From positions 248,001 to 312,000 of the forward strand of contig NZ_MTBP01000005.1 in NCBI RefSeq assembly GCF_002911665.1: a stretch of DNA of 64,000 bases, read 5' to 3'. Within the stretch, counting starts at the first letter, position 1; each line of letters starts with the position of its first letter. This DNA is from Actinomadura rubteroloni (GTDB lineage Bacteria > Actinomycetota > Actinomycetes > Streptosporangiales > Streptosporangiaceae). This document shows, piece by piece, positions 1-64,000 of the stretch. The translations under genes were made by a program, and so were the position numbers. The notes under the pieces are model-generated. The model was not told the DNA's origin. It searched no databases and saw only the letters and a list, made by a program, of their open reading frames with translations.

Positions 1-1
1 G

Positions 2-397
2 CTGGACGCACTCGGCGCGGCCGAGGTCGTCGTCGGACTGGACGGCGTCACCGAACCCGTGGACCTCGTGCTGGACAACGTCGGCGGGCCGCTGCTCGTC
101 GCGGCCTGGAACCTCCTCGCGCCCGGCGGGGACCTGCGCAGCATCGGGTGGGCGTCCGGCGAGCCCGCCGTCCTGCCGCCCTACGCGACGTTCGCGCTCG
201 GCCCCGCCCGCACCCTCCACTCGTTCGGCGACGTCACCGACCTCGCCGCCGACCTCGCGGAACTCGCGAGCCTGCACGCCTCCGGCGCGATCACCGCCGG
301 CGTGGCCTGGCGCGCCCCCTGGGACCGGGCCGCCGACGCCGCCACCGCCCTCGCCACCCGCCGCATCGCGGGCAAGGCCGTCCTCGACGTCACCTGA
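2..397 (+). CDS. Quinone oxidoreductase-like MDR enzyme, C-terminal part (left-truncated)
   Basis: The frame is already open at base 2 and stops at 397, so only about 131 C-terminal residues are visible. They show the second half of a Rossmann fold as found in zinc-independent medium-chain dehydrogenases/quinone oxidoreductases: a DLVLDNVGG strand and turn near residue 22, then LLAPGGDLRSIGW, and the ending RIAGKAVLDV, which matches the usual GKxVL terminus of the family. Such cytosolic enzymes reduce alkenes or quinones with NADPH; the substrate cannot be read from this fragment. The next gene to the right is a pseudogene, so any operon extends leftwards out of the window. Confidence 0.75.
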   Translation: MDALGAAEVVVGLDGVTEPVDLVLDNVGGPLLVAAWNLLAPGGDLRSIGWASGEPAVLPPYATFALGPARTLHSFGDVTDLAADLAELASLHASGAITAGVAWRAPWDRAADAATALATRRIAGKAVLDVT

Positions 398-499
398 CCG
401 CCGCACGGAAAACCCGTTAAGGCCGACGGACGTCCGGCGCCAGCGTGAAGAACGCCTCGCGGCTGCTGAACCTCGGGGAATCTCCGTCACCGTCTCCCG

Positions 500-962
500 G
501 CGACGCTCCCGCACGCCCTTCCGACGGCGTGCGCCTGGGGGTTCCGGCCGGGCCAGGTGGTGTCGATGACGCACAGCGGCTCGCTGTCGCTCGGGCACCA
601 GGCGAACGCGTCCGGGCTGAGGCGGGCGAAGGCCAGATGGCCCGCCCACCTGCCCGAACCGCGCAACAAGCTGTTCCCCCTGCCGCTGGACGACGAGGAG
701 GCGTGCCGCGGCTACCTCCTCCCGCGCCGGCGACGCGGAGCTGGACGCCTTCCTTCGTGCGTTCCGGGTCGTCACGCCGCTCGACCGCCGCGCTCCGGGG
801 ACCGTCCGCCGGCCGGACGTGCTCGCGGCGTGGCGCCGGGACCTCAAGCAGGAGGCTCCCTGGGTCTACAAGGACATCGGCCCGGTCGTCTCAAGCCTTG
901 ACCGGGGCGGGGTCGCCGTCCCGGTCGTGGAGTTGCGGCCGCTGCTGACCGTCAACGGATGA
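500..962 (+). pseudogene. RtcB-like RNA ligase remnant, internally deleted and frameshifted
   Basis: Two blocks in different frames resemble the RtcB 3'-phosphate RNA ligase family. The first (about 528-715) reads AWGFRPGQVVSMTHSGSLSL followed by an RNKLFPLPLDD block, like the central Ser/Gly and His region. The second (about 732-962) reads DVLAAWRRDLKQEAPWVYKD and ends in VELRPLLTVNG, like the family C-terminus. The N-terminal half and the metal-binding centre between the blocks are missing, and the frame changes near 715-730, so no active ligase can be made. The 3' end overlaps the convergent MFS gene by 72 bases. The assignment rests on remembered family motifs. Confidence 0.55.
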
Positions 963-2291
963 GACGACCGCCACGAGCAGGACGACCAGGCCGCAGCCCG
1001 CCACCAGCAGCCAGGCGGGGCGGGTCGCTTCGGCGAGGCGGGCGGTCGGCGCGCCGGTGACGAGCCCGCCCGCGACGGCGACGCCGACGGCCGCGCCGAG
1101 CTGGCGCGCGGTCGAGGTGATGCCGCCGGCGACGCCGGCGCGGGCGCGCGGGAGGCCGCCGACGGCCGTGTTGGTGATCGGGGCGTTCGCGAATCCGAAG
1201 CCGATTCCGATCAGCAGGTAGGCGAGTGCGATGAGTCGGATGTCGGTGTCGTCGCCGAGCCGTGCGAGCGGGAGGCCGCCCGCCGTGAGGAAGGCGCCGG
1301 CGAGCAGCAGCGGCGGGCGCGGGCCGTGCCGTCCGGTGAGGACGCCGGACAGCGGCGCGCACACGGTCGCCGCCAGCGCCATCGGGAGCGTGACGAGACC
1401 CGTCGCGAGGGGGGACAACCCGCGTGCGTGCTGGAGGTAGAGGGTGTTGAGCAGCAGCGTCGCTCCGAGGGCGGCGAACACCGCGACCGCCCCGGCTACG
1501 GCGGCGGCGAACGACGGGCGCCGGAACAGGCGTGGGTCGATCAGGGGTTCGTCGCGGCGCGTCTCGACCCGTCCGAGCGCTACCGCCGCGACGGCCACGA
1601 CGCCGTAGCCGGCGAGCGCGGCGGGCGAGCCCCAGCCGACGCGCGGGCCCTCGATCAGCACGGCGACCGCGCCGCCCGCGACGAGCGCCAGCAGTGCCTG
1701 GCCGAGGCCGTCCAGGCGGCGCGGGCGCTCCGCGCGGGACTCCGGGACGACGAGCGCCGTGAGCACGAGCGCCGCCGCGACAACCGGAACATTGATCCAG
1801 AAGACCGACCGCCAGCCCGCCGCCGCGACCAGCGCGCCGCCCGCGAGCGGCCCGGCCGCCATGCTGACGCCGAACACCGCCGCCCACACGCCGATCGCGC
1901 GGGCGCGCTCCCGCGCGTCGGTCATCACGTTGACGACGATCGCGAGCGCCACCGGGCTCAGCATCGACGCGCCCGCGCCCTGCGCGACGCGCGCCGCGAC
2001 GAGCACGCCGGCGTCCGGGGCGAGCGCGCACACCGCCGACGCGCCACCGAACACGACGAGCCCGAGACGGAACACGCGGCGGCGCCCGAACCGGTCGGCC
2101 AGAGCGCCCGACGAGACCAGCAGCCCCGCGAACGCGAGCGTGTAGGCGTCGACCGTCCATTCCAGGCCGTGCGTGCCGAGGCCGAGGCCCGCGCCGATCG
2201 CGGGCAGTCCGACGTTCACGATCGTGGTGTCGAGCCCGACGAGGAAGAGGCTCAAACAGCAGACCGCCAGGACCGTCCAGCGCCGTTCCAT
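891..2291 (-). CDS. MFS drug transporter, DHA2-like
   Basis: A 466-residue polytopic membrane protein. The N-terminus has a hydrophobic helix containing LFLVGLDTTIVNVGLPAIG, the DxTIVNVALP-type signature of 14-helix DHA2 drug/proton antiporters, followed by a DRFGRRR loop between helices 2 and 3. The start at 2291 is preceded by AAAGGAG at good spacing. The last ~20 residues after the final helix are hydrophilic and are read from DNA antisense to the adjacent rtcB-like remnant, so the C-terminus probably grew when the neighbour was inserted or decayed. It diverges from the XRE-cupin regulator, which very likely controls it. Probable role: efflux of a small toxic compound; substrate unknown. 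Confidence 0.85.
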   Translation of the reverse strand: MERRWTVLAVCCLSLFLVGLDTTIVNVGLPAIGAGLGLGTHGLEWTVDAYTLAFAGLLVSSGALADRFGRRRVFRLGLVVFGGASAVCALAPDAGVLVAARVAQGAGASMLSPVALAIVVNVMTDARERARAIGVWAAVFGVSMAAGPLAGGALVAAAGWRSVFWINVPVVAAALVLTALVVPESRAERPRRLDGLGQALLALVAGGAVAVLIEGPRVGWGSPAALAGYGVVAVAAVALGRVETRRDEPLIDPRLFRRPSFAAAVAGAVAVFAALGATLLLNTLYLQHARGLSPLATGLVTLPMALAATVCAPLSGVLTGRHGPRPPLLLAGAFLTAGGLPLARLGDDTDIRLIALAYLLIGIGFGFANAPITNTAVGGLPRARAGVAGGITSTARQLGAAVGVAVAGGLVTGAPTARLAEATRPAWLLVAGCGLVVLLVAVVSSVDGQQRPQLHDRDGDPAPVKA

Positions 2292-2353
2292 GGTCGCTCC
2301 TTTCGGTGGGAAGGCGACCACTGTCGGGCCGCCGCGCACGGCGCGGACAGGGA

Positions 2354-2372
2354 TTTTGCGGGAACTGCAAAA
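2354..2372. promoter_or_regulatory. Candidate XRE-cupin operator (TTTTGC-N7-GCAAAA)
   Basis: Inverted repeat TTTTGC (2354-2359) / GCAAAA (2367-2372) lies 9 bases before the regulator ATG and 62 bases before the MFS start. It is AT-rich in a GC-rich region and is centred where it could repress both divergent genes. That the adjacent XRE-cupin protein binds it is inference. Confidence 0.5.
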
Positions 2373-2381
2373 CTGGGCGGC

Positions 2382-2951
2382 ATGGACGCCGAACTGGAAG
2401 CCACGCTCGCCGCGATCGGGCCCCGGCTGCGCGCGCTGCGCCGCGACCGCGACATGACGCTCGCGGAGCTGTCGGCGGCGACCGGCATCTCCGTCAGCGG
2501 CCTGTCGCGGCTGGAGTCGGGACGGCGGCGTCCGACGCTCGAACTCCTCATCCCGCTCGCGCGGGCGCACCGCGTCGCGCTCGACCAGCTCATCGGCGCG
2601 CCCGCGACCGGCGACCCGCGCGTCCACCTCAAGCCGCTGCGGCATCCGCGCGGAATGCTCGTGCCGCTGACGCAGTACCCGGGCCGCCTCCAGGTCTTCA
2701 AGCAGGTGATCACGCCGCGCCCGCGCAGGCTCGTGACGCACGAGGGCTACGAGTGGCTGTTCGTCCTCGCGGGGGAACTGCTGCTCGTCCTCGGCGACCG
2801 CGAGCTGACGCTGGGGCCGGGCGAGATCGCCGAGTTCGACACGGGCGAGCCCCACTGGTTCGGGCCGGCCGGGGACGGCTCGGCGGAGATCCTCCACATC
2901 TTCGGCCGGCACGGCGACCGGGCGCGGGTCCGGGCACGTCCGGACGTCTGA
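2382..2951 (+). CDS. XRE-family regulator with C-terminal cupin
   Basis: 189 residues. An N-terminal helix-turn-helix (about residues 10-65, with LAELSAATGISVSGLSRLES) is followed by a cupin_2 barrel (about 105-180) with EGYEWLFVLAGELLLVLG and a second block ending in GEPHWFGP. This is the common sensor-repressor layout in which the cupin binds a small ligand. The protein is divergent from the MFS exporter with an inverted repeat in the 90-bp gap, so it is probably an autoregulated repressor or activator of that pump. The ATG at 2382 was chosen because it gives the usual ~190-residue length. Confidence 0.85.
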   Translation: MDAELEATLAAIGPRLRALRRDRDMTLAELSAATGISVSGLSRLESGRRRPTLELLIPLARAHRVALDQLIGAPATGDPRVHLKPLRHPRGMLVPLTQYPGRLQVFKQVITPRPRRLVTHEGYEWLFVLAGELLLVLGDRELTLGPGEIAEFDTGEPHWFGPAGDGSAEILHIFGRHGDRARVRARPDV

Positions 2952-3003
2952 GGCCGACGGTCCGGCTCCCCGTTCGCGGCCGGGCGTCCGGGCACGGGCC
3001 GGG

Positions 3004-3765
3004 TCAGACGGCCGCGCTGCCGCCGTCCACCACGATGTCGCCGCCGGTCATCCACGCCGACTCGGCCGAGGCGAGGAAGACGGCGGCCCCGGCGAGGTCG
3101 CCCGGTCGTCCGGGCCGGCCGAGCGGGATGTCCTTGCTGCGCTCGTGCCACACGCCGGGATCGTCGCGCCACTGCGCGGCGTTGGCCTTGGTCGCGGTGA
3201 GGCCGGGGGAGATCGTGTTGACGCGGATGCCGTCCGGCGCCAGCTCGTAGGCCGCGCCGCGCGTCAGCATCGACAGCCCGGCCTTGCTGCACTGGTAGTG
3301 CGCCATCGCGCTGACCGCCTTCGTCGCGCTGATCGAGCTGATGTTGATGACGCTGCCCGGGGCGCCTGCGGCGCGCAGACGGGCGGCGAACGCCTGCGTC
3401 AGGAAGAACGGGAACCGAAGGTTGACCGTCATGACCTGGTCGTACTGTTCCGGGGTGATGTCGAGGTACGCGGTGCGGGTCAGGGTCGCGGCGTTGTTCA
3501 CCAGGACGTCGATGAGTCCGAGCGCGCGGGTCGCCTCGTCCATGAGGCGGCCGGGGGCGGCCGGGTCGGCGCCGTCGAGCAGCAGGTACTCGGCGCGGAC
3601 GCCGTGTTCGCGCAGCTCGGCGGCCGTTTCCCGGGCGGCGGACGCGTCGCTCAGCGCGGTGAAGAAGACGTCGCATCCCTCGCGGGCGAACGCGGTGGCG
3701 ATTCCGCGTCCGACGCCGTTGGCGCCGCCGGTGACGACCGCGCGCCGTCCGCTCAACCTGCCCAT
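3004..3765 (-). CDS. SDR-family NAD(P)-dependent oxidoreductase
   Basis: 253 residues, full classical SDR length. The nucleotide-binding TGGANGVG motif is at residues 12-19, an LVNNAA motif is near 90, and a catalytic S...YxxxK set reads INISSISATK then YQCSK. The C-terminus has DIVVDGGSAAV, typical of FabG-like SDRs. The start codon overlaps the stop of the upstream LysR gene (TGATG), so the two are translationally coupled: regulator and enzyme share one leftward transcript. Substrate unknown; probably a carbonyl or alcohol compound sensed by the LysR protein. Confidence 0.85.
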   Translation of the reverse strand: MGRLSGRRAVVTGGANGVGRGIATAFAREGCDVFFTALSDASAARETAAELREHGVRAEYLLLDGADPAAPGRLMDEATRALGLIDVLVNNAATLTRTAYLDITPEQYDQVMTVNLRFPFFLTQAFAARLRAAGAPGSVINISSISATKAVSAMAHYQCSKAGLSMLTRGAAYELAPDGIRVNTISPGLTATKANAAQWRDDPGVWHERSKDIPLGRPGRPGDLAGAAVFLASAESAWMTGGDIVVDGGSAAV

Positions 3766-4667
3766 CACGCACCTTCTCTCGTCGAGCCGGCCGTCAGCGC
3801 GGCGGCGACGTCCTGCGCCGTCCTGACGAACCAGGCGATTCCGGGCGACCGGCTGCCCGCCGGCCACAGCGCGAGCGTCCGGTAGGGCGCCGCGTCCCGC
3901 ACCGGACGGTAGACGACATCGGGCCGGACATTGCGGACGGCCAGCGACGCGGGCACCAGCGCGACCGCCTGCCCGAGCGCGACCACCTCCAAGAGTTGGG
4001 CCGTGTCCCGCACGACCGGCCCATCGGCGGGTCGGTCCGGCTGCCCGAGCCAGAAGGCGCGGTCGAGGACGGGGGAGCCGCCCCACCGGGGCGCTGGCTC
4101 GGCGGCCAGGTCGGCGATGCTGAGGACGTCCCGCTGCGCGAGCGGGTGGTCCGGGGCCAGCGCCGCGACGCGCGGTTCGGTCGCCAGCGGTTCGGTGTCG
4201 AGTCCGTGGCCGTGGAAGCATCCGGCGAGGGCGGCGTCGGCGCGGCCGGTGCGGACCAGGTCGGCCTGCTCGCCGAATCCGCTGACGACGACGCGGAGTT
4301 CCGGCGCGTCCGGCTCCGCGCGGGCCCGCGCACCGACCTTCCGCAGCAACTCCGTCGCGACGCCCGGCTTGGCGGTCACGACGAGGGCGGCGCGGGGGAG
4401 TCCCGCCCGCCGCGTCCGGCGCACGGCGGCGTCGAGGGCGTCGAGCACGGCCGCCGCCTCCTCGGCCAGCGTCGTCCCGGCCCGCGTCAGCGCGAGCCGG
4501 GGCCCGGTGCGGTCGAACAGCGCGACGCCGAGCCGGCGCTCCAGTTGGCGGACGGCCCGCGACAGCGGCGGCTGCGCGATGCCGAGCCGTTCCGCCGCGC
4601 GGGTGATGTTGAGTTCCTCGGCGACGGCGCGGAAGTAGCGCAACTCGCGGATCTCCGGCTCCGGCAT
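3765..4667 (-). CDS. LysR-family transcriptional regulator
   Basis: 300 residues starting at the GTATG-context ATG at 4667, the start giving the normal LysR N-terminus (IRELRYFRAVAEELNITRAA). The winged HTH (residues ~5-62, LGIAQPPLSRAVRQLERRLG) is followed by a two-lobed periplasmic-binding-type effector domain. An upstream in-frame ATG would add ~37 unlike residues and was rejected. The gene diverges from the SDR at 4738 with 70 bp between them and overlaps the SDR at 3765 downstream, so it probably controls both enzymes in response to their substrate. Confidence 0.87.
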   Translation of the reverse strand: MPEPEIRELRYFRAVAEELNITRAAERLGIAQPPLSRAVRQLERRLGVALFDRTGPRLALTRAGTTLAEEAAAVLDALDAAVRRTRRAGLPRAALVVTAKPGVATELLRKVGARARAEPDAPELRVVVSGFGEQADLVRTGRADAALAGCFHGHGLDTEPLATEPRVAALAPDHPLAQRDVLSIADLAAEPAPRWGGSPVLDRAFWLGQPDRPADGPVVRDTAQLLEVVALGQAVALVPASLAVRNVRPDVVYRPVRDAAPYRTLALWPAGSRSPGIAWFVRTAQDVAAALTAGSTREGA

Positions 4668-4737
4668 ACCGTCAGGGTAGGGCGCGGCACCGATCGGGTC
4701 TTCGTCTTCCGGACGGCTCTGTGGATGGGATGGGGGC

Positions 4738-5472
4738 ATGAAGGAAATCGCACTCGTCACGGGCGGGAACAAGGGCATCGGACGGGAGATCGTCCGCCGT
4801 CTCGCCGAACAGGGAATCGTCGTCTATCTCGGCGCCCGCGATCCGGAGCGCGGCGGCCGGGCGGTCGCGGAACTGCTCGCGGAATCGTCCGGCGCGGACG
4901 TCCGGTTCGTGCAACTCGACGTCACCGATCCGGCTTCCGTCGCCACGGCCGTCACCGCGATCGGGGCCGGGGCGGGACGGCTGGACGTGCTCGTCAACAA
5001 CGCCGGAATCATGACCGAATGGGGCGTCCGGACGGCCGACGTCACCGCCGCGCACCTCCGCGAGGTCTACGAGGTGAACGTGTTCGGGGTCGTGACGGTG
5101 ACGGCGGCGTGCCTGCCGCTGCTGCGCCGCTCCCGCAATCCGCGCATCGTCAACATGTCCAGCGGGCTGGCGTCGCTGACGCTGCTGAGCGACCCGTCGA
5201 TTCCGCTGCGCAAATTCCTCGCCTACAGCTCGTCCAAGGCCGCTCTCAACGCCCTCACCCTGATCTACGCCGACGCCCTTCGCGCGGACGGCATCAAAGT
5301 CAACGCGGTGAGCCCCGGAATGGTCCCGACCGACCAGAACGCCGCCGCGCCTTTCCCGCGCGGCGACCGCACCCCGTCCGACGGCACCCGCGTCCCGACG
5401 CTGCTCGCGACGATCCCCGCCGACGGCCCGACCGGCACTTTCCACGGCCCGGACGCCACCATTCCCTGGTGA
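4738..5472 (+). CDS. SDR-family oxidoreductase (carbonyl-reductase-like)
   Basis: 244 residues. TGGNKGIG (residues 8-15) and the early R after it are typical of the NADPH-dependent carbonyl reductase subgroup; an LVNNAGIMTEWG motif lies near residue 87, and the active-site Tyr-Lys is YSSSK. The C-terminus ends in FHGPDATIPW, with the conserved G-F-x-x-D-x-x-x-x-W ending seen in this subgroup. Divergent from the LysR gene, whose 70-bp shared upstream region probably contains its promoter. Likely reduces an aldehyde or ketone; exact substrate unknown. Confidence 0.86.
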   Translation: MKEIALVTGGNKGIGREIVRRLAEQGIVVYLGARDPERGGRAVAELLAESSGADVRFVQLDVTDPASVATAVTAIGAGAGRLDVLVNNAGIMTEWGVRTADVTAAHLREVYEVNVFGVVTVTAACLPLLRRSRNPRIVNMSSGLASLTLLSDPSIPLRKFLAYSSSKAALNALTLIYADALRADGIKVNAVSPGMVPTDQNAAAPFPRGDRTPSDGTRVPTLLATIPADGPTGTFHGPDATIPW

Positions 5473-5614
5473 TCCGGCGCGACGGAAGTGGACGGTGCTT
5501 CGTCCCCGCCGTTCGATACCGCCAGGCAGCCGCTCGCTAACCCTTCTTCCTCGGGGTGCGTGGTCGGGCTTCGCGGCGGGCCGAGCCGGCGGCCGGTGCA
5601 CCGAGGTGCGGGGT

Positions 5615-6412
5615 TCAGCTGTTCTTGAAGGGGTTGAGGGTGCGTCCTGCGAGGTAGCTCAGGCGGATGGGCAGGGGTTTCATGGCGGTGGCGGAGATCT
5701 TGTTGACCAGGCCGGGGATGCACACGGGTTTTCCGTTCTGGACGGCTCTCCAGCCTTCGGCCACGACGGCTTCGGGTTGCTGCCACAGGATGCGGGGGAG
5801 ATGGTCGGCTTTGTCGCGGGTGTCCATGACGTCGTGGAATTCGGTGCGGGTGAAACCCGGGCACAGGGCGGTGACGTGGATGCCGTGCGGTTTGAGTTCC
5901 ATGTCGAGGGCTTGGGACGTGTTGAGGACGTAGGACTTGATGCCGGTGTAGAGGAGGCTGGCCGCGGGTGGTGCGAACGCGGCGACCGAGGACAGGTTGA
6001 CGATGCGGCCCCAGCGGCGTTTCTTCATGCCGGGGATGACCAGGTGGGCGAGTTCGGTCTGGGCGGTCACCATCAGCTGGATCTCCCCGGCCAGGGTGTC
6101 CCAGGGAGTGTCGGCGAACGCGGTCTTGCCCGACAGTCCGGCGTTGTTGATGAGGACGTCGATGTCCAGGCCCTGGGCGTTCGCGTAGTCCATGATCGCC
6201 TTGGGAGCGGCGGGATCGGTGAGGTCGGCGGCGAACACCTCATAGCGCCGCCCGCCGTGCTGCCGGGTCAGCTCCGCGGCCAATTCCTGGAGGCGGTCGG
6301 TGCGGCGGGCTGCCAGCAGGAGCTGGTAGCCGCGGGCGGCGAGGTGGCGGGCGAACGTGGCGCCGATGCCGGCGGAGGCGCCGGTGATGAGCGCGGTGCG
6401 GGGGGTGGTCAC
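5615..6412 (-). CDS. SDR-family oxidoreductase (DltE/YqjQ-like)
   Basis: 265 residues from a GTG at 6412 that overlaps the upstream stop (GTGA). TGASAGIG is at residues ~10-17, LINNAG near 90, and the catalytic residues appear as LSSVAAF then YTGIKSYV, so the Tyr-Lys pair is intact. The tail NKISATAMKPLPIRLSYLAG is basic and partly hydrophobic, as in membrane-leaning SDRs of this subgroup. It is the third gene of a coupled operon (hypothetical, saccharopine-DH-like, SDR) that diverges from a TetR regulator and is probably repressed by it. Confidence 0.85.
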   Translation of the reverse strand: MTTPRTALITGASAGIGATFARHLAARGYQLLLAARRTDRLQELAAELTRQHGGRRYEVFAADLTDPAAPKAIMDYANAQGLDIDVLINNAGLSGKTAFADTPWDTLAGEIQLMVTAQTELAHLVIPGMKKRRWGRIVNLSSVAAFAPPAASLLYTGIKSYVLNTSQALDMELKPHGIHVTALCPGFTRTEFHDVMDTRDKADHLPRILWQQPEAVVAEGWRAVQNGKPVCIPGLVNKISATAMKPLPIRLSYLAGRTLNPFKNS

Positions 6413-7485
6413 CGGGAGGTTCCTTCGGTCGTGTCGGGGGTGGTGATGGTGAGAGGGCCGCTGCCGGAGAGCCGGGTGATGAGGTCGGCGCCGAACAGGG
6501 TCGCGGGCGTGTGCGCGCCGGGGCGGGGGTCGGGGGCGGCGAGGAGATCGGTGACGGCGGTGAGGGCACCGTCGATGGTCAGCCGGTAGGGGTTGGCCGT
6601 CGTGATGCGGGCGGTGGCCCACCGGCCGGCCGCATCGGTGGTCTCGCCCCACACATGGGCGGTGCCGGTGGCCCGTTCGTTCGCGTCGGGGCCCTTCACC
6701 GTCTTGTCGATCAGCTTGTGCGCGGCGGCGCGGACACCGGGACGGGCCAGCAGCCCGGCGAGGCGTCTGCTGATCCGAGTGCCGAGGATCAGCGGGGAGG
6801 GCAGCGGTAGGTAGACCTCGATGTTGGGGATCGAGGTGCTGTGGTGGGCGCTGTGGAGGTCGGCGGCCGGGAAGGCGAGCGCGGGTCTGGTGCCCTTGCC
6901 GAAGTCGATGCGGTCCGTGCGCCCACCCAGCGGGGTCACGGTGATCCTGCCGTCGATGCGGGCGCGGCCTCCGGCGGCCATCCCGTCCAGGACCGTCTTG
7001 ACCGTCCCCGGGGACAGCGCCAGCGGCAGGTCGAAGCCGAGCCGCAGACCGGTGGCCTCGGGCATGGCCTGGTGGAGTGCGACGGCGAGGCAGTCGGTGG
7101 GGATGACGTCGAAACCGACTCCGGGACAGACCACGACACCAGCCGCGCGGGCCAGGCCGTCGATCTCGCGGGCGTAGGCGAAGACGTCCATCTCGCCGGT
7201 GATGTCGAGGTAGTGCGTGCGGGTGCGCACGCACGCGTCGATCATCGGGGCCGCCGTCACCGAGAACGGCCCGGCGCAGTGCAGCACCACCTCGATGCCG
7301 GACAGCCGCGCGTCGGCGTCGCGCAGGTCGAAGATCCGGTACTCCAGGCCGAGGTCCTCGGCCAGCGGCTTGACCGCCGCGAGGTTCCGGCCGGCAAGAA
7401 CCGGTTCCAGGCCCCTCTCGCGGGCCTCCCGGGCGATCAGCTCACCGGTGTAACCGTTGGCGCCGTACAGCAGCCATTTCGTCAC
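6409..7485 (-). CDS. Saccharopine dehydrogenase-like NAD(P)-binding protein
   Basis: 358 residues. The N-terminus MTKWLLYGANGYTGELIARE is the Rossmann GxxGxTG pattern of the saccharopine dehydrogenase / trans-acting enoyl reductase group. HYLDITGEMDVF (~residues 92-103) and GVGFDVIPTDCLA (~120) are typical family blocks. The protein is not a lysine-pathway enzyme by context: it is coupled at both ends (ATGA with the upstream gene, GTGA with the SDR) in an operon controlled by a TetR. Such proteins often reduce or saturate acyl or lipid substrates; the function here is inferred only at family level. Confidence 0.82.
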   Translation of the reverse strand: MTKWLLYGANGYTGELIAREARERGLEPVLAGRNLAAVKPLAEDLGLEYRIFDLRDADARLSGIEVVLHCAGPFSVTAAPMIDACVRTRTHYLDITGEMDVFAYAREIDGLARAAGVVVCPGVGFDVIPTDCLAVALHQAMPEATGLRLGFDLPLALSPGTVKTVLDGMAAGGRARIDGRITVTPLGGRTDRIDFGKGTRPALAFPAADLHSAHHSTSIPNIEVYLPLPSPLILGTRISRRLAGLLARPGVRAAAHKLIDKTVKGPDANERATGTAHVWGETTDAAGRWATARITTANPYRLTIDGALTAVTDLLAAPDPRPGAHTPATLFGADLITRLSGSGPLTITTPDTTEGTSR

Positions 7486-8060
7486 TGGGCGGCCTCCGTC
7501 CGGCCGGGCAGTTCGCGCGGGCCCGGGGTGAAGCCGCGGCGAACGGTGCCGATGTCACCGCGGTAGGCGCCGACGGGGCCGGTGAGCAGGAAAGGCAGCG
7601 GAACGCGGCGCCGCCGTGCGGTGAATCCCCACGTTCCGATGCCCAGATAGACGCCGGGCGCCGCGCGGCGGACCTCGTCGACCATGTTGATCGCCCCGCA
7701 CACCGAGGCGTGAGCGCGGTAGATGAGCGTGTAGGCGGGACGGCCGTCATAGCGCGACGGTGCGATGAGCGTGTGCATCGCATAGCGCTGCCGGACGCGG
7801 CCGAACTGGCGGAAGGTGTTGTAGCCGCGTCCGGTCTGGCGGTCGACGGGCCGGAACGCCTTGCACAGCCACGGCGCGAACGGGTTCGACACCGTCGCGC
7901 GCCCGGTCACCGAGGCGAACGCGCCGGGCTGGGCCAGCAGCCGGGCGGTGTACTCCCCGTCCATCTCCTCGATGGACGGGGCGGGCAGCGTGGCGAAGAA
8001 CGCCAGCAGTTCGGACGTGTCCAGCCCGAGCAGCCCGGCAGCCGTGTCGTCGGTCTCCAT
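7482..8060 (-). CDS. Conserved hypothetical protein, first gene of TetR-controlled operon
   Basis: 192 residues from the ATG at 8060. The alternative ATG at 8078 sits directly against the operator at 8079-8095 and has no ribosome site, while GAGGT lies 9-10 bases before 8060. The protein has an acidic, helical N-terminus (LLGLDTSELLAFFATL) and a basic, Arg/Tyr-rich middle with NPFAPWLCKAFRPVDRQTG and HASVCGAINMVDEVRRA. No catalytic motif or membrane segment was recognised. It resembles small polyketide-cyclase/lipocalin-like proteins that accompany SDRs, but that is a weak impression. Its stop overlaps the next gene's start. Confidence 0.7.
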   Translation of the reverse strand: METDDTAAGLLGLDTSELLAFFATLPAPSIEEMDGEYTARLLAQPGAFASVTGRATVSNPFAPWLCKAFRPVDRQTGRGYNTFRQFGRVRQRYAMHTLIAPSRYDGRPAYTLIYRAHASVCGAINMVDEVRRAAPGVYLGIGTWGFTARRRRVPLPFLLTGPVGAYRGDIGTVRRGFTPGPRELPGRTEAAQ

Positions 8061-8078
8061 GGGGGTCGCACCTCGCAT

Positions 8079-8126
8079 CTTGAGCGGTCTTCAAGAAACT
8101 TAGCGCCTCCTTGAGGACCGTTCAAG
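8079..8126. promoter_or_regulatory. Two TetR operators in divergent promoter
   Basis: Two 17-bp inverted repeats of the form CTTGA-N7-TCAAG occur at 8079-8095 and 8110-8126, 31 bp centre to centre (about three helical turns). They lie between the operon start (8060) and the TetR start (8140), ideal for repression of both directions by two stacked dimers. Confidence 0.7.
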
Positions 8127-8139
8127 ATAAGGTGTGGGG

Positions 8140-8697
8140 GTGCCCCGGAACCGACGCCCCCAGGACCGCGAGGAGAAACGCGAGGAGATCCTCGCCGCAG
8201 CCCGGCGGCTGTTCATCGACGACGGCTACGAGTCGGCGTCCATGGGCCAGATCGCCAAAAGCGCCGGCGTCACCGTCAACACGATCTACTGGTACTTCCG
8301 CGACAAGGACGACCTGCTCGTCGCCGTCCTGGACCGCCTGCTGACCGAAGCCCTCGCCCAGTACACGACCATCGCCGACCGGCCGCTGGGCGACCGGCTC
8401 CTCTGGGCCGTCGACCGGCTCGAACAGCTGCACGGCCTCGTCAACACCGTCCACGCCCGCGCCCCGGCCTCACCCGCCGTCCACGCCTGGCACACCGCCT
8501 TCCACGAACTCGCCGACGCCCTGATCGCCGACGACCTCCGCCAAGCCGGCGCCGCCGAAGCCGACCTCCCCGCCATGATCGCGATCGGCACCTTCGTCAT
8601 CGAAGGCCTCCTCACCCACCGGCGCGACGACGCCGGCAAACGAGCCGTGATCGACCTCCTCGTCCAGAGGCTCACCACCGTGCCGACCCGAACCTGA
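8140..8697 (+). CDS. TetR/AcrR-family transcriptional regulator
   Basis: 185 residues. The HTH (about residues 12-58) contains REEILAAARRLFIDDGYE and GQIAKSAGVTVNTIYWYFRD, a canonical TetR_N domain; the rest is an all-helical ligand domain. GTG 8140 was preferred to GTG 8134 because AAGG at 8129-8132 is 7 bases from the former. It diverges from the hypothetical/saccharopine-DH/SDR operon, and two matching 17-bp palindromes lie between them, so it probably represses that operon and itself. Confidence 0.87.
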   Translation: MPRNRRPQDREEKREEILAAARRLFIDDGYESASMGQIAKSAGVTVNTIYWYFRDKDDLLVAVLDRLLTEALAQYTTIADRPLGDRLLWAVDRLEQLHGLVNTVHARAPASPAVHAWHTAFHELADALIADDLRQAGAAEADLPAMIAIGTFVIEGLLTHRRDDAGKRAVIDLLVQRLTTVPTRT

Positions 8698-8755
8698 CCG
8701 GAAGCCGGCAGACCCGCCGAAGACCTTTTCGACCCCGAACCCGCGATCCTCACCG

Positions 8756-8830
8756 GCGCGCTCGGCAGGTTCACCCGGGTCTCCACCAAAGACCAGCGCC
8801 TCGACCGCCACTCCCTGACATGCCAGGGCT
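8756..8830 (+). pseudogene. Serine recombinase N-terminal scrap
   Basis: Bases 8767-8823 translate to a stretch with FTRVSTKDQRLDRHSL, matching the N-terminal catalytic block (YARVSTxDQxLDRQ) of resolvase/invertase serine recombinases. The preceding residues do not form a start, the family's QLDAL helix is absent, and no further resolvase sequence follows. It is a relic only. The 290-bp gap (8698-8990) otherwise holds nothing recognisable. Confidence 0.5.
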
Positions 8831-8990
8831 CCTCACCGGTCCGCCCGACGTCCGCGGGCCGCGCCCGAAGTCCGGCGTCGCGCACCGGAACTCGGCCAAC
8901 CCCTGCGGATCCCGGCAGTCGATGACCAGCTCAGATCTACGACGAGCCGAAATCGCCCCCTACGAGCGGCCCGATTCGTGAGCGGGGACG

Positions 8991-10076
8991 CTAGCTCTCG
9001 TCGGCGCCCTCTCCCTGACCGGCCTTCGCAGCACGCTCGGTCGCGGTGTCGTCGGCGGCCCGCTCGCGTGCGGCGGCGAGTGCGGCTTCCGCCAGGGCGG
9101 CGCGTTCGCGCTGGGCGGCGGCGTCGGCGCGGGCGGCCGCGAGGTCGTCCTCCAGCCGCGCGCGGACGGCTCGCTGGGCGGTCGACGCGGCGGCGGCCTC
9201 CGCTCGCTCCCGTTCGATCGCGCTCCGCAACGCCGACAGCCGTCCGTCCAGCTCGACACCCCGGGCGACGGCTGCCTCACTCTCGCGCCGGGCGACGTCC
9301 AACGCCTGCTCGGCGGTCTCGGCGCGCGTGCGCTCGGCACGCGCCTCGCCCTGCGCGGTCGCCAGAGCCTCCCGCGCCGCACTCAAAGCGGCCTGTGCGT
9401 GGGAGAACTCGGCGCGCAGCGCGAGCACCTGCTCCTCCTGCCGGGCGGCGGCGGCCTGATACCGGGTGACGTCCTCCTCATGGGCGTGCCGGGCCTCACG
9501 AAGCTCGGCGGTCTTGGCGTCCCGGGCGCCCTCGGCGACCTCCTGCGCACGCTGGGCGGCGTCGCGGACCTGCTGATGGGCGGCGACGAGCGCGGCGCAG
9601 TCACTCCGGGTCCGCTCGGCGTCCGCGACGGCCCGCCGCGCCTCAGCCCGCGCGGAATCCCGCTCGGCGACCGCGGCCTCGGCCTCCTGGAAGGCCCGTC
9701 GGCGGGCCAGCTCGGCCGCCTCGGCACGCGCGTCGGACTCGGCCGCGGCCTGCCGGGCGGCGGTCGCCTCGCCCTCGGCGCGCCGGACGCGGCTCAGTGC
9801 ACCTTCCTCGGCCTGCGCCAGCAACGCCAGAGCCTGCGCCAACTGCTCCTGCAGAGCGCTGATGGCGGTCGGCAACTGACGAGCGAGCGCCTCGGCCCTG
9901 GCCAGCGGCTCGTCCACTGTCGCCGCGTCCGCAGCACGCCGGTCCCTGCTGGCCTGATCGGCGTGCGCCTTGCTGCAGTACTTGGCCGGCCGCCCCCGCC
10001 GGGCCGCGGGCAAGGCCAGCTCGCACCCGTCGAGCGCGCACACACCACCGTCCACCGGTTCCACTTCGACATCCAC
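8991..10076 (-). CDS. Ala/Glu/Arg-rich coiled-coil protein with N-terminal Cys-type finger
   Basis: 361 residues. Residues ~12-50 contain CALDGCELALPAARRGRPAK followed by YCSKAHADQASRDRR, a Cys/His-rich segment that looks like a small zinc-finger or DNA-binding motif. From residue ~75 to the end the sequence is almost pure heptad coiled coil (for example EAAELARRRAFQEAEAAVAE) with no hydrophobic membrane segment. The layout recalls KfrA-like plasmid proteins, with DNA binding at one end and a long coil for oligomerisation, but homology is not claimed. Iterated 10-bp repeats lie just upstream. Function unknown. Confidence 0.75.
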   Translation of the reverse strand: MDVEVEPVDGGVCALDGCELALPAARRGRPAKYCSKAHADQASRDRRAADAATVDEPLARAEALARQLPTAISALQEQLAQALALLAQAEEGALSRVRRAEGEATAARQAAAESDARAEAAELARRRAFQEAEAAVAERDSARAEARRAVADAERTRSDCAALVAAHQQVRDAAQRAQEVAEGARDAKTAELREARHAHEEDVTRYQAAAARQEEQVLALRAEFSHAQAALSAAREALATAQGEARAERTRAETAEQALDVARRESEAAVARGVELDGRLSALRSAIERERAEAAAASTAQRAVRARLEDDLAAARADAAAQRERAALAEAALAAARERAADDTATERAAKAGQGEGADES

Positions 10077-10109
10077 TCGTCCAACCTACCGATCTTTAAG
10101 CGCCTCAAT

Positions 10110-10140
10110 ACGCGAAACGACTAACGCGCAACGCGAAACG
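10110..10140. repeat. Direct repeats ACGCGAAACG at 21-bp spacing
   Basis: ACGCGAAACG occurs at 10110-10119 and 10131-10140, 21 bp apart (two helical turns), with a partial ACGCG between them. They sit 34-64 bases upstream of the coiled-coil gene start (10076, minus strand), so they are a candidate operator or partition-like site for that protein. Confidence 0.5.
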
Positions 10141-10231
10141 CTAAATCTGAGGCTCGAAGGTCATCCATGATAATGACCCTTATCCCGGTGTGGCGGTCGA
10201 GGGAGTGCCGCGGGGCGGTCGGCCTGGCAGG

Positions 10232-11185
10232 TCACATCTCCTGCTCCCACCATCCGCGCGTGTCGACGCCTGAGGCGTCCGCCAGCGCCTCAAGTTCCGC
10301 GATCTCCTTGGTGGTCAGCTCGATACCTCGAGCTCGGACCAACCCATCGATGTAAGCCGCCTTCGTCACCCCGACGATCGGGGTCGTCCCCTTGGCGATC
10401 GCCCAGGCGGTGGCGACATCGGCGGCGGACGCGTTTCGGTCCTCGCCGATCGCCTTCATCCGGTCCGTCAGCGCCCGCAGCCGGGGCAGGACGCCGTTGT
10501 ACACGGCCGCCCGGCTGCTGCCCTCTGGCAACGGGTTCGTCGGGCCGTACCTGCCGGTCAGCGCTCCTTGCTCCAGGACCATGTAGGCGAAGAACGGCAC
10601 GTCGTGCTCGCGGCAGTAGTCGAGAACGCCCGCGCGCTCGGAGCTCCGGTACAGGAGGCTGTAGTGGTTCTGGACCGCCTCCACGCGGAAGCCAGCCTCG
10701 CCGAGGATCTGATCAGCGAGAGCGATCTCCTCCAGGTTGTGGTTCGAGACGCCGACATGCTTGATCTTGCCGCTCGTGAGCAGCGGGATCAGAGACGGCG
10801 TCCAGCGCGCCACGTCGGCGGGATTGTGGATCCAGAAGAGATCGACGTAATCGGTGCTCAGCCGGTCGAGGCTCTCCTCCAGCATGTCCGCGACCGGATC
10901 GTCGCCGTCGCCCGCGATCTGCGGGGTGAACTTCGTCGACAGCTGGTATTCGCTGCGGTCATAGCCCTTCAGCGCCTGGGCGAGGACGGTCTCCGAGCGG
11001 CCCATGCCGTACGCCACGGCGGTGTCCCACAAGGTGAACCCGTTCGAGTGCGCCTTCTCGACGACCTCCCGCAGACCGGACTCGCTCAGCTCACTGCCGA
11101 AGTAGCCGTCGCCCGGCTCGCCGCTGTCACCCCAGGCCCAGGTACCCAACGCCACCGCCGGCACAGCGAGCGTCTTGCTCTTCAT
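10232..11185 (-). CDS. Aldo/keto reductase
   Basis: 317 residues from the ATG at 11185, which has GGAGGAG at good spacing; the longer upstream frame is unlike the family. The AKR (beta/alpha)8 tetrad is visible: Asp and Tyr in TLWDTAVAYGMGRSE, Lys in LSTKFTP, His in DLFWIHNPAD. The C-terminal GTTPIVGVTKAAYIDGLV matches the NADPH-binding ending. The gene diverges from an MmyB-type XRE regulator with 137 bp between, so it is probably controlled by it. A cytosolic NADPH-dependent carbonyl reductase of unknown substrate. Confidence 0.88.
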   Translation of the reverse strand: MKSKTLAVPAVALGTWAWGDSGEPGDGYFGSELSESGLREVVEKAHSNGFTLWDTAVAYGMGRSETVLAQALKGYDRSEYQLSTKFTPQIAGDGDDPVADMLEESLDRLSTDYVDLFWIHNPADVARWTPSLIPLLTSGKIKHVGVSNHNLEEIALADQILGEAGFRVEAVQNHYSLLYRSSERAGVLDYCREHDVPFFAYMVLEQGALTGRYGPTNPLPEGSSRAAVYNGVLPRLRALTDRMKAIGEDRNASAADVATAWAIAKGTTPIVGVTKAAYIDGLVRARGIELTTKEIAELEALADASGVDTRGWWEQEM

Positions 11186-11322
11186 GGTTCTCCTCCATCG
11201 CTTATTCCTGCGACCGTGTTGGAACTTTCGATCCCAAGGAAACCCCGGTCGCCGCCACCGGAGAAGGTCGCGCTTGTGGGGGGATAAGCTCAACCCCCTT
11301 AACGCCGTGACCAGCGGTTACC

Positions 11323-12252
11323 ATGAATGACATGGACCAACCGGCCGGGAACCGCGAAGAAATCCGGGACTTCCTCACCCGGCGGCGCGCCAAGATCACC
11401 CCGGCGCAGGCCGGCCTCCCGACCAGCGCTCGGCGCCGGGTCCCCGGGCTGCGGCGCGAGGAGGTCGCCGTCCTCGCCGGCGTGAGCACGGAGTGGTACA
11501 CGCGGCTGGAGAAGGGCCACATCGGCGGCGTGTCCGAAGACGTCCTCGACGCGGTCGCCCGCGCTCTGCGACTGGACGACGACGAACGCACCTACCTGTT
11601 CGACCTGGCCAGATCGTCGCGGCCCGCGAGCCGCACGCCGTCGCGGCGCCGGGATGTCGAGGTCCCGCCCCGCGTCCAGTGGCTGCTCGACTCCATGACG
11701 ATGTCCGCGGCGTTCGTACGCAACGGCCGCACGGATATCGTCGGCGCCAACCCCCTGGCCCGGGCCCTGTTCGCGCCGATGTTCGACAGCGCCACCGCCG
11801 ACAAGCACGGCCGCCCCAACATCACCCGCTATGTCTTCCTCGACCCCGGTGCGCACGACTTCTTCGTCGACTGGGACGCCGCCGGCGTCGCCACCGCCGC
11901 CCTTCTTCGCGCCGAGGTCGGACGCGAGCCCCGTGATCGGGCATTGCGGGAACTCGTCGGCGAACTGTCCACCCTCAGCCCGGAGTTCCGCAGCCAATGG
12001 GCCGCGCACGACGTCCTGATGCGCCACGACGGCGTCAAACGGCTCCAGCACCCCGACGTCGGCCACCTGGAACTGACCTTCCAGTCCCTCGACCTACCGT
12101 TGTCGGACCGAGCCGTGCACGATCTGATCATCTACACCGCCGAACCCGGCACCCCGTCCGAAGACCGTCTTAAACTCCTCACCATCTGGGCGGCAACACA
12201 GTCTCGGGCGGAACAGCCCACCGGCCATTCTCCTCAGCCCGGACCCTTCTGA
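11323..12252 (+). CDS. XRE-family regulator with MmyB-like ligand domain
   Basis: 309 residues (an alternative ATG at 11332 would be 3 residues shorter). The N-terminal HTH shows the family hallmark RRRVPGLRREEVAVLAGVST then YTRLEKG. The remainder (~115-290) is the MmyB-type PAS-like ligand-binding domain, with TDIVGANPLARALFAPMF and HPDVGHLELTF. Divergent from the aldo/keto reductase; the gap contains GGGGG-N11-CCCCC (about 11276-11300), a possible operator. A 279-bp gap follows in which nothing was recognised. Confidence 0.85.
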   Translation: MNDMDQPAGNREEIRDFLTRRRAKITPAQAGLPTSARRRVPGLRREEVAVLAGVSTEWYTRLEKGHIGGVSEDVLDAVARALRLDDDERTYLFDLARSSRPASRTPSRRRDVEVPPRVQWLLDSMTMSAAFVRNGRTDIVGANPLARALFAPMFDSATADKHGRPNITRYVFLDPGAHDFFVDWDAAGVATAALLRAEVGREPRDRALRELVGELSTLSPEFRSQWAAHDVLMRHDGVKRLQHPDVGHLELTFQSLDLPLSDRAVHDLIIYTAEPGTPSEDRLKLLTIWAATQSRAEQPTGHSPQPGPF

Positions 12253-12531
12253 TTCTTCGCGGTCCGCCGCCGGGAGCCCGGAGCTCGGCCATTCACTTCA
12301 GGAGTCGGTCGGCAACTGGAGGTCAAGAGCGTTTTCGGCCGCGTCCACCTGCTCAGCATGGAGATCGGCCCGCGCGCGCCGACATTCCCGCGCAGAAGCC
12401 CTGGCGGGTCCAGAATACGGCCCGGGAAAACAGAATCAAGGGGGTCATCGTGAGCCCCGAGCCGGAGAACATATCTCTGCGGGAGCAGGGGTCGCCACGC
12501 CTTGCCGGGAAGGCGTTCCTCCCTCTGCGGG

Positions 12532-13437
12532 TCAGCGCTGCGATCCGGATTCCGCCGCGGGCAACCTGTCCGGTGCAGTGTCCTCGGTGACGCTCAGGTC
12601 CTGGGTTCCTATGACGGACAGCAGTTCCAGCTGCTCGGCTCCCGGGCTTCCGGGCGGTGCGGTGAACCACAGCAGGCGCTGGCGTCCGTCCTCGCTGAGC
12701 AGGTTGTAGCAGTCGAGTTCGATGACGCCGAGCGTCGGGTGGACGATCTTCTTGTGGTCCATGCGGCGCACCGCGACGTCGTGGGTGTCCCAGAGGGCTG
12801 CGAACTCCTCGCTACGACGGCGTAGCACAGCGATCATCTTCGTGACCTCCGCGTCCCTGCCGCGCCGGGCGGCCGCTGCCTGGAGGTCGGCCACGAACAC
12901 CCGGGAGTGGTGGGGGTGGTCCTCGTGCGGGTATCTCTCGCGCGCCTGCGGGTCGGTGAACCAGCGGTACACGAAGCTCGCCGCCGGGCCGCGGTGTGCC
13001 GGGGACTTGCCGAGCAGGTTCCGGGCCAGGTCGTTCTCCACCAGGGTCTCGTGCAGATCGGTGATGACGCGCGCGGGCGTGTTGGACAGCCGGTCCAGGA
13101 GTCCGAGAAGTGCGGGCTGCACGTGTGCCGACGGTCCGTGTGCTGAGGGCGGGACCGGCCGTTCGGCCAGGTGGAACAGGTGGTCGCGCTCGTCGCCGTT
13201 CAGGCGCAGGGCTCGGGCGAGGGCCGCCAGGGTCTGGGGCGAGGGCTGCACGCCATTCTTTGCGCTGCCGCGTTCCAGCTCGGTGTAGTAGTCGGCCGAC
13301 AGCCCCGCCAACTGGGCGACTTCCTCGCGGCGCAGCCCGGGGACGCGACGGCGCGGGCCTTGGGGGAGACCGACCTCGGCAGGACGGATGCGGTCGCGGC
13401 GTGTCCTGAGGAAGGCGCCGAGTTCTGGAAGGTTCAC
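12532..13437 (-). CDS. XRE-family regulator with MmyB-like ligand domain
   Basis: 301 residues from GTG 13437, just behind GGAGGG; no other in-frame start exists close by. N-terminal HTH: RTRRDRIRPAEVGLPQGPRR then VPGLRREEVAQLAGLSADYY. C-terminal MmyB-type domain with FVYRWFTDPQARERY and HPTLGVIELDCYNLL. It is a paralogue of the regulator at 11323. It diverges from the SDR-SDR-tautomerase operon at 13595; two nested inverted repeats in the gap make it the likely regulator of that operon. Confidence 0.86.
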   Translation of the reverse strand: MNLPELGAFLRTRRDRIRPAEVGLPQGPRRRVPGLRREEVAQLAGLSADYYTELERGSAKNGVQPSPQTLAALARALRLNGDERDHLFHLAERPVPPSAHGPSAHVQPALLGLLDRLSNTPARVITDLHETLVENDLARNLLGKSPAHRGPAASFVYRWFTDPQARERYPHEDHPHHSRVFVADLQAAAARRGRDAEVTKMIAVLRRRSEEFAALWDTHDVAVRRMDHKKIVHPTLGVIELDCYNLLSEDGRQRLLWFTAPPGSPGAEQLELLSVIGTQDLSVTEDTAPDRLPAAESGSQR

Positions 13438-13466
13438 CCCTCCATGGTCGCGCGCGTGCCAGGCGG

Positions 13467-13509
13467 TAGCCAGGGGGTGGCGTCCCCTGGGTGAACGCAG
13501 CCCTGGCTA
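13467..13509. promoter_or_regulatory. Nested inverted repeats, candidate XRE operator
   Basis: TAGCCAGGG (13467-13475) pairs with CCCTGGCTA (13501-13509), and inside it CAGGGG (13471-13476) pairs with CCCCTG (13484-13489). The element lies in the 157-bp gap between the XRE gene and the divergent SDR operon. Confidence 0.45.
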
Positions 13510-13594
13510 GGGGCGGGGGACCGGCCGATCGTTGAGGACGCAGCAGGGCGACGGCGAGACCGCGGCCTGATCGCATCCACCACAGGAGTCAGTA

Positions 13595-14374
13595 ATGCCT
13601 ATCCCCACTTCCGACGGGATCGCTGCCCCGGCCCAGCCGTCCGTCTCACCCCGTGTCGCGATCGTCACCGGCGGCTCGCGCGGCATCGGCCGCCGGACCG
13701 TCGGCCGGCTGGCCGCCGACGGGTACGCCGTCGTGGTCGGCTATGCCGGCAACCAGGGCGAGGCCGAAGCCGCCGTGAAGGAGGTCGTCACCAGCGGCGG
13801 CCGGGCGATCGCAGTGCGCGCGGACGTCGCCGACGAACACGCGGTGGCGGCCATGTTCGACGCGGCCGAAGCAGAGTTCGGCGGCATCGACGTCGTGGTC
13901 CACGCGGCCGGGCGGGCGCATATGGCACCGATCGCCGAGTTGGACCTGGCCGTCCTGGACGATCTGCACCGCACCAACATCCGCGGCACGTTCGTCGTCG
14001 TCCAGCAGGCCGCCCGTCGTGTGCGCCCCGGCGGCGCGATCGTGACGTTCTCCACGTCCGTGGTGGGGCTGGCCTTCCCGAACTACGGCGCGTACTCCGC
14101 CAGCAAGGGCGCGGTCGAGGCGCTGACGCTGATCCTGGCCCGGGAGCTGCGGGGCCGGGACGTCACCGCCAACACCGTCGCGCCCGGCCCCACGGCCACC
14201 GACCTGTTCCTGGACGGCAAGGACGAGGAGACCATCGCCCGCCTGTCCGCCCAGCCCCCGATGGAGCGCCTCGGTACCCCGGCCGACATCGCCGAGGTCG
14301 TCGCGTTCCTGGCCTCCTCGGCCGGCCACTGGATCAACGGACAGGTCATCCGCGCCAACGGCGGAATCATCTGA
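13595..14374 (+). CDS. SDR-family oxidoreductase (FabG-like)
   Basis: 259 residues. After a ~20-residue N-terminal extension, VAIVTGGSRGIGRRTVGRLA gives the NADPH-binding glycine motif; the NNAG position reads VVHAAGRAHM, and the active site is Ser in TFSTSVVG and YGAYSASKG, so Tyr and Lys are present. The C-terminus INGQVIRANGGII is FabG-like. It is first in an operon with a second SDR (41-bp gap) and a tautomerase, divergent from an XRE regulator. The set resembles a degradation or detoxification module for an oxygenated aromatic or enol compound. Confidence 0.87.
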   Translation: MPIPTSDGIAAPAQPSVSPRVAIVTGGSRGIGRRTVGRLAADGYAVVVGYAGNQGEAEAAVKEVVTSGGRAIAVRADVADEHAVAAMFDAAEAEFGGIDVVVHAAGRAHMAPIAELDLAVLDDLHRTNIRGTFVVVQQAARRVRPGGAIVTFSTSVVGLAFPNYGAYSASKGAVEALTLILARELRGRDVTANTVAPGPTATDLFLDGKDEETIARLSAQPPMERLGTPADIAEVVAFLASSAGHWINGQVIRANGGII

Positions 14375-14415
14375 ACCGCCCGCAGCCACCCCGTCGATCA
14401 ACGAAAGGCCCTGCC

Positions 14416-15327
14416 ATGAGGAACGACGGAACAGGGAAGGTCATCCTTGTCACCGGGGCCTCCAGCGGCATCGGGGCACTGTCCGTGCGTGTCCTGGCCC
14501 TCGCCGGTCACACCGTGTACGCGGGCATCCGCCAGATCGCGACCCGCAACGCGACCGCGGCAGCCGACCTGAAGCGCTACGGCATCGACCACCAGGTCGA
14601 CGTGCACGCCGTCGAGCTGGATGTCACCTCCCAGGACTCCGCCGACGCCGCAGCCGACCGGATCTTCGCCGAGCGCGGCCGACTGGACGTGGTCGTCCAC
14701 AACGCCGGGCACATGGTCCTGGGCGCCGCCGAGGCGTTCACCGTCGAGCAGTTCGCAGACCTGTACGACGTGAATGTTCTGGGCACCCAGCGCGTCAACC
14801 GCGCCGCCCTGCCGAAGTTGCGTGCGCAGGGCTCGGGGCTGCTGGTGTGGATCGGCAGTTCCAGCACCCGCGGCGGCTGCCCCCCATTCCTGGCCCCGTA
14901 CTTCGCCGCCAAGGCCGCGATGGACGCCCTGGCCGTCAGCTACGCCGCCGAGGTGCTCCCGTTCGGCATCGACACCGCGATCGTGGTGCCCGGCGCGTTC
15001 ACCACGGGCACCAACCACTTCGCCAACGCTGGCGCCCCCGCCGACGTCGACTGTGCGGAAGCCTACGACCAGCGTCACCGACCCCTGATGGAAGATCTGG
15101 GCAAGCGCCTAGCCGCGCTCATCCCTTCGGACGCCGATGTGACCGAGGTCGCTGAAGCCGTCGCGCGCCTGGTCGCGATGAAGCATGGCACTCGGCCGCT
15201 GCGCACCCACATAGACCCCAGCCGGGACGGCAGCGAAGTCGTCTCCGCGGTCGCCGACCGCGTCCGCGCGGACTTCTTCCGCCGCATCGGACTGGACAGC
15301 CTGCTCACCGCAGGCAGTTCCCTGTAA
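14416..15327 (+). CDS. SDR-family oxidoreductase, second gene of operon
   Basis: 303 residues, longer than classical SDRs because of a C-terminal extension (~residues 235-303) rich in charged helices. LVTGASSGIGALSVRVLALA is at residues ~10-29, VVHNAGHMVLG replaces the NNAG motif (~95), and the active site is WIGSSSTRGG then YFAAKAAMD; the Tyr-Lys pair is present as YFAAK. Preceded by GAAAGG and 41 bp after the first SDR. Co-transcribed with the tautomerase. Confidence 0.85.
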   Translation: MRNDGTGKVILVTGASSGIGALSVRVLALAGHTVYAGIRQIATRNATAAADLKRYGIDHQVDVHAVELDVTSQDSADAAADRIFAERGRLDVVVHNAGHMVLGAAEAFTVEQFADLYDVNVLGTQRVNRAALPKLRAQGSGLLVWIGSSSTRGGCPPFLAPYFAAKAAMDALAVSYAAEVLPFGIDTAIVVPGAFTTGTNHFANAGAPADVDCAEAYDQRHRPLMEDLGKRLAALIPSDADVTEVAEAVARLVAMKHGTRPLRTHIDPSRDGSEVVSAVADRVRADFFRRIGLDSLLTAGSSL

Positions 15328-15356
15328 CGCCCCACTGAGAGAAGGAACAACCAGCC

Positions 15357-15587
15357 ATGCCTTTCGCGAACTTCAAGGTCCCCGAGAAGACCCTCACCCC
15401 GAAGCAGAAGGAGGAGATCGTCACCCGCACCACTGAGCTGTATGTCGAGATCTATGGCGAGCGCGCCCGCAACAACACCATGGTTCTGGTCGAAGAGGTC
15501 GCCGACGGCGGCTGGGGCATCTCCGGCAATGTGCTGACCCTCGCCATGCTCGGCGACGCGACACCGACCGACGCCGGCGAGGCCTGA
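15357..15587 (+). CDS. 4-oxalocrotonate tautomerase-family protein
   Basis: 76 residues. Pro2 follows the initiator Met (MPFANFKVPE), so removal of Met would expose the catalytic N-terminal proline of the tautomerase superfamily. The middle TPKQKEEIVTRTTELYVEIY and VLVEEVADGGWGISG match the beta-alpha-beta unit and the later conserved loop. Preceded by GAGAGAAGGA and 29 bp after the second SDR. It probably interconverts enol and keto forms of a substrate handled by the two SDRs. Confidence 0.82.
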   Translation: MPFANFKVPEKTLTPKQKEEIVTRTTELYVEIYGERARNNTMVLVEEVADGGWGISGNVLTLAMLGDATPTDAGEA

Positions 15588-15649
15588 CCGCACCGGCCGT
15601 CATTGTGTCCCCGTCCCCGCGCCCCGGCGGACACCGCCGGGGCGCGGGG

Positions 15650-15890
15650 ACGGACCCTGCAACCTCCCGCACACCCCCGGACCCAGCTCCGTCACCACCC
15701 TGTGCGCGAACGCCTCCTCGAACCGGCGAAGCCCCGACCCCACCACCCGCTCCACCTGCCCAGGCGTCGGAAGCTCAACATCATCACTGCGGCACCGTGG
15801 CCACAGCGCCTCCGCCAGCCGCTCCCGACTCGTCTCCGTCGGGCACATCTCATTCGCCAGCCACTTAAGCCCAGCGCGCCTCATCCGTCT
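15650..15890 (-). pseudogene. Tn3-family transposase N-terminal remnant (DUF4158-like)
   Basis: On the minus strand this stretch reads LKWLANEMCPTETSRERLAE followed by PGQVERVVGSGLRRFEEAFA, resembling the N-terminal DUF4158 domain of Tn3-family TnpA proteins. The frame has no proper start, no DDE catalytic domain follows, and it ends in low-complexity Pro/Arg sequence. The gap 15588-16077 consists of this and the opposite-strand TnpA fragment. The inverted GC-rich repeat at about 15612-15650 (CCCCGCGCCCCGG-type arms) may be the terminator of the preceding operon. Confidence 0.5.
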
Positions 15891-15917
15891 CAGTCGCCAG
15901 CCGCGTAGCCCCCGCCT

Positions 15918-16073
15918 TGCACCGACTACGGACCGTTGAACCGGTTCGCGCGCGGCAAGATCGACTTGAACAATTTCTGGTGGCATTGGCCCGACATCCT
16001 GCGCGTCGTCGTCTCGATCTGCTCCGGTGAGGTTCGCGCCCACGACATGCTGCCGATGGCTGAAAGACAATGA
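15918..16073 (+). pseudogene. Tn3-family transposase C-terminal remnant
   Basis: About 50 codons on the plus strand read YGPLNRFARGKIDLNNFW then WPDILRVVVSICSGEVRAHD, the C-terminal block of Tn3-type DDE transposases that normally follows the catalytic core. The frame stops at 16073 after a short unlike tail. It lies back to back with the opposite-strand N-terminal fragment, so an intervening inversion or two separate insertions must have occurred. Confidence 0.55.
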
Positions 16074-16077
16074 CCGT

Positions 16078-16815
16078 ATGGTCCTTGATCCTGACTCGGC
16101 CTTCGAGCCCACGGTGCTACTGGAACGGATCACCGCTGCGACCGAGCGCCTGTTGGTCGCTGCCGCGACTCTCACTGATGGGGAAATGCGAGAGCCTTCT
16201 CTGTTGCCAGGCTGGTCGCGCGGGCACGTGCTGACCCATCTGGCGCGCAATGCCGACGGCGGCGCCCGGTTGCTGGGTTGGGCACGCACCGGAACACCGG
16301 CAGCCGAATATCCCGGTTTGCGGGAGCGGGAGGCTCAGATTGAGGCCGGTGCCGGGCGAAGCGCCGCCGACCTGATCGCCGATCTGCGTGCCAGTGCTGC
16401 CGCGTTCGCCGCCCAATACGCGCAGATGCCTGCCGCTGGCTGGCAGAACACCGTCCAGTGGGCCGCCGGGCAACGCCACCGCGCTGCCCGGGTCGCGGAC
16501 GCCCGGCTATGCGAGGTCCTTATCCATCACCTCGACCTGCGAGTTGGTCTTACCCCCGACCACTGGCCCGCTGACTTCGTCACCTACGAACTGAAAACGG
16601 TCACCTCGGCGTTCGACACCCGCGACGACGCGCCTTCTTTGCGGCTGCACGCCACCGACACCGACATTCGATATGAGATTCGCGCCGACGATGACGCCGT
16701 GGTGGTTCACGGCCGCCAGGCGTCCCTCCTGGCATGGCTGATGGGCCGAACACCCGGCGACGACCTCATCACCGACGACGGCAATACTCCGCCCACCCCA
16801 CCATTCCTCTATTGA
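16078..16815 (+). CDS. Maleylpyruvate isomerase family mycothiol-dependent enzyme
   Basis: 245 residues from ATG 16078, only four bases after the stop of the TnpA remnant. Residues ~10-150 are a DinB/MDMPI-type four-helix domain with the signature GWSRGHVLTHLARNADGGAR; the first His of that motif is the usual metal ligand, with others in LCEVLIHHLDLRVGL (~155). A C-terminal alpha/beta domain follows. Family members use the actinobacterial thiol mycothiol to isomerise maleylpyruvate or perform related transfers. The gene may have lost its own promoter to the transposon remnant upstream. Confidence 0.85.
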   Translation: MVLDPDSAFEPTVLLERITAATERLLVAAATLTDGEMREPSLLPGWSRGHVLTHLARNADGGARLLGWARTGTPAAEYPGLREREAQIEAGAGRSAADLIADLRASAAAFAAQYAQMPAAGWQNTVQWAAGQRHRAARVADARLCEVLIHHLDLRVGLTPDHWPADFVTYELKTVTSAFDTRDDAPSLRLHATDTDIRYEIRADDDAVVVHGRQASLLAWLMGRTPGDDLITDDGNTPPTPPFLY

Positions 16816-16826
16816 GCCGACAGAAA

Positions 16827-16920
16827 AAAGCTTTGGGCCGACACGGCCACCCTGACCTGGTCGGGGTCTCCGCCGAACGCGGCGATGTTGCGCTGGACCC
16901 ATTCCAGGGCCGGTCGGACC
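16827..16920 (-). pseudogene. Carboxylesterase (type B) scrap
   Basis: On the minus strand the sequence contains ALEWVQRNIAAFGGDPDQVR, the highly conserved block just before the GESAG nucleophile elbow of type-B carboxylesterases. The frame degenerates directly after it, and no GxSxG follows. A relic of about 30 codons. Confidence 0.5.
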
Positions 16921-16969
16921 CGGGCTCGGGGCGCGCGAGTCGTTGCCCGGGCGCCCCGGAGCACATGAG

Positions 16970-17728
16970 TCAGAGGTTGAACCCGCCGGAGGCCTCGATG
17001 TCCTGAGCGGTGATCCAGCGGGCCTCGTCGGAGAGGAGGAACGCGATGACGGTGCCGAGGTCGTCGGCCTCGCCGACGCGGCCGAGGGCGGTGCGCGCGG
17101 CGATCGGCGCGATCACCTCGGGGTACTTCTCGAAGGCGTCGTCGGCGATACGGGTGCGGGTCGGGCCTGGCGCAACAGAGTTGACGCGGATGCCGCGGGT
17201 GCTGAGTTCCTTGGCGAGGTACTTGGTCAGGACGATGAGGCCGCCTTTCATTGAGGCGTAGGCGGAGTATCCGGCCTCGAGTCCGGAGGGCAGGGCGGAG
17301 TTACTGGAGGTGTTCACGATCGCCCCGCCGTCCTGGATGAGCGGCAGCAGTGTCTGGGTGAGCAGGTACGGGCCCTTGAGAAGGACCCGGTAGAAGCGGT
17401 CGAGCAGTTCCTCAGGGGTGTCCTCGAACATGGACATCTGTCCGAAGCCCGCGTTGTTCACGAGCCCGGTGATGGTCGTGGCGCCCCAGGTCTCAGTGAG
17501 CGTCTGCTCGAGAGATTGGCGGAAGGCGGGAAAGGTCTCGCTCGCGCCGACGTCCAGCGGAAGAGCGACGGCGGTGCCGCCGGCCTCGCGGATGCGGGCG
17601 ACGGTCTCCTCAGCGCCATCCTTGTTGCTGTTGTAGATCGCGATGACGCCCGAGCCGAGCTCGGCCGCGCGGATCGCGGCGGCCTGGCCGATGCCGGAGC
17701 TGGCTCCGACGACGACGGTGATCGACAT
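16970..17728 (-). CDS. SDR-family oxidoreductase
   Basis: 252 residues. VVVGASSGIGQAAAIRAAEL near the N-terminus, LVNNAGFGQMSMF at ~90, active-site Ser in VNTSSNSALPS, and YSAYASMKGG with Tyr and Lys in place; the ending ITAQDIEASGGFNL is FabG-like. It diverges from the AraC-family gene at 17912, which likely controls it. A leftward esterase relic follows its stop. Cytosolic NAD(P)H-dependent reductase, substrate unknown. Confidence 0.86.
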   Translation of the reverse strand: MSITVVVGASSGIGQAAAIRAAELGSGVIAIYNSNKDGAEETVARIREAGGTAVALPLDVGASETFPAFRQSLEQTLTETWGATTITGLVNNAGFGQMSMFEDTPEELLDRFYRVLLKGPYLLTQTLLPLIQDGGAIVNTSSNSALPSGLEAGYSAYASMKGGLIVLTKYLAKELSTRGIRVNSVAPGPTRTRIADDAFEKYPEVIAPIAARTALGRVGEADDLGTVIAFLLSDEARWITAQDIEASGGFNL

Positions 17729-17854
17729 GAATGCCTCTGTCTTCCGTTATCGAGTAATGCTCGGACTATGCGAGCGCAGGCAGAGCTGCGCAACGAGCAT
17801 CCCGACCATTCCAAGGCATCCGATCGACGAGGCGTGACCCCGATCCTCGCCAGG

Positions 17855-17895
17855 CATTGCCTGATACTGCTCAAATCTTCGAGTTTTGGGCAATG
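17855..17895. promoter_or_regulatory. Inverted repeat CATTGCC / GGCAATG ahead of AraC gene
   Basis: CATTGCC (17855-17861) and GGCAATG (17889-17895) form a 7-bp perfect inverted repeat with a 27-bp AT-richer centre, ending 16 bases before the AraC start and 127 bases from the divergent SDR start. It may be an AraC-type operator or a promoter-overlapping site. Confidence 0.35.
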
Positions 17896-17911
17896 AGCTG
17901 TGTGACGATGC

Positions 17912-18814
17912 TTGACTGTCTTCGTGGACTTCGAGGAGCTGCGCACACTGATCGCACAGCACGCGGAACCGGGGACGAGCGAGCCCATGGACGGCGTGTT
18001 CCTCTCGTCCGAGACACAGCCGGGAGCGCCGCAGCTGTCGACGACGGGGATCGGCTTCGCGCTCATCGTGCAGGGCGCGAAGCAGCTCACCCTCGGAGCC
18101 CAGACCCTGGCCTACGGGCCGGGCGAATACCTCGTCACCTCCGTGAACCTCCCGGTCGTCGGACGCTTCACCGAAGCCAGCAAGCAGGAGCCCGCGCTGG
18201 GGTTCGGCATGACCCTGAACCCCGTCGACATCGCAGAGCTCCTTCTGACGGCCGGATCGCTGCGCCACGCAGAAAGTGGACTGCGACAGACGGCGCCGTC
18301 CGCGCTGCTCGTCGGCCGCGCCGGCGCCGAACTGATCGACGCCATCGCACGGCTCCTGCGCCTCCTCGACCGAGCTGCCGATCTGAGGGTCCTCGGCCCG
18401 ATGGCGCGCCGCGAAATCCTCTGGTTGCTCCTGACCGGACCGCAGGGCGAAACCATCCGCCACCTCGGACTCGCCGACAGCAAGCTCGCCCCTATCAGCA
18501 AAGCCGTCACATGGATTCGCGAGAACGCCACGGCGCCCCTGCGCGTCGATGAGCTCGCCGCACGGGTGGGGCTGAGCACGTCCGCCTTCCACCGCACGTT
18601 CCACGCCGTGACCGGCTCCAGCCCGCTCCAGTTCCAAAAGCAGCTGAGACTCCATACCGCCCGACAACTTCTCGTGACAGGGAACAGCAGCGTCAGCCAG
18701 GTCGCCGTCGACGTCGGCTACGAGAGCGCCACTCAGTTCAACCGCGAATACCGGCGCCTGTTCGGCAACCCGCCTGGTCGCGACCGTCTCGCAGTGCTGC
18801 GTGCGCCAGGCTGA
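17912..18814 (+). CDS. AraC-family transcriptional regulator
   Basis: 300 residues. The N-terminal half (~25-180) is the AraC_N-type cupin-like domain (QLSTTGIGFALIVQGAKQLT, GEYLVTSVNLPVVG). The C-terminal half carries two HTH motifs: LAARVGLSTSAFHRTFHAVT and QVAVDVGYESATQFNREYRR. The start is uncertain: TTG 17912 gives the full N-terminus but lacks a clear ribosome site; an in-frame GTG at 17924 is an alternative. Divergent from the SDR at 16970, its probable target. Confidence 0.84.
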   Translation: MTVFVDFEELRTLIAQHAEPGTSEPMDGVFLSSETQPGAPQLSTTGIGFALIVQGAKQLTLGAQTLAYGPGEYLVTSVNLPVVGRFTEASKQEPALGFGMTLNPVDIAELLLTAGSLRHAESGLRQTAPSALLVGRAGAELIDAIARLLRLLDRAADLRVLGPMARREILWLLLTGPQGETIRHLGLADSKLAPISKAVTWIRENATAPLRVDELAARVGLSTSAFHRTFHAVTGSSPLQFQKQLRLHTARQLLVTGNSSVSQVAVDVGYESATQFNREYRRLFGNPPGRDRLAVLRAPG

Positions 18815-18879
18815 GCGCCACTGGCGACTTCGGTAAAAGAGGGCAACGCAGAGAAACCGCCCCGCCCTGTGCAGGAACG

Positions 18880-18946
18880 CATCGGGACGAGAAGTCGCGC
18901 CAGCATCAAACCTGGCGAACGGCTAGCGCGACTTCTCGTCCCGATG
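18880..18946. terminator. 21-bp perfect inverted repeat between convergent genes
   Basis: Bases 18880-18900 (starting CATCGGGACG) are exactly complementary to 18926-18946, with a 25-base loop. The element lies between the ends of the convergent AraC (18814) and dienelactone hydrolase (18965) genes and would fold as a very stable hairpin in either transcript, so a bidirectional terminator is the likely role. There is no T-tract, which is common in actinomycetes. Confidence 0.65.
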
Positions 18947-18964
18947 TAAGTCGGCCCCCAAGCC

Positions 18965-19699
18965 TCAGCTATTGGCCAGGGCGCGGTTGAGGAGGGGGAG
19001 CAGGCGGTCCCAGTGGCGTTGAAGCCCGGAAGGGCTGAAGGCATCGGTGTCGGACATGGTGAATCCGTGGACGGTGCCCGGGTAGATCTCGGAGGTGTAG
19101 TCGACACCTGCGGCATCCAGGGCCTGGTTGAGTTCGCCGAGGGCCTCGGGCGCGATGTCGGTCTCTGCGTGGCCGAAGTGGATCTGGGCGGTGAGCTTGG
19201 AGAGGTTGTCGGGCCCGACAGCGCCCACGGGGCCGTGGAATCCGGCGACGGCGGCCACCTGCCCGGGATGGGCTGCGGCGGTGCGCACCGCCAGGAGGCC
19301 GCCTATGCAATAGCCGGTCACTGCGACCGGCCCGGCACTGACCTCGGGCTGGGCGGTGAGGAACCTGAGGTAGGCGTCGGCGTCGCTCAGGACACGTTCG
19401 GTGGTGTGCGCCTCGATCAAAGGCATCACCTGGGCCATGACCGCGGGCCGGGCCTCTTCTCCGATGTATTCGGGAAGTTCGATGACCGGTGCCGGGCCGT
19501 GCCGGTAGAAGAAGTTGGGGACGAGCACGTAGTACCCGTGCCCGGCCAGTTCGCAGGCCATCTCCCGCAGTACGGGACGGATACCGAAGCCGTCCGCGTA
19601 CATCAGCACCCCCGGGTGCCGGCCGCCACCGTCGGGGAAGGCGGCGAAAGCGTCGGCCTGACCGTCTGCGGCGGGAATCCGCAGGGACTTGGTGGACAT
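18965..19699 (-). CDS. Dienelactone hydrolase family protein
   Basis: 244 residues from ATG 19699, preceded by AGGAGAG. The alpha/beta-hydrolase catalytic set of dienelactone hydrolases is visible: nucleophile Cys in VTGYCIGGLLA (~residue 116), Asp in the GHAETDIAPEALG loop, and His in VHGFTMSD. The GVLMYADGFGIRPVLREMA block is typical. Family members hydrolyse dienelactone in chlorocatechol and aromatic-acid degradation, but many homologues are general esterases. No aromatic-pathway genes are adjacent. Confidence 0.86.
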   Translation of the reverse strand: MSTKSLRIPAADGQADAFAAFPDGGGRHPGVLMYADGFGIRPVLREMACELAGHGYYVLVPNFFYRHGPAPVIELPEYIGEEARPAVMAQVMPLIEAHTTERVLSDADAYLRFLTAQPEVSAGPVAVTGYCIGGLLAVRTAAAHPGQVAAVAGFHGPVGAVGPDNLSKLTAQIHFGHAETDIAPEALGELNQALDAAGVDYTSEIYPGTVHGFTMSDTDAFSPSGLQRHWDRLLPLLNRALANS

Positions 19700-19816
19700 G
19701 ATCTCTCCTGTCGTCGTTGATGTGTCGAGCTCGTGATCAACACGACGGAGGCGGAGCCCGCGCGGCAGCGCGAGACCCTTGATCGAAGAGCGGGCCCGCA
19801 CCGGCCCGCGCGGCGC

Positions 19817-20300
19817 TCAGGAGAGCACCGGGTCACCGATCCGTGTGTGGCGCAATGCCGTCCCGGTAGTCATCGCCACACAGCATAAGCCACCGGACGA
19901 AACGGCTGTTCCTGGTTTCCTCAACCGTCTCCGACAGCCGTTCCGTTCTTCGGCCGAGGTGTTCTCACGGGAAGCGTCCGCGTTCCAAGAGGCTGGCAGA
20001 GGCTCGTCGCGCACCGCGCAGACGTAGTGGTCGTCTTTCAAGATGTTGAGCTGGCCGCAGCTCTCGCGGTTCCGGAATACGTAGGGGAAGCGGCCTGGAT
20101 GGTTGAGCCCTCCGACTCTTCGGGGCCGACGTACTGATAGCGGCGGCGTGCGTCGATGCCCAAGGCGACTGCGAACGCTGAGAATGCGGGCGCGACGAAA
20201 GGTCCGCCGCCTCGCCGTGACCGACGACATTCCACACCGTCCGAAATCTTCGCCGTCGTGACCAGGCGCAACCCCATCGCGAGGCCCGGGGGCGAGGGCT
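19817..20300 (-). other. 630-bp gap with a possible decayed minus-strand gene
   Basis: The stretch 19700-20330 has no convincing gene. Two overlapping minus-strand frames carry protein-like blocks, DARRRYQYVGPEESEGSTIQ in one and YVFRNRESCGQLNILKDDHY in the other, meeting near 20100. This could be one small actinobacterial gene broken by a frameshift, or coincidence. No start with a ribosome site was seen. Confidence 0.25.
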
Positions 20301-20330
20301 GACGGTAGGGGGCGTTCGGGGTGCGGTGGG

Positions 20331-21071
20331 TTAGTAGGCGGTTGGTTGGAAGAAGCCGCGGACGTAGGGGTCGTCGAGGGCGGCCAGGGTGGTGAGGTCG
20401 CCGGTTGCGACGATTTTTCCGGTGCGCATGAGGGCGACGTGGTCGGCGATCTTGGTGTCGGCGAGCATCGGGACGTCGTGGGTGATCACCAGGACGGCGG
20501 CTCCGGTGTCGGCGTACCGGCGCAGGGCGGCCCAGACGTTGTAGGCGGTGTCGGCGTCGAGGGAGGCCGTCGGTTCGTCCGCGATGAGGACGCGCGGTCT
20601 CGGCAGGAGGGCGGCGGCCAGTGCGGCGCGCTGGATCTGGCCGCCCGAGTGCTGCTTCGGGTAGAGGTCGGCCATCTCGGTCGGGTAGCGGGTGGCCGCG
20701 CAGGCTCGGGCCACCGTCCATCGTCCGTGACGTTCTTCCAGGACGCGCAACTGTTCACCGACGGTCGCCTCGGGGTCGAAGGCCGTGATGCCCGCCTGGG
20801 GGAGTCGCCCGACGGTGCCGTCGCGGAGGCGTTGCCATTCGCGCTGTCCCTTCACCGGAGCGCCCTCGATGAGCACCTGACCCTTGCTGCGCGCGGACGC
20901 GGGCAGCGAGCCGGTGAGCGCCGCCGCGGCCATGGACTTGCCGCAGCCGGACTCGCCGAGGAGGGCGGTGATCTTCCCGTCCGGCACGACGAGGTCGACG
21001 GCGTCCAGGACCGTGTCCTTCCACCGGCGCGTCGAGACGCGGACGGTCAGCTCACGCAGTTCGGCAGGCAT
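20331..21071 (-). CDS. Oligopeptide/nickel-type ABC transporter ATP-binding protein (orphan)
   Basis: 246 residues from ATG 21071. Walker A is GESGCGKS (~residues 33-40), the ABC signature appears as HSGGQIQRAALA (SGGQ without the leading Leu), Walker B is PRVLIADEPTASLD, and the H-loop is VLVITHDV. The layout matches DppD/OppD/NikD ATPases but lacks their C-terminal oligopeptide-domain extension. No permease, second ATPase or binding protein is nearby, so it must work with components encoded elsewhere or be a remnant of a lost operon. Confidence 0.82.
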   Translation of the reverse strand: MPAELRELTVRVSTRRWKDTVLDAVDLVVPDGKITALLGESGCGKSMAAAALTGSLPASARSKGQVLIEGAPVKGQREWQRLRDGTVGRLPQAGITAFDPEATVGEQLRVLEERHGRWTVARACAATRYPTEMADLYPKQHSGGQIQRAALAAALLPRPRVLIADEPTASLDADTAYNVWAALRRYADTGAAVLVITHDVPMLADTKIADHVALMRTGKIVATGDLTTLAALDDPYVRGFFQPTAY

Positions 21072-21151
21072 CGGGGCGATCCGTTTCTGGAAGGGGACGC
21101 CGTCAGCGTAGGCGATCTGCCGGGTTTGTTGCGCTGCGTAGGATCGGTCGC

Positions 21152-21889
21152 ATGGCGACACGGCTGGTGCAGATCGCGATGGACGCTCGTGACGACGCCG
21201 CGCTCGGACGGTTCTGGGCGGACGCGCTGGGCTGGGAGATCTCCAGCGAGGGGCCCGGCGTGACCAACCTCGAACCCGTGGGCTTCGACTATCCCGATCC
21301 CGCCGCCCTGTGCATCGACATCATCGTCGTCCCGGAAGCGAAGACGGTGAAGAACCGCGTCCACGTCGACCTCGCCACGACCTCCGCGGCCCACCAGGCC
21401 GAGCTGGTCGCCCGCCTGCGGGAGTTCGGCGCGACGCCCGCCGACATCGGACAGGGCGACGTCCCGTGGACCGTCCTCGCCGACCCCGAGGGCAACGAGT
21501 TCTGCGTCCTGGAGCCGCGGCCGCTCTACGAGGACACCGGGCCGATCGCCGCCGTGGTGGTCGACTGCGCGGACCCCCGGGCCGTCGCCCGGTTCTGGGA
21601 CGACGCGATGGACTGGACGCTGCACGAGGCGACCGACGACCTCGCGCGGCTGCGGTCGGCTAAGGGCGTCGGCCCGTACCTCGAATTCGTCCGGACGCCG
21701 GACGCGAAGACCGTGAAGAACCGCGTCCATCTCGACGTCCGGCCCTACCCCGGCGACGATCAGGCGGCGGAGGCGGCGCGGCTGCGGACGTTCGGCGCGA
21801 CCGACGTCGACCTCGGGCAGGGCGACGTCCCGTGGACGGTGCTCGCCGACCCCGAGGGCAACGAGTTCTGCGTGCTCGCTTCGCGCTGA
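21152..21889 (+). CDS. VOC (glyoxalase-like) two-domain protein
   Basis: 245 residues made of two tandem vicinal-oxygen-chelate units (~1-120 and ~125-245). Both contain nearly identical blocks, AKTVKNRVHVDLA / AKTVKNRVHLDVR and GQGDVPWTVLADPEGNEFCV, showing internal duplication. The His and Glu in NRVH and GNEF are the usual metal-ligand positions. Such proteins are glyoxalase-like enzymes or bind antibiotics; no specific role is suggested by context. Divergent from the orphan ABC ATPase with an 80-bp gap. Confidence 0.84.
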   Translation: MATRLVQIAMDARDDAALGRFWADALGWEISSEGPGVTNLEPVGFDYPDPAALCIDIIVVPEAKTVKNRVHVDLATTSAAHQAELVARLREFGATPADIGQGDVPWTVLADPEGNEFCVLEPRPLYEDTGPIAAVVVDCADPRAVARFWDDAMDWTLHEATDDLARLRSAKGVGPYLEFVRTPDAKTVKNRVHLDVRPYPGDDQAAEAARLRTFGATDVDLGQGDVPWTVLADPEGNEFCVLASR

Positions 21890-21953
21890 CGCGAAGCGGC
21901 CACGCTCGGAGCAGTTGCCGTACGCGGGTGACGTGCTCGGGCAGGCTCGTATC

Positions 21954-23369
21954 TCAGGCCTTTTCCCGCGTCCGCACCATGGCCCAGGCGACCAGCGCGC
22001 CGGCCGCGACGGTGAGCGCGAGGCCCGCGATCGTCGCCGCGTCCTGGAACTCGGAGGCCTGCCGCGTGGTCCAGTGCGGCGCGGCGATGGAGCCGGTGAA
22101 CAGGGCCGCGAGGACGGTGCCACTGAGCGCAATTCCGGCGCCGGACGTGACCTCGGACGCGGTGTCGGTGAGCGCCGCGCCGATCGTCGTCCGGTTCTCG
22201 GGCAGGCCGCGCAGCACGTTGACCCCGGCGACGACGCCGACCACGCGCATCCCGGCCGCGACGAGGACGAGCGCGAGCGCGACCCACACGTAGCCGAGCC
22301 GGCCGAGCGTCCCGTAGACGGCGAGCCCGAGCACGACCGCCGCCGCGCTGAGCCACGCCGCCCGGTCGAGCCCGGCCCGCCGGACGAACGGGGACACGAA
22401 CGCGCCGCCCGCGACGAGCACGACGACCTGCGGCAGCATCCCGATCGCGGCGTGCGCGGGCGTCCAGCCCCAGGCGAGCTGCAACTGGAGCGTCACCAGG
22501 TACCCGAGCCCGGCCGTCGCCAGCGCGGCGGCGGCCTTGTAGGCGAGGCCGCCGGAGACCGCCGGACGGGCGACGAGCCGCAGGTCGAGCAGCGGGTGCC
22601 GCGCCGAGCGTTCGCGGACGACGAAGAGCACCGCGCACGCGAGGGCGGCGGCGGTGGCCGTCCACGGCTCCCACGCGCCGGTGCCCTCGTTGACGAAGAG
22701 GGTGGGCGCGACGAGCGTCAGCACGATCGTGGCCGTGCCGAGCAGGGCGCCGGGAACGTCGATGGGGTCGCGGTGCAGATCCTCGGCCCGGTCCGGGGCG
22801 ATGCCCGTCCGGATGCCGGCGATCGCGAGCGCGGCGATCGGCACGTTCACCAGCAGGAGGACCTGCCAGGGCGCGGCGGCGAGGACGAACCCGCCCGTCG
22901 TCGGACCGGCCGCGAGCCCGATCAGGCCGACGGTGGAGATGAGGTTGGTGGCCTTGACGCGCAGGCCGTCGTCGTCGAACAGCCGGAAGGCCAGCGCCAT
23001 CGACCCGGGCGTCGTCATGGCCGCCGCCGCGCCCGTCACCGCGCGGACGGCGATGAGTTGCCCGACGGTCGTGACGAACGCGGTCGCCAGGCTCGCGGTA
23101 CCGAGCAGGACCAGGCCGGCGAGCATCATGCGCCGCCGGCCGAACCGGTCGGCCGCCGCGCCGAGGACGAGCATCAGCCCGCCGAACACGACCCCGTACG
23201 CGCCCGTCACCCATTGCAGGGCGACGGTCGAGGCGTGCAGGTCGCGTCCGATCGTGGGCAGGGCGACGTTGAGGATCGAGTTGTCGAGCATCTCGAACAG
23301 GAACACGGCCGACAGCCCGGTGAGGGCGGGCCAGGCCGCGCGGAGCGACCGGGGTGCGGTGACGGTCAT
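21954..23369 (-). CDS. MFS drug transporter, DHA2-like (14-helix)
   Basis: 471 residues, polytopic. VFLFEMLDNSILNVALPTIG (helix 1 motif) and DRFGRRRMMLAG (loop 2-3) are DHA2 signatures; further hydrophobic segments run to residue ~460 and the tail ends VRTREKA. The start at 23369 is preceded by GGGAGGGTCC. It diverges from a TetR gene with two AGATAG-type palindromes between them; this is the standard layout of a drug-inducible efflux pump and its repressor. Confidence 0.87.
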   Translation of the reverse strand: MTVTAPRSLRAAWPALTGLSAVFLFEMLDNSILNVALPTIGRDLHASTVALQWVTGAYGVVFGGLMLVLGAAADRFGRRRMMLAGLVLLGTASLATAFVTTVGQLIAVRAVTGAAAAMTTPGSMALAFRLFDDDGLRVKATNLISTVGLIGLAAGPTTGGFVLAAAPWQVLLLVNVPIAALAIAGIRTGIAPDRAEDLHRDPIDVPGALLGTATIVLTLVAPTLFVNEGTGAWEPWTATAAALACAVLFVVRERSARHPLLDLRLVARPAVSGGLAYKAAAALATAGLGYLVTLQLQLAWGWTPAHAAIGMLPQVVVLVAGGAFVSPFVRRAGLDRAAWLSAAAVVLGLAVYGTLGRLGYVWVALALVLVAAGMRVVGVVAGVNVLRGLPENRTTIGAALTDTASEVTSGAGIALSGTVLAALFTGSIAAPHWTTRQASEFQDAATIAGLALTVAAGALVAWAMVRTREKA

Positions 23370-23383
23370 GGACCCTCCCTTAG

Positions 23384-23447
23384 GATAGAGACGTCTATCT
23401 AACGACCCTCAGCGTAGGTCGGCGCGTTAAGATAGGCAAATCTATCT
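23384..23447. promoter_or_regulatory. Two TetR operators between MFS pump and TetR gene
   Basis: GATAGA-GACG-TCTATC (23384-23399) and AGATAG-GCAAAT-CTATCT (23430-23447) share the half-site AGATAG/CTATCT. They are AT-rich islands in the 91-bp divergent gap; the second ends just before the regulator's AAGGAGGTG ribosome site (23448-23456). Confidence 0.7.
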
Positions 23448-23460
23448 AAGGAGGTGGCGG

Positions 23461-24024
23461 ATGGCCGAGCGGCGGCGCGGCGCGGCACTGGAGAAGGCGC
23501 TCCTGGACGCGGCGTGGGACGAGCTGGCCGAGCGCGGCTACGCCGGGTTCACGATGGACGCCGTCGTGCGGCGCGCGGGCACGAGCCCGCCCGTCCTGTA
23601 CCGCCGCTGGCCGGACCGGGCGGCGCTCGTCCGGGCGGCCGTCGTCCACGCCCTGAGAGAACAACGCCTGGACGTCCCCGACACCGGCAGCCTGCGCGAG
23701 GACGTCCTGACCCTCATGCGGGAGATCAACGCGACGCGCGTCCCGTTCATCACCGCCATGAGCGTGCACCTGGCCGGCTACTACCAGGAGACCGGCGACG
23801 CGCCCCTGCCCGACCCCCTGGCGACAGGCCGCAACGAAGCCCTCGACGTCCTGTTCGGCCGCGCCGCCGAGCGCGGCGAGATCGCCCCCGGCCGCCTCAC
23901 CGACCGCGTCCGGTCCCTGCCGTTCGACCTGCTGCGCCACGAGATCCTGACGACGTTCGCGCCCGTCCCCGACCACGTCCTGGAGGAGATCGTGGACACG
24001 GTGTTCCTCCCGCTCGTGCGCTGA
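23461..24024 (+). CDS. TetR-family transcriptional regulator
   Basis: 187 residues with a near-perfect AAGGAGGTG site ahead of the ATG. HTH about residues 10-55 (LLDAAWDELAERGYAGFTMD, VVRRAGTSPPVLYRRWPDRA), then a TetR_C-type helical domain. Divergent from the DHA2 pump, with two palindromes between. Ends one base before the convergent GbsR-like gene. Confidence 0.87.
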   Translation: MAERRRGAALEKALLDAAWDELAERGYAGFTMDAVVRRAGTSPPVLYRRWPDRAALVRAAVVHALREQRLDVPDTGSLREDVLTLMREINATRVPFITAMSVHLAGYYQETGDAPLPDPLATGRNEALDVLFGRAAERGEIAPGRLTDRVRSLPFDLLRHEILTTFAPVPDHVLEEIVDTVFLPLVR

Positions 24025-24025
24025 C

Positions 24026-24736
24026 CTATTCCCGCGTGTGGAGGACGTCGCGGGCCTGTTCGGCGGCGCGGGTGATGCTCTCGCTGATGAAGTCCAGGAA
24101 GCGGGCGACGTTCTCCAGCCGCGCGGCGGCCGGGGTGCCGGGGCCGAGGACGCCGACGCCCTGGCGTGCCGCCGCGACGAACCGCGCGTTGTCGCGGGCG
24201 CTGCGGATCATCGACTGGTACCAGAGGTCGTCGTCCACGACGTAGCGCTCGCGGCGGCGGTCGTCGCGTTCGCGGCGGACGAGTTCCATGCCCTCCAGGT
24301 ACGTGATCGCCTTGGACACCGACGCCGGGCTGACCTGGAGGCGCCGGACGAGTTCGGACGCGGTGAGGCTGCCCGCGTCGGTGGTGTAGAGGCAGGCCAG
24401 CACGCGCGCCATCATCTTCGGCAGGCCGCTCCGCATGAGGACGCCGGCGAGGTCCTCTTCGTAGGCGCGGACGGCCTGGGCGTCGCGTCCGTCCGTCCGG
24501 GCGGCGTCCGGTCCCGGCGCGGGCGCGGTGGGACCGCCGCGCTTGCCGCGCCGCTGGGCGGCGTGGTGCGCCAGGTCGGCGCGGTAGCCGGCGGGGCCGC
24601 CGTTCCGCATGACCTCGCGCGTGATCGTCGAGGTCGGACGGTCCAGGCGGCGGGCGATCTCCGCGTAGGCGAGCCCGTCGGCCAGCCCCAGCGCGATCTG
24701 CTGGCGGTCCTTCTGTGTGAGCCTGCCTCCGGGCAC
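24026..24736 (-). CDS. GbsR/MarR-type regulator with N-terminal IS30-like HTH
   Basis: 236 residues in two DNA-binding parts. Residues ~1-62 (LTQKDRQQIALGLADGLAYA, EIARRLDRPTSTITREVMRN) look like the HTH_38 domain found at the start of IS30-type transposases. Residues ~95-175 form a MarR/GbsR winged helix (LTASELVRRLQVSPASVSKA, ITYLEGMELVRRERDDRRRE). It diverges from the DUF4097/ABC exporter operon; the 223-bp gap holds several GCAAC/GTTGC palindromes. Probable repressor of the exporter. Confidence 0.82.
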   Translation of the reverse strand: MPGGRLTQKDRQQIALGLADGLAYAEIARRLDRPTSTITREVMRNGGPAGYRADLAHHAAQRRGKRGGPTAPAPGPDAARTDGRDAQAVRAYEEDLAGVLMRSGLPKMMARVLACLYTTDAGSLTASELVRRLQVSPASVSKAITYLEGMELVRRERDDRRRERYVVDDDLWYQSMIRSARDNARFVAAARQGVGVLGPGTPAAARLENVARFLDFISESITRAAEQARDVLHTRE

Positions 24737-24790
24737 CGCGTCCTCCTTCGTCTCGGTGACACGCCACGATAGCGTTCACCACTGGTCAAT

Positions 24791-24913
24791 GCAACGAATC
24801 CGGGGCGCGCTTGTTGCGTTACCCGCCAGAACGTTGCAACGAAATACTGCGTCTGAAGTGCAGATACACGACTTCGATGCAACATCGATGTTGCCAGAAT
24901 TGAGAACGCAACG
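24791..24913. promoter_or_regulatory. Cluster of GCAAC/GTTGC palindromes
   Basis: The gap between the GbsR-like gene and the exporter operon contains GCAACATCGATGTTGC (24879-24894, a perfect 16-bp palindrome), CGTTGCAACG (24832-24841, perfect), and single GCAACG or GTTGCG sites near 24791, 24813 and 24908. The repeated half-site suggests cooperative binding by the divergently encoded regulator. Confidence 0.6.
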
Positions 24914-24959
24914 TAGCTTTTCCACTGTCGGAAACAAGCGGCCCGCAAGGAGAAGCACG

Positions 24960-25622
24960 ATGCAGAAGTTCGCCACCCCCGCCCCGATCACCGTCGTCCT
25001 GGACGTCCCCGCCGGACGCGTCCGCCTCATCGCCGCCGACCGCGCCGACACCGCGGTCGAGGTCCTCCCGGCGGACGCCGCCAAGGGCCGCGACGTGAAG
25101 GCCGCCGAGCAGACCGCCGTCACCTGCGCCGACGGCGTCCTGCGGATCGAGGCCCCCGCGAAGAACCAGCTCCTCGGCGCGTCCGGATCGGTCGAGGTGA
25201 CGGTCCAGGTGCCCGCCGGGTCCCGCGTCGAGGGCACGTCGGCGGGGGCCGAGTTCCGGGCCGTCGGCCGCCTCGGCGACGTCGCGTTCACGGGCGTCCA
25301 CGGCCGGGCGAAGGTGGACGAGGCCGGGAGCGTCCGCCTGACCGCGCTCGACGCCGACGTCGAGATCGGCCGGCTCGGCGGCCCGGCGGAGATCGCGACC
25401 GAACGCGGCGCCATCCGGATCACCGAGGCCGCGGGCGGCACGGTCGTCCTGCGCACCCGGTCCGGCGACATCTCGGTCGGCGCCGCCGCCGGAGTCTCGG
25501 CCGCCCTGGACGCCAAGACCGGGCACGGCCGCGTCAGCAACGCGCTCAAGAACGACGGCACCACCGGACTCGACATCCGCGCCACCACCGACCAGGGCGA
25601 CATCACCGCCCGCAGCCTCTGA
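24960..25622 (+). CDS. DUF4097-family beta-solenoid protein
   Basis: 220 residues from ATG 24960, preceded by AAGGAGAAG. The repeated G-x-V/I-x-V-x-x-x-x-G-x pattern (VRLTALDADVEIGRLGGPAE, TVVLRTRSGDISVGAAAGVS) is the right-handed beta-solenoid of DUF4097 proteins. No signal peptide is visible, so it appears cytoplasmic. Members often sit with ABC exporters or HTH regulators. Here it is 9 bp ahead of a DrrA-type ATPase and probably co-expressed; its molecular role is unknown. Confidence 0.8.
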   Translation: MQKFATPAPITVVLDVPAGRVRLIAADRADTAVEVLPADAAKGRDVKAAEQTAVTCADGVLRIEAPAKNQLLGASGSVEVTVQVPAGSRVEGTSAGAEFRAVGRLGDVAFTGVHGRAKVDEAGSVRLTALDADVEIGRLGGPAEIATERGAIRITEAAGGTVVLRTRSGDISVGAAAGVSAALDAKTGHGRVSNALKNDGTTGLDIRATTDQGDITARSL

Positions 25623-25631
25623 GGACCCCCC

Positions 25632-26567
25632 TTGACGAACCTCGCCATCGCGGCGGACGGCCTGCGCAAGTCCTACCGCGACAAGATCGTGCTCGACGGC
25701 GTCGACCTGGCCGTGCCCGAAGGGACGGTCTTCGCCCTGCTCGGCCCGAACGGCGCCGGGAAGACCACCACCGTCCAGATCCTGTCCACCCTGGTCCCGG
25801 CCGACGGCGGCACCGTCCGCGTCGCCGGGCACGACCTGGCGCGCGACCCGGACGGCGTGCGCGGCGCCATCGGCGTCACCGGCCAGTACTCGGCCGTCGA
25901 CAAGCTGCTCACCGGCGAGGAGAACCTGCGCCTCATGGCCGACCTCCACCACCTGCCGCGCCGGGAGGGACGTCGCCGGGCCGCCGCGCTCCTCGACCGC
26001 TTCGACCTGGCCGACGCGGCGCGCAAACCCGCCGGGACGTACTCCGGCGGCATGCGCCGCCGCCTCGACCTCGCGATGACGCTGGTCGGCGACCCGCGCG
26101 TGATCTTCCTGGACGAGCCGACCACCGGCCTGGACCCGCGCAGCCGCCGCGCGATGTGGCAGATCGTGCGGGAGCTGGTGGCGGACGGCGTCACGATCTT
26201 CCTCACCACCCAGTACCTGGAGGAGGCGGACGGCCTCGCCGACCGCATCGCGCTGCTCGACCACGGCCGGCTGATCGCCGAGGGCACCGCCGACGAGCTG
26301 AAACGCCTCATCCCCGGCGGGCACGTCCGGCTCGCCTTCGCCGACGCCGGCCTGCTCGACGCCGCGCACCGGATCGTCGGCACAGGGACCGCCGACCCCG
26401 ACACGCTCACCCTGCGGGTGCCGGGCGACGGCGTGCGCGCGATCCGCGAGCTGCTCGTCGCCCTGGACGAGCACGCGATCGACGTCGCCGGGCTGACCGT
26501 CCACACGCCCGACCTCGACGACGTCTTCCTCACCCTCACCGGCCCGCAGAAGGAGCCCGTCCGATGA
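25632..26567 (+). CDS. Daunorubicin-resistance-type (DrrA-like) ABC transporter ATPase
   Basis: 311 residues from TTG 25632. Walker A GPNGAGKTTT (~residues 37-46), Q-loop in VTGQYSAVDKLLTGEENL, signature YSGGMRRRLDLAM, Walker B RVIFLDEPTTGLD, and H-loop variant TTQYLEEADGLADR. The C-terminal ~90 residues form the DUF4162-type extension ending in LDDVFLTLTG, a DrrA hallmark. Its stop overlaps the permease start (ATGA). It powers export of a hydrophobic compound together with the following membrane protein. Confidence 0.88.
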   Translation: MTNLAIAADGLRKSYRDKIVLDGVDLAVPEGTVFALLGPNGAGKTTTVQILSTLVPADGGTVRVAGHDLARDPDGVRGAIGVTGQYSAVDKLLTGEENLRLMADLHHLPRREGRRRAAALLDRFDLADAARKPAGTYSGGMRRRLDLAMTLVGDPRVIFLDEPTTGLDPRSRRAMWQIVRELVADGVTIFLTTQYLEEADGLADRIALLDHGRLIAEGTADELKRLIPGGHVRLAFADAGLLDAAHRIVGTGTADPDTLTLRVPGDGVRAIRELLVALDEHAIDVAGLTVHTPDLDDVFLTLTGPQKEPVR

Positions 26568-27337
26568 CCGCCCTCGCCCTCGCCGCGCGCGACTCGTCCA
26601 CGATGGTGCGGCGCCAGCTCAAGCGCCTGCTCCGCTACCCGTCGATGACCGTGCAGCTCGTGGTCACGCCGGTCGTCATCCTGGTGCTGTTCGTCTACGT
26701 CCTCGGCGGCACGCTCGGGAGCGGGCTCGGCGGTGGCCGTGCCGCCTATGTCGACTATGTGGTCCCGGGGATCCTGCTCATGGCTGCGGCGACGGCCGCG
26801 ACCGGGACGGCCGTCATGGTCGCGACCGACATGTCCGAGGGCATCGTCGCCCGGTTCCGTACGATGCGGATCTCCCGGGCGTCGGTCCTCACCGGGCACG
26901 TCGTGGGCAGCGTCGTCCAGCAGCTCCTCGGGATGGCCGTGGTCGTCGGCGTCGCGCTGGCGATCGGCTTCCGCCCGAACGCCACGCCCGTGGAATGGCT
27001 CGCCGCCATCGGAATGCTCACGTTGTTCGTCGTCGCCATCACGTGGCTGTCGGTCGCCCTCGGAATGAAGTCGCCGACGCCCGAGGCCGCGAGCAACGCG
27101 CCGATGCCGCTGATCCTGCTGCCCTTTCTCGGCAGCGGATTCGTCCCGACCGATTCCATGCCGACCGCCCTTCGGTGGTTCGCCGAGTACCAGCCGTTCA
27201 CGCCGATCATGGAGACCGTCCGGGGCCTGCTGCTCGGCACCCCGATCGGCCACGACGCCGCGATCGCCGTCGCCTGGTGCCTCGGAATCGGCGCCGTCTC
27301 CTACCTCTGGGCCAAGCGGACCTTCGACCGCGCCTGA
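26564..27337 (+). CDS. ABC-2 type (DrrB-like) exporter permease
   Basis: 257 residues with six hydrophobic segments (for example VVTPVVILVLFVYVLGG, PGILLMAAATAATGTAVMVA). The middle DMSEGIVARFRTMRISRASV is the cytoplasmic coupling helix conserved in DrrB-type permeases, and PFLGSGFVPTDSMPTALRWF then QPFTPIMETVRGLLLG is the typical C-terminal signature. Coupled to the ATPase gene by ATGA. A strong hairpin terminator lies 13 bp after the stop. Confidence 0.88.
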   Translation: MTALALAARDSSTMVRRQLKRLLRYPSMTVQLVVTPVVILVLFVYVLGGTLGSGLGGGRAAYVDYVVPGILLMAAATAATGTAVMVATDMSEGIVARFRTMRISRASVLTGHVVGSVVQQLLGMAVVVGVALAIGFRPNATPVEWLAAIGMLTLFVVAITWLSVALGMKSPTPEAASNAPMPLILLPFLGSGFVPTDSMPTALRWFAEYQPFTPIMETVRGLLLGTPIGHDAAIAVAWCLGIGAVSYLWAKRTFDRA

Positions 27338-27350
27338 ACCCCCCCCGGGA

Positions 27351-27380
27351 AAAGGGGCCGCCGGACCGGCGGCCCCTTTC
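27351..27380 (+). terminator. Rho-independent-like terminator of the DUF4097/ABC operon
   Basis: AAAGGGGCCGCCGG (27351-27364) is complementary to 27366-27379, and the right arm ends in CCCCTTTCC. The stem is ~12-14 bp with a minimal loop; it closes the exporter operon just before the next gene at 27396. Confidence 0.75.
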
Positions 27381-27395
27381 CTGCATCATGGGGCG

Positions 27396-27707
27396 ATGGA
27401 GTTCCCGGAGTGGCGGCTCACCGGCGACACGCGCTTTCCCGCCGCCGCCAACATCGACGGATGCTGGCTCGTGCTGCGCATCAACGGATTCCCCGACCAT
27501 CCGCTGTGGACGCCCTTCGTGGACGGCGTCGCCCGTCCGGACCTGGCGGACACCTTCCCCGGCGCGGGCCGTCCGCTGTCGGGCTCGGCGCCGCCGCTGG
27601 ACGCCGGCCTCGCCGAACAGGTGCTGGCGCCCGTCCGCGCCTTCGCGGTCTACGGCAGCGAGATCGGCGAGCCCTGCGACGACCCGGTGTGCTGTCCCGT
27701 GATCTGA
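27396..27707 (+). CDS. Conserved small hypothetical protein
   Basis: 103 residues. WLVLRINGFPDHPLWTPFVD and the Cys-rich end GEPCDDPVCCPVI are the recognisable features; the three C-terminal cysteines could bind metal. No signal peptide or membrane segment. Good G/C third-position bias supports coding. It starts 16 bp after the terminator and is followed by an oxidoreductase 71 bp away. Function unknown. Confidence 0.65.
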   Translation: MEFPEWRLTGDTRFPAAANIDGCWLVLRINGFPDHPLWTPFVDGVARPDLADTFPGAGRPLSGSAPPLDAGLAEQVLAPVRAFAVYGSEIGEPCDDPVCCPVI

Positions 27708-27716
27708 CTCACAAAC

Positions 27717-27743
27717 CGTCACGCCGGCGGGCGGCGCGGTGTC
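27717..27743 (+). promoter_or_regulatory. Possible ECF41-type promoter
   Basis: CGTCAC (27717-27722) followed after 17 bases by TGTC (27740-27743) resembles, imperfectly, the TGTCACA / CGTC promoter reported for ECF41 sigma factors. It lies 36 bases before the FAD oxidoreductase start in the same operon as an ECF41 gene. One mismatch in each element keeps this tentative. Confidence 0.35.
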
Positions 27744-27778
27744 TTCAGGGCGAACCACCTGGAGACGGAGGACAGATC

Positions 27779-28957
27779 ATGAGCGGAACCACGCACGTCG
27801 TCGTGATCGGCGGAGGATACGCGGGCGTCATGGCGGCCAACCGGCTGACGCGGCGCGCGGACGTCGCCGTCACGCTCATCAACCCGCGCCCGGACTTCGT
27901 GGAGCGCATCCGCCTGCACCAGCTCGCCGCCGGGACCCACGACGCGGTCGTCGAGTACCGCAAGGTCCTCGCCGGACGCGTCCGCCTGACGGTCGACACC
28001 GTCACCGCCATCGACGCCCCCGGCCGCCGCGTGACCTGCGCGTCGGGCGACACCGTCGGCTACGACCACCTCATCTACGCGGCGGGCAGCGCCGCCGGCG
28101 AGCCGCGCGTCCCCGGAGCGGCCGAGCACGCCCACCCGGTCACGACGCTGGAGGAGGCGCGGCGGCTGCGGGACGTCCTCGCGGCCGCGCCCGGGACGGC
28201 GGCCGTGACGATCGTGGGCGGCGGCCCGACCGGCATCGAGACCGCCGCCGAGCTGGCCGAACGGGGACGCGCCGTCACGCTCGTCTGCGGCGGCGCGCTC
28301 GGCCCCTACCTGCACCCGCGCGGCCGCCGCTCGGTCGCCGGACGGCTCGCGGCGCTCGGCGTGACCGTCCTGGACGGCCCCGGCACCACGGTGACGGAGG
28401 TGACGCGCGACGCCGTCCGGCTCGCCGACGGCCGCGAGCTGCCGAGCGCGGTGACCGTCTGGACCGCCGGGTTCGGCGTCCCCGACCTGGCCGCGCGCAG
28501 CGGGCTCAGCACCGACGCCGTCGGGCGCCTGCGCACCGACGAGACGCTGACGAGCGTGGACGACGTCCGCGTCGTCGCGGCCGGGGACGCGGCGGCGCCG
28601 TCGGACCTGCCGCTGCGGATGAGCTGCCAGTCGGCGACCCGGATCGGCGCGCACGCCGCCGACACGGTGCTAAACCGGATCGCGGGGGAGCGGCCCGCGC
28701 CGCTCGACCTCGGCTTCTTCGGCCAGTGCATCAGCCTGGGGCGGCGCTTCGGGATCTTCCAGTTCGCGCACCGCGACGACACCGCGACGCGGTTCCACCT
28801 CGCCGGGCGTCCGGGCGGGCGGCTCAAGGAGTTCGTGTGCGTCCAGACCGTCGAGCACCTGGCCAGGGAGGCGCGCAAGCCCGGCTCGCTGACGTGGGTC
28901 AAGGACGCCTCGCGCCGCGCCCGCCTCGCCCCGGCGGCTCCCGAGCGCGTGGCCTAG
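27779..28957 (+). CDS. NAD(P)/FAD-dependent oxidoreductase (NDH-2-like)
   Basis: 392 residues from ATG 27779, preceded by GGAGACGGAGGA. Two Rossmann glycine motifs are visible: HVVVIGGGYAGVMAANRLTR at the N-terminus (FAD) and [20 protein letters not shown] at ~145 (NAD(P)H), plus the second FAD motif VRVVAAGDAAAPSD (~275). The C-terminus lacks the long amphipathic helix of true type II NADH dehydrogenases. It lies 24 bp before an ECF41 sigma gene; such sigma factors are typically linked to an oxidoreductase, decarboxylase or epimerase gene that they control. Confidence 0.87.
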   Translation: MSGTTHVVVIGGGYAGVMAANRLTRRADVAVTLINPRPDFVERIRLHQLAAGTHDAVVEYRKVLAGRVRLTVDTVTAIDAPGRRVTCASGDTVGYDHLIYAAGSAAGEPRVPGAAEHAHPVTTLEEARRLRDVLAAAPGTAAVTIVGGGPTGIETAAELAERGRAVTLVCGGALGPYLHPRGRRSVAGRLAALGVTVLDGPGTTVTEVTRDAVRLADGRELPSAVTVWTAGFGVPDLAARSGLSTDAVGRLRTDETLTSVDDVRVVAAGDAAAPSDLPLRMSCQSATRIGAHAADTVLNRIAGERPAPLDLGFFGQCISLGRRFGIFQFAHRDDTATRFHLAGRPGGRLKEFVCVQTVEHLAREARKPGSLTWVKDASRRARLAPAAPERVA

Positions 28958-28981
28958 CCTGAGCCGACGAAAGGACGGGAC

Positions 28982-31493
<2,512 letters not shown>

Positions 31494-31496
31494 GCC

Positions 31497-31529
31497 CCGT
31501 CGGCCCCGCCCCGGCGGCGGGGCCGACGG
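31497..31529 (+). terminator. rox terminator
   Basis: CCGTCGGCCCCGCC (31497-31510) pairs perfectly with 31516-31529 around a 5-base loop, followed by TCTTTC. It starts 3 bases after the rox stop and separates rox from the ECF42 operon promoter. Confidence 0.8.
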
Positions 31530-31550
31530 TCTTTCAAAAAAGTTCGGGCG

Positions 31551-31584
31551 ACGGTGTCGGGTCGGCGAGGGGGCGTTCGTAGCA
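31551..31584 (+). promoter_or_regulatory. Candidate ECF42 promoter of the MFS-DGPF-sigma operon
   Basis: TGTCGG (31555-31560), 17 bases, CGTAGC (31578-31583). The blocks ACGGTGTCGGGTCGG and GCGTTCGTAGCA, with the same 7-base gap between them, recur on the minus strand at 41558-41590 ahead of the DHFR-like gene. The -35 resembles the TGTCGA-like motif remembered for ECF42 sigma factors, and the ECF42 gene lies in this operon. Confidence 0.7.
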
Positions 31585-31632
31585 GGGGTGAGGCCGCCCA
31601 CGAGGGGCCGCCCCGAACAGCAGGGACCGACC

Positions 31633-31665
31633 ATGAAGACGATCATCACGCGGGTGCCGCGATGA
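31633..31665 (+). CDS. 10-residue leader peptide overlapping the MFS start
   Basis: ATG at 31633 opens MKTIITRVPR and stops at 31663-31665, overlapping the MFS ATG (31662) as ATGA. The MFS gene itself has no visible ribosome site (the preceding bases are GGGTGCCGC), while AGGGA lies upstream of the short frame. Translation of the leader would deliver ribosomes to the MFS start, so coupling or attenuation is plausible. Too short to prove coding from sequence. Confidence 0.4.
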   Translation: MKTIITRVPR

Positions 31666-33077
31666 CGACCATGACCGCGGCCGCGGCGCCGGCCCGTCCG
31701 GCGTCGGCCCGGACGATGTGGGCGATCCTGGCGCTGGTGCTGCTCGCCGACGCCCTGGACGTCATCGACGCGACCGTCACCAACATCGCCGCCCTCACCA
31801 TCGCCGGGGACTTGAACGGCGGGCCGGACCTGATCAAGTGGCTGGGCACGGCCTACATGCTGGCGATGGGCGTGCTGCTCATGGTCGGCGGACGGCTGGG
31901 CGACAAATACGGGCAGCGCAGGCTCTTCCTGGTCGGGATGGCCGGCTTCACGGCCGCGTCGGCGGTGGCGGGCCTGGCCCCCGGCCCGGCGCCGCTGCTC
32001 GCGGCGCGGGCGGCGCAGGGGGCGTTCGGCGCCCTGCTGATCCCGCAGGGCATGGGGATCATGACGAGGACGTTCTCGCGCGCCATGCTCACCAAGGCGT
32101 TCGGCCTGTTCGGACCGCTGCTGGGCGTGGCCACCATCGGCGGCCCGGCACTGGCCGGGCTCATCATCAGCGCGGACGTGCTCGGGCTGTCGTGGCGTCC
32201 GATCTTCCTGATCAACGTGGTCCTCGGCGTGGCCGGTCTCGCGGTGGCCGTCCGGATCCTCCCGCGCGACGACGGCGACCGCGCCACGGTCGTGGACGTC
32301 CGGGGCTCGGCTCTGCTCGCGGGCGCGATGCTCGGCCTGCTGTACGGGCTGATCGAGGGGTCCGGCGACGGGTGGGGCACGGTTCCGGTCGTCTCGGTCG
32401 TCGCGGGCCTGGTGTTCTTCGCCGCGTTCGCGCGCCGTCAGTCGACGGCGTCCGATCCGCTGCTCAGGCCGTCGCTGCTGCGGAACCGCGGCTTCACGTC
32501 CGGCCTGGTCGTCGGGCTCACCGTCTTCGCCGCGACGATCGGGCTGGTCTACGTCCTGTCGCTGTTCCTCCAGGAGGGCCTGCGCGCCTCGCCGCGCGCG
32601 GCCGCCCTGACCCTGCTGCCGCTGACGGTGGGCGTGATCGGGTCGGCGTTCGCCGCGATAGGCGGCCTGGTCGCCCGGCTGGGCCGGACGCTGGTCTTCG
32701 TGGGGCTGGCGGTCATCCTGGCCGGCTGCGGGTGGGTGCTCGCCCTGGTCGCCGCCTCGGGCACCGGCGTCGGCCTGTGGACGCTCACGCCGGCGTTCTT
32801 CGTGATCGGCGTCGGGCTGGGCTGCTGCTACAGCACGATCTTCGACGTCGCCCTGGGCGACATCGACCCCGCCGAGGCGGGCAGCGCAAGCGGGTCGCTC
32901 AGCTCGATCCAGCAGCTCGCGTCCGCAATAGGATCGGCGGCGGTGACCTCGATCTTCCTCCGGGGCTCGGCGGAGGGCCTGGACCGCGCCATGACGACCA
33001 GCCTGCTCGTCGTGCTCGGCCTGATCGCCCTGAGCGTCCCGCTCGTCGCGCTGATGCCCCGCCGCGCCGCGCAGTGA
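31662..33077 (+). CDS. MFS drug transporter, DHA2-like
   Basis: 471 residues, polytopic. LADALDVIDATVTNIAALTI (helix 1) and LGDKYGQRRLFLVGMAGFTA (loop 2-3) are DHA2-type motifs; the C-terminal helices end ALMPRRAAQ. ATG 31662 is preferred because it overlaps the leader stop. It is first in an operon with the DGPF protein and the ECF42 sigma gene, downstream of the candidate ECF42 promoter, so it is probably part of the sigma factor's response, for example efflux of the inducing compound. Confidence 0.86.
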   Translation: MTTMTAAAAPARPASARTMWAILALVLLADALDVIDATVTNIAALTIAGDLNGGPDLIKWLGTAYMLAMGVLLMVGGRLGDKYGQRRLFLVGMAGFTAASAVAGLAPGPAPLLAARAAQGAFGALLIPQGMGIMTRTFSRAMLTKAFGLFGPLLGVATIGGPALAGLIISADVLGLSWRPIFLINVVLGVAGLAVAVRILPRDDGDRATVVDVRGSALLAGAMLGLLYGLIEGSGDGWGTVPVVSVVAGLVFFAAFARRQSTASDPLLRPSLLRNRGFTSGLVVGLTVFAATIGLVYVLSLFLQEGLRASPRAAALTLLPLTVGVIGSAFAAIGGLVARLGRTLVFVGLAVILAGCGWVLALVAASGTGVGLWTLTPAFFVIGVGLGCCYSTIFDVALGDIDPAEAGSASGSLSSIQQLASAIGSAAVTSIFLRGSAEGLDRAMTTSLLVVLGLIALSVPLVALMPRRAAQ

Positions 33078-33123
33078 CCGCCGCTTTCGACATTGTTCTG
33101 ACACCACGGGAGGTGACCGCGCG

Positions 33124-33447
33124 ATGCGGTATCTGGTTTCGGTGATCGACGACAAGGACGACCCCGGCAGCACGGACAGGGGCCCCGCGATCAGCGCGTT
33201 CAACAAGCGGCTGATGGCCGAGGGCCACTGGGTCTTCGCGGGCGGGCTGGCCGACACCGACGCGGCCACGGTCGTGGACAGCCGGGGCGAGCAGGCGGTG
33301 TTCAGCGACGGGCCGTTCCTTGAGTCCAAGGAGTACCTGGCCGGCGTCTGGGTGTGGGAGGCCCCGGACCTGGACGTGGCGCTCGCCCTCGCCGCCGAGG
33401 CGTCGGAGATCTGCGACCGGAAGCTGGAAGTGCGGCCGTTCCTGTGA
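33124..33447 (+). CDS. YCII/DGPF-domain protein
   Basis: 107 residues. FSDGPFLESKEYLAG carries the DGPF motif that names the family, within a ferredoxin-like YCII fold. Preceded by GGGAGG. Its stop overlaps the sigma factor start (GTGA). DGPF proteins are the hallmark genomic partners and targets of ECF42 sigma factors; their biochemical function is not established. Confidence 0.88.
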   Translation: MRYLVSVIDDKDDPGSTDRGPAISAFNKRLMAEGHWVFAGGLADTDAATVVDSRGEQAVFSDGPFLESKEYLAGVWVWEAPDLDVALALAAEASEICDRKLEVRPFL

Positions 33448-34679
33448 CCGACGCCGACGCCGCGGTCACCCGCGCCCACCGGGACGAGTGGGCGCGGGTG
33501 GTCGCCGGTCTGACCAGGCGTTTCGGCGATCTCGACATCGCCGAGGAGGCCGCCGCCGAGGCGTTCGCGACCGCCGTCCAGCGGTGGCCGGCCGACGGCG
33601 TGCCGCCCAACCCGGGCGCCTGGCTGACCACGACCGCCAACCGCAAGGCGATCGACCGGATCCGCCGGGAGAGCAAGCGCGACGACAAGCACAAGGAGGC
33701 CCGGACGGTGTTCGACGACGATCCTCCCGAGCCGGTCGGCGCCATCGACGACGACCGGCTCCGGCTGATCTTCACCTGCTGCCATCCGGCGCTGGCGATG
33801 CCGACCCGCGTGGCGCTGACGCTGCGGATGCTCGGCGGGCTGACCGTCACCGAGATCGCCCGCGCGTTCCTGGTGCAGGAGACCGCGATGGAGCGGCGGA
33901 TCACCCGCGCGAAGGCCAAGATCAAGGTGGCGGGGATCCCGTACCGGGTGCCGTCCGCCGAGGACCTTCCGGGCCGCCTGTCGGGTGTCCTCGCCGTCCT
34001 GTTCCTGGTGTTCAACGAGGGCTACCTGGCGACCGGCCCCGGCACCGATCCCGTGCGCCACGACCTGACGGCCGAGGCGATCCGCCTCACCCGCCTGATC
34101 CGCGCCCTCCTGCCCGACGACGGCGAGGTCGCCGGACTGCTGGCGCTGATGCTGCTCACCGAGGCCCGCCGCACCGCGCGCGTCTCGGGCTCCGGCGAAC
34201 TGGTCCCGCTGGCCGAGCAGGACCGCGGGGCCTGGGACGCGTCGCTGATCGCCGAAGGGCACCGGCTGGTGCGCGAACGCCTCGCCGCTGCCGCCGCTGG
34301 CACCGCGCCGGGCCGCTACCAGATCCTCGCGGCGATCAACGCCGTGCACACGTCCGTCCGCGACATCCGCGACACCGACTGGTCGCAGGTCGTCGCCCTC
34401 TACGACCAGCTCGTCCGCCTCGACCCCTCGCCGATCGTCGCGCTGAACCGGGCGATCGCGGTCGCCGAACTCGACGGCCCGGACGTCGCCCTGGCAGCCG
34501 TCGACCGCCTAGAAGACCAGCTCGCCGACTACCACGCCTACCACGCCACCCGCGCCGACCTGCTCCGCCGACTGGGCCGCAGCGCCGAGGCGCGCACGGC
34601 CTACGACAGAGCCATACAACTAGCCGGCAACACCGCCGAGACCGCCTACCTGACCCGCCGCCGCGACCAACTGCACTAA
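33444..34679 (+). CDS. ECF42-type RNA polymerase sigma factor with C-terminal extension
   Basis: 411 residues from GTG 33444. Sigma region 2 (VVAGLTRRFGDLDIAEEAAA, GAWLTTTANRKAIDRIRRES) and region 4 (LTVTEIARAFLVQETAMERR, ITRAKAKIKVAG) fill the first ~185 residues. The remainder is the TPR-like ECF42 extension with VLYLVFNEGY-like VLAVLFLVFNEGYLATGP, LALMLLTEARRTARV and QVVALYDQLVRLDPSPIVAL. There is no anti-sigma gene nearby; in this group the extension is needed for activity. Likely drives its own operon and the DHFR-like gene at 40933. Confidence 0.88.
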   Translation: MTDADAAVTRAHRDEWARVVAGLTRRFGDLDIAEEAAAEAFATAVQRWPADGVPPNPGAWLTTTANRKAIDRIRRESKRDDKHKEARTVFDDDPPEPVGAIDDDRLRLIFTCCHPALAMPTRVALTLRMLGGLTVTEIARAFLVQETAMERRITRAKAKIKVAGIPYRVPSAEDLPGRLSGVLAVLFLVFNEGYLATGPGTDPVRHDLTAEAIRLTRLIRALLPDDGEVAGLLALMLLTEARRTARVSGSGELVPLAEQDRGAWDASLIAEGHRLVRERLAAAAAGTAPGRYQILAAINAVHTSVRDIRDTDWSQVVALYDQLVRLDPSPIVALNRAIAVAELDGPDVALAAVDRLEDQLADYHAYHATRADLLRRLGRSAEARTAYDRAIQLAGNTAETAYLTRRRDQLH

Positions 34680-34949
34680 CCCCCAACCCCCACCCCCACC
34701 GACCCACGCTGACCGACGCTGCTCTGCACTGCCCAGCCGCAACGCGGAACCGCAGCGATCCCGCGGGCGAGAACCCGCCCAGCCGCTCGCCCTACAAGCT
34801 CGCCCTGATCACGCTCGACGGTGCAGCACGCGGCGGAACACCCGCCGAAACACGGAAAGGACGCGGGGCGTCCACCGAAACGCGAAGGACACGGGCGGAC
34901 GCGCGCCCGGGTGCTTGCCGGGCCACGAGACGGACACATGGGCGCATGC

Positions 34950-35165
34950 CGGACGAACGCGGCGCGAACGGGCACGGCGCGGACGCGCAGATGCGCGGAC
35001 CGGTACGGCGCGGACGCACGGACCGGCATGGGGCGGACGCACGGACCGGCATGGGGCGGGTGCGCGGGCGGGCACCGGGCAGATGTGCGGGACCGGCACG
35101 GCGCGGGCGCGCGGGCAGGCACCGGGCAGATGTGCGGGCGGACGCGGGGACGGGCACCGGGCGCA
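34950..35165. repeat. Degenerate GC-rich repeat region in a 580-bp gap
   Basis: The gap 34680-35258 has no convincing gene. Within it a 23-bp unit (beginning GCGGACGCACGGACC) is repeated perfectly at 35010-35032 and 35033-35055, and a ~46-bp unit containing GGCACCGGGCAGATGTGCGGG-like sequence occurs twice at about 35056-35145. The region is open in several frames on both strands, with Cys/Pro/Arg/Ala-rich translations and no ribosome site, so it is probably non-coding repeat DNA. Confidence 0.6.
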
Positions 35166-35258
35166 GGCGAAGGCGAAAGCAGGGCCGCCGCAACGATGCA
35201 GGCAAGCCAACCCTGTCAATGCCACTTCCTTACGCGGCTCACCGCGGGCCACAACCAA

Positions 35259-35357
35259 CCGGAACGCCGTTCCGGCAATAATCGGAACAACGTTCCGGTT
35301 TATTCGTCGTGGATGGCGGATCAGTGATGGCCCGAACGTATACGGAACATTGTTCCG
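35259..35357. promoter_or_regulatory. Three CGGAAC-N3-GTTCCG palindromes downstream of TetR gene
   Basis: CGGAAC-N3-GTTCCG occurs perfectly at 35260-35274, 35283-35297 and 35343-35357, beyond the 3' end of the TetR gene (35371). Related imperfect copies lie at its 5' end. The spacing and sequence strongly suggest binding by that TetR protein; what they control on this side is unclear, since no convincing gene starts here. Confidence 0.6.
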
Positions 35358-35370
35358 CTATCTGCATGGT

Positions 35371-35940
35371 TCATGACCGGAGGCCCGCGATGAGGAGGCG
35401 CACCAGGCGGCGGGCGTCGTACCGCGGGTCGGTGTCAGCGCCGATACAGAGGTTGCCGACGCCGCGCATCAGGTCGTAGGCCTCCAGGCGGGCGTGGATC
35501 TCTCCGGCCGCGACGGCCGCGTCGATCAGCCGCGCGCACACCGGCAGGAGCCGGTCGAGGAAGTAGGCGTGCAGCGCGTCGAACTCCTCCCGGTCGGAAC
35601 GCAGGGCGGCGGCGAGCCCGTGCTTGGCGACCAGGAAGTCCACGAACAGGTCGATCCACCGGCCCAGTGTGGCGTGGGGGGCCGTGCCGCCTTCGAGCAG
35701 GGCGGTCCCGGCCTCGGCGCACGCCTCCACCTGGTGCCGGTAGACGGCGATGATGAGGTCCGCCCGCGTCGGGAAGTGGCGGTAAATCGTGGCCACGCCG
35801 ACGCCCGCGCGGGCTGCGATGTCGCGGACCGGCGCCTCGACGCCGGACGCCACGAAGACCGCCGCCGCGGCGTCGAGCAGCGTCCGCTCGTTGCGCAGGG
35901 CGTCCGCCCGCCTGCGCGGGGCCTCGCCGTCGTCTCCCAC
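35371..35940 (-). CDS. TetR-family transcriptional regulator
   Basis: 189 residues from GTG 35940, preceded by GGAGG at 6 bases; the longer upstream frame is unlike the family. HTH about residues 18-62 (TLLDAAAAVFVASGVEAPVR, DIAARAGVGVATIYRHFPTR), then a helical domain ending RYDARRLVRLLIAGLRS, typical of the SACE_7040-like subgroup. Divergent from the aldo/keto reductase at 36077; palindromes on both sides of the gene suggest autoregulation and control of the reductase. Confidence 0.87.
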   Translation of the reverse strand: MGDDGEAPRRRADALRNERTLLDAAAAVFVASGVEAPVRDIAARAGVGVATIYRHFPTRADLIIAVYRHQVEACAEAGTALLEGGTAPHATLGRWIDLFVDFLVAKHGLAAALRSDREEFDALHAYFLDRLLPVCARLIDAAVAAGEIHARLEAYDLMRGVGNLCIGADTDPRYDARRLVRLLIAGLRS

Positions 35941-35966
35941 CTGCCACCTCCGGAGATTTGCCAAAA

Positions 35967-36004
35967 CGGAACACGGTTTCGTATCGTTGCGGAACAACGA
36001 TCCG
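35967..36004. promoter_or_regulatory. Two imperfect CGGAAC-N3-GTTCCG operators
   Basis: CGGAAC-ACG-GTTTCG (35967-35981) and CGGAAC-AAC-GATCCG (35990-36004) each differ by one base from the perfect palindrome found three times at 35260-35357. They lie in the divergent gap between the TetR gene and the aldo/keto reductase, where a TetR repressor would act. Confidence 0.65.
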
Positions 36005-36076
36005 TTTAAGTCATGATGCCAGAGCGGGAGAGCCGGCGGCCAGACGGCGCACGGCCCCCGCCGGAGGAGGCACGCC

Positions 36077-37096
36077 ATGCAGTACCGCACATTGGGCCGC
36101 ACCGGGGTGCGGGTCAGCTCGCTCGCGCTCGGCGCGATGAACTTCGGCCAGATCGGACGCACCACGCAGGACGAGGCCACCGCCATCGTCGACGCGGCCC
36201 TGGACGCCGGGATCAACGTCATCGACACCGCCGACTGGTACGGCCGCGGCGAGTCCGAGGAGATGGTCGGCAAGGCCATCGCGGGCCGCCGCGACGACGT
36301 CGTCCTGGCCACCAAGGCGGGCATGCCGATGGACGACGACCCCAACCACCAAGGCGCGTCGCGCCGCTGGCTGGTCGCCGAACTGGACCGCAGCCTGCGC
36401 CGCCTCGGTGTCGACCACGTCGACCTCTACCAGGTCCACCGATGGGACCCGGCGACGAGCGACGAGGAGACGCTGTCGGCGCTGACCGATCTGCAACGCG
36501 CCGGAAAGATCCGCTCCTTCGGCTCATCGACGTTCCCCGCCTACCGGATCGTCCAGGCGCAGTGGGCCGCCCGGGAGCACCACCTGAGCCGCTACGTCAC
36601 CGAGCAGCCGAGCTACTCGATCCTGCAGCGCGGCGTCGAGGCGCACGTGCTGCCGGTGGCCGAGGAGTACGGCCTCGGGGTGCTGGCGTGGAGCCCGCTG
36701 GCGTCCGGCTGGCTGTCGGGCGCGGTGCGCGAGGGCCGGGAGGTCGCCACGCACCGGGCGGCGCTGCTGCCCGACCGCTTCGACCTGTCGCTTCCGCACA
36801 ACCGCGCCCGGCTTGACGCGGTGGAGCGGCTGGCGCGGGTCGCCGAGGAGGCCGGGCTGACGCTGATCCAGCTCGCGCTCGGCTTCGTCACGGCGCACCC
36901 GGCGGTGACCGTTGCGATCATCGGCCCCCGCACGCAGGACCACCTGCGGACCCAGCTCGCCGCCGCCGACACGGTGCTGCCCGCCGACGTCTTGGACGCG
37001 ATCGACGCGATCGTCGCACCGGGCATCGACCTCGCCCCGCACGAGAAGTTCGACACCCCGCCCGCACTCCTCGACCCGGCCCTGCGCCGCCGCTGA
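36077..37096 (+). CDS. Aldo/keto reductase
   Basis: 339 residues, preceded by CGGAGGAGG. AKR tetrad: Asp and Tyr in NVIDTADWYGRGESEEMVG, Lys in VVLATKAGMPM, His in DLYQVHRWDP; C-terminal AVTVAIIGPRTQDHLRTQLA is the cofactor-binding block. Belongs to the YajO/Tas-like group. Probably NADPH-dependent reduction of a carbonyl compound that is also the ligand of the divergent TetR. Nothing recognisable follows for 350 bp. Confidence 0.87.
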   Translation: MQYRTLGRTGVRVSSLALGAMNFGQIGRTTQDEATAIVDAALDAGINVIDTADWYGRGESEEMVGKAIAGRRDDVVLATKAGMPMDDDPNHQGASRRWLVAELDRSLRRLGVDHVDLYQVHRWDPATSDEETLSALTDLQRAGKIRSFGSSTFPAYRIVQAQWAAREHHLSRYVTEQPSYSILQRGVEAHVLPVAEEYGLGVLAWSPLASGWLSGAVREGREVATHRAALLPDRFDLSLPHNRARLDAVERLARVAEEAGLTLIQLALGFVTAHPAVTVAIIGPRTQDHLRTQLAAADTVLPADVLDAIDAIVAPGIDLAPHEKFDTPPALLDPALRRR

Positions 37097-37450
37097 CAAG
37101 ACGCGCACCAACGCCCCGACCGGCCACGGTCCCGCGCCGTCGCAGACCGGTCACGGCCCCGTGCCGCTGTTGGCCGGTCGCGGCCGCGTGCCCGTCGCTG
37201 ACGGAAAGCGGCGGCCATCCGCAGGGAACGTGGATCGGGGTGCCTCGCTGCGCCAATGAGAAAAATCGTCATCGGGCAGTCATCGGCCTCGACGGTCAGA
37301 AAGCCGTCCTCGCTCACCCCGAGACCGTTTCATGGGTGCGTTTCGCAGGTCGAGCGTATGCGCCAACCTGTGGAACGTCGTCCGGCCTGGTCGGCGGCGC
37401 GGTGCTTCACAAGTGGCCGCCTATGAAAAGGCGCGCGGTTCCAGATCCAG
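37097..37450. other. 354-bp gap, no recognised feature
   Basis: Between the aldo/keto reductase and the convergent hydrolase. The first 100 bases are GC-rich, with loose repeats of a CCGGYCRCGG type. From ~37,250 the composition becomes less GC-rich, with a short plus-strand frame (37240-37500) of no recognisable family. No hairpin terminator was found. Confidence 0.4.
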
Positions 37451-38395
37451 TTACCGCCCACCGGAACAGGTTTCTGGCGTATTCCGGCCGTTCGCCATGA
37501 AGGTCGTCAGCGCGGCGGCGACGGCTTCGGGTTGTTCGTCGGGGATGAAGTGCCCGGCGTCGGGGATGGTGAGTCCGGTGATGTTGTCGGCCCAGGGATT
37601 GATGGACGCTGCCATGTCGGGGATGGAACCGTGGCTGCTGGAGATTCCGAGGACGGGAAATGTCAGGCGTTGGCGACTGAGTGCCTGGTGGTTCTTGCGT
37701 GCTGATTCGTGTGCTGCCCGGTAGTAGGCGAGGGAGGCTCGGAGGCCGCCGTCGGTGGCGAGGGCTGCCGCGTAGTGGTCGAAGTCGGTCTCGTCGAAGG
37801 TGCCGGGAGCGAAGGTCTTCGCCGTCAGGAACCAGTGGGCGTACTCCCGTTCGCGTCCGGCGAGCAGGATCTCGGGTAGGTCGGGCACGAGGTGGAACGC
37901 GAAGTGCCAGGTCTTGTGCGCCCGAGCCGGGTCGGTGGGAACGGTCTCGGGGAGGGTGATGCCGGGGATCCCGGCGTCGAGCAGCACGAGTCCGCGCAGT
38001 TGGCTCTGGTAGTTGAGCGCCAGGGAGAAAGCGACCCAGGCGCCGATGTCGTGGGCGACCAGCCAGTATTCGTGGACTCCGATTTCCGCGACGGCGGCAT
38101 GGACGTTGGCGGCGACGGTGTGGGTGTCGTAGCCGTCATCCGGGCGTTCGGAGTGTCCTTGCCCGGGCAGGTCGATGGCGATGACGTGGAACCGGTCGGT
38201 GAGACCGGGCATGACCTTTTCCCAGGCTCGCCAGTTCTGCGGGAACCCGGCGAGCAGGACCACGGCCGGACCTTTTGGTTGGCCGCCTTCGACCGCGTGC
38301 AGATGGACGCCTCCCGCGTCGACCCAGCGATGGGTGAAGCCGTCGAGGTCGTGCAGCGGCAGGGCGGGCACCGGGTTACTGATCAAGTCGCTCAC
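37451..38395 (-). CDS. Alpha/beta-fold hydrolase, epoxide-hydrolase-like
   Basis: 314 residues. AGFPQNWRAWEKVMPGL is the oxyanion-hole region (HGFP variant). The nucleophile elbow reads VAHDIGAWVAF, with Asp rather than Ser, which is the epoxide hydrolase / haloalkane dehalogenase type. The acid position is near WADNITGL and the catalytic His is in IPDAGHFIPDEQPEAV. Soluble, no signal peptide. It diverges from the TetR gene at 38748 across a gap with a 28-bp operator-like palindrome. Confidence 0.84.
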   Translation of the reverse strand: MSDLISNPVPALPLHDLDGFTHRWVDAGGVHLHAVEGGQPKGPAVVLLAGFPQNWRAWEKVMPGLTDRFHVIAIDLPGQGHSERPDDGYDTHTVAANVHAAVAEIGVHEYWLVAHDIGAWVAFSLALNYQSQLRGLVLLDAGIPGITLPETVPTDPARAHKTWHFAFHLVPDLPEILLAGREREYAHWFLTAKTFAPGTFDETDFDHYAAALATDGGLRASLAYYRAAHESARKNHQALSRQRLTFPVLGISSSHGSIPDMAASINPWADNITGLTIPDAGHFIPDEQPEAVAAALTTFMANGRNTPETCSGGR

Positions 38396-38676
38396 GGGGT
38401 CCTCCGTCGGTGTTGGTGTGTGCTTGTTCGGCGGTGCGTCCGAAGATGAAACGGATGACGTTGGCGGCCAGGGCTGGGCTGGAGATCCGGGTCCCGGAGA
38501 CCTGATCCATCAGGCCTAGGAGCAGGACCGGAACGGTCGCCCGCGCAGGTCACGGCCACGTTCGTGATGCCCGGTTCGCGGTGCAGGACGTAGGCGACGA
38601 AGACCGGGGTGGTGGTGACCGGCCCGAAGCCGAACCGCGATGGAGTGCCCGGTCATGGCCATGGCTATAGACTAAC
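38396..38676 (-). other. Possible decayed gene between hydrolase and operator
   Basis: Two minus-strand frames contain protein-like blocks: TTTPVFVAYVLHREPGITNV (about 38540-38620) and VSGTRISSPALAANVIRFIF (about 38430-38500). They are offset by a frameshift near 38530. They could be one small dead gene that once preceded the hydrolase in a TetR-controlled operon. No family was recognised. Confidence 0.25.
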
Positions 38677-38704
38677 CCATCTTGAACTGATCAGTCCAAG
38701 ATGG
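38677..38704. promoter_or_regulatory. 28-bp near-perfect palindrome, candidate TetR operator
   Basis: CCATCTTG-A-ACTGATCAGT-C-CAAGATGG: outer arms of 8 bp and a 10-bp central palindrome, with one mismatched pair. It begins 11 bases after a CTATAGA sequence and lies 44 bases before the TetR GTG start. Confidence 0.65.
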
Positions 38705-38747
38705 AAGATGGACACCGCAGGGCACACCGTCGGCGAGGAAGTGCACC

Positions 38748-39338
38748 GTGGCAGGCAAGAAGCAGTTCGACATGGACGCGGCTCTCGACGCCGCGATGGT
38801 CCAGTTCTGGCACGCCGGGTACTCCGATACCTCGGTGGACGATCTGTCCCGGGCGACCGGCATGAACCGCAGCTCGATCTACTCCTCGTTCGGGGACAAG
38901 GACGCCCTCTTCCTGCGTTGCCTGGACCGCTATGCGGCGCGCTACGGCGAGAAGTACACCGCTGCCCTCTCGGGTGCCGACGCTGAGCCCGTCGCGGCCG
39001 TTCGCGCTTTCTTCGACGTCACATTGGAACGCATCTCCGATCCAGCGCTGCCCAACGGATGCCTGGTGGCCCAGTCGGCCATGACGGTCCCGGTGCTGAG
39101 CCCGGCGATCGCCGCGCGGGCGGAAGAGGCGCTCGGCTCCCAGCATCAGCGCCTGCGCGCGGCCCTCACAAGCGGGCGCCTCACCGATCGAGAAGCCGAC
39201 GCCTTCGCCGTGCACGTGGCAGCCGTGAACCAGTCACTCGCGGTAATGAGCAGAGCCGGAACGAGCCCGGCACAACTCCAGGCCGTCGTTGATGTGACCA
39301 TCGACGCGCTTGCCAAAACACTTCGGGAACACGACTAG
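38748..39338 (+). CDS. TetR-family transcriptional regulator
   Basis: 196 residues from GTG 38748. N-terminal HTH: DAALDAAMVQFWHAGYSDTS, DLSRATGMNRSSIYSSFGDK; the ligand domain includes LPNGCLVAQSAMTVP, a block typical of the AcrR/YcdC-like group. The 28-bp palindrome upstream is a probable autoregulatory site and may also control the divergent hydrolase. Confidence 0.86.
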   Translation: MAGKKQFDMDAALDAAMVQFWHAGYSDTSVDDLSRATGMNRSSIYSSFGDKDALFLRCLDRYAARYGEKYTAALSGADAEPVAAVRAFFDVTLERISDPALPNGCLVAQSAMTVPVLSPAIAARAEEALGSQHQRLRAALTSGRLTDREADAFAVHVAAVNQSLAVMSRAGTSPAQLQAVVDVTIDALAKTLREHD

Positions 39339-39362
39339 ACGCGTAAGTCCGAAGTCGATGAA

Positions 39363-39745
39363 ATGTCGAGAGACGGGCGACGGTTATTCAAGTTGGTCGC
39401 GGGCCGGGCGCCCTGGTCGGCCGACGCCCTCGTCCCCGCGCTCGACCGACTCGGCGGCGTCCACCTTCCGCTGGGCGGCAGCATGTACGACCCCTCCGAC
39501 CCCATGTCGAAAATGTTCTTCAACGTGCTGGCGATGTTCGTCGAGTTCGAGGCCGATCTGCTGATGCGCACACGCGAGGGCATCGCCGTCGCCCGCTTTT
39601 GCGGCAAACTCAAAGGCCGCGCACGCGAGCCGACCGCACGCTACCGGCGACTACCATCACCGAACTGATGGAAGCGTTCACCGTCGGCCGGGCCTTGGAC
39701 CGCGCCGCCACCACCGGGCTCGGTCATGCCACGGATGCGTCATGA
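39363..39745 (+). pseudogene. Serine recombinase (resolvase/invertase) remnant
   Basis: Bases 39363-39668 encode GGSMYDPSDPMSKMFFNVLA, MFVEFEADLLMRTREGIAVA and CGKLKGR, the part of a resolvase just after the catalytic domain (E-helix). A second frame (about 39648-39745) encodes ITELMEAFTVGRALDRAATT, part of the C-terminal HTH. The catalytic N-terminus with its Ser is missing and the two blocks are frameshifted, so the gene is dead. The related N-terminal block RVSTKDQRLDR is found at 8770. Confidence 0.7.
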
Positions 39746-40191
39746 CCACAGGCGTGCGCGTCATCGACTTCGTCGTCCGGCGGCGACCCGACCTGCAGAT
39801 CCACGAGGTGGTGCCCGCCATCGACGGTCAGTTCCTCCTCGATCTGATCGACCGATTCGAGGTCGGCGCGGACATGCGGCCGGCCGGTGGCGCCTACGGT
39901 GGCCTCATCCCCGAGTACTACCGCTACGGCCCACTCGACGAGCACTTCCTGGGCAAGGAGAGCCTTGGGCTCGGCCCCAAGACGGCGGTGCTGGGCTGCG
40001 AGTGCGGCGAGGTCGGCTGCTGGCCGCTCATGACCCGGATCACGCCGACCGGGAACGTGGTTCTCTGGGACGGCTTCGAACAGATCCACCGTCCGTCCCG
40101 CGATTACACGGGCTTCGGGCCCTTCCTGTTCGACCGAGCGCAGTACGACCGAGCGCTCGACGCCTTGCTCCAGACCGAGGGGACGACATGA
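39742..40191 (+). CDS. Conserved hypothetical protein with Cys-rich centre
   Basis: 149 residues. The ATG overlaps the final stop of the recombinase remnant (ATGA). The central GCECGEVGCWPLMTRI has three cysteines in a C-x-C-x5-C pattern that could bind a metal. EYYRYGPLDEHFLGKESLGL and SRDYTGFGPFLFDRAQYDRA look like a soluble globular protein known from many actinomycetes, but no function comes to mind. It is followed by an ATGA-coupled open frame. Confidence 0.68.
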   Translation: MTTGVRVIDFVVRRRPDLQIHEVVPAIDGQFLLDLIDRFEVGADMRPAGGAYGGLIPEYYRYGPLDEHFLGKESLGLGPKTAVLGCECGEVGCWPLMTRITPTGNVVLWDGFEQIHRPSRDYTGFGPFLFDRAQYDRALDALLQTEGTT

Positions 40192-40790
40192 AGCGCCGCG
40201 AGGCTGCGCTTGATCGGGACGTGGCCACGCCGCTGGTGGCCGTCCCGCAAGGGCGCTTCCGCCAGCAGCTTTCAACAGGCGATGACCCGGCGGCCGATGG
40301 GCTGGACCTGGCACACCACCGGCCCGAACGGGCGCGCATGGATGCTGGACCACGTCCAGCGCGGCGGGCGAACCTGGACGCCGCCACCACCCCCGTCCCC
40401 CGCAAGGGTTCAGCGCCGCTGACGCTGCGCCAGCGGGCTGGTGGGACGCTGGACGGTCAAAGCCCCTGCCGGGCACCGGTCGCTGCTCCCAGAAGCGCAC
40501 GTTCTCAAGGCCCTGGACACCGACGCGGTATGCGCCCTGTTCGAAGAGGCCGGACGGCTCCGATGTACGACGGCGAACAGGTCACCGGCATGGTCGCCGT
40601 ACTCCCGGAGACCTTCACGGCATTGCCCTCAGATCTGCCCCGGCGCGAACAGTTGCGACTCGTCCACCGCGCTCGGTTTATAGAGCGGGACACGTACCTC
40701 TGGGGCCGAGACCACGAGCCCGAATGCGGCCCGGAGGTCTGCGGTTATACCCCCGAAGCCTCGACCGACAAGCCCCCTCCGACCACCTGA
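40188..40790 (+). CDS. Unrecognised open frame, possibly a frameshifted pseudogene
   Basis: 200 residues if intact, coupled by ATGA to the gene before. The last ~75 residues look protein-like (QVTGMVAVLPETFTALPSDL, FIERDTYLWGRDHEPECGPE), but the first 120 are Arg/Pro-rich. The alternative frame (40441 on) reads LKALDTDAVCALFEEAGR, which would join the C-terminal part by a shift near 40555. A mosaic or frameshifted gene is therefore likely. No family recognised. Confidence 0.35.
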   Translation: MKRREAALDRDVATPLVAVPQGRFRQQLSTGDDPAADGLDLAHHRPERARMDAGPRPARRANLDAATTPVPRKGSAPLTLRQRAGGTLDGQSPCRAPVAAPRSARSQGPGHRRGMRPVRRGRTAPMYDGEQVTGMVAVLPETFTALPSDLPRREQLRLVHRARFIERDTYLWGRDHEPECGPEVCGYTPEASTDKPPPTT

Positions 40791-40932
40791 CGTCGCCGAC
40801 CGCGCCCCCTCGGCGGCCGACTGGTGCTCCATGTGGTCGCCGTCCTCGCGGAGGTCATGCGCGAGCTGATCGTCCGAGGCGCCCGTGAGGGCCTGGCCGC
40901 CGCGTGCGCCTGCGGCGACCCCCGGTCGGTCG

Positions 40933-41508
40933 TCAGCCGTGTCGGGTCGGGCGGTAGGTCAGGACCTGGGTGTTGCCGTCGAAGGTCCGGGCGTCGAGCA
41001 GTTCGAGGTCGAAGTCGTCGGCGCCGTCGAAGATGCGGTCGACGCCGGTCGATCCGGAGATCACGGGGAAGATCGTGATCTCGATGGCGTCGACCAGGTC
41101 GGCGTTCAGCAGGGCCCGGTTGAGCTTCAGGCTGCCGTGGGAGCGCAGGGGCACGTCCGATTCGGCCTTGAGCCGCTTGATCGCCTCGATGGGGTCGCCG
41201 GGCTCGATGGTGGTGTCCGGCCAGTCGAGCGGGACGGTCAGGCGGCTGGAGAGCACGGTGACCGGGGACGCGAACATGCGGGTGATCCATTCGTCGAACT
41301 GGCCGCGGTCGAAGTCCGGGTCGAGGAACGGGGCGTTCGAGGTGTAGGTGTTGGCGCCGAGCACCATGCGCAGCGGGTCGCGGTAGGCGGTGGCGCGGTG
41401 CGCGAGGAACTCGGGGCCCTGCTTGCTCCAGTAGCCGCCCCAGTCGCCGTTGTGGTTGGCGAAGCCGTCGAGCGTGGAGAAGATGTCGAAGGTGTAGGTG
41501 GCGGTCAT
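40933..41508 (-). CDS. Dihydrofolate reductase-like (RibD C-terminal) protein
   Basis: 191 residues from ATG 41508, preceded by GAGGGAG. The fold is the RibD_C/DHFR type found in many actinobacterial stress proteins: TFDIFSTLDGFANHNGDWGG at the N-terminus, MVLGANTYTSNAPFLDPDF, LRSHGSLKLNRALLNADLVD, and EITIFPVISGSTGVDRIFDG. It is unlikely to be the housekeeping DHFR. Its promoter nearly duplicates that of the ECF42 operon at 31.5 kb, so it is probably transcribed by that sigma factor. Confidence 0.86.
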   Translation of the reverse strand: MTATYTFDIFSTLDGFANHNGDWGGYWSKQGPEFLAHRATAYRDPLRMVLGANTYTSNAPFLDPDFDRGQFDEWITRMFASPVTVLSSRLTVPLDWPDTTIEPGDPIEAIKRLKAESDVPLRSHGSLKLNRALLNADLVDAIEITIFPVISGSTGVDRIFDGADDFDLELLDARTFDGNTQVLTYRPTRHG

Positions 41509-41557
41509 GGTGTCTCCCTCGGGGGTCGGCAGTGCCGCGTCTTGCAGCCTCACCCTT

Positions 41558-41590
41558 GCTACGAACGCTTCCGGCCCGACCCGACACCGT
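41558..41590 (-). promoter_or_regulatory. Candidate ECF42 promoter of the DHFR-like gene
   Basis: On the minus strand: TGTCGG (41586-41581), 17 bases, CGTAGC (41563-41558). The flanking blocks ACGGTGTCGGGTCGG and GCGTTCGTAGCA are identical to those at 31551-31584, and similarity continues into the 5' leader. The gene start is 50 bases downstream. Confidence 0.7.
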
Positions 41591-41656
41591 CGGCAGGATC
41601 TTTTGAGAAACTTCCGGGACACGGCTCGGGGGACGAACGGGGTCAGGAGGGGTGGC

Positions 41657-42775
41657 GTGACCGGTTCCGACGATGATGTGCGCGTGGTGCCCGCGCCGTC
41701 CGCTCCTGCTGTGCCGGGTGGGGACGCGTTCGCCGAGGCCGTCGCGGTGCTGCCCGTTCTGCCGGACGACGAGCCGGGCGAGCGGTACGGGCTGCGGACG
41801 CTGACGGCGGCGTGGTTGCGCGGCCAGCGCAGCGACGCGACCCGCCGCGCCTATTTCCAGGACCTGGCGGGCTGGCTGGACCACTGTGCCCGCACCCGGC
41901 TGGATCCGCTGGCCGCGCGGCGGGCGGACGTGGACGACTGGACGGCGACGATGACCGTGGCCGTCCGGGGCGGAGGGACGCGGCCCGCGGGGTCGGCGAC
42001 CAAGGCGCGCAGGCTGGCGGCGGTATCGTCCTGGTACCGGTACCTGCAGTCCAACGACGCGGCGGAGCGCAACCCGACGCTGCTGGTGCGGCGCCCGTCG
42101 GCGGCGGAGATCGAGGCGGCGGCGCGCAAGGCGCCGACGCTGAGCGTCCGGGAGACGGCGGCGCTGCTGGACGCGGCCGAGCAGCGCGCCCGCCGCGACG
42201 GCTCGGAGGCGGCCTGGCGGGACGCGGCCGTCGTGGCGCTGCTGTTCTACACGGCGCTGCGCGTGTCGGCGATCACCGGCGCGGACGTCGCGGACCTGGA
42301 CACCGAGGCCGGGTACCGGGTGCTGCGGCACGCGCTGAAGGGCAAGGGCCCGGACGCGCGCGGCTACGTCCGGCTGGACGGGGACCTGTGCCGCGTGCTG
42401 GACGCCTACCTGGCCGTCCGGGGCGGCGGCGACTCGCCGTCCGGCCCGCTGCTGGTGACGACGCCGCATCCGCACGATCCGGGCCGTCCGGGCGGGAAGC
42501 GGCTCACGCAGCGGGACGTCACCAACATCCTGCGCGCGCAGGCCGAGCGCGCGGGCCTGCCCGCCGCGCGGTCGCTGACCCCGCACAGCGGACGCCGGAC
42601 CGTCATCACGACGCTGCTCGGCAACGACGTGCCGCTGCCGAAGGTGCAGGACCTGGCGGGCCACGCCGACCCGCGCACGACGCGCCGCTACGACGACACC
42701 AACCACCGGCTGGCCGCGTCCCCGGTGACGGACCTGACGCGGATCATCGCGCGGCACCGGGGCGAGCCCGGCTAA
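41657..42775 (+). CDS. Tyrosine recombinase/integrase (XerC/D-like)
   Basis: 372 residues from GTG 41657, preceded by AGGAGGGG. The SAM-like core-binding domain (~45-140, LRGQRSDATRRAYFQDLAGW) is followed by the catalytic domain. Catalytic residues: Arg in YTALRVSAITGADV, Lys in ALKGKGPD, H-x-x-R in LTPHSGRRTVITTLL, second His in LAGHADPRTTRRYDD, where the Tyr is the nucleophile. Intact by length and motifs. It could be the integrase of a degraded element; no excisionase, tRNA or att site is seen nearby. Confidence 0.87.
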   Translation: MTGSDDDVRVVPAPSAPAVPGGDAFAEAVAVLPVLPDDEPGERYGLRTLTAAWLRGQRSDATRRAYFQDLAGWLDHCARTRLDPLAARRADVDDWTATMTVAVRGGGTRPAGSATKARRLAAVSSWYRYLQSNDAAERNPTLLVRRPSAAEIEAAARKAPTLSVRETAALLDAAEQRARRDGSEAAWRDAAVVALLFYTALRVSAITGADVADLDTEAGYRVLRHALKGKGPDARGYVRLDGDLCRVLDAYLAVRGGGDSPSGPLLVTTPHPHDPGRPGGKRLTQRDVTNILRAQAERAGLPAARSLTPHSGRRTVITTLLGNDVPLPKVQDLAGHADPRTTRRYDDTNHRLAASPVTDLTRIIARHRGEPG

Positions 42776-42812
42776 GGTTTCGGCCGTTCACCCGCTTCAG
42801 GACGGAGGCCGC

Positions 42813-43388
42813 ATGGCGCGTGCGGGCGTCACCGCCGAACGTCTCGCCCGGACGGCGGCGGAACTGGCCGACGAGTCCGGTTTCGACCACCTGACCGTCT
42901 CGGCCGTGGCGCGGCGGCTCGGCGTGAAGGACCCGAGCCTGTACGCGCACATCGCCAGCGCCCGGGACCTGAAGACGCGGGTGGCGCTGCTCGCGCTGGA
43001 CGAACTGGCGGGCCGTGTCGCCGACGCGCTGGCCGGCCGGTCGGGCCGGGACGCGCTGGTCGCGTTCGCCGACGCCTACCGCGCCTATGCCCGCGAGCAT
43101 CCGGGGCGATACGCGGCGGCGCGGTTCCCCCTGGACGCCGAGACCGCGGCGACGAGCGCGGCGCCGCGTCACTCGGCGATGACGCGGGCGCTGCTGCGCG
43201 GCTACGGCCTGCGCGAACCGGACGAGACGGACGCGGTGCGGTTCCTCGGCAGCGTGTTCCACGGGTTCGTAAGCCTGGAGGCGTCGGGCGGGTTCGCGCA
43301 CACGCCGCGCGAGGCGGACGCGTCGTGGGCGTGGCTGCTGGAGACGGTGGACGCGGCGCTGCGGTGCCGCCGACCGGACGACGCCTGA
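42813..43388 (+). CDS. TetR-family regulator with WHG-type C-terminal domain
   Basis: 191 residues, ATG preceded by GGACGGAGG. HTH: LARTAAELADESGFDHLTVS and ARRLGVKDPSLYAHIASARD. The C-terminal domain carries RFLGSVFHGFVSLEASGGFA, the TetR_C_33 / WHG-like block. 37 bp after the recombinase, in the same direction; target unknown. Confidence 0.86.
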   Translation: MARAGVTAERLARTAAELADESGFDHLTVSAVARRLGVKDPSLYAHIASARDLKTRVALLALDELAGRVADALAGRSGRDALVAFADAYRAYAREHPGRYAAARFPLDAETAATSAAPRHSAMTRALLRGYGLREPDETDAVRFLGSVFHGFVSLEASGGFAHTPREADASWAWLLETVDAALRCRRPDDA

Positions 43389-43669
43389 TCAGGACGCACC
43401 GGGGAACATCGCGGCGCCGGGACGCGGTCGAGCCCGAGGGCGCGGCGCTCCTCTCGCCCGATGCGGGACCGGCGGGTGCCGCGGACGGCGCCCGGACGCC
43501 ATGAGGGCCGGGCAGGCTCGCTGTACACCGCGGCCAGCGTGCCGCTCGCGTGCCTGCGGGGCGGCAGCGCGTCCCGTGGAGGTGCTGACGGCAGCGTGCC
43601 GGACGCTGTTCAGGAATCCGGCGCGGTGTGCCCGGGCGTCGTGGGGACGGCGCATCGGGTGCTGGCGGT

Positions 43670-43703
43670 GCGCGCCTGCCGGCGGTGGGGCCGGCAGGCG
43701 CGC
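43670..43703 (-). terminator. 14-bp hairpin terminator of the rsgA-GNAT operon
   Basis: GCGCGCCTGCCGGC (43670-43683) pairs perfectly with 43690-43703 around a 6-base loop, starting 7 bases after the GNAT stop on the minus strand. The rest of the gap (43389-43669) shows no feature. Confidence 0.75.
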
Positions 43704-43709
43704 GTCCCG

Positions 43710-44210
43710 TCAGACGCCGAACGGGGCCGGGTAGCGGATCCGGCCGGCGGGGACGGGGCCGTCGCGCAGGGCGAGGGCCATGAGGGCGTCGTCCGGCACG
43801 TCGAACCCGGCGGTGATCCCGTACCGGGACGCCGGGACGAACCCGAACCTCGGGTAGTACGCCGGGTGCCCGAGGAGGACGGCGAGGGCTTCGCCGGCGT
43901 CGCGTGCCGCGCCGAGCGCGGCGGTGACGGCGGCGGTGCCCGCGCCCGTCCGCTGCCGGGCGGGGTGGACGGCGACGGGTGCGAGGGCGAGCGCGGCGGC
44001 GTCCCCGACGTGGCAGCGGGTGAGCAGGGCGTAGCCGGTGACGGGTCCGCCGGGCGGCGCGGCCGTCCACGCCAGGCCCGGCAGCCAGGCGGGGTCGCCG
44101 CGCAGCGCGTCGACCAGGTCGGCCTCGGCGGGGGTGGGGAACGCGGCGCGCACGACGGCGCGGACGGCCGCGTGGTCGGCGGGGGTCTCGGGGCGGGTCG
44201 TCCAGGTCAT
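43710..44210 (-). CDS. GNAT-family N-acetyltransferase
   Basis: 166 residues. The acetyl-CoA binding region appears as ALAPVAVHPARQRTGAGTAA (motif A, R/Q-x-x-G-x-G/A variant), with GHPAYYPRFGFVPASRYGIT after it, the YhbS/AAC(6')-like block. Start ATG overlaps the rsgA stop (ATGA), so it is co-translated. Acceptor substrate unknown. Confidence 0.85.
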   Translation of the reverse strand: MTWTTRPETPADHAAVRAVVRAAFPTPAEADLVDALRGDPAWLPGLAWTAAPPGGPVTGYALLTRCHVGDAAALALAPVAVHPARQRTGAGTAAVTAALGAARDAGEALAVLLGHPAYYPRFGFVPASRYGITAGFDVPDDALMALALRDGPVPAGRIRYPAPFGV

Positions 44211-45259
44211 CGGCGGTCCTCCCGGGTGCCGCGCTCGCGGTAGATGCGCCGCTGCTCGCGGACGATCTGCTTGTGGCGGCCGGTGCGTTCGGCGCGCAGG
44301 CGGGCGTCGTCGCGGGACCGCGCCCACTCGTCCTCGCGCAGCAGCCGCCGGTAGCCGTCCAGGCGCCGTCCGGGCAGGGCGCCGGACGCGACGGCGGCCA
44401 GGACGGCGCAGCCGGGTTCGGCGACGTGCGCGCAGTCGGTGAACCGGCAGCCGCGGGCGAGGTCCTCGATGTCGGAGAAGACGTGCCGGATGCCGTCGGC
44501 GGCGTCGTGGAGCCCGACGCCCCGCAGGCCGGGGGTGTCGATGAGGGCGCCGCCGCCGGGCAGCGGGTGCAGTTCGCGGCGGACGGTGGTGTGGCGTCCC
44601 TTGCCGTCGGCGGCGCGGACGGCGCCGGTGGCGAGCCGGTCGGCGCCCAGCAGCGCGTTGGCCAGCGTGGACTTGCCCGCGCCGGACGCGCCGAGCAGTG
44701 CGACGGTGCCGGTGAGCAGGGCGCGGACGGCGTCGAGTCCGGTGCCGTCCGGGGCCGCGACGGTCCGGACGTCCACGCCGGGTGCCGCCGCGGACGCCTC
44801 GGCGGCGTCGGCGGCGGGGTCGGGGCTGCGGTCGGCCTTGGTCAGGACGATCACGGGCCGGGCGCCGCTCTCCCAGGCCAGCGCGAGCGTCCGCTCGATC
44901 CGGCCGGGGTTGACGGGCTGGTCCAGGGCGGCGACGACCGCGACGGTGTCGACGTTGGCGGCCAGGACCTGGCCGTCCGACGTGCGTCCGGCCGAGGCGC
45001 GGACGATCGCGGTGCGGCGCGGCAGGAGCGCCGCGACGTGCGGGTCGCCGGGAGTGAGGGCCGCCCAGTCGCCGGTGCAGGGCGCGAGCCCGGGGGCGCA
45101 GGCGGCGCGCAGCGGGCCGTCGGGTCCGTGGGCGTCGCAGCGTCCGCGGTCGACGGCGGTGATCCGCGCGGGGACGAGCCCGGCGGCGCGGTGGGGGGTG
45201 AACAGGGCGTTCCAGTCCTCGTCCCAGCCGAGGGAGAGGAGGTCGTGCGGGAAGTCCAA
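44207..45259 (-). CDS. rsgA: Ribosome small subunit-dependent GTPase A
   Basis: 350 residues with the circularly permuted GTPase order: G4 VLTKADRS (~140), G1 GASGAGKSTL (~192), G3 DTPGLRG (~240), then the C-terminal zinc site CRFTDCAHVAEPGC (~273). The N-terminal OB-fold precedes (~30-90). RsgA releases factors during late 30S subunit maturation. The first gene of a leftward pair with the GNAT gene; a small open frame with a strong ribosome site lies just upstream. Confidence 0.9.
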   Translation of the reverse strand: MDFPHDLLSLGWDEDWNALFTPHRAAGLVPARITAVDRGRCDAHGPDGPLRAACAPGLAPCTGDWAALTPGDPHVAALLPRRTAIVRASAGRTSDGQVLAANVDTVAVVAALDQPVNPGRIERTLALAWESGARPVIVLTKADRSPDPAADAAEASAAAPGVDVRTVAAPDGTGLDAVRALLTGTVALLGASGAGKSTLANALLGADRLATGAVRAADGKGRHTTVRRELHPLPGGGALIDTPGLRGVGLHDAADGIRHVFSDIEDLARGCRFTDCAHVAEPGCAVLAAVASGALPGRRLDGYRRLLREDEWARSRDDARLRAERTGRHKQIVREQRRIYRERGTREDRR

Positions 45260-45296
45260 GACGGAACCTTCAGGTCGAGGTCCCGGCGGGCAGGGG

Positions 45297-45365
45297 TCAG
45301 CCGCGGGACCGGAGGACGACGTTGGCCGGGGCGCCGCGCAGGGCGGCGTAGGCGACGACGGCCAT
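45297..45365 (-). CDS. 22-residue small open frame upstream of rsgA
   Basis: ATG 45365 is preceded by GGAGGGAGG, one of the strongest ribosome sites in the window. The frame reads MAVVAYAALRGAPANVVLRS then two more residues, and stops 38 bases before the rsgA start. It could be a leader peptide or small protein of the rsgA operon. No homologue is recalled. Confidence 0.4.
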   Translation of the reverse strand: MAVVAYAALRGAPANVVLRSRG

Positions 45366-45523
45366 AGGTCGCGCCTCCCTCCGGTTGTCGTTTGCTCCGT
45401 CTGCCGTGGACGTTACCGGGCGCTCCCGGTCCCGCGCGACTGCTTTTTCGCGCCGCCGCGCGGGAACCGGAGGGCGGGGGCCGGCGGTTATCGTGGCAGG
45501 AGACCGACGAGTGGGGGCGCGGC

Positions 45524-47653
45524 GTGGACGGACGAGCGGACCGGGACCCGGGCGGCCCCGACGAGCCGGTGCGGGACCTGGTGACGCGGCTGGACCGCGC
45601 GGCGGCGGGCCGGCTGGAGGAGCTGTGGGCGGGCCTGCGCGACGAGCTGGCGCCCGCCGCCCGCCGGGCCGGGGCGCTGACCGAACCGGCCCGCGGCCTG
45701 GCCAAGGACGTCGCGGGCGACATGATCCGCGACCTGGCCGGCGCCAGCGCCGACACGGCCGCGGCGCGGATGCTGGACCGGCTCGCCGGGACGCCCGCGA
45801 TGCGCGCGGTGGAACGCGCCGCCCACGACGCGGCGGTGCGGCTGGCGGTCGCGGCGGCCGAGCGGGCGGTGGCGGACGCGCGGGCTGTGGCGGCGTCCAA
45901 CCCGGTGACCGGCGCGGCGCTGGACGCGACGACGACGGCGGTCGCGCTGGCCGGGCAGGCCGCCCAGCGCGCGGCGCGGCTGGCGGGTCCGCTGGCGGGG
46001 CCGTTCGCACGGGCGTCGTCGCCCGCGCTGGAGGCCGTCGCGGACGCGGCGGGCCGCACGGTGTCGGCGACGGTGACGGCGCCGGTGGTGCAGGCCGCGT
46101 CGCGGGCGGTCGCGGACGCGGTGCTGGACGCGGTCGCCGAGGCCGCCGTGGAGGTCGCGCTGGACGTCGGCCGGGACGTGGCGGTGCAGGTGGTGCGGGA
46201 GACGGCGCGGGAGGCCGTCCGGGGCGCGGCGACGGCGGTGCGGGCGCGCGCCGCCGACACCACGGGGCTGCGTCCGGTGTCGTCGGCGGCGGCGGACCTG
46301 GCGGTGCGCGCGGCGGGCAGCGACGCGGCGCGCACGGCGGGCGGGATGGTCGCGGCGGTCGCGGGCGGTGTCGCGGGCAGCGCGGTGGCGCGGACGGCGC
46401 GGGACCTGGCGGGCCGCGCGGCGGCGCGCGCGACGGTCCTGGCGGTCGAGGCGGTCCTCTCGGAGCTGCTGCGGGAGGCGCTGAAGGCGGCGCTGCGCGA
46501 GCGCGTGCGCGGCCTGCTGCGCGACGTGGCCCGCGATGTGGTGGTTGACGTGACCCGGACGACCTGGACGGCGGCGACCCGCCCGTCCCCGCCCCGGCCC
46601 CCCACCGCCTGCGAGGCGGCCGCCGACAGCCCCGCCCCGGCCCGCGCGGCGGCGGACGAGCCGTCACCACGGCGCATCCCGGCACCCTCAGAACCGGCAA
46701 ACGACGCATGGGCCACGGCCACCCGTGCCCCGTCCGGCCCGCACACCGCCGGAAAGCCGGCGCCCGAGCAAGCACCAGACGCCCCGGCCAGCGAGCCGAC
46801 GCCCCCGAATCCCGCGGCCGGACCCGCGCGGCTGACGCCCACGCCCGGCCCGGCGGACCAGCCGCCGACAGCCGGAAGGCCTGCGGGCGCACGTCCGCCG
46901 GTTCCGGAACCGGCGGACGGGTCTGCGGAGGCGGCGTCCGGCCCGGCGAACCTGCCTGGGGCGTCCGGCGAGCCTGCCAGTGCCCGGAAGCCGACGGTCT
47001 TGAAGCCGGCGGACGGATCTGTGGAGGCGTCCTCCGGCCCGGTGGACCCGCCGTCGGCGTCCGGAAAGCGCGCCGACTCCCGGAAACCGACAGTCCCGGA
47101 CGTTGCGGACAAATCCGCATGGGCGAGGGCCACCCGCGAGGCGGCGGACCTCCCGTCGGCCGGAAAGCCCGCGCGCGAGACCGGGAGGCCGACGGCATCA
47201 GAACCGGTGGACGGATCAGCCTGGGCGATGGCAACGCGCGAAGCGGGCGGTCGCTCGGCGTCGCGGGACGCCGCACGCACTGACACGGCACGCCCTGACG
47301 CGGCGCAGGCGGACGACGCGTGGGCGACGGCCGTCCGCGACGCAGGACGGCCGTCGGCGGCCGGGGAGCCCGTCGTCGTCCGCAGGCCGGTGGTTCCGGA
47401 ACCGGCGGACGGGTCCGCGCGGGAGGCGGCCACGCGTGCGCGGGACGCATCCGTGGTGAAGGCGCGGGCAGCGGTGCCGGACGCGGCGGGGTCGCCGTCG
47501 GTGGGAAGGCCCGCGCCGGGCGGTGCGGCCGGCGGGGCGGGCGTGCGGCGGACGCCGGTCGGGGCGGTGGGCGGTGCCGTCCGGTACGCCGTGCGGGTTC
47601 GCGCGGTGCGGCTGCCGGTGGCGCGGCTGCCGTGGGGGCTGAGGGTCGGCTGA
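45524..47653 (+). CDS. Large Ala-rich helical protein with disordered repeat tail
   Basis: About 709 residues from GTG 45524 (the start is uncertain). Residues ~1-340 are amphipathic Ala/Val/Arg/Asp helices (AVERAAHDAAVRLAVAAAER, AVADAVLDAVAEAAVEVALD) without a clear transmembrane segment or signal peptide. Residues ~350-650 are Pro/Ala/Ser/Gly-rich and made of imperfect ~32-residue repeats built around (V)PEPADGSA, SAWARATREA and SAGKPA. The C-terminus is short and basic (VRYAVRVRAVRLPVARLPWG). Third-position GC and frame consistency support coding. Function unknown; the two-component operon follows 74 bp downstream. Confidence 0.65.
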   Translation: MDGRADRDPGGPDEPVRDLVTRLDRAAAGRLEELWAGLRDELAPAARRAGALTEPARGLAKDVAGDMIRDLAGASADTAAARMLDRLAGTPAMRAVERAAHDAAVRLAVAAAERAVADARAVAASNPVTGAALDATTTAVALAGQAAQRAARLAGPLAGPFARASSPALEAVADAAGRTVSATVTAPVVQAASRAVADAVLDAVAEAAVEVALDVGRDVAVQVVRETAREAVRGAATAVRARAADTTGLRPVSSAAADLAVRAAGSDAARTAGGMVAAVAGGVAGSAVARTARDLAGRAAARATVLAVEAVLSELLREALKAALRERVRGLLRDVARDVVVDVTRTTWTAATRPSPPRPPTACEAAADSPAPARAAADEPSPRRIPAPSEPANDAWATATRAPSGPHTAGKPAPEQAPDAPASEPTPPNPAAGPARLTPTPGPADQPPTAGRPAGARPPVPEPADGSAEAASGPANLPGASGEPASARKPTVLKPADGSVEASSGPVDPPSASGKRADSRKPTVPDVADKSAWARATREAADLPSAGKPARETGRPTASEPVDGSAWAMATREAGGRSASRDAARTDTARPDAAQADDAWATAVRDAGRPSAAGEPVVVRRPVVPEPADGSAREAATRARDASVVKARAAVPDAAGSPSVGRPAPGGAAGGAGVRRTPVGAVGGAVRYAVRVRAVRLPVARLPWGLRVG
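46690..47480 (+). repeat. Imperfect ~96-bp (32-codon) coding repeats
   Basis: Within the 709-residue gene, units containing PEPADGSAEAASGPANLPG, LKPADGSVEASSGPVDPPS, VADKSAWARATREAADLPS, SEPVDGSAWAMATREAGG, ADDAWATAVRDAGRPSAAG and PEPADGSAREAATRARDA recur at about 32-residue spacing. Divergence between copies indicates an old duplication under relaxed constraint. Confidence 0.6.
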
Positions 47654-47677
47654 GAAGTTCCTGAGAGCGGCATGAGA
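47651..47677 (+). promoter_or_regulatory. Three TGAGA direct repeats, 11-bp spacing (response-regulator box)
   Basis: TGAGA at 47651-47655, 47662-47666 and 47673-47677, each 11 bp apart (one helical turn), upstream of the response regulator. The first overlaps the stop of the preceding gene. OmpR/PhoB-family regulators bind such 11-bp direct repeats. TACGGT (47716-47721) is a possible -10 giving a nearly leaderless mRNA. Confidence 0.7.
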
Positions 47678-47727
47678 ATCCCGGCGGCGGCGGTGGGGCC
47701 GCCGGGACGCGTGGTTACGGTGGGTGC

Positions 47728-48447
47728 ATGGAGGCGGGGACGCAGGACGCGGCGGCGCGGATCCTGATCGTGGACGACGAGCCGGCGGTGCGGGAGTCGC
47801 TTGCGGGGAGCCTGGAGTTCGAGGGCTACCGGGTGGAGGAGGCCGCCGACGGGGCGCTGGCGCTGGACCGGGTCGCCGAGCGCCGCCCGGACCTGATCGT
47901 GCTGGACGTGCTGATGCCGCGGATGGACGGCCTGACGACGTGCCGGCGGCTGCGCGCGCAGGGCGAGGTGATGCCGGTGCTGATGCTGACGGCGCGCGAC
48001 ATGGTCGGGGACCGGGTGACGGGCCTGGACGCGGGCGCCGACGACTACCTGGTGAAGCCGTTCGAGCTGGACGAGCTGCTGGCGCGGATCCGGGCGCTGC
48101 TGCGCCGGACCGCGATGGCGGCCCCGGCTGGCGCCGAGCCGGGCGGCGTCCTGACGTTCGGGGACCTGCGGATGGACACGGTGACGCGGGAGGTGACGCG
48201 GGCGGGCCGTCCGCTGGGCCTGACGCGCACCGAGCACATGCTGCTGGAGATGTTCCTGCTGCATCCGCGGCAGGTCCTGACGCGGGAGCAGATTTTGGAG
48301 ACGGTGTGGGGGTTCGATTTCGAGCCCGCGTCCAATTCGCTGGACGTGTACGTGATGTACCTGCGCCGCAAGACCGAGGCGGGCGGGCTGCCGCGGGTGG
48401 TCCACACGGTGCGGGGCGTGGGGTACGTGCTGCGCGCGTCGGCGTGA
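47728..48447 (+). CDS. OmpR/PhoB-family response regulator (MprA-like)
   Basis: 239 residues. Receiver domain (~11-122): acidic pair in [10 protein letters not shown], phospho-Asp in [14 protein letters not shown], switch Thr in [10 protein letters not shown], and Lys in [10 protein letters not shown]. Winged-helix DNA-binding domain (~140-236) ends [15 protein letters not shown]. Its stop overlaps the kinase start (GTGA). Probably autoregulated through the TGAGA repeats upstream and likely controls the glycosyltransferase operon that follows. Confidence 0.9.
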
Positions 48448-49901
48448 GCCGGGCGTGGCGGCCGCTGGGGCGGCTGCCGTTGCGGGGGCGGCTGGCGCTG
48501 CTGATCGCGACGGCGGTGGCGGTGGCGGTGGCGGCGTGCGCGACGCTGTCGTGGTTCCTGGTCCGCGACCAGCTCTACCGGGAGCTGGACCGCAGGCTGG
48601 GGGTGCTGGGCGGCCCGCCGGGGCGGGCGGGCGACCCCGGGCGCGGCGCGCGGTGGGCCGAGGACCTCACGCGGCTGGCGGCGGTGTGCTCCCCGGACCC
48701 CACCGAATCCGGATCAACGTTCCGTTTCCCCGGCCCGTACGACATCGTGCAGGTGGTGAAGGCCGACGGGACGCGCTGCACCGTCCCGGACGCGGGCGCG
48801 CTGACGGTGACGCGCGCGGACCGGGAGGTCGCGGCGGGCCGGGCGGCGCAGGCCGTCCACAACGGGTCGGGGGTGACGGCGGGCGGCGCGGGCACGCGGG
48901 TGCGGGTCCTGACGCGTCCGGCGGTGACCCTGGACGGGACGCGGGTGGCGCTGTCGTACGCGATCCGCCTGGACCAGGTGAACCGTCCGCTGAACGACCT
49001 GGCGCTGATGCTGAGCGCGGTGGCGGCGTTCGGGGTGCTGGTGTCGGCGGGCGCGGGACTGATGATCGCGCGGGCGTCGCTGCGGCCCGTGGACGAGCTG
49101 ACCGACGCGGTGGAGCACATCGCCCGCACCGAGGACCTCGGGACGCCGATCCCCGCGCACGGCGCCGACGAGATCGCCCGGCTGAGCCGGTCGTTCAACC
49201 TGATGACGTCGGCGCTGGCGGCGTCGCGGGAGCGGCAGCGGCAGCTCATCGCCGACGCGGGCCACGAGCTGCGGACGCCGCTGACGAGCCTGCGCACCAA
49301 CATCGACCTGCTGCTGCGGTCGGAGCAGACGGGCCGGGAGCTGCCGGCGGGGACGCGGCACCGGCTGCTGGTGAGCGTGAAGGCGCAGATGGTGGAGCTG
49401 TCGAGCCTGGTGGGGGACCTGCTGGAGCTGGGCCGTCCGGACGAGCGGGGCCCCGAGCAGGCGGCGGTCGCCCTCCACGAGGTGGTGGGGCGGGCGGTGG
49501 AGCGGGCGCGGCTGCGCGGCCCGGGCCTGCGGGTGGACGCGGCGGTGGAGCCGTGGTTCGTGCGCGGCGATCCGGGGTCGCTGGAGCGGGCGGTGGTGAA
49601 CCTGCTGGACAACGCGGTGAAGTTCAGCCCGCCGGGCGGGACGGTGCGGGTGCGGCTGGCGGGCGGGGAGCTGGTGGTGGCCGACGAGGGCCCGGGGATC
49701 CCGGCGGCGGACGTCCCGCACGTGTTCGAGCGGTTCTGGCGGTCGCCGTCGGCGCGGAGCCTGCCGGGGTCGGGCCTGGGCCTGTCGATCGTGGCGCGGG
49801 TGGCGCGGGAGACCGGCGGGCGGGTCGCGGTGGACCGCGCGGACGGCGGCGGGGCGCTGCTGCGCCTGTCCCTGCCGGGCGGGCCCGCCGAGCCGTCCTG
49901 A
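48444..49901 (+). CDS. Sensor histidine kinase (MprB-like)
   Basis: 485 residues from GTG 48444. Two membrane segments (~15-40, [20 protein letters not shown]; and ~178-202, [20 protein letters not shown]) flank a ~135-residue extracytoplasmic sensor. HAMP (~203-255), HisKA with the phospho-His in [20 protein letters not shown], and HATPase_c with N-box [17 protein letters not shown]1 ADEGPGIP and G2 GSGLGLSIV. Partner of the response regulator at 47728; senses an envelope signal. Confidence 0.9.
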
Positions 49902-49902
49902 T

Positions 49903-49929
49903 TCTCATGGCGCGTTCATGCGCGCCTCA
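49903..49929 (+). promoter_or_regulatory. Three TGAGA-like repeats (inverted orientation), 11-bp spacing
   Basis: TCTCA (49903-49907), GTTCA (49914-49918) and CCTCA (49925-49929) are the complement of TGAGA, TGAAC and TGAGG at exactly 11-bp spacing, 36 bases before the glycosyltransferase start. This is the same repeat geometry as at 47651 and 59486. Confidence 0.55.
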
Positions 49930-49964
49930 CCGGTCCCCCAGACCGGGCCCCGACGGTGGAGCGC

Positions 49965-51194
49965 ATGAGCCACCTGATCACCGAGAGCGGCGCGCGGGAC
50001 GCGCCGTCCGGGCCGCCGCCGGGGCACGCGCGGCTCGTCGAGGTCGTCGTGCCCGTCCACAACGAGGAGCGGGTGCTGGCCGCGAGCGTGCGGCGCCTGC
50101 ACCGGTACCTGGACGGGACGTTCCCCTACCCGTTCCGGATCACGATCGCCGACAACGCCAGCACCGACGGGACGTGGCGCGCGGCGCAGGCCCTGGCGGC
50201 GGAGCTGGAGGGGGTGCGGGCCGTCCGGCTGGACCGCAAGGGCCGGGGCCGGGCGCTGCGGCACGTGTGGAGCGGCAGCGACGCCGACGTCGTCGCGTAC
50301 ATGGACGCGGACCTGTCGACGGACCTGGACGCGTTCCTTCCGCTGGTCGCGCCGCTGATCTCCGGGCACAGCGACCTGGCGATCGGGTCGCGGCTGACGC
50401 GGGGCGCGGCGGTGGTGCGGGGCCCGCGCCGGGAGGTGATCTCCCGCTGCTACAACCTGTTGCTGCGGGCGGCGCTGGCGGCGCGGTTCACCGACGCGCA
50501 GTGCGGGTTCAAGGCGGCGCGGACGGAGATCGCGCAGGCGCTGCTGCCGCGCGTGGAGGACGAGGAGTGGTTCTTCGACACCGAGCTGCTGCTGCTGGCC
50601 GAGCGCAACGGGCTGCGCATCCATGAGGTCCCGGTGGACTGGGTGGACGATCCCGACAGCCGGGTGCAGGTGTGGCGGACGGCCCGCGACGACCTGCGCG
50701 GGATGGCGCGGGTGGCGCGGCGGATGCTGACGGGCGGGTTCGGCGCGCCGGTCGGCCGCCGGGACGCGGCGGCGGGCCTGCCGGCGGGGATGGCGCGGCA
50801 GCTCCCGGTGTTCGCGGTGATCGGGGCGGTGAGCACGGCGGCGCAGCTCGCCTTGTTCGTCCTGCTGCGCACGGTGCTGGGCCCGCTGGCGGCGAACGCG
50901 GTGTCGCTGGTGGTGACGACGGTCGGGAACACGGCGGCGAACCGCCGGTTCACGTTCGGCGTGACGGGGCCGGGCGGCGCGCTGCGGCACCAGGCGCAGG
51001 GCCTGCTGGCGTTCCTGCTGGGCCTGGCGCTGAGCACGGGCGGGCTGGCGGCGCTGCACGCGGCGGCGCCGGGCGCGCCGCGCGGGGTGGAGGTGCTGGC
51101 GCTGGTCGCGGCGAACGGGCTGGCGACGCTGGCGCGGTTCGTGCTGATGCGGGCGTGGATCTTCCGTCCGCGCGGCGAGGGGGGCGCGTCGTGA
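49965..51194 (+). CDS. Fused GT2 glycosyltransferase / GtrA-like membrane protein
   Basis: 409 residues from ATG 49965 (a GTG three codons upstream is also possible). Residues ~25-250 are a family 2 glycosyltransferase: VEVVVPVHNEERVLAASVRR, the DxD-like YMDADLSTDL, GSRLTRGA and QCGFKAARTE, as in dolichol-phosphate mannosyltransferases. Residues ~275-400 are a GtrA/DPMS-like domain with four hydrophobic helices and NTAANRRFTFG. It likely makes a polyprenyl-phosphate sugar donor for the two downstream polytopic transferases, to which it is coupled by GTGA. Confidence 0.88.
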   Translation: MSHLITESGARDAPSGPPPGHARLVEVVVPVHNEERVLAASVRRLHRYLDGTFPYPFRITIADNASTDGTWRAAQALAAELEGVRAVRLDRKGRGRALRHVWSGSDADVVAYMDADLSTDLDAFLPLVAPLISGHSDLAIGSRLTRGAAVVRGPRREVISRCYNLLLRAALAARFTDAQCGFKAARTEIAQALLPRVEDEEWFFDTELLLLAERNGLRIHEVPVDWVDDPDSRVQVWRTARDDLRGMARVARRMLTGGFGAPVGRRDAAAGLPAGMARQLPVFAVIGAVSTAAQLALFVLLRTVLGPLAANAVSLVVTTVGNTAANRRFTFGVTGPGGALRHQAQGLLAFLLGLALSTGGLAALHAAAPGAPRGVEVLALVAANGLATLARFVLMRAWIFRPRGEGGAS

Positions 51195-53194
51195 CGGCGG
51201 CCGGGACGGAGCCGAAAGCGGCGCCGGGAGTGCTGCGCCGGGCCGCGCTCGGCGGGGACGGGCCGCGCTGGTCGCGTCCGGCGCTGTGGGCGGTGCTGGT
51301 CGCGGCGTTCGCGCTGTACGCGTGGGACCTGCCGGGCGGCGGGACGGCGAACGCCTACTACGCGGCGGCGGTGAAGAGCGCGACGCAGAGCTGGAAGGCG
51401 TTCTTCTTCGGGTCGCTGGACGCGGGGTCGTTCATCACGGTGGACAAGCCGCCGCTGGCGCTGTGGGTGCAGGCGCTGTTCGCGCGGGTGCTGGGGTTCG
51501 GCCCGTGGGCGCTGCTGCTGCCGCAGGCGCTGGCGGGGACGGCGGCGGTCGCGGTGCTGCACGCGACGGTGCGGCGGGCGTTCGGTCCGGTGGCGGCGCT
51601 GGCGGCGGCGGTGGTGCTGGCGCTGACGCCGATCACGGTCGCGATCGACCGGGACAACAACCCCGACGCCCTGCTGGTGCTGCTGCTGGTGCTGGGGGCG
51701 TGGGCGGTGCAGCGCGCGGTCACCGGGGGGCGGCTGCGGTGGCTGCTGGCGGCGGCGTTCCTGGTGGGGTGCGGGTTCAACACCAAGATGCTGCAGGCGT
51801 TCCTGGTCGTCCCGCCGTTCGCGCTGGCGTACCTGGTCGCGGCGCGTCCATCGTTCCCGCGCCGGGTGGCGCACCTGGCGGCGGCGGGCGCGGTGCTGGC
51901 GGTGTCGGGCGGCTGGTGGATGGCCGTGGTCGACGCGGTCCCGGCGGGGTCGCGGCCGTTCATCGGCGGCAGCACCGACGGGACGGTGCTGGACCTGGTC
52001 GTCGGCTACAACGGCCTCGGCCGGATCCTCGGCCGCGACGCGCCGGGCGGCGGCGCGGGCGGCGGTGCGGGGTTCGGCGGAGAGCCGGGCGCGGGACGGC
52101 TGTTCAACGACGTCGTCGGCGGCCAGATCTCGTGGCTGCTGCCGCTGGCGGTCCTGGTGCTGCTGGCCGGGGGGCTGCTGCTGGCGCGGCGTCCGCGCCG
52201 GGACGTCCAGGGCGCGGCGCTGCTGCTGTGGGGCGGGTGGCTGGCGGTCCACTACGCCGTGTTCAGTTTCGCGCAGGGCACGTTCCACCCGTACTACACG
52301 ACGGCGCTGGCCCCGGCGGTCGCGGCGCTGGCCGGGGCGGGAACGGTCCTCGCCGCCGACCTGTACCGGCGGCGGCGCTGGGCGTGGACGGTTCCGGCGG
52401 GCGTGGCGGTGACGGGCGGCTGGGCGTTCGCGCTGCTGGCGCGGACGCCGGGCTGGCATCCGTGGCTGCGCTGGACGGTCGCCGCGGCGGCGGTCGCGGC
52501 GGTCGCGGGCCTGCTCGCGGCCCGGTACGCGCGGGCCGCGCGGCGGGTGCTGCCCGCGGCCGTGGCGGCTGCGGTGGTCGCGGGCCTGGCGGGGCCGGGC
52601 GCCTACGCGGTCGCGGCGGCGTCGGCGGCGTCCAACGGGACGAACCCGCTGGCGGGCCCGTCGGCGGGCGCGGGCTTCCCGGGCCGTCCGGACCGAACCG
52701 CGATGCCACCCGGCGTCCGGAACATGCCGGGCGCACCGTCCGGCGCACCGTCCGGCGCAGGGTCGGGCGCTCCGTCGGGGATGGCGCCGCGCGGCGGGCC
52801 GGGGCGGATGCGCGGCGGGTTCGGCGGCGGGCCGGGCGGCGGGGTGGACGCGAAGATGACGTCCTACCTGGAGCGGAACCAGGGGTCGGCGCGGTGGCTG
52901 GTGGCGGTGTCGAGCGCGCAGTCGGCGTCGTCGCTGATCCTGGCGACGGGCCGTCCGGTGATCGCGATGGGCGGGTTCACCGGCTCCGACCCGGCGATGA
53001 CCGTGGGGAAGCTTCAGGCGCTCGTGCGGTCGGGCCGGTTGCGGTACGTGCTGGTCGGAGGCGGTTTCGGCCCGGACCGCGGTGCGGACGGCGTGAGCGC
53101 GTGGGTGCGCGAGCACGGCACGCGGGTGCCGGCGTCGGCGTACGGGGGGACGTCGGACGGCTCGTCCGTCCTGTACCGGCTGGAGGCGTCATGA
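51191..53194 (+). CDS. ArnT/YkcA-B-like polytopic glycosyltransferase 1
   Basis: 667 residues from GTG 51191. About 11-12 hydrophobic helices; the first extracytoplasmic loop contains SLDAGSFITVDKPPLALWVQ, the D-K-P-P motif of GT39/GT83 lipid-linked sugar transferases, with RDNNPDALLV in a later loop. After the helices a Gly/Pro/Ala/Met-rich linker (~480-540) leads to a C-terminal extracytoplasmic domain (VIAMGGFTGSDPAMTVGKLQ). It transfers a sugar from a polyprenyl-phosphate donor to an envelope acceptor. Followed by a paralogue through ATGA. Confidence 0.86.
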   Translation: MTAAGTEPKAAPGVLRRAALGGDGPRWSRPALWAVLVAAFALYAWDLPGGGTANAYYAAAVKSATQSWKAFFFGSLDAGSFITVDKPPLALWVQALFARVLGFGPWALLLPQALAGTAAVAVLHATVRRAFGPVAALAAAVVLALTPITVAIDRDNNPDALLVLLLVLGAWAVQRAVTGGRLRWLLAAAFLVGCGFNTKMLQAFLVVPPFALAYLVAARPSFPRRVAHLAAAGAVLAVSGGWWMAVVDAVPAGSRPFIGGSTDGTVLDLVVGYNGLGRILGRDAPGGGAGGGAGFGGEPGAGRLFNDVVGGQISWLLPLAVLVLLAGGLLLARRPRRDVQGAALLLWGGWLAVHYAVFSFAQGTFHPYYTTALAPAVAALAGAGTVLAADLYRRRRWAWTVPAGVAVTGGWAFALLARTPGWHPWLRWTVAAAAVAAVAGLLAARYARAARRVLPAAVAAAVVAGLAGPGAYAVAAASAASNGTNPLAGPSAGAGFPGRPDRTAMPPGVRNMPGAPSGAPSGAGSGAPSGMAPRGGPGRMRGGFGGGPGGGVDAKMTSYLERNQGSARWLVAVSSAQSASSLILATGRPVIAMGGFTGSDPAMTVGKLQALVRSGRLRYVLVGGGFGPDRGADGVSAWVREHGTRVPASAYGGTSDGSSVLYRLEAS

Positions 53195-55188
53195 CCGCGG
53201 CGGCGCGGGACGGCGATCCGGTGTGGGCGCGGCCCGCGCTGGGGGTGCTGCTGGCGGCCACGGCGGCGCTGTACCTGTGGGGCCTGGGCGCGTCGGGCTG
53301 GGCGAACGCGTTCTACGCGGCGGCGGCGCAGGCCGGGTCCGAGAGCTGGTCGGCGTTCTTCTTCGGGGCGTCGGACGCGGCGGGCGCGATCACCGTGGAC
53401 AAGACGCCGGGCGCGCTGTGGCCGATGGCGCTGTCGGCGCGGCTGTTCGGGGTGAACTCCTGGAGCCTGCTGGTCCCGCAGGCGCTGATGGGGGTGGGGA
53501 CGGTCGCGCTGCTGCACGCGGCGGTGCGGCGGTCGCTGGGCCGGACGCCGGGCAGCGTGGTCCCGGCGCTGCTGGCGGGCGCCGCGCTGGCGGTGACGCC
53601 GGTCGCGGCGCTGATGTTCCGGTTCGACAATCCCGACGCGCTGCTGGTGCTGCTGCTGACGGCGGCGGCGTACGCGCTGCTGCGGGCGCGGGAGGACGCG
53701 CGGGCGCGGTGGGTGGTGGTGTGCGGCGCGCTGGTCGGGGCGGGGTTCCTGGCGAAGATGCTGCAGGCGTTCCTGGTGGTGCCGGTGTTCGCCGCGGTGT
53801 ACCTGGCGGTGGCGCCGGGCGGGCTGCGGGGCCGGGTCGTGCGGCTGCTGGCGGGCGGTGCGGCGCTGGTGGCCGCGGCGGGCTGGTGGGTGGCGGCGGT
53901 CGCGCTGGTCCCGGCGGGGTCGCGTCCCTACATCGGCGGGTCGCAGCACGACAGCGTGCTGGAGCTGGCGCTCGGCTACAACGGGCTGGGGCGGCTGAAC
54001 GGCGCGGAGACCGGCGGCCTCGGCAACCTGGACGGGGACGCGGGCTGGGCGCGGATGTTCGGCCCGGTGATCGGCGGCCAGGTCGCGTGGCTGCTCCCGG
54101 CGGCGCTGCTGCTGCTCGCGGCGGGGCTGTGGGCGGTGCGGCGGGCGCCGCGCACGGACGCCCTGCGGGCGGCCTTCCTGGTGTGGGGCGGGTGGCTGCT
54201 GGTCACCGGCGCGGTGTTCAGCTTCATGCGGGGGATCTTCCACGAGTACTACACGGTGGCGCTGGCCCCGCCGATCGCGGCGCTGACGGGGCTGGGCGCG
54301 GCGGTGCTGTGGGAGCGGCGCCGCTCCCCGGCGGCGGCGGGCGTGCTGGCGGTCGCGGTGGCGGGGACGGCGGTGTGGTCGTTCGTGCTGCTGGGACGGT
54401 CGCCGGGGTGGCTGCCGTGGCTGCGTCCGCTCGTCCTCGCGGCGGGCCTGTGCGCGGCGGCGGCCCTCGCGGCGCTGCATCTGCTGCCGCGCCGCGCGGT
54501 CGCGGCGGCGTCGTTCGCGGCGGTCGCTGCGTGCCTGGCGGGCCCCTCGGCGTACGCGGTGGAGACGGCGGGGACGCCGCACACCGGGTCGATCGTGACG
54601 GCGGGTCCGGCGGTGGCGCGCGACGGCCCGGGGCGGCGCTCGGGCCGTCCGCCCGGCGGGATGCGCGGCGCACCGCCCGGGCTGCCGCGCAACCGCCCCG
54701 GCACCGGCTTCCCCGGCGCCCCGGGCAGCGGCCGCGGCCCGGCGGACGGCGTGGCGGGCGGCCAGCGCGGCGGCGCGGCCGGTGGGCCGGGCGATGGCAT
54801 GGGCGGCGGGATGGGCGGGCTGCTGGGCGCGGCGACGCCGGACGCGCAGGTGACGGCGCTGCTGCGGGCGGACGCGTCGTCGTACACGTGGGCGGCGGCG
54901 GCCGTGGGCTCCAACAGTGCGGCGGGGCTGCAGTTGGCGAGCGGCCGTCCGGTGATGGCGGTCGGCGGGTTCAACGGGACGGACCCGGCGCCGACGCTGG
55001 CGGAGTTCCAGCGGCTGGTCGCCCAGAGGAAGGTCCGCTATTTCGTCGGCGGCGCGATGCCGGGAGCGCGCGGCGGGTCGGGCGGCAGTGACGCGGCGGA
55101 GCGGATCGCGCGGTGGGTGGCGGCGTCGTTCCCGTCGCGGACGGTGGCGGGCACGACCCTGTACGACCTGACGGCCGGCCGGGTGTGA
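53191..55188 (+). CDS. ArnT/YkcA-B-like polytopic glycosyltransferase 2
   Basis: 665 residues, paralogous to the previous gene along the whole length: AAGAITVDKTPGALWPMALS (D-K-T-P in place of D-K-P-P), RFDNPDALLVLLL, a similar helix layout, a Gly-rich linker (~475-545) and the same C-terminal domain (VMAVGGFNGTDPAPTLAEFQ). The altered DKPP motif suggests a different donor or acceptor. Last gene of the probable operon that starts at 49965. Confidence 0.86.
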   Translation: MTAAARDGDPVWARPALGVLLAATAALYLWGLGASGWANAFYAAAAQAGSESWSAFFFGASDAAGAITVDKTPGALWPMALSARLFGVNSWSLLVPQALMGVGTVALLHAAVRRSLGRTPGSVVPALLAGAALAVTPVAALMFRFDNPDALLVLLLTAAAYALLRAREDARARWVVVCGALVGAGFLAKMLQAFLVVPVFAAVYLAVAPGGLRGRVVRLLAGGAALVAAAGWWVAAVALVPAGSRPYIGGSQHDSVLELALGYNGLGRLNGAETGGLGNLDGDAGWARMFGPVIGGQVAWLLPAALLLLAAGLWAVRRAPRTDALRAAFLVWGGWLLVTGAVFSFMRGIFHEYYTVALAPPIAALTGLGAAVLWERRRSPAAAGVLAVAVAGTAVWSFVLLGRSPGWLPWLRPLVLAAGLCAAAALAALHLLPRRAVAAASFAAVAACLAGPSAYAVETAGTPHTGSIVTAGPAVARDGPGRRSGRPPGGMRGAPPGLPRNRPGTGFPGAPGSGRGPADGVAGGQRGGAAGGPGDGMGGGMGGLLGAATPDAQVTALLRADASSYTWAAAAVGSNSAAGLQLASGRPVMAVGGFNGTDPAPTLAEFQRLVAQRKVRYFVGGAMPGARGGSGGSDAAERIARWVAASFPSRTVAGTTLYDLTAGRV

Positions 55189-55263
55189 CGGGTGGTGTGA
55201 GGGTGGCGGCGCGGGGCATCTGGCAGGGGGAGCCCGGCGCCGCCGGGCGGGGAGGAGCACACG

Positions 55264-55563
55264 ATGGCGGAGGTGCTGGGCGACGCGGCGATCGCGGCGC
55301 GGCTGACGGAGCTGGCGGGGTGGGAGCGGACGGACGGCCGGATCCACCGGTCGGTGACGGCGCCGTCGTTCCTGACGGGCATCGAGGTGGTGAACGAGGT
55401 GGCGCGGGCGGCGGAGACGGCCGACCACCATCCCGACATCGACATCCGGTGGCGGACGGTGACGTTCTCGCTCACGACGCACAGCGCGGGCGGCCTGACG
55501 GCCAAGGACTTCGCGCTGGCGGAGTCGATCGACCGCATCGCCGCCCAGCACGACGCGACCTGA
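55264..55563 (+). CDS. 4a-hydroxytetrahydrobiopterin dehydratase
   Basis: 99 residues. The PCD/DCoH signature is intact: TADHHPDIDIRWRTVTFSL, then THSAGGLTAKDFALA, giving the His-His pair, Trp and later His of the active site. It dehydrates 4a-hydroxypterins after pterin-dependent hydroxylation, or supports folate metabolism. ATG preceded by GGGAGGAGC. It is not obviously related to its neighbours. Confidence 0.88.
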   Translation: MAEVLGDAAIAARLTELAGWERTDGRIHRSVTAPSFLTGIEVVNEVARAAETADHHPDIDIRWRTVTFSLTTHSAGGLTAKDFALAESIDRIAAQHDAT

Positions 55564-55615
55564 CCCCGCCCGGGAAAGGCGTCCGACCCGCTTGCCGGAC
55601 GTCTCACCAGAAGCC

Positions 55616-55697
55616 CGCCGTCAGGCCGGGCCGACGCCGGGCCGAACGCGCCGCGTGCGGCGCCGCGCGACCGGACCGCGCGCCCGGCCTGACGGCG
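55616..55697 (+). terminator. 16-bp inverted repeat after PCD gene
   Basis: CGCCGTCAGGCCGGGC (55616-55631) pairs perfectly with 55682-55697 across a 50-base GC-rich loop. A smaller CGTCCG / CGGACG hairpin (55580-55601) precedes it. Together they probably end transcription of the dehydratase gene. Confidence 0.5.
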
Positions 55698-55800
55698 CGG
55701 CGGCGGCGCGTTCCGCACGCCGCTCGCGGCCAGCGGCTCGGCGGGCTCGGCGGGCTCGGCGCGCCCCGTCGCCGGGCGGGGCCGTGCGACCGGGCTCGAC

Positions 55801-55954
55801 GCGCGCCCTCCGACGCGCGCCCTCCGACGCGCGCCCTCCGACGCGCGCCCTCCGACGCGCGCCCTCCGACGCGCGCCCTCCGACGCGCGCCCTCCGACGC
55901 GCGCCCTCCGACGCGCGCCCTCCGACGCGCGCCCTCCGACGCGCGCCCTCCGAC
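55801..55954. repeat. Eleven perfect tandem copies of a 14-bp unit
   Basis: GCGCGCCCTCCGAC is repeated 11 times without a mismatch between 55801 and 55954, in the 470-bp gap between the PCD gene and the convergent SDR. Perfect identity implies recent expansion, so copy number probably varies between strains. It is open in several frames but shows no start signals and is considered non-coding. Confidence 0.92.
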
Positions 55955-56033
55955 GCGCGCGGCAGGGTGCGCGGCGGCGGCCCGCTGACGGGAGCGATCC
56001 AAGGGTTCTGAGGGCGGGTCAGTGGGCGGCGGG

Positions 56034-56816
56034 TCAGTGGGCGGAGAAGCCGCCGTCCACGAAGATGGCCTGGCCGGTGACGGCGGACGCGGCGGGGCCG
56101 GCGAGGAACACGGCGGCGCCGGCGAAGTCGGCGGGGACGCCGTTGCGTCCGGTGAGGGTGCGGGCGGCGAGCGCGGCGACGCGGCCGGGGTCGGCGGACA
56201 GGTGCGCGTTCAGCGGCGTGGCGACGAACCCGGGGACGAGCGCGTTGCTGGTGACGCCGTGCGGCGACCAGGCCTCGGCCTCGGAGCGGGCGAGCGCGGT
56301 GACGCCGCCTTTGGACGCGCCGTAGGCGCCGCTGTCGGCGAACGCGCGGAACGCCTGCTGGGACGACAGGTGCAGGATGCGCCCGTAGCCGCGCCGGGCC
56401 ATGCGGGGCGCGAAGTGGCGGCCGAGCAGGAACGGGGCGGTGAGGTTGACGGCGAGGGTGGTGTCCCAGACGTCGTCGCCGAGGTCGCCGAGCGGGGGCC
56501 GCAGGTTGACGGCGGCGCTGTGGACGAGGATGTCGGGGTCCCCGAACGGGACGGCGGCGTCGGCGGCGGCGCGGCGCACCTGGGCGCGGTCGGCGAGGTC
56601 GGCGACGACGTAGTCGGCGTCGTGCCCGGCGGCGCGCAGTTCCCCGGCGGTGTCGCGCAGCGCGGTCTCCCCGCGGGCGAGCAGGACGACGCGGGCCCCG
56701 GCGGCGGCGAGCGCGGTGGCGATGGCGCGGCCGATGCCGGAGCTGCCGCCGGTGACGAGCGCGACGCGTCCGTGCAGGCCGAACAGCCCGGTGAGGTAGG
56801 CGGCGGGTGTGGTCAT
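56034..56816 (-). CDS. SDR-family oxidoreductase (gluconate 5-dehydrogenase-like)
   Basis: 260 residues. VALVTGGSSGIGRAIATALA (~18-37), LVHSAAVNLRPPLGD in the NNAG region, active-site Ser in LHLSSQQAFR and YGASKGG with Tyr and Lys, and C-terminal VTGQAIFVDGGFSAH. The stop lies inside a 15-bp direct duplication (two GGGTCAGTGGGCGG units at 56016-56044), suggesting a small slippage at the gene end. Divergent from the PLP enzyme at 56864 with a 47-bp gap. Confidence 0.85.
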   Translation of the reverse strand: MTTPAAYLTGLFGLHGRVALVTGGSSGIGRAIATALAAAGARVVLLARGETALRDTAGELRAAGHDADYVVADLADRAQVRRAAADAAVPFGDPDILVHSAAVNLRPPLGDLGDDVWDTTLAVNLTAPFLLGRHFAPRMARRGYGRILHLSSQQAFRAFADSGAYGASKGGVTALARSEAEAWSPHGVTSNALVPGFVATPLNAHLSADPGRVAALAARTLTGRNGVPADFAGAAVFLAGPAASAVTGQAIFVDGGFSAH

Positions 56817-56863
56817 GCGGGCACCCTATGGGCGGGCGGGGCGGCGTCGTCCATCATCGGGGT

Positions 56864-57922
56864 ATGGACATCGCGGGCGGGTCGCTGTCGGTGCAGGAGG
56901 CGCGCGGGGAGTTCGCGCCGCGCGTGGCGTATCTGAACACCGCGTCGTACGGGCTGCCGCCGCGTGCGGCGCACGAGGCGATGCTGGCGGCCGAGCGGGA
57001 CCGCGCGGCGGGCCTGATGTCGCCGGCCGGGGTGGAGGCGACGGTGCCGGTGGCGCGGGCGGCGTTCGCGCGGCTGGTGGGGGTGCCGGCGGAGCGGGTG
57101 GCGGTGGGCCCGCAGGCGTCGTACTTCGTGGGGCTGGTCGCGGCGTCGCTGCCGGCCGGGGCGCGGGTGGTGGTGGCCGACGGCGACTTCGCGTCGCTGG
57201 TGCACCCGTTCCTGGCGCGCGAGGGGCTGCGGGTGCGGTCGGTGCCGCTGGAGCGGGTCGCGGACGCGGCGTCGGACGGCGCGGACCTGGTCGCGGTGTC
57301 GGTGGTGCAGTCGGCGGACGGGCGGATCGCGCCGCTGGCGCAGGTGTCGGCGGCGGCGCGGTCGGCGGGCGCGCGGGTGCTGCTGGACGCGACGCAGGCG
57401 TGCGGGTGGCTGCCGGTGGACGCCGCGGCGGCCGACTTCGTGGTGTGCGGCGGCTACAAGTGGCTGATGGGGCCGCGCGGGACGGCGTTCTTCACGGTGG
57501 CGCCGGACGCGCTGGCGGGCGTGTGGCCGGTCGCGGCGGGCTGGTTCGCCTCCGAGGACCCGTGGGCGTCGCTGTACGCGGGGGAGCTGCGGCTGGCGCC
57601 GGACGCGCGGCGGCTGGACCTGTCCCCGGCGTGGCCGTCGTGGGCGGGGCAGGCGGCGGCGCTGGAGCTGCTGGAGCGGGTCGGCGCGGACGCGGTGCTG
57701 CGCCACGACGTGGGGCTGGCGAACCGGTTCCGGGCGGGTCTGGGCCTGCCGCCGGACGCGTCGGCGATCGTGTCGCTGCGCGTCCCGGACGGGACGGCGG
57801 CGCGCCTGGCCGAGCACGGCGTGGTTGTGGCCGAGCGGGCGGGCCGGCTGCGCGCGTCGTTCCACCTGAGCACGTCCGAGGACGACGTGGACCGCGCCCT
57901 GTCCCTGCTCACCGGCACCTGA
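56864..57922 (+). CDS. Class V aminotransferase-family PLP enzyme
   Basis: 352 residues from ATG 56864. YLNTASYGLPPRAAHEAM is the family start; the PLP Lys is in FVVCGGYKWLMGPRGTAFF (~203), preceded by the Asp-containing LLDATQACGWLPVDAAA block. It resembles the cysteine desulfurase/isopenicillin-epimerase-like subgroup but lacks a recognisable catalytic Cys loop, so the reaction is uncertain. Gap 57923-58211 follows and contains the operator-like palindromes noted separately. Confidence 0.85.
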   Translation: MDIAGGSLSVQEARGEFAPRVAYLNTASYGLPPRAAHEAMLAAERDRAAGLMSPAGVEATVPVARAAFARLVGVPAERVAVGPQASYFVGLVAASLPAGARVVVADGDFASLVHPFLAREGLRVRSVPLERVADAASDGADLVAVSVVQSADGRIAPLAQVSAAARSAGARVLLDATQACGWLPVDAAAADFVVCGGYKWLMGPRGTAFFTVAPDALAGVWPVAAGWFASEDPWASLYAGELRLAPDARRLDLSPAWPSWAGQAAALELLERVGADAVLRHDVGLANRFRAGLGLPPDASAIVSLRVPDGTAARLAEHGVVVAERAGRLRASFHLSTSEDDVDRALSLLTGT

Positions 57923-58079
57923 GACCGCCGCCCGCGCGGGGCGCGCATCCGGTGGGACGAAACGGGCGTCGGGAGGCTCCCGGACGGGAAGGAAAAGGAA
58001 GTCCGGACGGCCCCGCTAAGCGGGGTGATGGTCTGGATTGTCCCGAAACGTGGCTTGTTGTTGAGGATGTCGGCGCGAT

Positions 58080-58140
58080 GTTGTCACGGGAGTGACAACG
58101 TTCGGCGTGCAGCACGTACACAATGTGAGTGTTGCGCAAC
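58080..58140 (+). promoter_or_regulatory. Palindromes upstream of the PucR/CdaR-like gene
   Basis: GTTGTCAC-GGGA-GTGACAAC (58080-58099, perfect 8-bp arms) and GTTGCGCAAC (58131-58140, perfect 10-bp palindrome) lie 113 and 72 bases before the chosen start at 58212. They support the region being a promoter rather than coding sequence. Confidence 0.5.
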
Positions 58141-58211
58141 GCACAAGATACCTACCGTCGGAGACCCGGTTCCGGGCGGCGGCCCGGCTGCTGTCCGGGT
58201 GGAGGTGTGCG

Positions 58212-59477
58212 GTGACGTTGGTGTACGACGGGGCTCCGGTGGACGGGGCGCGCGAGGGCGCGGCGGCGCAGCCGTGGCGTGCGGTGCCGGTGGCGGAGGC
58301 GGCGTGGATGCGGGGGCATCTGCCGGCCGTGCAGGAGCTGATGGTGGCGGGCGTGCTGCGGGAGGTGCCCGAGTACGCGCGTCCGGGCGATCCGGTGTAC
58401 CGGCAGGTGGTGGAGGCCGCGGTGGTCTTCGCGATGGAGCACCTGGTGCGGCTGATCGAGGACCCGGACGTGTCGTGGAAGGACGTGTACCAGGTCTACT
58501 TCGACGTCGGCTACGGGGAGGCGGTGGAGGGCCGCAGCCTGGAGCACCTGCAGAACGCGATGCGGATCGCGTCGCGGACGGCGTGGCGGTACCTGGCGGC
58601 GGAGTACCAGCGGCTGGGGCGCCCGCTGTCGCTGCTGAGCGTGATGGCGGAGGCGAACTTCGCGTACCTGGACGAGTTGTCGTCGGCGGCGGCGGCCGGG
58701 TACCGGCGGGCGCGGGAGAAGGCGGCGGGCGAGCGCGAGCAGCGCCGGCACCGGCTGCTGGGGCTGCTGCTGTCGGAGTCGCCGGTGCCCGAGGGCGTGG
58801 TGGCCGAGCAGGCGGCGATGGCGGGCTGGCCGCTGCCGCAGCGGCTGGCGGTGATCGTGCTGCGCCCGCGTCCGGGCAGCGGCGGGGAGGGCCCGTCGGG
58901 GCTGCCGCCGCAGGTGCTGGCGGGCCTGGACGGGGGCCGTCCCTGCCTGGTGATGCCCGACCCGGACGGCCCGGGCCAGTCCGAGCGGCTGACCGGCATG
59001 CTGGCGGGCTGGTCGGGCGCGGTGGGCCCGGCGGTGCCGCCGGGCGAGGCGCGGGTGTCGCTGCACTGGGCGCGGCGGGCACTGGAGCTCCCGGCCGACC
59101 CCTGCGCCGGCGCCGACGACGCGCAGCGCGTCGGCCTGGTCCGCGCGGAGGAGCGGGTCGCGGACCTGCTGCTGGAGGCGGGCGGCCGGCTGACCGAGAT
59201 CGTCGCGGCGCGCCGCCTGGAGCCGCTGACGCGGACCCGGTCCCGGCACGGCGTGCGGCTGGCGGTGACGCTGCTGGAGTGCCTGAAGAACGGGTTCAAC
59301 GCGACGGGCGCGGCGGCGGCGCTGCACGTGCACCCGCAGACCGTCCGGTACCGCCTGGGGCAGTTGCACGACCTGCTGGGCTTCGACATCGAGGACCCGG
59401 AGATCCGCCTGGAGCTGATGCTGCTGCTGCAGGTGTGGATCCGGCGGGAGGGCGAGCTGCCCGAGCAGCCCGCCTAG
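58212..59477 (+). CDS. PucR/CdaR-type helix-turn-helix regulator
   Basis: 421 residues from GTG 58212, preceded by GGAGG at 6 bases; a GTG at 58092 in the same frame would add 40 residues that overlap palindromes and was rejected. The C-terminus has the PucR-type HTH (ALHVHPQTVRYRLGQLHDLL, then LRLELMLLLQVWIRREGEL). The middle is a GGDEF-like/CdaR domain and the N-terminus a helical sensor (VYRQVVEAAVVFAMEHLVRL). Stand-alone, target unknown; may act on its own palindromic upstream region. Confidence 0.82.
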   Translation: MTLVYDGAPVDGAREGAAAQPWRAVPVAEAAWMRGHLPAVQELMVAGVLREVPEYARPGDPVYRQVVEAAVVFAMEHLVRLIEDPDVSWKDVYQVYFDVGYGEAVEGRSLEHLQNAMRIASRTAWRYLAAEYQRLGRPLSLLSVMAEANFAYLDELSSAAAAGYRRAREKAAGEREQRRHRLLGLLLSESPVPEGVVAEQAAMAGWPLPQRLAVIVLRPRPGSGGEGPSGLPPQVLAGLDGGRPCLVMPDPDGPGQSERLTGMLAGWSGAVGPAVPPGEARVSLHWARRALELPADPCAGADDAQRVGLVRAEERVADLLLEAGGRLTEIVAARRLEPLTRTRSRHGVRLAVTLLECLKNGFNATGAAAALHVHPQTVRYRLGQLHDLLGFDIEDPEIRLELMLLLQVWIRREGELPEQPA

Positions 59478-59485
59478 CGCGGCGT

Positions 59486-59512
59486 CGAGAGGGCGTTGAG
59501 AGGGTTCTGAGA
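59486..59512 (+). promoter_or_regulatory. CGAGA-TGAGA-TGAGA direct repeats, 11-bp spacing
   Basis: CGAGA (59486-59490), TGAGA (59497-59501) and TGAGA (59508-59512) at exactly 11-bp spacing, 25 bases before the DUF2231 gene start. Same unit and spacing as upstream of the response regulator (47651). The short distance to the ATG implies a leaderless or nearly leaderless transcript. Confidence 0.68.
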
Positions 59513-59537
59513 GGCCGGTGGCGTTGGATGGGCGTCC

Positions 59538-60191
59538 ATGAGCGATGACGTCCCGGCCTCCGCGCCGTCCCCCGGTCCCTCCTCCCCGCCCGCGCCGGGC
59601 CCGGCTCCGGGCGGCGGCCCGCGCCGTGCGCTTTCGGGCGGCGTCCTGAACGCGCCGCTGGTGCTGCTGGCGGCGGCCGTCGTGCTGGCCGCGGGGCTGG
59701 CGCCGGTGGAGCCCGGGGAGGCGTTCGGGCTTCCGGCGCATCCGCTGCTGGTCCACGTCCCGGTGGTGCTGGTGCCGCTGCTGTCGGCCGCGGTCGCGGC
59801 GCTGGCGGCGCGTCCGGCGTGGCGGCTCCGGTTCGGGGTCGCGGCGGGCGGGGCGCTGGTGGCGGTGATGGCGGCGACGATGCTCGCGGCGGGCGCGGGC
59901 GAGGCGCTGCGCGACGCGCGCGCCGGGGGCGGCCCGGTGCCGGCGGCGGTGGCCGAGCACGGGGAGCTGGGCGGGCAGCTCCGCGTGCTGGTGGTGGCGC
60001 TGACGGTGGTCTTCCTGGCGGTCCTGGTCCTGGACGCGCGCCGCGCCCGCGTCCCCGAGCCGGGCCGCGCGGCGGTGCTGGCGGGACGGGCCGCCGCGGC
60101 GCTCGTGGTGGTCCTGGCGGTGCTGGCGCTGGTGTGGGTGGTGCGGGCGGGCCACGCCGGCGCCGAGCTGACCTGGGGCCACGCCGACTGA
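59538..60191 (+). CDS. DUF2231-like membrane protein
   Basis: 217 residues. A Pro/Ser/Gly-rich cytoplasmic N-terminus (~1-32) is followed by four hydrophobic segments; LPAHPLLVHVPVVLVPLLSA is the characteristic DUF2231 block (conserved His in helix 2), and the end AGHAGAELTWGHAD carries another typical His/Gly turn. Such proteins are thought to bind heme or act in redox membrane complexes, without clear proof. It may belong to the TGAGA-box regulon. Confidence 0.82.
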   Translation: MSDDVPASAPSPGPSSPPAPGPAPGGGPRRALSGGVLNAPLVLLAAAVVLAAGLAPVEPGEAFGLPAHPLLVHVPVVLVPLLSAAVAALAARPAWRLRFGVAAGGALVAVMAATMLAAGAGEALRDARAGGGPVPAAVAEHGELGGQLRVLVVALTVVFLAVLVLDARRARVPEPGRAAVLAGRAAAALVVVLAVLALVWVVRAGHAGAELTWGHAD

Positions 60192-60374
60192 CCCCGCCGC
60201 CCTCCTGCGGCTCTCCCGGTCCGCGCCGCCCGGCGCGGCGCCTGCACGACCGCGCGGCTGCCGTCGCGTGTCCCCCGTCCGCGCCCGCCCTCGACGACCG
60301 CGCACGATCGCGCGCGGTTGCCGTGGCGCGTCCCCGGTCCGCCCCCGCCTTTGGCGGCCGGGCAGCCGGTCCCG

Positions 60375-60411
60375 CCCGCACGAACGCCCGGACGCCGGGC
60401 GTTCGTGCGGG
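60375..60411. terminator. 17-bp perfect hairpin between convergent genes
   Basis: CCCGCACGAACGCCCGG (60375-60391), loop ACG, then its exact complement 60395-60411. It lies between the DUF2231 gene and the convergent KASIII and would terminate either. The surrounding gap 60192-60477 also contains an imperfect ~48-bp direct duplication (about 60250-60297 and 60309-60357). Confidence 0.8.
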
Positions 60412-60477
60412 GCCGGGCCGCGTGGGCGGTGTGGGCGTTTCCGCGGGCGTCGGCGGCGGGTGCGTGGGACGGTGGGG

Positions 60478-61539
60478 TCAGGCGGGCCAGCGGAGGAGGA
60501 CGTGGCCCCAGGTGAGGCCGGCGCCGAAGCCGGCGAGCAGGACGAGGGCGTCGGGGGGCGGGGTGCGGGTGCGCAGGGCGTGGTGGAGGGCGTAGGGGAG
60601 GCTGGCGGCGCCGATGTTGCCGACGTCGTGGCCGGCGACGGCGATCTGGGCGGGGTCCAGGCCGGCGGCGGGGCCGAGGGTGGCGGTGAGGCGGGGGTTG
60701 GGCTGGTGGGGGACGACGAGGGCGAGGTCGGCGGGTTTGACGCCGGCGTCGTCGAGGGCGGCGGTGACCAGGCGGGGGAACGTTCCGGTGATGAAGTCGC
60801 GGACGGCGCGGCCGTCCATGTGGATGGTGTGGCCGCGGGCGGTGAGGGTGGCGGGGCTGGCGGGGGAGCGGCTGCCGCCGGCGGGGATGAGGACGTCGTC
60901 GGCGCGGGTGCCGTCGGAGCCGAGGGCCAGGGACACGATGCCGGCGGGGGGCGCGGCGGGGCCGAGGACGGCGGCGGCGGCGCCGTCGCCGAACAGGGCG
61001 GCGGTGGCGCGGTCGGTGGGGTCCAGGAAGCGGGAGTAGACCTCGACGCCGATGACCAGGGCGCGGGGCGGGGCGCCGCGCTGGGTGGCGAGCCAGCCGA
61101 CGGCGGCCTGGACGCCGAACACGAACCCGGTGCAGGCGGCGGCGACGTCGAACGCGGCGGCGCGGCGGGCGCCCAGCAGGGCCTGGACGCGGCAGGCGGT
61201 GGCGGGGCCGAGTTCGTCGGGGGTGGAGGTGCCGACGACGATGAGGCCGATGTCGGCGGGGGTGAGGCCGGCGTCGGCGAGGGCGCGGCGGGCGGCGTGG
61301 GCGGCCAGGTCGGAGGCGGCCTGGCCGGGGGCGGCGACGTGGCGGGCGGCGATGGCGGTGCGGTCGGCGATCCAGCGGGGGTCCAGGCCGAGGTCGCGCG
61401 ACAGTTCCTCGCTGGTGACGCGCCGGTCGGGCAGGTAGGCGCCGGTGCCGAGGACGGCGACGGGGTGGCGGGCGGCGGGCGCGGGGCCGGACGCGGGGCC
61501 GGGCGGTCCGGCCGGTGGTCGGGGCGGTGCAGGTGTCAC
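60478..61539 (-). CDS. 3-oxoacyl-ACP synthase III (KASIII/FabH-like)
   Basis: 353 residues from GTG 61539, with a Pro/Gly-rich ~25-residue extension before VAVLGTGAYLPDRRVTSEEL. Cys-His-Asn triad intact: AAACTGFVFG (~140), VPHQPNPRLT (~275), and VGNIGAASLPYAL (~305). KASIII enzymes condense an acyl-CoA starter with malonyl-ACP. Divergent from the acyltransferase at 61761, so it probably primes the pathway with a non-acetate or short starter. Likely part of a biosynthetic cluster rather than primary FAS. Confidence 0.87.
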   Translation of the reverse strand: MTPAPPRPPAGPPGPASGPAPAARHPVAVLGTGAYLPDRRVTSEELSRDLGLDPRWIADRTAIAARHVAAPGQAASDLAAHAARRALADAGLTPADIGLIVVGTSTPDELGPATACRVQALLGARRAAAFDVAAACTGFVFGVQAAVGWLATQRGAPPRALVIGVEVYSRFLDPTDRATAALFGDGAAAAVLGPAAPPAGIVSLALGSDGTRADDVLIPAGGSRSPASPATLTARGHTIHMDGRAVRDFITGTFPRLVTAALDDAGVKPADLALVVPHQPNPRLTATLGPAAGLDPAQIAVAGHDVGNIGAASLPYALHHALRTRTPPPDALVLLAGFGAGLTWGHVLLRWPA

Positions 61540-61649
61540 GGGCGTTCCCCTCGGTCCGGTCCGGGCTCCGGTGCGGTGACCGGGAGCGTCGTTGGCCGTC
61601 GTTCCGGCCGGAGGCGGGCCGGGCGGCGGCCGGGGTGGTTGTCAGGCCG

Positions 61650-61736
61650 ACCCCTGGAAGGAATAATCCCAGTTTGTAACTTTTGTTCTATATCTGTTGG
61701 CGCGCTGTCGCTTATCCACGAAGACTAGTGAGTCTT
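61650..61736. promoter_or_regulatory. AT-rich divergent promoter region with AAGACT-N4-AGTCTT palindrome
   Basis: Between the KASIII and the acyltransferase, composition drops sharply around 61660-61740 (CCAGTTTGTAACTTTTGTTC). AAGACT-AGTG-AGTCTT (61721-61736) is a perfect inverted repeat 25 bases before the acyltransferase GTG. It is probably the shared promoter and an operator for a cluster regulator not in this window. Confidence 0.5.
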
Positions 61737-61760
61737 ACCCAGAGGTAAGGAGACCCGCCC

Positions 61761-62762
61761 GTGCCGTTCGCCCCGGACTGGACGCAGGACCTGGCCCCCG
61801 ATCTGAGATCCGACGACGTGTGCGCCTTCCTCTTCCCCGGGACGGGATCGGGCGGAACCCCCGACCTGACCGCGCTGTCCGCATCCGGCCACACCGCGGC
61901 GGGCCCGGCGGGCCGCCGGATCGTCGCCGACGTCCTGGACGCCGTCCAGGAGGGCCTGCCCGCCGGGTGGCCGGTGCTGCGCGGCGTCCTGCTCGACGAC
62001 CCGGCCGCCTACCCCGAGGCGGCGCGCCGCCCCGGGGTCGCGCAGGCCGCCGACTACGCGTGCGCGGTCGCCGCCGACCGGGTCCTGCGCGCGGCGGGGG
62101 TCGCGCCGGCGTTCGCGGTCGGGCAGAGCTTCGGGGAGATCGCGGCGATGGTGTCGGCGGGGGTGTTCACCGTCGCCGACGGCGCCCGCATGGCCGTGAG
62201 CCTGGTGGACGTCCTGACCCGGCACGGCTCGGGCGGCGGGATGGGCCTGGTCGCCGCGCCCGAGGCCGACACCCGGGCGTGCCTGCTGCGCGCCGCCGAG
62301 CCGTCGGTGGTGATCGCGTGCACGACCGCGCCCGCCCTGACGGTGGTGTCGGGGCCGGACGAGCCGCTGGAACGCGCCCTGCACGCCGCCCGCGCCCACG
62401 GGGTGAAGGCGGTGCGGCTCGCCGTCCCGTACCTGTCGCACCACCCGTCGCTGCGCGGCGCCGACGAGGAGTGGTACACGATCATCCGGTCGGTGCCGGC
62501 GCGCCCGCCGGAGCTGCCGGTGTTCTCCCCGGTGCGGGGCGGCGCGTACCGGCCGGGCGACGACCCGCACCGCGCGCTGGCCGACTGCATCGTGCGGACG
62601 CTGCGGTTCCCCGAGATCGTCCGGGCCGTGCACCGCGCGGGCGCGACGCTGTTCGTCCAGGCCGGGCCGGGCGACGCGCTGTGCCGGGCGGTGGCGCTGT
62701 CGGTGCCCGGCGCCCGCACCTGCGCCCCCATGGCCGCCCCCGCCCCCGCCGCCGCCCGCTGA
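61761..62762 (+). CDS. ACP S-malonyl/acyltransferase (FabD/AT-like)
   Basis: 333 residues from GTG 61761. The serine hydrolase elbow is AVGQSFGEIAAMVSAGVF (GxSxGE, ~120), and the His block is VPYLSHHPSLRG (~220). VCAFLFPGTGSGG is the N-terminal PGQG-like segment. The family loads malonyl or other acyl units onto ACP. Next to a KASIII and an acyl-CoA oxidase, a polyketide/fatty-acid assembly role is likely; substrate choice cannot be judged confidently. Followed by the oxidase gene after 12 bp. Confidence 0.84.
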   Translation: MPFAPDWTQDLAPDLRSDDVCAFLFPGTGSGGTPDLTALSASGHTAAGPAGRRIVADVLDAVQEGLPAGWPVLRGVLLDDPAAYPEAARRPGVAQAADYACAVAADRVLRAAGVAPAFAVGQSFGEIAAMVSAGVFTVADGARMAVSLVDVLTRHGSGGGMGLVAAPEADTRACLLRAAEPSVVIACTTAPALTVVSGPDEPLERALHAARAHGVKAVRLAVPYLSHHPSLRGADEEWYTIIRSVPARPPELPVFSPVRGGAYRPGDDPHRALADCIVRTLRFPEIVRAVHRAGATLFVQAGPGDALCRAVALSVPGARTCAPMAAPAPAAAR

Positions 62763-62774
62763 GAGGAACCGCCC

Positions 62775-64000
62775 ATGCCCGACACCACCGACCCCGCGGA
62801 CCTGGCGGGTTTCGTGCGGGGCCGCGCCGCCGCCTGGATGGACGCGGCGGTCCCGCCGGAGTTCGCGGTCGTCCCCGACGGGCTGACGGCCCGCGGCCGC
62901 CAGGCCCTGACCTACGACCGGCTGCGCCGCGCGGGCCGCGCCGCGCCGCCCGCCGCCGAGCTGCTGGCGGACCCGCACGCGCTGTGCGGGCTGCTGGAGC
63001 GCGCCGCGGTCGCCGACCCCGCCCTGTTCCACGTGATGCTGCTGCACTACACCCTCGCGCTCGCCCCGATCCTGCGGTTCGGGGCCGGGCAGGACGGCCT
63101 GGACGGCCCCCGCGACCGGCTGGCGTCGATGCGGGACGTCGGGACGCTGCTGATGACCGAGGCGGGCCGCAGCAACAGCCACCTGTCGCCGCGCACCACC
63201 GCCCGCTACGACGCCGCGTCGCGCGAGTTCGTCCTCACCACCCCCGACGCCGACGCCGCCAAGTTCCCCACCAACACCGGCCATCCCGGCGTCGCCAAGA
63301 CCGCCGCCGTCTACGCCACCCTCGTCCACGGCGGACGCGAGCACGGCGTGTTCGTGTTCATCGCCGCGCTGCGGGCCGAGGACGGGACGCCTGCGCCGGG
63401 CGTCCGGATCATCGCGGCGCCCGACGGGAGCGGCCTGCCCGTCGACTACGCGGCGGTGCGGCTGGACGGCCTGCGCGTCCCCTACGAGGCGTGGCTGCGC
63501 GACGGCGCGTCCATCGACTCCGGCGGAGCGTTCCACGACCCGGCGGGCGGCGCCGCGCAGCGCCTCACCCGGTCGATGTCGGTGGGCCCGGCGGTGTGGC
63601 GGGCGGTCGTCGCGGCGTGCGCGGCGGTGACGCGCGCGTCGGCGGGGCTGCTGGCCGCGCACTCGGCGGGGCGGGTCGCGCTCGGCCGCCTGGCGCCGCT
63701 GCGGCCCCTCACCGACTACCGCAACCAGCGCGAGGCGGTGCTCGGGGCGCTGGCGTCGGCGTACGCGCTCACCGCCGTCGCCGCGCACGTCAAGGACCGC
63801 GCCGCCACCACCGGCGGAGGGGACGGCGGCGGGGGCGCGTGGGCGCCGTGGTCGGCGGTCGACCGGGACCTGGCGCTGTTCAAGGCCGCCGCGACCGTCC
63901 GCGCCGAGGACGCCGTCGCGCGGTGCCGCACCCACAGCGGCGCGCCGGGGTTCGCCGCCACCGACCGCCTCAACGCCTACCGGGGCCTCACCCACGCCTA
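62775..64000 (+). CDS. Acyl-CoA oxidase/dehydrogenase-like flavoenzyme (right-truncated)
   Basis: The frame opens at ATG 62775 (GAGAGGAAC before it) and is still open at the window end: 408 residues visible. LLMTEAGRSNSHLSP corresponds to the flavin-contacting T-E-x-G-x-G/S-S region, KTAAVYATLVHGGREHGVFV and VDYAAVRLDGLRVPYEAWLR are the beta-domain blocks of acyl-CoA oxidases, and RSMSVGPAVWRAVVAACAAV begins the C-terminal helical domain. It would introduce a double bond into an acyl chain with FAD. Third gene of the cluster-like set at the right edge. Confidence 0.8.
   Translation, partial: MPDTTDPADLAGFVRGRAAAWMDAAVPPEFAVVPDGLTARGRQALTYDRLRRAGRAAPPAAELLADPHALCGLLERAAVADPALFHVMLLHYTLALAPILRFGAGQDGLDGPRDRLASMRDVGTLLMTEAGRSNSHLSPRTTARYDAASREFVLTTPDADAAKFPTNTGHPGVAKTAAVYATLVHGGREHGVFVFIAALRAEDGTPAPGVRIIAAPDGSGLPVDYAAVRLDGLRVPYEAWLRDGASIDSGGAFHDPAGGAAQRLTRSMSVGPAVWRAVVAACAAVTRASAGLLAAHSAGRVALGRLAPLRPLTDYRNQREAVLGALASAYALTAVAAHVKDRAATTGGGDGGGGAWAPWSAVDRDLALFKAAATVRAEDAVARCRTHSGAPGFAATDRLNAYRGLTHA

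Follow-up and report, generated by a model that had tools for sequence, protein, structure and literature searches.

Upstream of an OmpR-type two-component system in Actinomadura rubteroloni, and again upstream of the glycosyltransferase operon that follows it, TGAGA-type pentamers recur at an 11-bp pitch, which raises the question of whether these repeats are the operators of that system and, if so, which genes it controls. The whole stretch of DNA analysed (the window) comprises 64,000 nt of NZ_MTBP01000005.1, and coordinates are positions within it; C1 and C2 denote genome contigs. The A. rubteroloni genome has 6.47 Mb, and the genus was sampled through 60 Actinomadura genomes, which are relatives and hence not independent of one another. 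The sources PMC4832192, PMC5836110, PMC7961091, and PMC12113857 are cited from excerpts. The features concerned are:

47640..47677, plus strand: four-copy array in the promoter of the response regulator (RR) gene (TGAGG at 47640; TGAGA at 47651, 47662, and 47673)
47716..47721, plus strand: putative −10 element TACGGT, read from the sequence, six bases ahead of the RR ATG
47728..48447, plus strand: OmpR-family RR, MprA-like (Response_reg, Trans_reg_C)
48444..49901, plus strand: sensor histidine kinase of 485 aa (HAMP, HisKA, HATPase_c)
49903..49940, minus strand: four-copy array in the GT2 promoter (TGAGA 49903-49907, TGAAC 49914-49918, TGAGG 49925-49929, TGGGG 49936-49940)
49968..51194, plus strand: GT2 glycosyltransferase fused to a GtrA domain (Glycos_transf_2, GtrA_DPMS_TM), start codon chosen by alignment
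51191..53194, plus strand: YkcB-like GT-C transferase 1 (PMT_2, YkcB_C)
53191..55188, plus strand: YkcB-like GT-C transferase 2 (PMT_2, YkcB_C)
59486..59512, plus strand: array before the DUF2231 gene, a weak member (CGAGA at 59486; TGAGA at 59497 and 59508)
59538..60191, plus strand: DUF2231 membrane protein (PF09990)

The RR has the properties of the OmpR/PhoB family: a receiver domain (PF00072) joined to a winged-helix C-terminal domain (PF00486), an adjoining kinase with HisKA and HATPase_c domains, and a direct-repeat array of operator type at a pitch of about 11 bp. In the kinase, hydropathy places two hydrophobic segments on either side of a region without a Pfam match; no kinase lies in the immediate RR neighbourhood at three of the compared loci (L074, L082, L253). 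From the placement of the −10 element, the RR transcript is possibly leaderless. The designation MprA-like rests on the name MprA that RR homologues carry in some sources, the comparison having been made outside the Mycobacterium MprA sequences, and the 25 of 99 NCBIfam matches of the RR that were seen include no MprA model and none above its cut-off. Downstream, GT2, GtrA, and GT-C (YkcB-type) domains are encoded together, as in a trans-membrane glycosylation system.

An earlier note on this DNA had claimed three pentamers at exact 11-bp spacing at each of three loci. All nine lie where it placed them and the pitch holds, but the RR and GT2 arrays have four copies, as TGAGG at 47640 and TGGGG at 49936-49940 (minus strand) had been overlooked and are in register. 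The RR array spans 88 to 51 bp ahead of the RR start codon, and the GT2 array 65 to 28 bp ahead of the GT2 ATG. The pattern TGAGA-N6-TGAGA-N6-TGAGA with up to three mismatches occurs five times in the window, always within the three arrays, and 100 shuffles of the window gave a mean of 0.33 matches and never reached five. The GT2 site fits this pattern only with three mismatches, and its significance therefore rests on conservation in relatives rather than on the window.

That conservation was measured on distinct arrays upstream of RR matches of at least 77.5% identity (30 arrays; 29 from Actinomadura and one from Embleya) and of GT2 matches of at least 75% identity (27 arrays, all from Actinomadura). 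The pentamer cores are more conserved than the spacers in both sets (RR, 1.37 versus 0.77 bits; GT2, 1.76 versus 1.08 bits). The RR array is weak or degraded in some relatives, its best triple reaching at least 12 of 15 in 24 of the 30, which counts against the regulon. Across the 60 genomes, RR and GT2 occur together in 43, are both missing from 15, and are separated in two. The training set of a profile (R1) comprised 20 of these RR arrays and 17 of the GT2 arrays, the two of the window among them, so the scores that rank the RR array best and the GT2 array second within the window are by construction.

The genome-wide search proposed by the earlier note returned six TGAGA triples with up to two mismatches in 6.47 Mb, against none for a reversed-pattern control. 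A target that the note had overlooked is an export operon encoding MacA, an ABC protein, and MacB on contig C1 (MacA at 1174770), which is preceded by an inverted array like that of GT2. Such an array is present in all 22 upstream regions examined, on the strand opposite the gene, which was the one scanned, among 23 genomes with MacA (in the remaining one, G060, the match was confined to the C-terminal part); the 21 distinct arrays have 1.71 bits in the core versus 0.81 in the spacer, and here, as in the RR and GT2 sets, period 11 exceeds all other periods from 7 to 16. Against its membership, the MacA site of A. rubteroloni itself scores only 12.0 bits with the RR and GT2 profile, and it does not appear in the genome-wide profile list, for which 150 of 2042 candidates were scored (150 per genome in all such searches). 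A further triple lies at C1:626309 and is found also in genome G016; the ORF downstream of it has no Pfam match. In G016, a site at C2:659197 scores 24.2 bits, above the MacA site of that genome.

The third locus of the earlier note has become a weaker case. The DUF2231 array exists and is third-best in the window (13.4 bits with R1), and two of the three copies persist in a sister species. Genome-wide, the site ranks sixth with an E of 0.61 (same training promoters, 150 of 2042 candidates scored), and the gene is present in 2 of 60 Actinomadura genomes; on both counts, core membership was left unproven. The gene may be a recent, lineage-specific addition.

A link between regulator and box comes from GT2 loci across Actinobacteria, divided according to whether the linked RR (within 6 kb upstream, same strand) is above (class A, MprA-like) or below (class B, PhoP-like) 65% identity. 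TGAGA fits the GT2 box better than TGTGA in 27 of 29 class A loci, with two ties, whereas TGTGA fits better in all 27 class B loci, and the box thus agrees with the linked RR in 54 of 56. Of 80 GT2 loci, 24 have no RR by these rules, and the two boxes divide among them (TGAGA better in nine, TGTGA in 12, three ties); some GT2 genes carry TGAGA arrays with no RR detected within the fetched locus, which counts against the link. Outside Actinomadura, class A genomes, those of Streptosporangiaceae among them, show no comparable plus-strand array upstream of the RR gene itself, which also counts against the regulon. Conservation, co-occurrence, and the difference in box with the linked regulator together strongly support the connection that the earlier note drew between the two-component system and the GT2-GtrA/PMT operon.

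Among solved structures, the window RR comes closest to PhoP and PrrA. M. tuberculosis PhoP is likewise an OmpR-family RR that recognizes direct repeats at an 11-bp pitch; it binds them as a tandem dimer, more tightly with three or four repeats than with two (PMC4832192). Its box consists of TCACAGC-N4 repeats (PMC4832192), and TGTGA is the reverse complement of TCACA; the window arrays carry TGAGA instead and do not follow the TCACAGC-N4 operator. Among the base-contacting residues of PhoP (N212, V213, E215, S216, Y217, Y220), three of six are kept in the window RR, in which V213 is replaced by S, E215 by D, and S216 by V. A water contact of S216 reaches the base pair that differs between the boxes (PMC4832192). 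This residue alone fails to explain the box because the PhoP-like RR of locus L139 also lacks it (L in its place). We lean towards the reading that, in Actinobacteria, an envelope-glycosylation operon has changed hands between two OmpR-family regulators, with four TGAGA-type half-sites beside the MprA-like RR and four TGTGA-type half-sites beside the PhoP-like RR; the number of copies, their 11-bp pitch, and the inverted arrangement would have remained unchanged.

For the arrays themselves, the sequence comparisons make it likely that they are operators of the MprA-like RR 47728, with activation of its own, the GT2-GtrA/PMT, and the MacAB operons. Kinase 48444 is predicted to phosphorylate the RR on an envelope signal, and copies of the phosphorylated RR would line up head to tail on the four half-sites, spaced 11 bp apart; the regulon is probably activated by such tandem RR oligomers. 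The bound RR would activate its own operon from the site 51-88 bp ahead of the ATG and the GT2-GtrA/PMT operon from the site 28-65 bp ahead of the ATG, over the likely −35 region. A lipid-phosphate carrier would receive a sugar from GT2-GtrA and be flipped by it, and transfer of the sugar to an envelope acceptor would fall to the two YkcB-like GT-C enzymes. The MacA-ABC-MacB export operon would be a further target.

It is highly improbable that the arrays are chance repeats in GC-rich DNA. One-mismatch TGAGA pairs are common in the A. rubteroloni genome (42 matches versus 23 in the control), for which reason widening the regulon through them was dropped, and the DUF2231 site alone lies within the genome background. 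However, cores, register, and position are conserved in relatives, and triples with at most one mismatch number 64 versus 4 in the control across the 60 genomes (overlapping registers counted apart); for RR, GT2, and MacA, chance is already contradicted. The RR gene accounts for 17 of these 64 and the MacA gene for 18, each at a distance of no more than 250 bp; the other 29 are located elsewhere and count against the regulon reading. The box might also be common to several regulators, with a paralogous OmpR-type RR (for example C1:919519, 49% identical) owning some sites, above all that of MacA. The paralogue has a TGAGA triple upstream of its own gene in A. rubteroloni (among 21 OmpR-type RR loci of this genome, the best upstream triples are 15 for the window RR, 13 for the paralogue, 12 for L056, and at most 10 for the other 18), and it is present in 13 of the 23 MacA genomes, so that MacA co-occurs with it (p 0.011) about as strongly as with the window RR (p 0.016). 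Nevertheless, we judge its ownership quite unlikely because 10 of the 23 MacA genomes lack it at an E limit of 1e-95 and because its upstream repeat in relatives, judged by eye, is a different one (CTCTGA/CAGAGG). The MacA array is kept in all nine of the paralogue-free genomes examined, and only two of the 23 lack the window RR, with GT2 located close to the start of a contig in one of these.

Alternatively, the RR could bind the arrays and repress, blocking RNA polymerase in its phosphorylated or unphosphorylated form; in favour of this, the expected −35 region is covered in part by the arrays of GT2 and MacA, which are oriented opposite to the RR array. Two precedents point the other way, though with no direct bearing on the window RR: MprA of C. 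glutamicum acts positively on its own promoter (PMC12113857), and in B. subtilis ykcBC and yngABC, proposed to form a similar GT2/GtrA/GT-C system, are activated by YclJ (PMC7961091). We regard repression as unlikely and infer activation.

Both precedents resemble the window system in part. MprAB of Corynebacterium and Mycobacterium is an actinobacterial envelope-stress two-component system, and the C. glutamicum MprA motif, TKTTAAGAAM, is similar to TGAGAA, the last half-site of the window array (PMC12113857). Its reported targets are sigE, sigB, htrA, bla, and csp, and the excerpt of that source mentions neither a glycosylation nor a MacAB target (PMC12113857); a text search of PMC11345224 for four MprA-box terms found none. 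YclJK shares two-component control of a GT2, GtrA, and GT-C set for proposed trans-membrane glycosylation, a likeness of the genes controlled, drawn outside YclJ sequence and box; it differs in belonging to a Firmicute, in having GT2 and GtrA as separate proteins in two operons, and in its link to low oxygen (PMC7961091, PMC5836110). On the sequence side, BasR matches the window RR with an E of 2e-37, far below PhoP, and the score with the NCBIfam PmrA equivalog, 173.5 bits, falls short of the cut-off of 330. Enterobacterial PmrA/BasR is also an OmpR-family RR over envelope sugar modification and shares the 11-bp repeat geometry; its target, lipid A, sets it apart from the window system.

As read from sequence, this is a real OmpR-family envelope regulon, with predicted autoregulation, trans-membrane glycosylation, and MacAB export; as a switch it is of a familiar type, a further case of a known kind of OmpR-family regulon. 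Neither this regulon nor TGAGA arrays in Actinomadura are described among the literature matches listed. The comparisons give a concrete candidate regulon to an actinobacterial two-component system that has received little study. The YclJ precedent (PMC7961091, excerpt) suggests, by analogy, that GT2/GtrA/GT-C glycosylation has come under two-component control in more than one phylum. Together with the PhoP-like counterparts, the system offers a matched pair for a change in OmpR-family DNA specificity at constant oligomer geometry, and, if the handover is true, it would document, in natural genomes, how regulator and operator switch together, by one base per half-site alongside a few recognition-helix substitutions.

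Domain matches at the locus, whose nearest named relatives are from Actinomadura species, identify the following genes:

47728..48447 (+), response regulator (RR), OmpR family
48444..49901 (+), histidine kinase, with HAMP, HisKA and HATPase_c
49968..51194 (+), GT2-GtrA fusion (GT2), with glycosyltransferase 2 and GtrA
51191..53194 and 53191..55188, two GT-C enzymes, each with PMT_2 and YkcB_C
59538..60191 (+), DUF2231 protein, about 10 kb further on

The kinase has two hydrophobic segments (approximately residues 11–41 and 182–213) flanking a region without a Pfam match. Homologues of the RR are called MprA by some sources, and none of the NCBIfam models among the 25 of 99 matches listed for the window RR reached its cut-off.

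Reading of the sequence placed every TGAGA-type 5-mer claimed by the earlier note at its given coordinate. The claim of three copies per promoter stands for DUF2231, where CGAGA is the first, but not for RR and GT2, each of which has one overlooked copy in register: TGAGG at 47640 upstream of RR and TGGGG at 49936–49940 on the minus strand upstream of GT2. Both of these promoters thus contain four copies at an 11-bp pitch. With up to three mismatches, the triple has five matches in the window, confined to the RR, GT2 and DUF2231 places (shuffled mean, 0.33). The genome-wide search proposed earlier gave six matches at up to two mismatches vs none for the reversed control in the 6.47-Mb genome; TGAGA pairs alone are unspecific there (42 matches vs 23 for the control, one mismatch). 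A TGTGA-TGAGA-TGAGA triple is present at C1:626309–626335 of the same genome, and genome G016 also has a match. The second copy of the RR array contains the TGA stop (47651–47653) of a long alanine-rich ORF (45392–47653, +).

Among relatives, the repeat cores are better conserved than the spacers, with means of 1.37 vs 0.77 bits in 30 distinct RR upstream regions (29 Actinomadura and one Embleya, degraded rows counted in) and 1.76 vs 1.08 bits in 27 distinct GT2 upstream regions (all Actinomadura). For periods of 7–16, the mean triple score is highest at 11 for RR, GT2 and the export gene MacA discussed below (12.8, 11.4 and 13.7, respectively; no other period gives more than 9.5, 9.0 and 11.1). 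Scores of at least 12/15 occur in 24/30 RR, 11/27 GT2 and 22/22 MacA promoters, and in none of 600, 540 and 440 corresponding shuffled sequences. In the alignment of relatives, the GT2 array is constant in sequence despite variable spacing from the kinase stop codon. In two genomes (L074, L082) GT2 directly follows RR without a kinase gene, and the GT2 array is still there, its last copy being TGAGG. GT2 lies about 90 bp after RR without an intervening kinase gene at L310, L311 and L253 (genomes G021, G006 and G080) and, judged by coordinates, in G059; in L310 and L311 the array is still present in the gap.

RR and GT2 occur together in 43 of 60 Actinomadura genomes, and neither occurs in 15. 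In the two mixed genomes, the RR match is only partial (G025), or GT2 starts 1.5 kb from the contig start, so that RR may be off the contig (G075). A 43-position profile was trained on 37 RR and GT2 arrays, including the window's own two, which rank at the top in their own genome (37.9 and 32.7 bits; 150 of 2042 candidates scored). DUF2231, proposed in the earlier note as a target, is third in the window (13.4 bits; next match, 6.5) and only sixth genome-wide (13.3 bits, E 0.61; 150 of 2042 candidates scored), and is a weak candidate member. In four RR-bearing genomes searched alongside, the best match has E ≤2.1e-5, each at GT2; the RR site of one of these, G081, is absent among the matches listed. 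The best E is 0.010–0.71 in seven of eight RR-less genomes searched. The eighth, G065, is without RR or GT2 matches and has a 37.6-bit RR-type array (C38:3268–3309) upstream of 40 residues that remain from the RR start; this is a relic of a lost system. An ORF with an ending similar to that of the alanine-rich ORF also precedes this array.

Across the 60 genomes, the triple with at most one mismatch has 64 matches (4 for the control): 17 near RR, 18 near one MacA/HlyD-like gene and 29 elsewhere. In the source genome this gene starts at C1:1174770, is followed by ABC ATPase and MacB/FtsX permease genes, and is divergent from Fer2/FAD oxidoreductase and fatty-acid desaturase genes. Upstream regions from 22 of the 23 MacA-bearing genomes, scanned in the GT2 orientation only, all contain the array (15–18 of 20 core matches), beginning 61–63 bp before the projected start codon in 17, 47 bp in four and 72 bp in one. 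The core is again more conserved than the spacer (1.71 vs 0.81 bits, 21 distinct). Of the 22 arrays, 10 have TGGGG as first copy, eight TGTGG and four another sequence, compared with TGGGA or near-identical at GT2. MacA sites rank third by profile in G003 (E 0.003), G022 (E 0.07) and G006 (E 0.004). The source genome's own site scores 12.0 bits directly and is absent among the matches listed (150 of 2042 candidates scored), as is the G016 site among those listed for that genome; G016 has a separate match at C2:659197–659228 (24.2 bits, E 2.3e-4). RR is present in 21 of the 23 MacA genomes (Fisher p 0.016, kinship ignored). A paralogous RR (C1:919519, divergent from a ferric-reductase-like gene in the source genome) is present in 13 of them (p 0.011), which argues against a simple assignment of MacA; it is missing from 10, and its upstream regions in relatives have a different repeat when read by eye (CTCTGA/CAGAGG, about 11-bp spacing).

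The box type follows the linked regulator. The 80 named loci around GT2 relatives comprise 29 of class A (upstream RR at least 70% identical to the window RR), 27 of class B (44–49%) and 24 without an upstream RR. The four-copy GT2 arrays fit TGAGA better in 27/29 class A loci, with two ties, and TGTGA better in 27/27 class B loci; loci without an upstream RR show mixed preference. Streptomycetaceae have class A RRs too, with GT2 sites TGAGG/TTAAG/TGAGA in Embleya scabrispora (L124) and TGAGC/TTAAC/TGAGA in Streptomyces sp. SID3343 (L132), which are, with L109, among the few class A loci whose top-scoring window lies outside the conserved register; the box difference is therefore not simply taxonomic. 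TGAGA arrays are present at five Kitasatospora and Streptacidiphilus GT2 relatives (L127, L134, L136, L137, L147); neither an RR nor a GT-C gene was detected within these fetched loci, and their regulator may be unlinked. Mycobacterium tuberculosis PhoP matches the class B RR of L139 (E 3e-81) and the window RR (E 8e-64). As described in PMC4832192, PhoP binds TCACAGC-N4 repeats, i.e., GCTGTGA at an 11-bp pitch, with higher affinity for three and four repeats than for two. Of the six base-contacting helix positions of PhoP described there, N212, Y217 and Y220 are retained in the window RR, whereas V213, E215 and S216 are replaced by S, D and V.

These features are best read as a scheme of the classical type, in which the kinase, responding to a presumed signal, would phosphorylate RR, which would form a tandem oligomer on the four half-sites and activate transcription. 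The RR array ends 51 bp upstream of the RR start codon, and a putative −10 element (TACGGT) lies six bases upstream of the ATG; the GT2 array occupies 28–65 bp upstream of its ATG and thus covers the expected −35 location. The Corynebacterium glutamicum MprA motif TKTTAAGAAM (PMC12113857) is similar to the last half-site of these arrays. The operon probably encodes a trans-membrane glycosylation system that would pass a sugar to an acceptor: Bacillus subtilis YclJ activates ykcBC and yngABC (PMC7961091), from which a YkcC-YngA-YkcB system with the same three activities has been proposed (PMC7961091; PMC5836110). The regulon is of the OmpR-family two-component type and thus of an already known kind; added interest comes from the candidate MacAB target and from a box that tracks its regulator.
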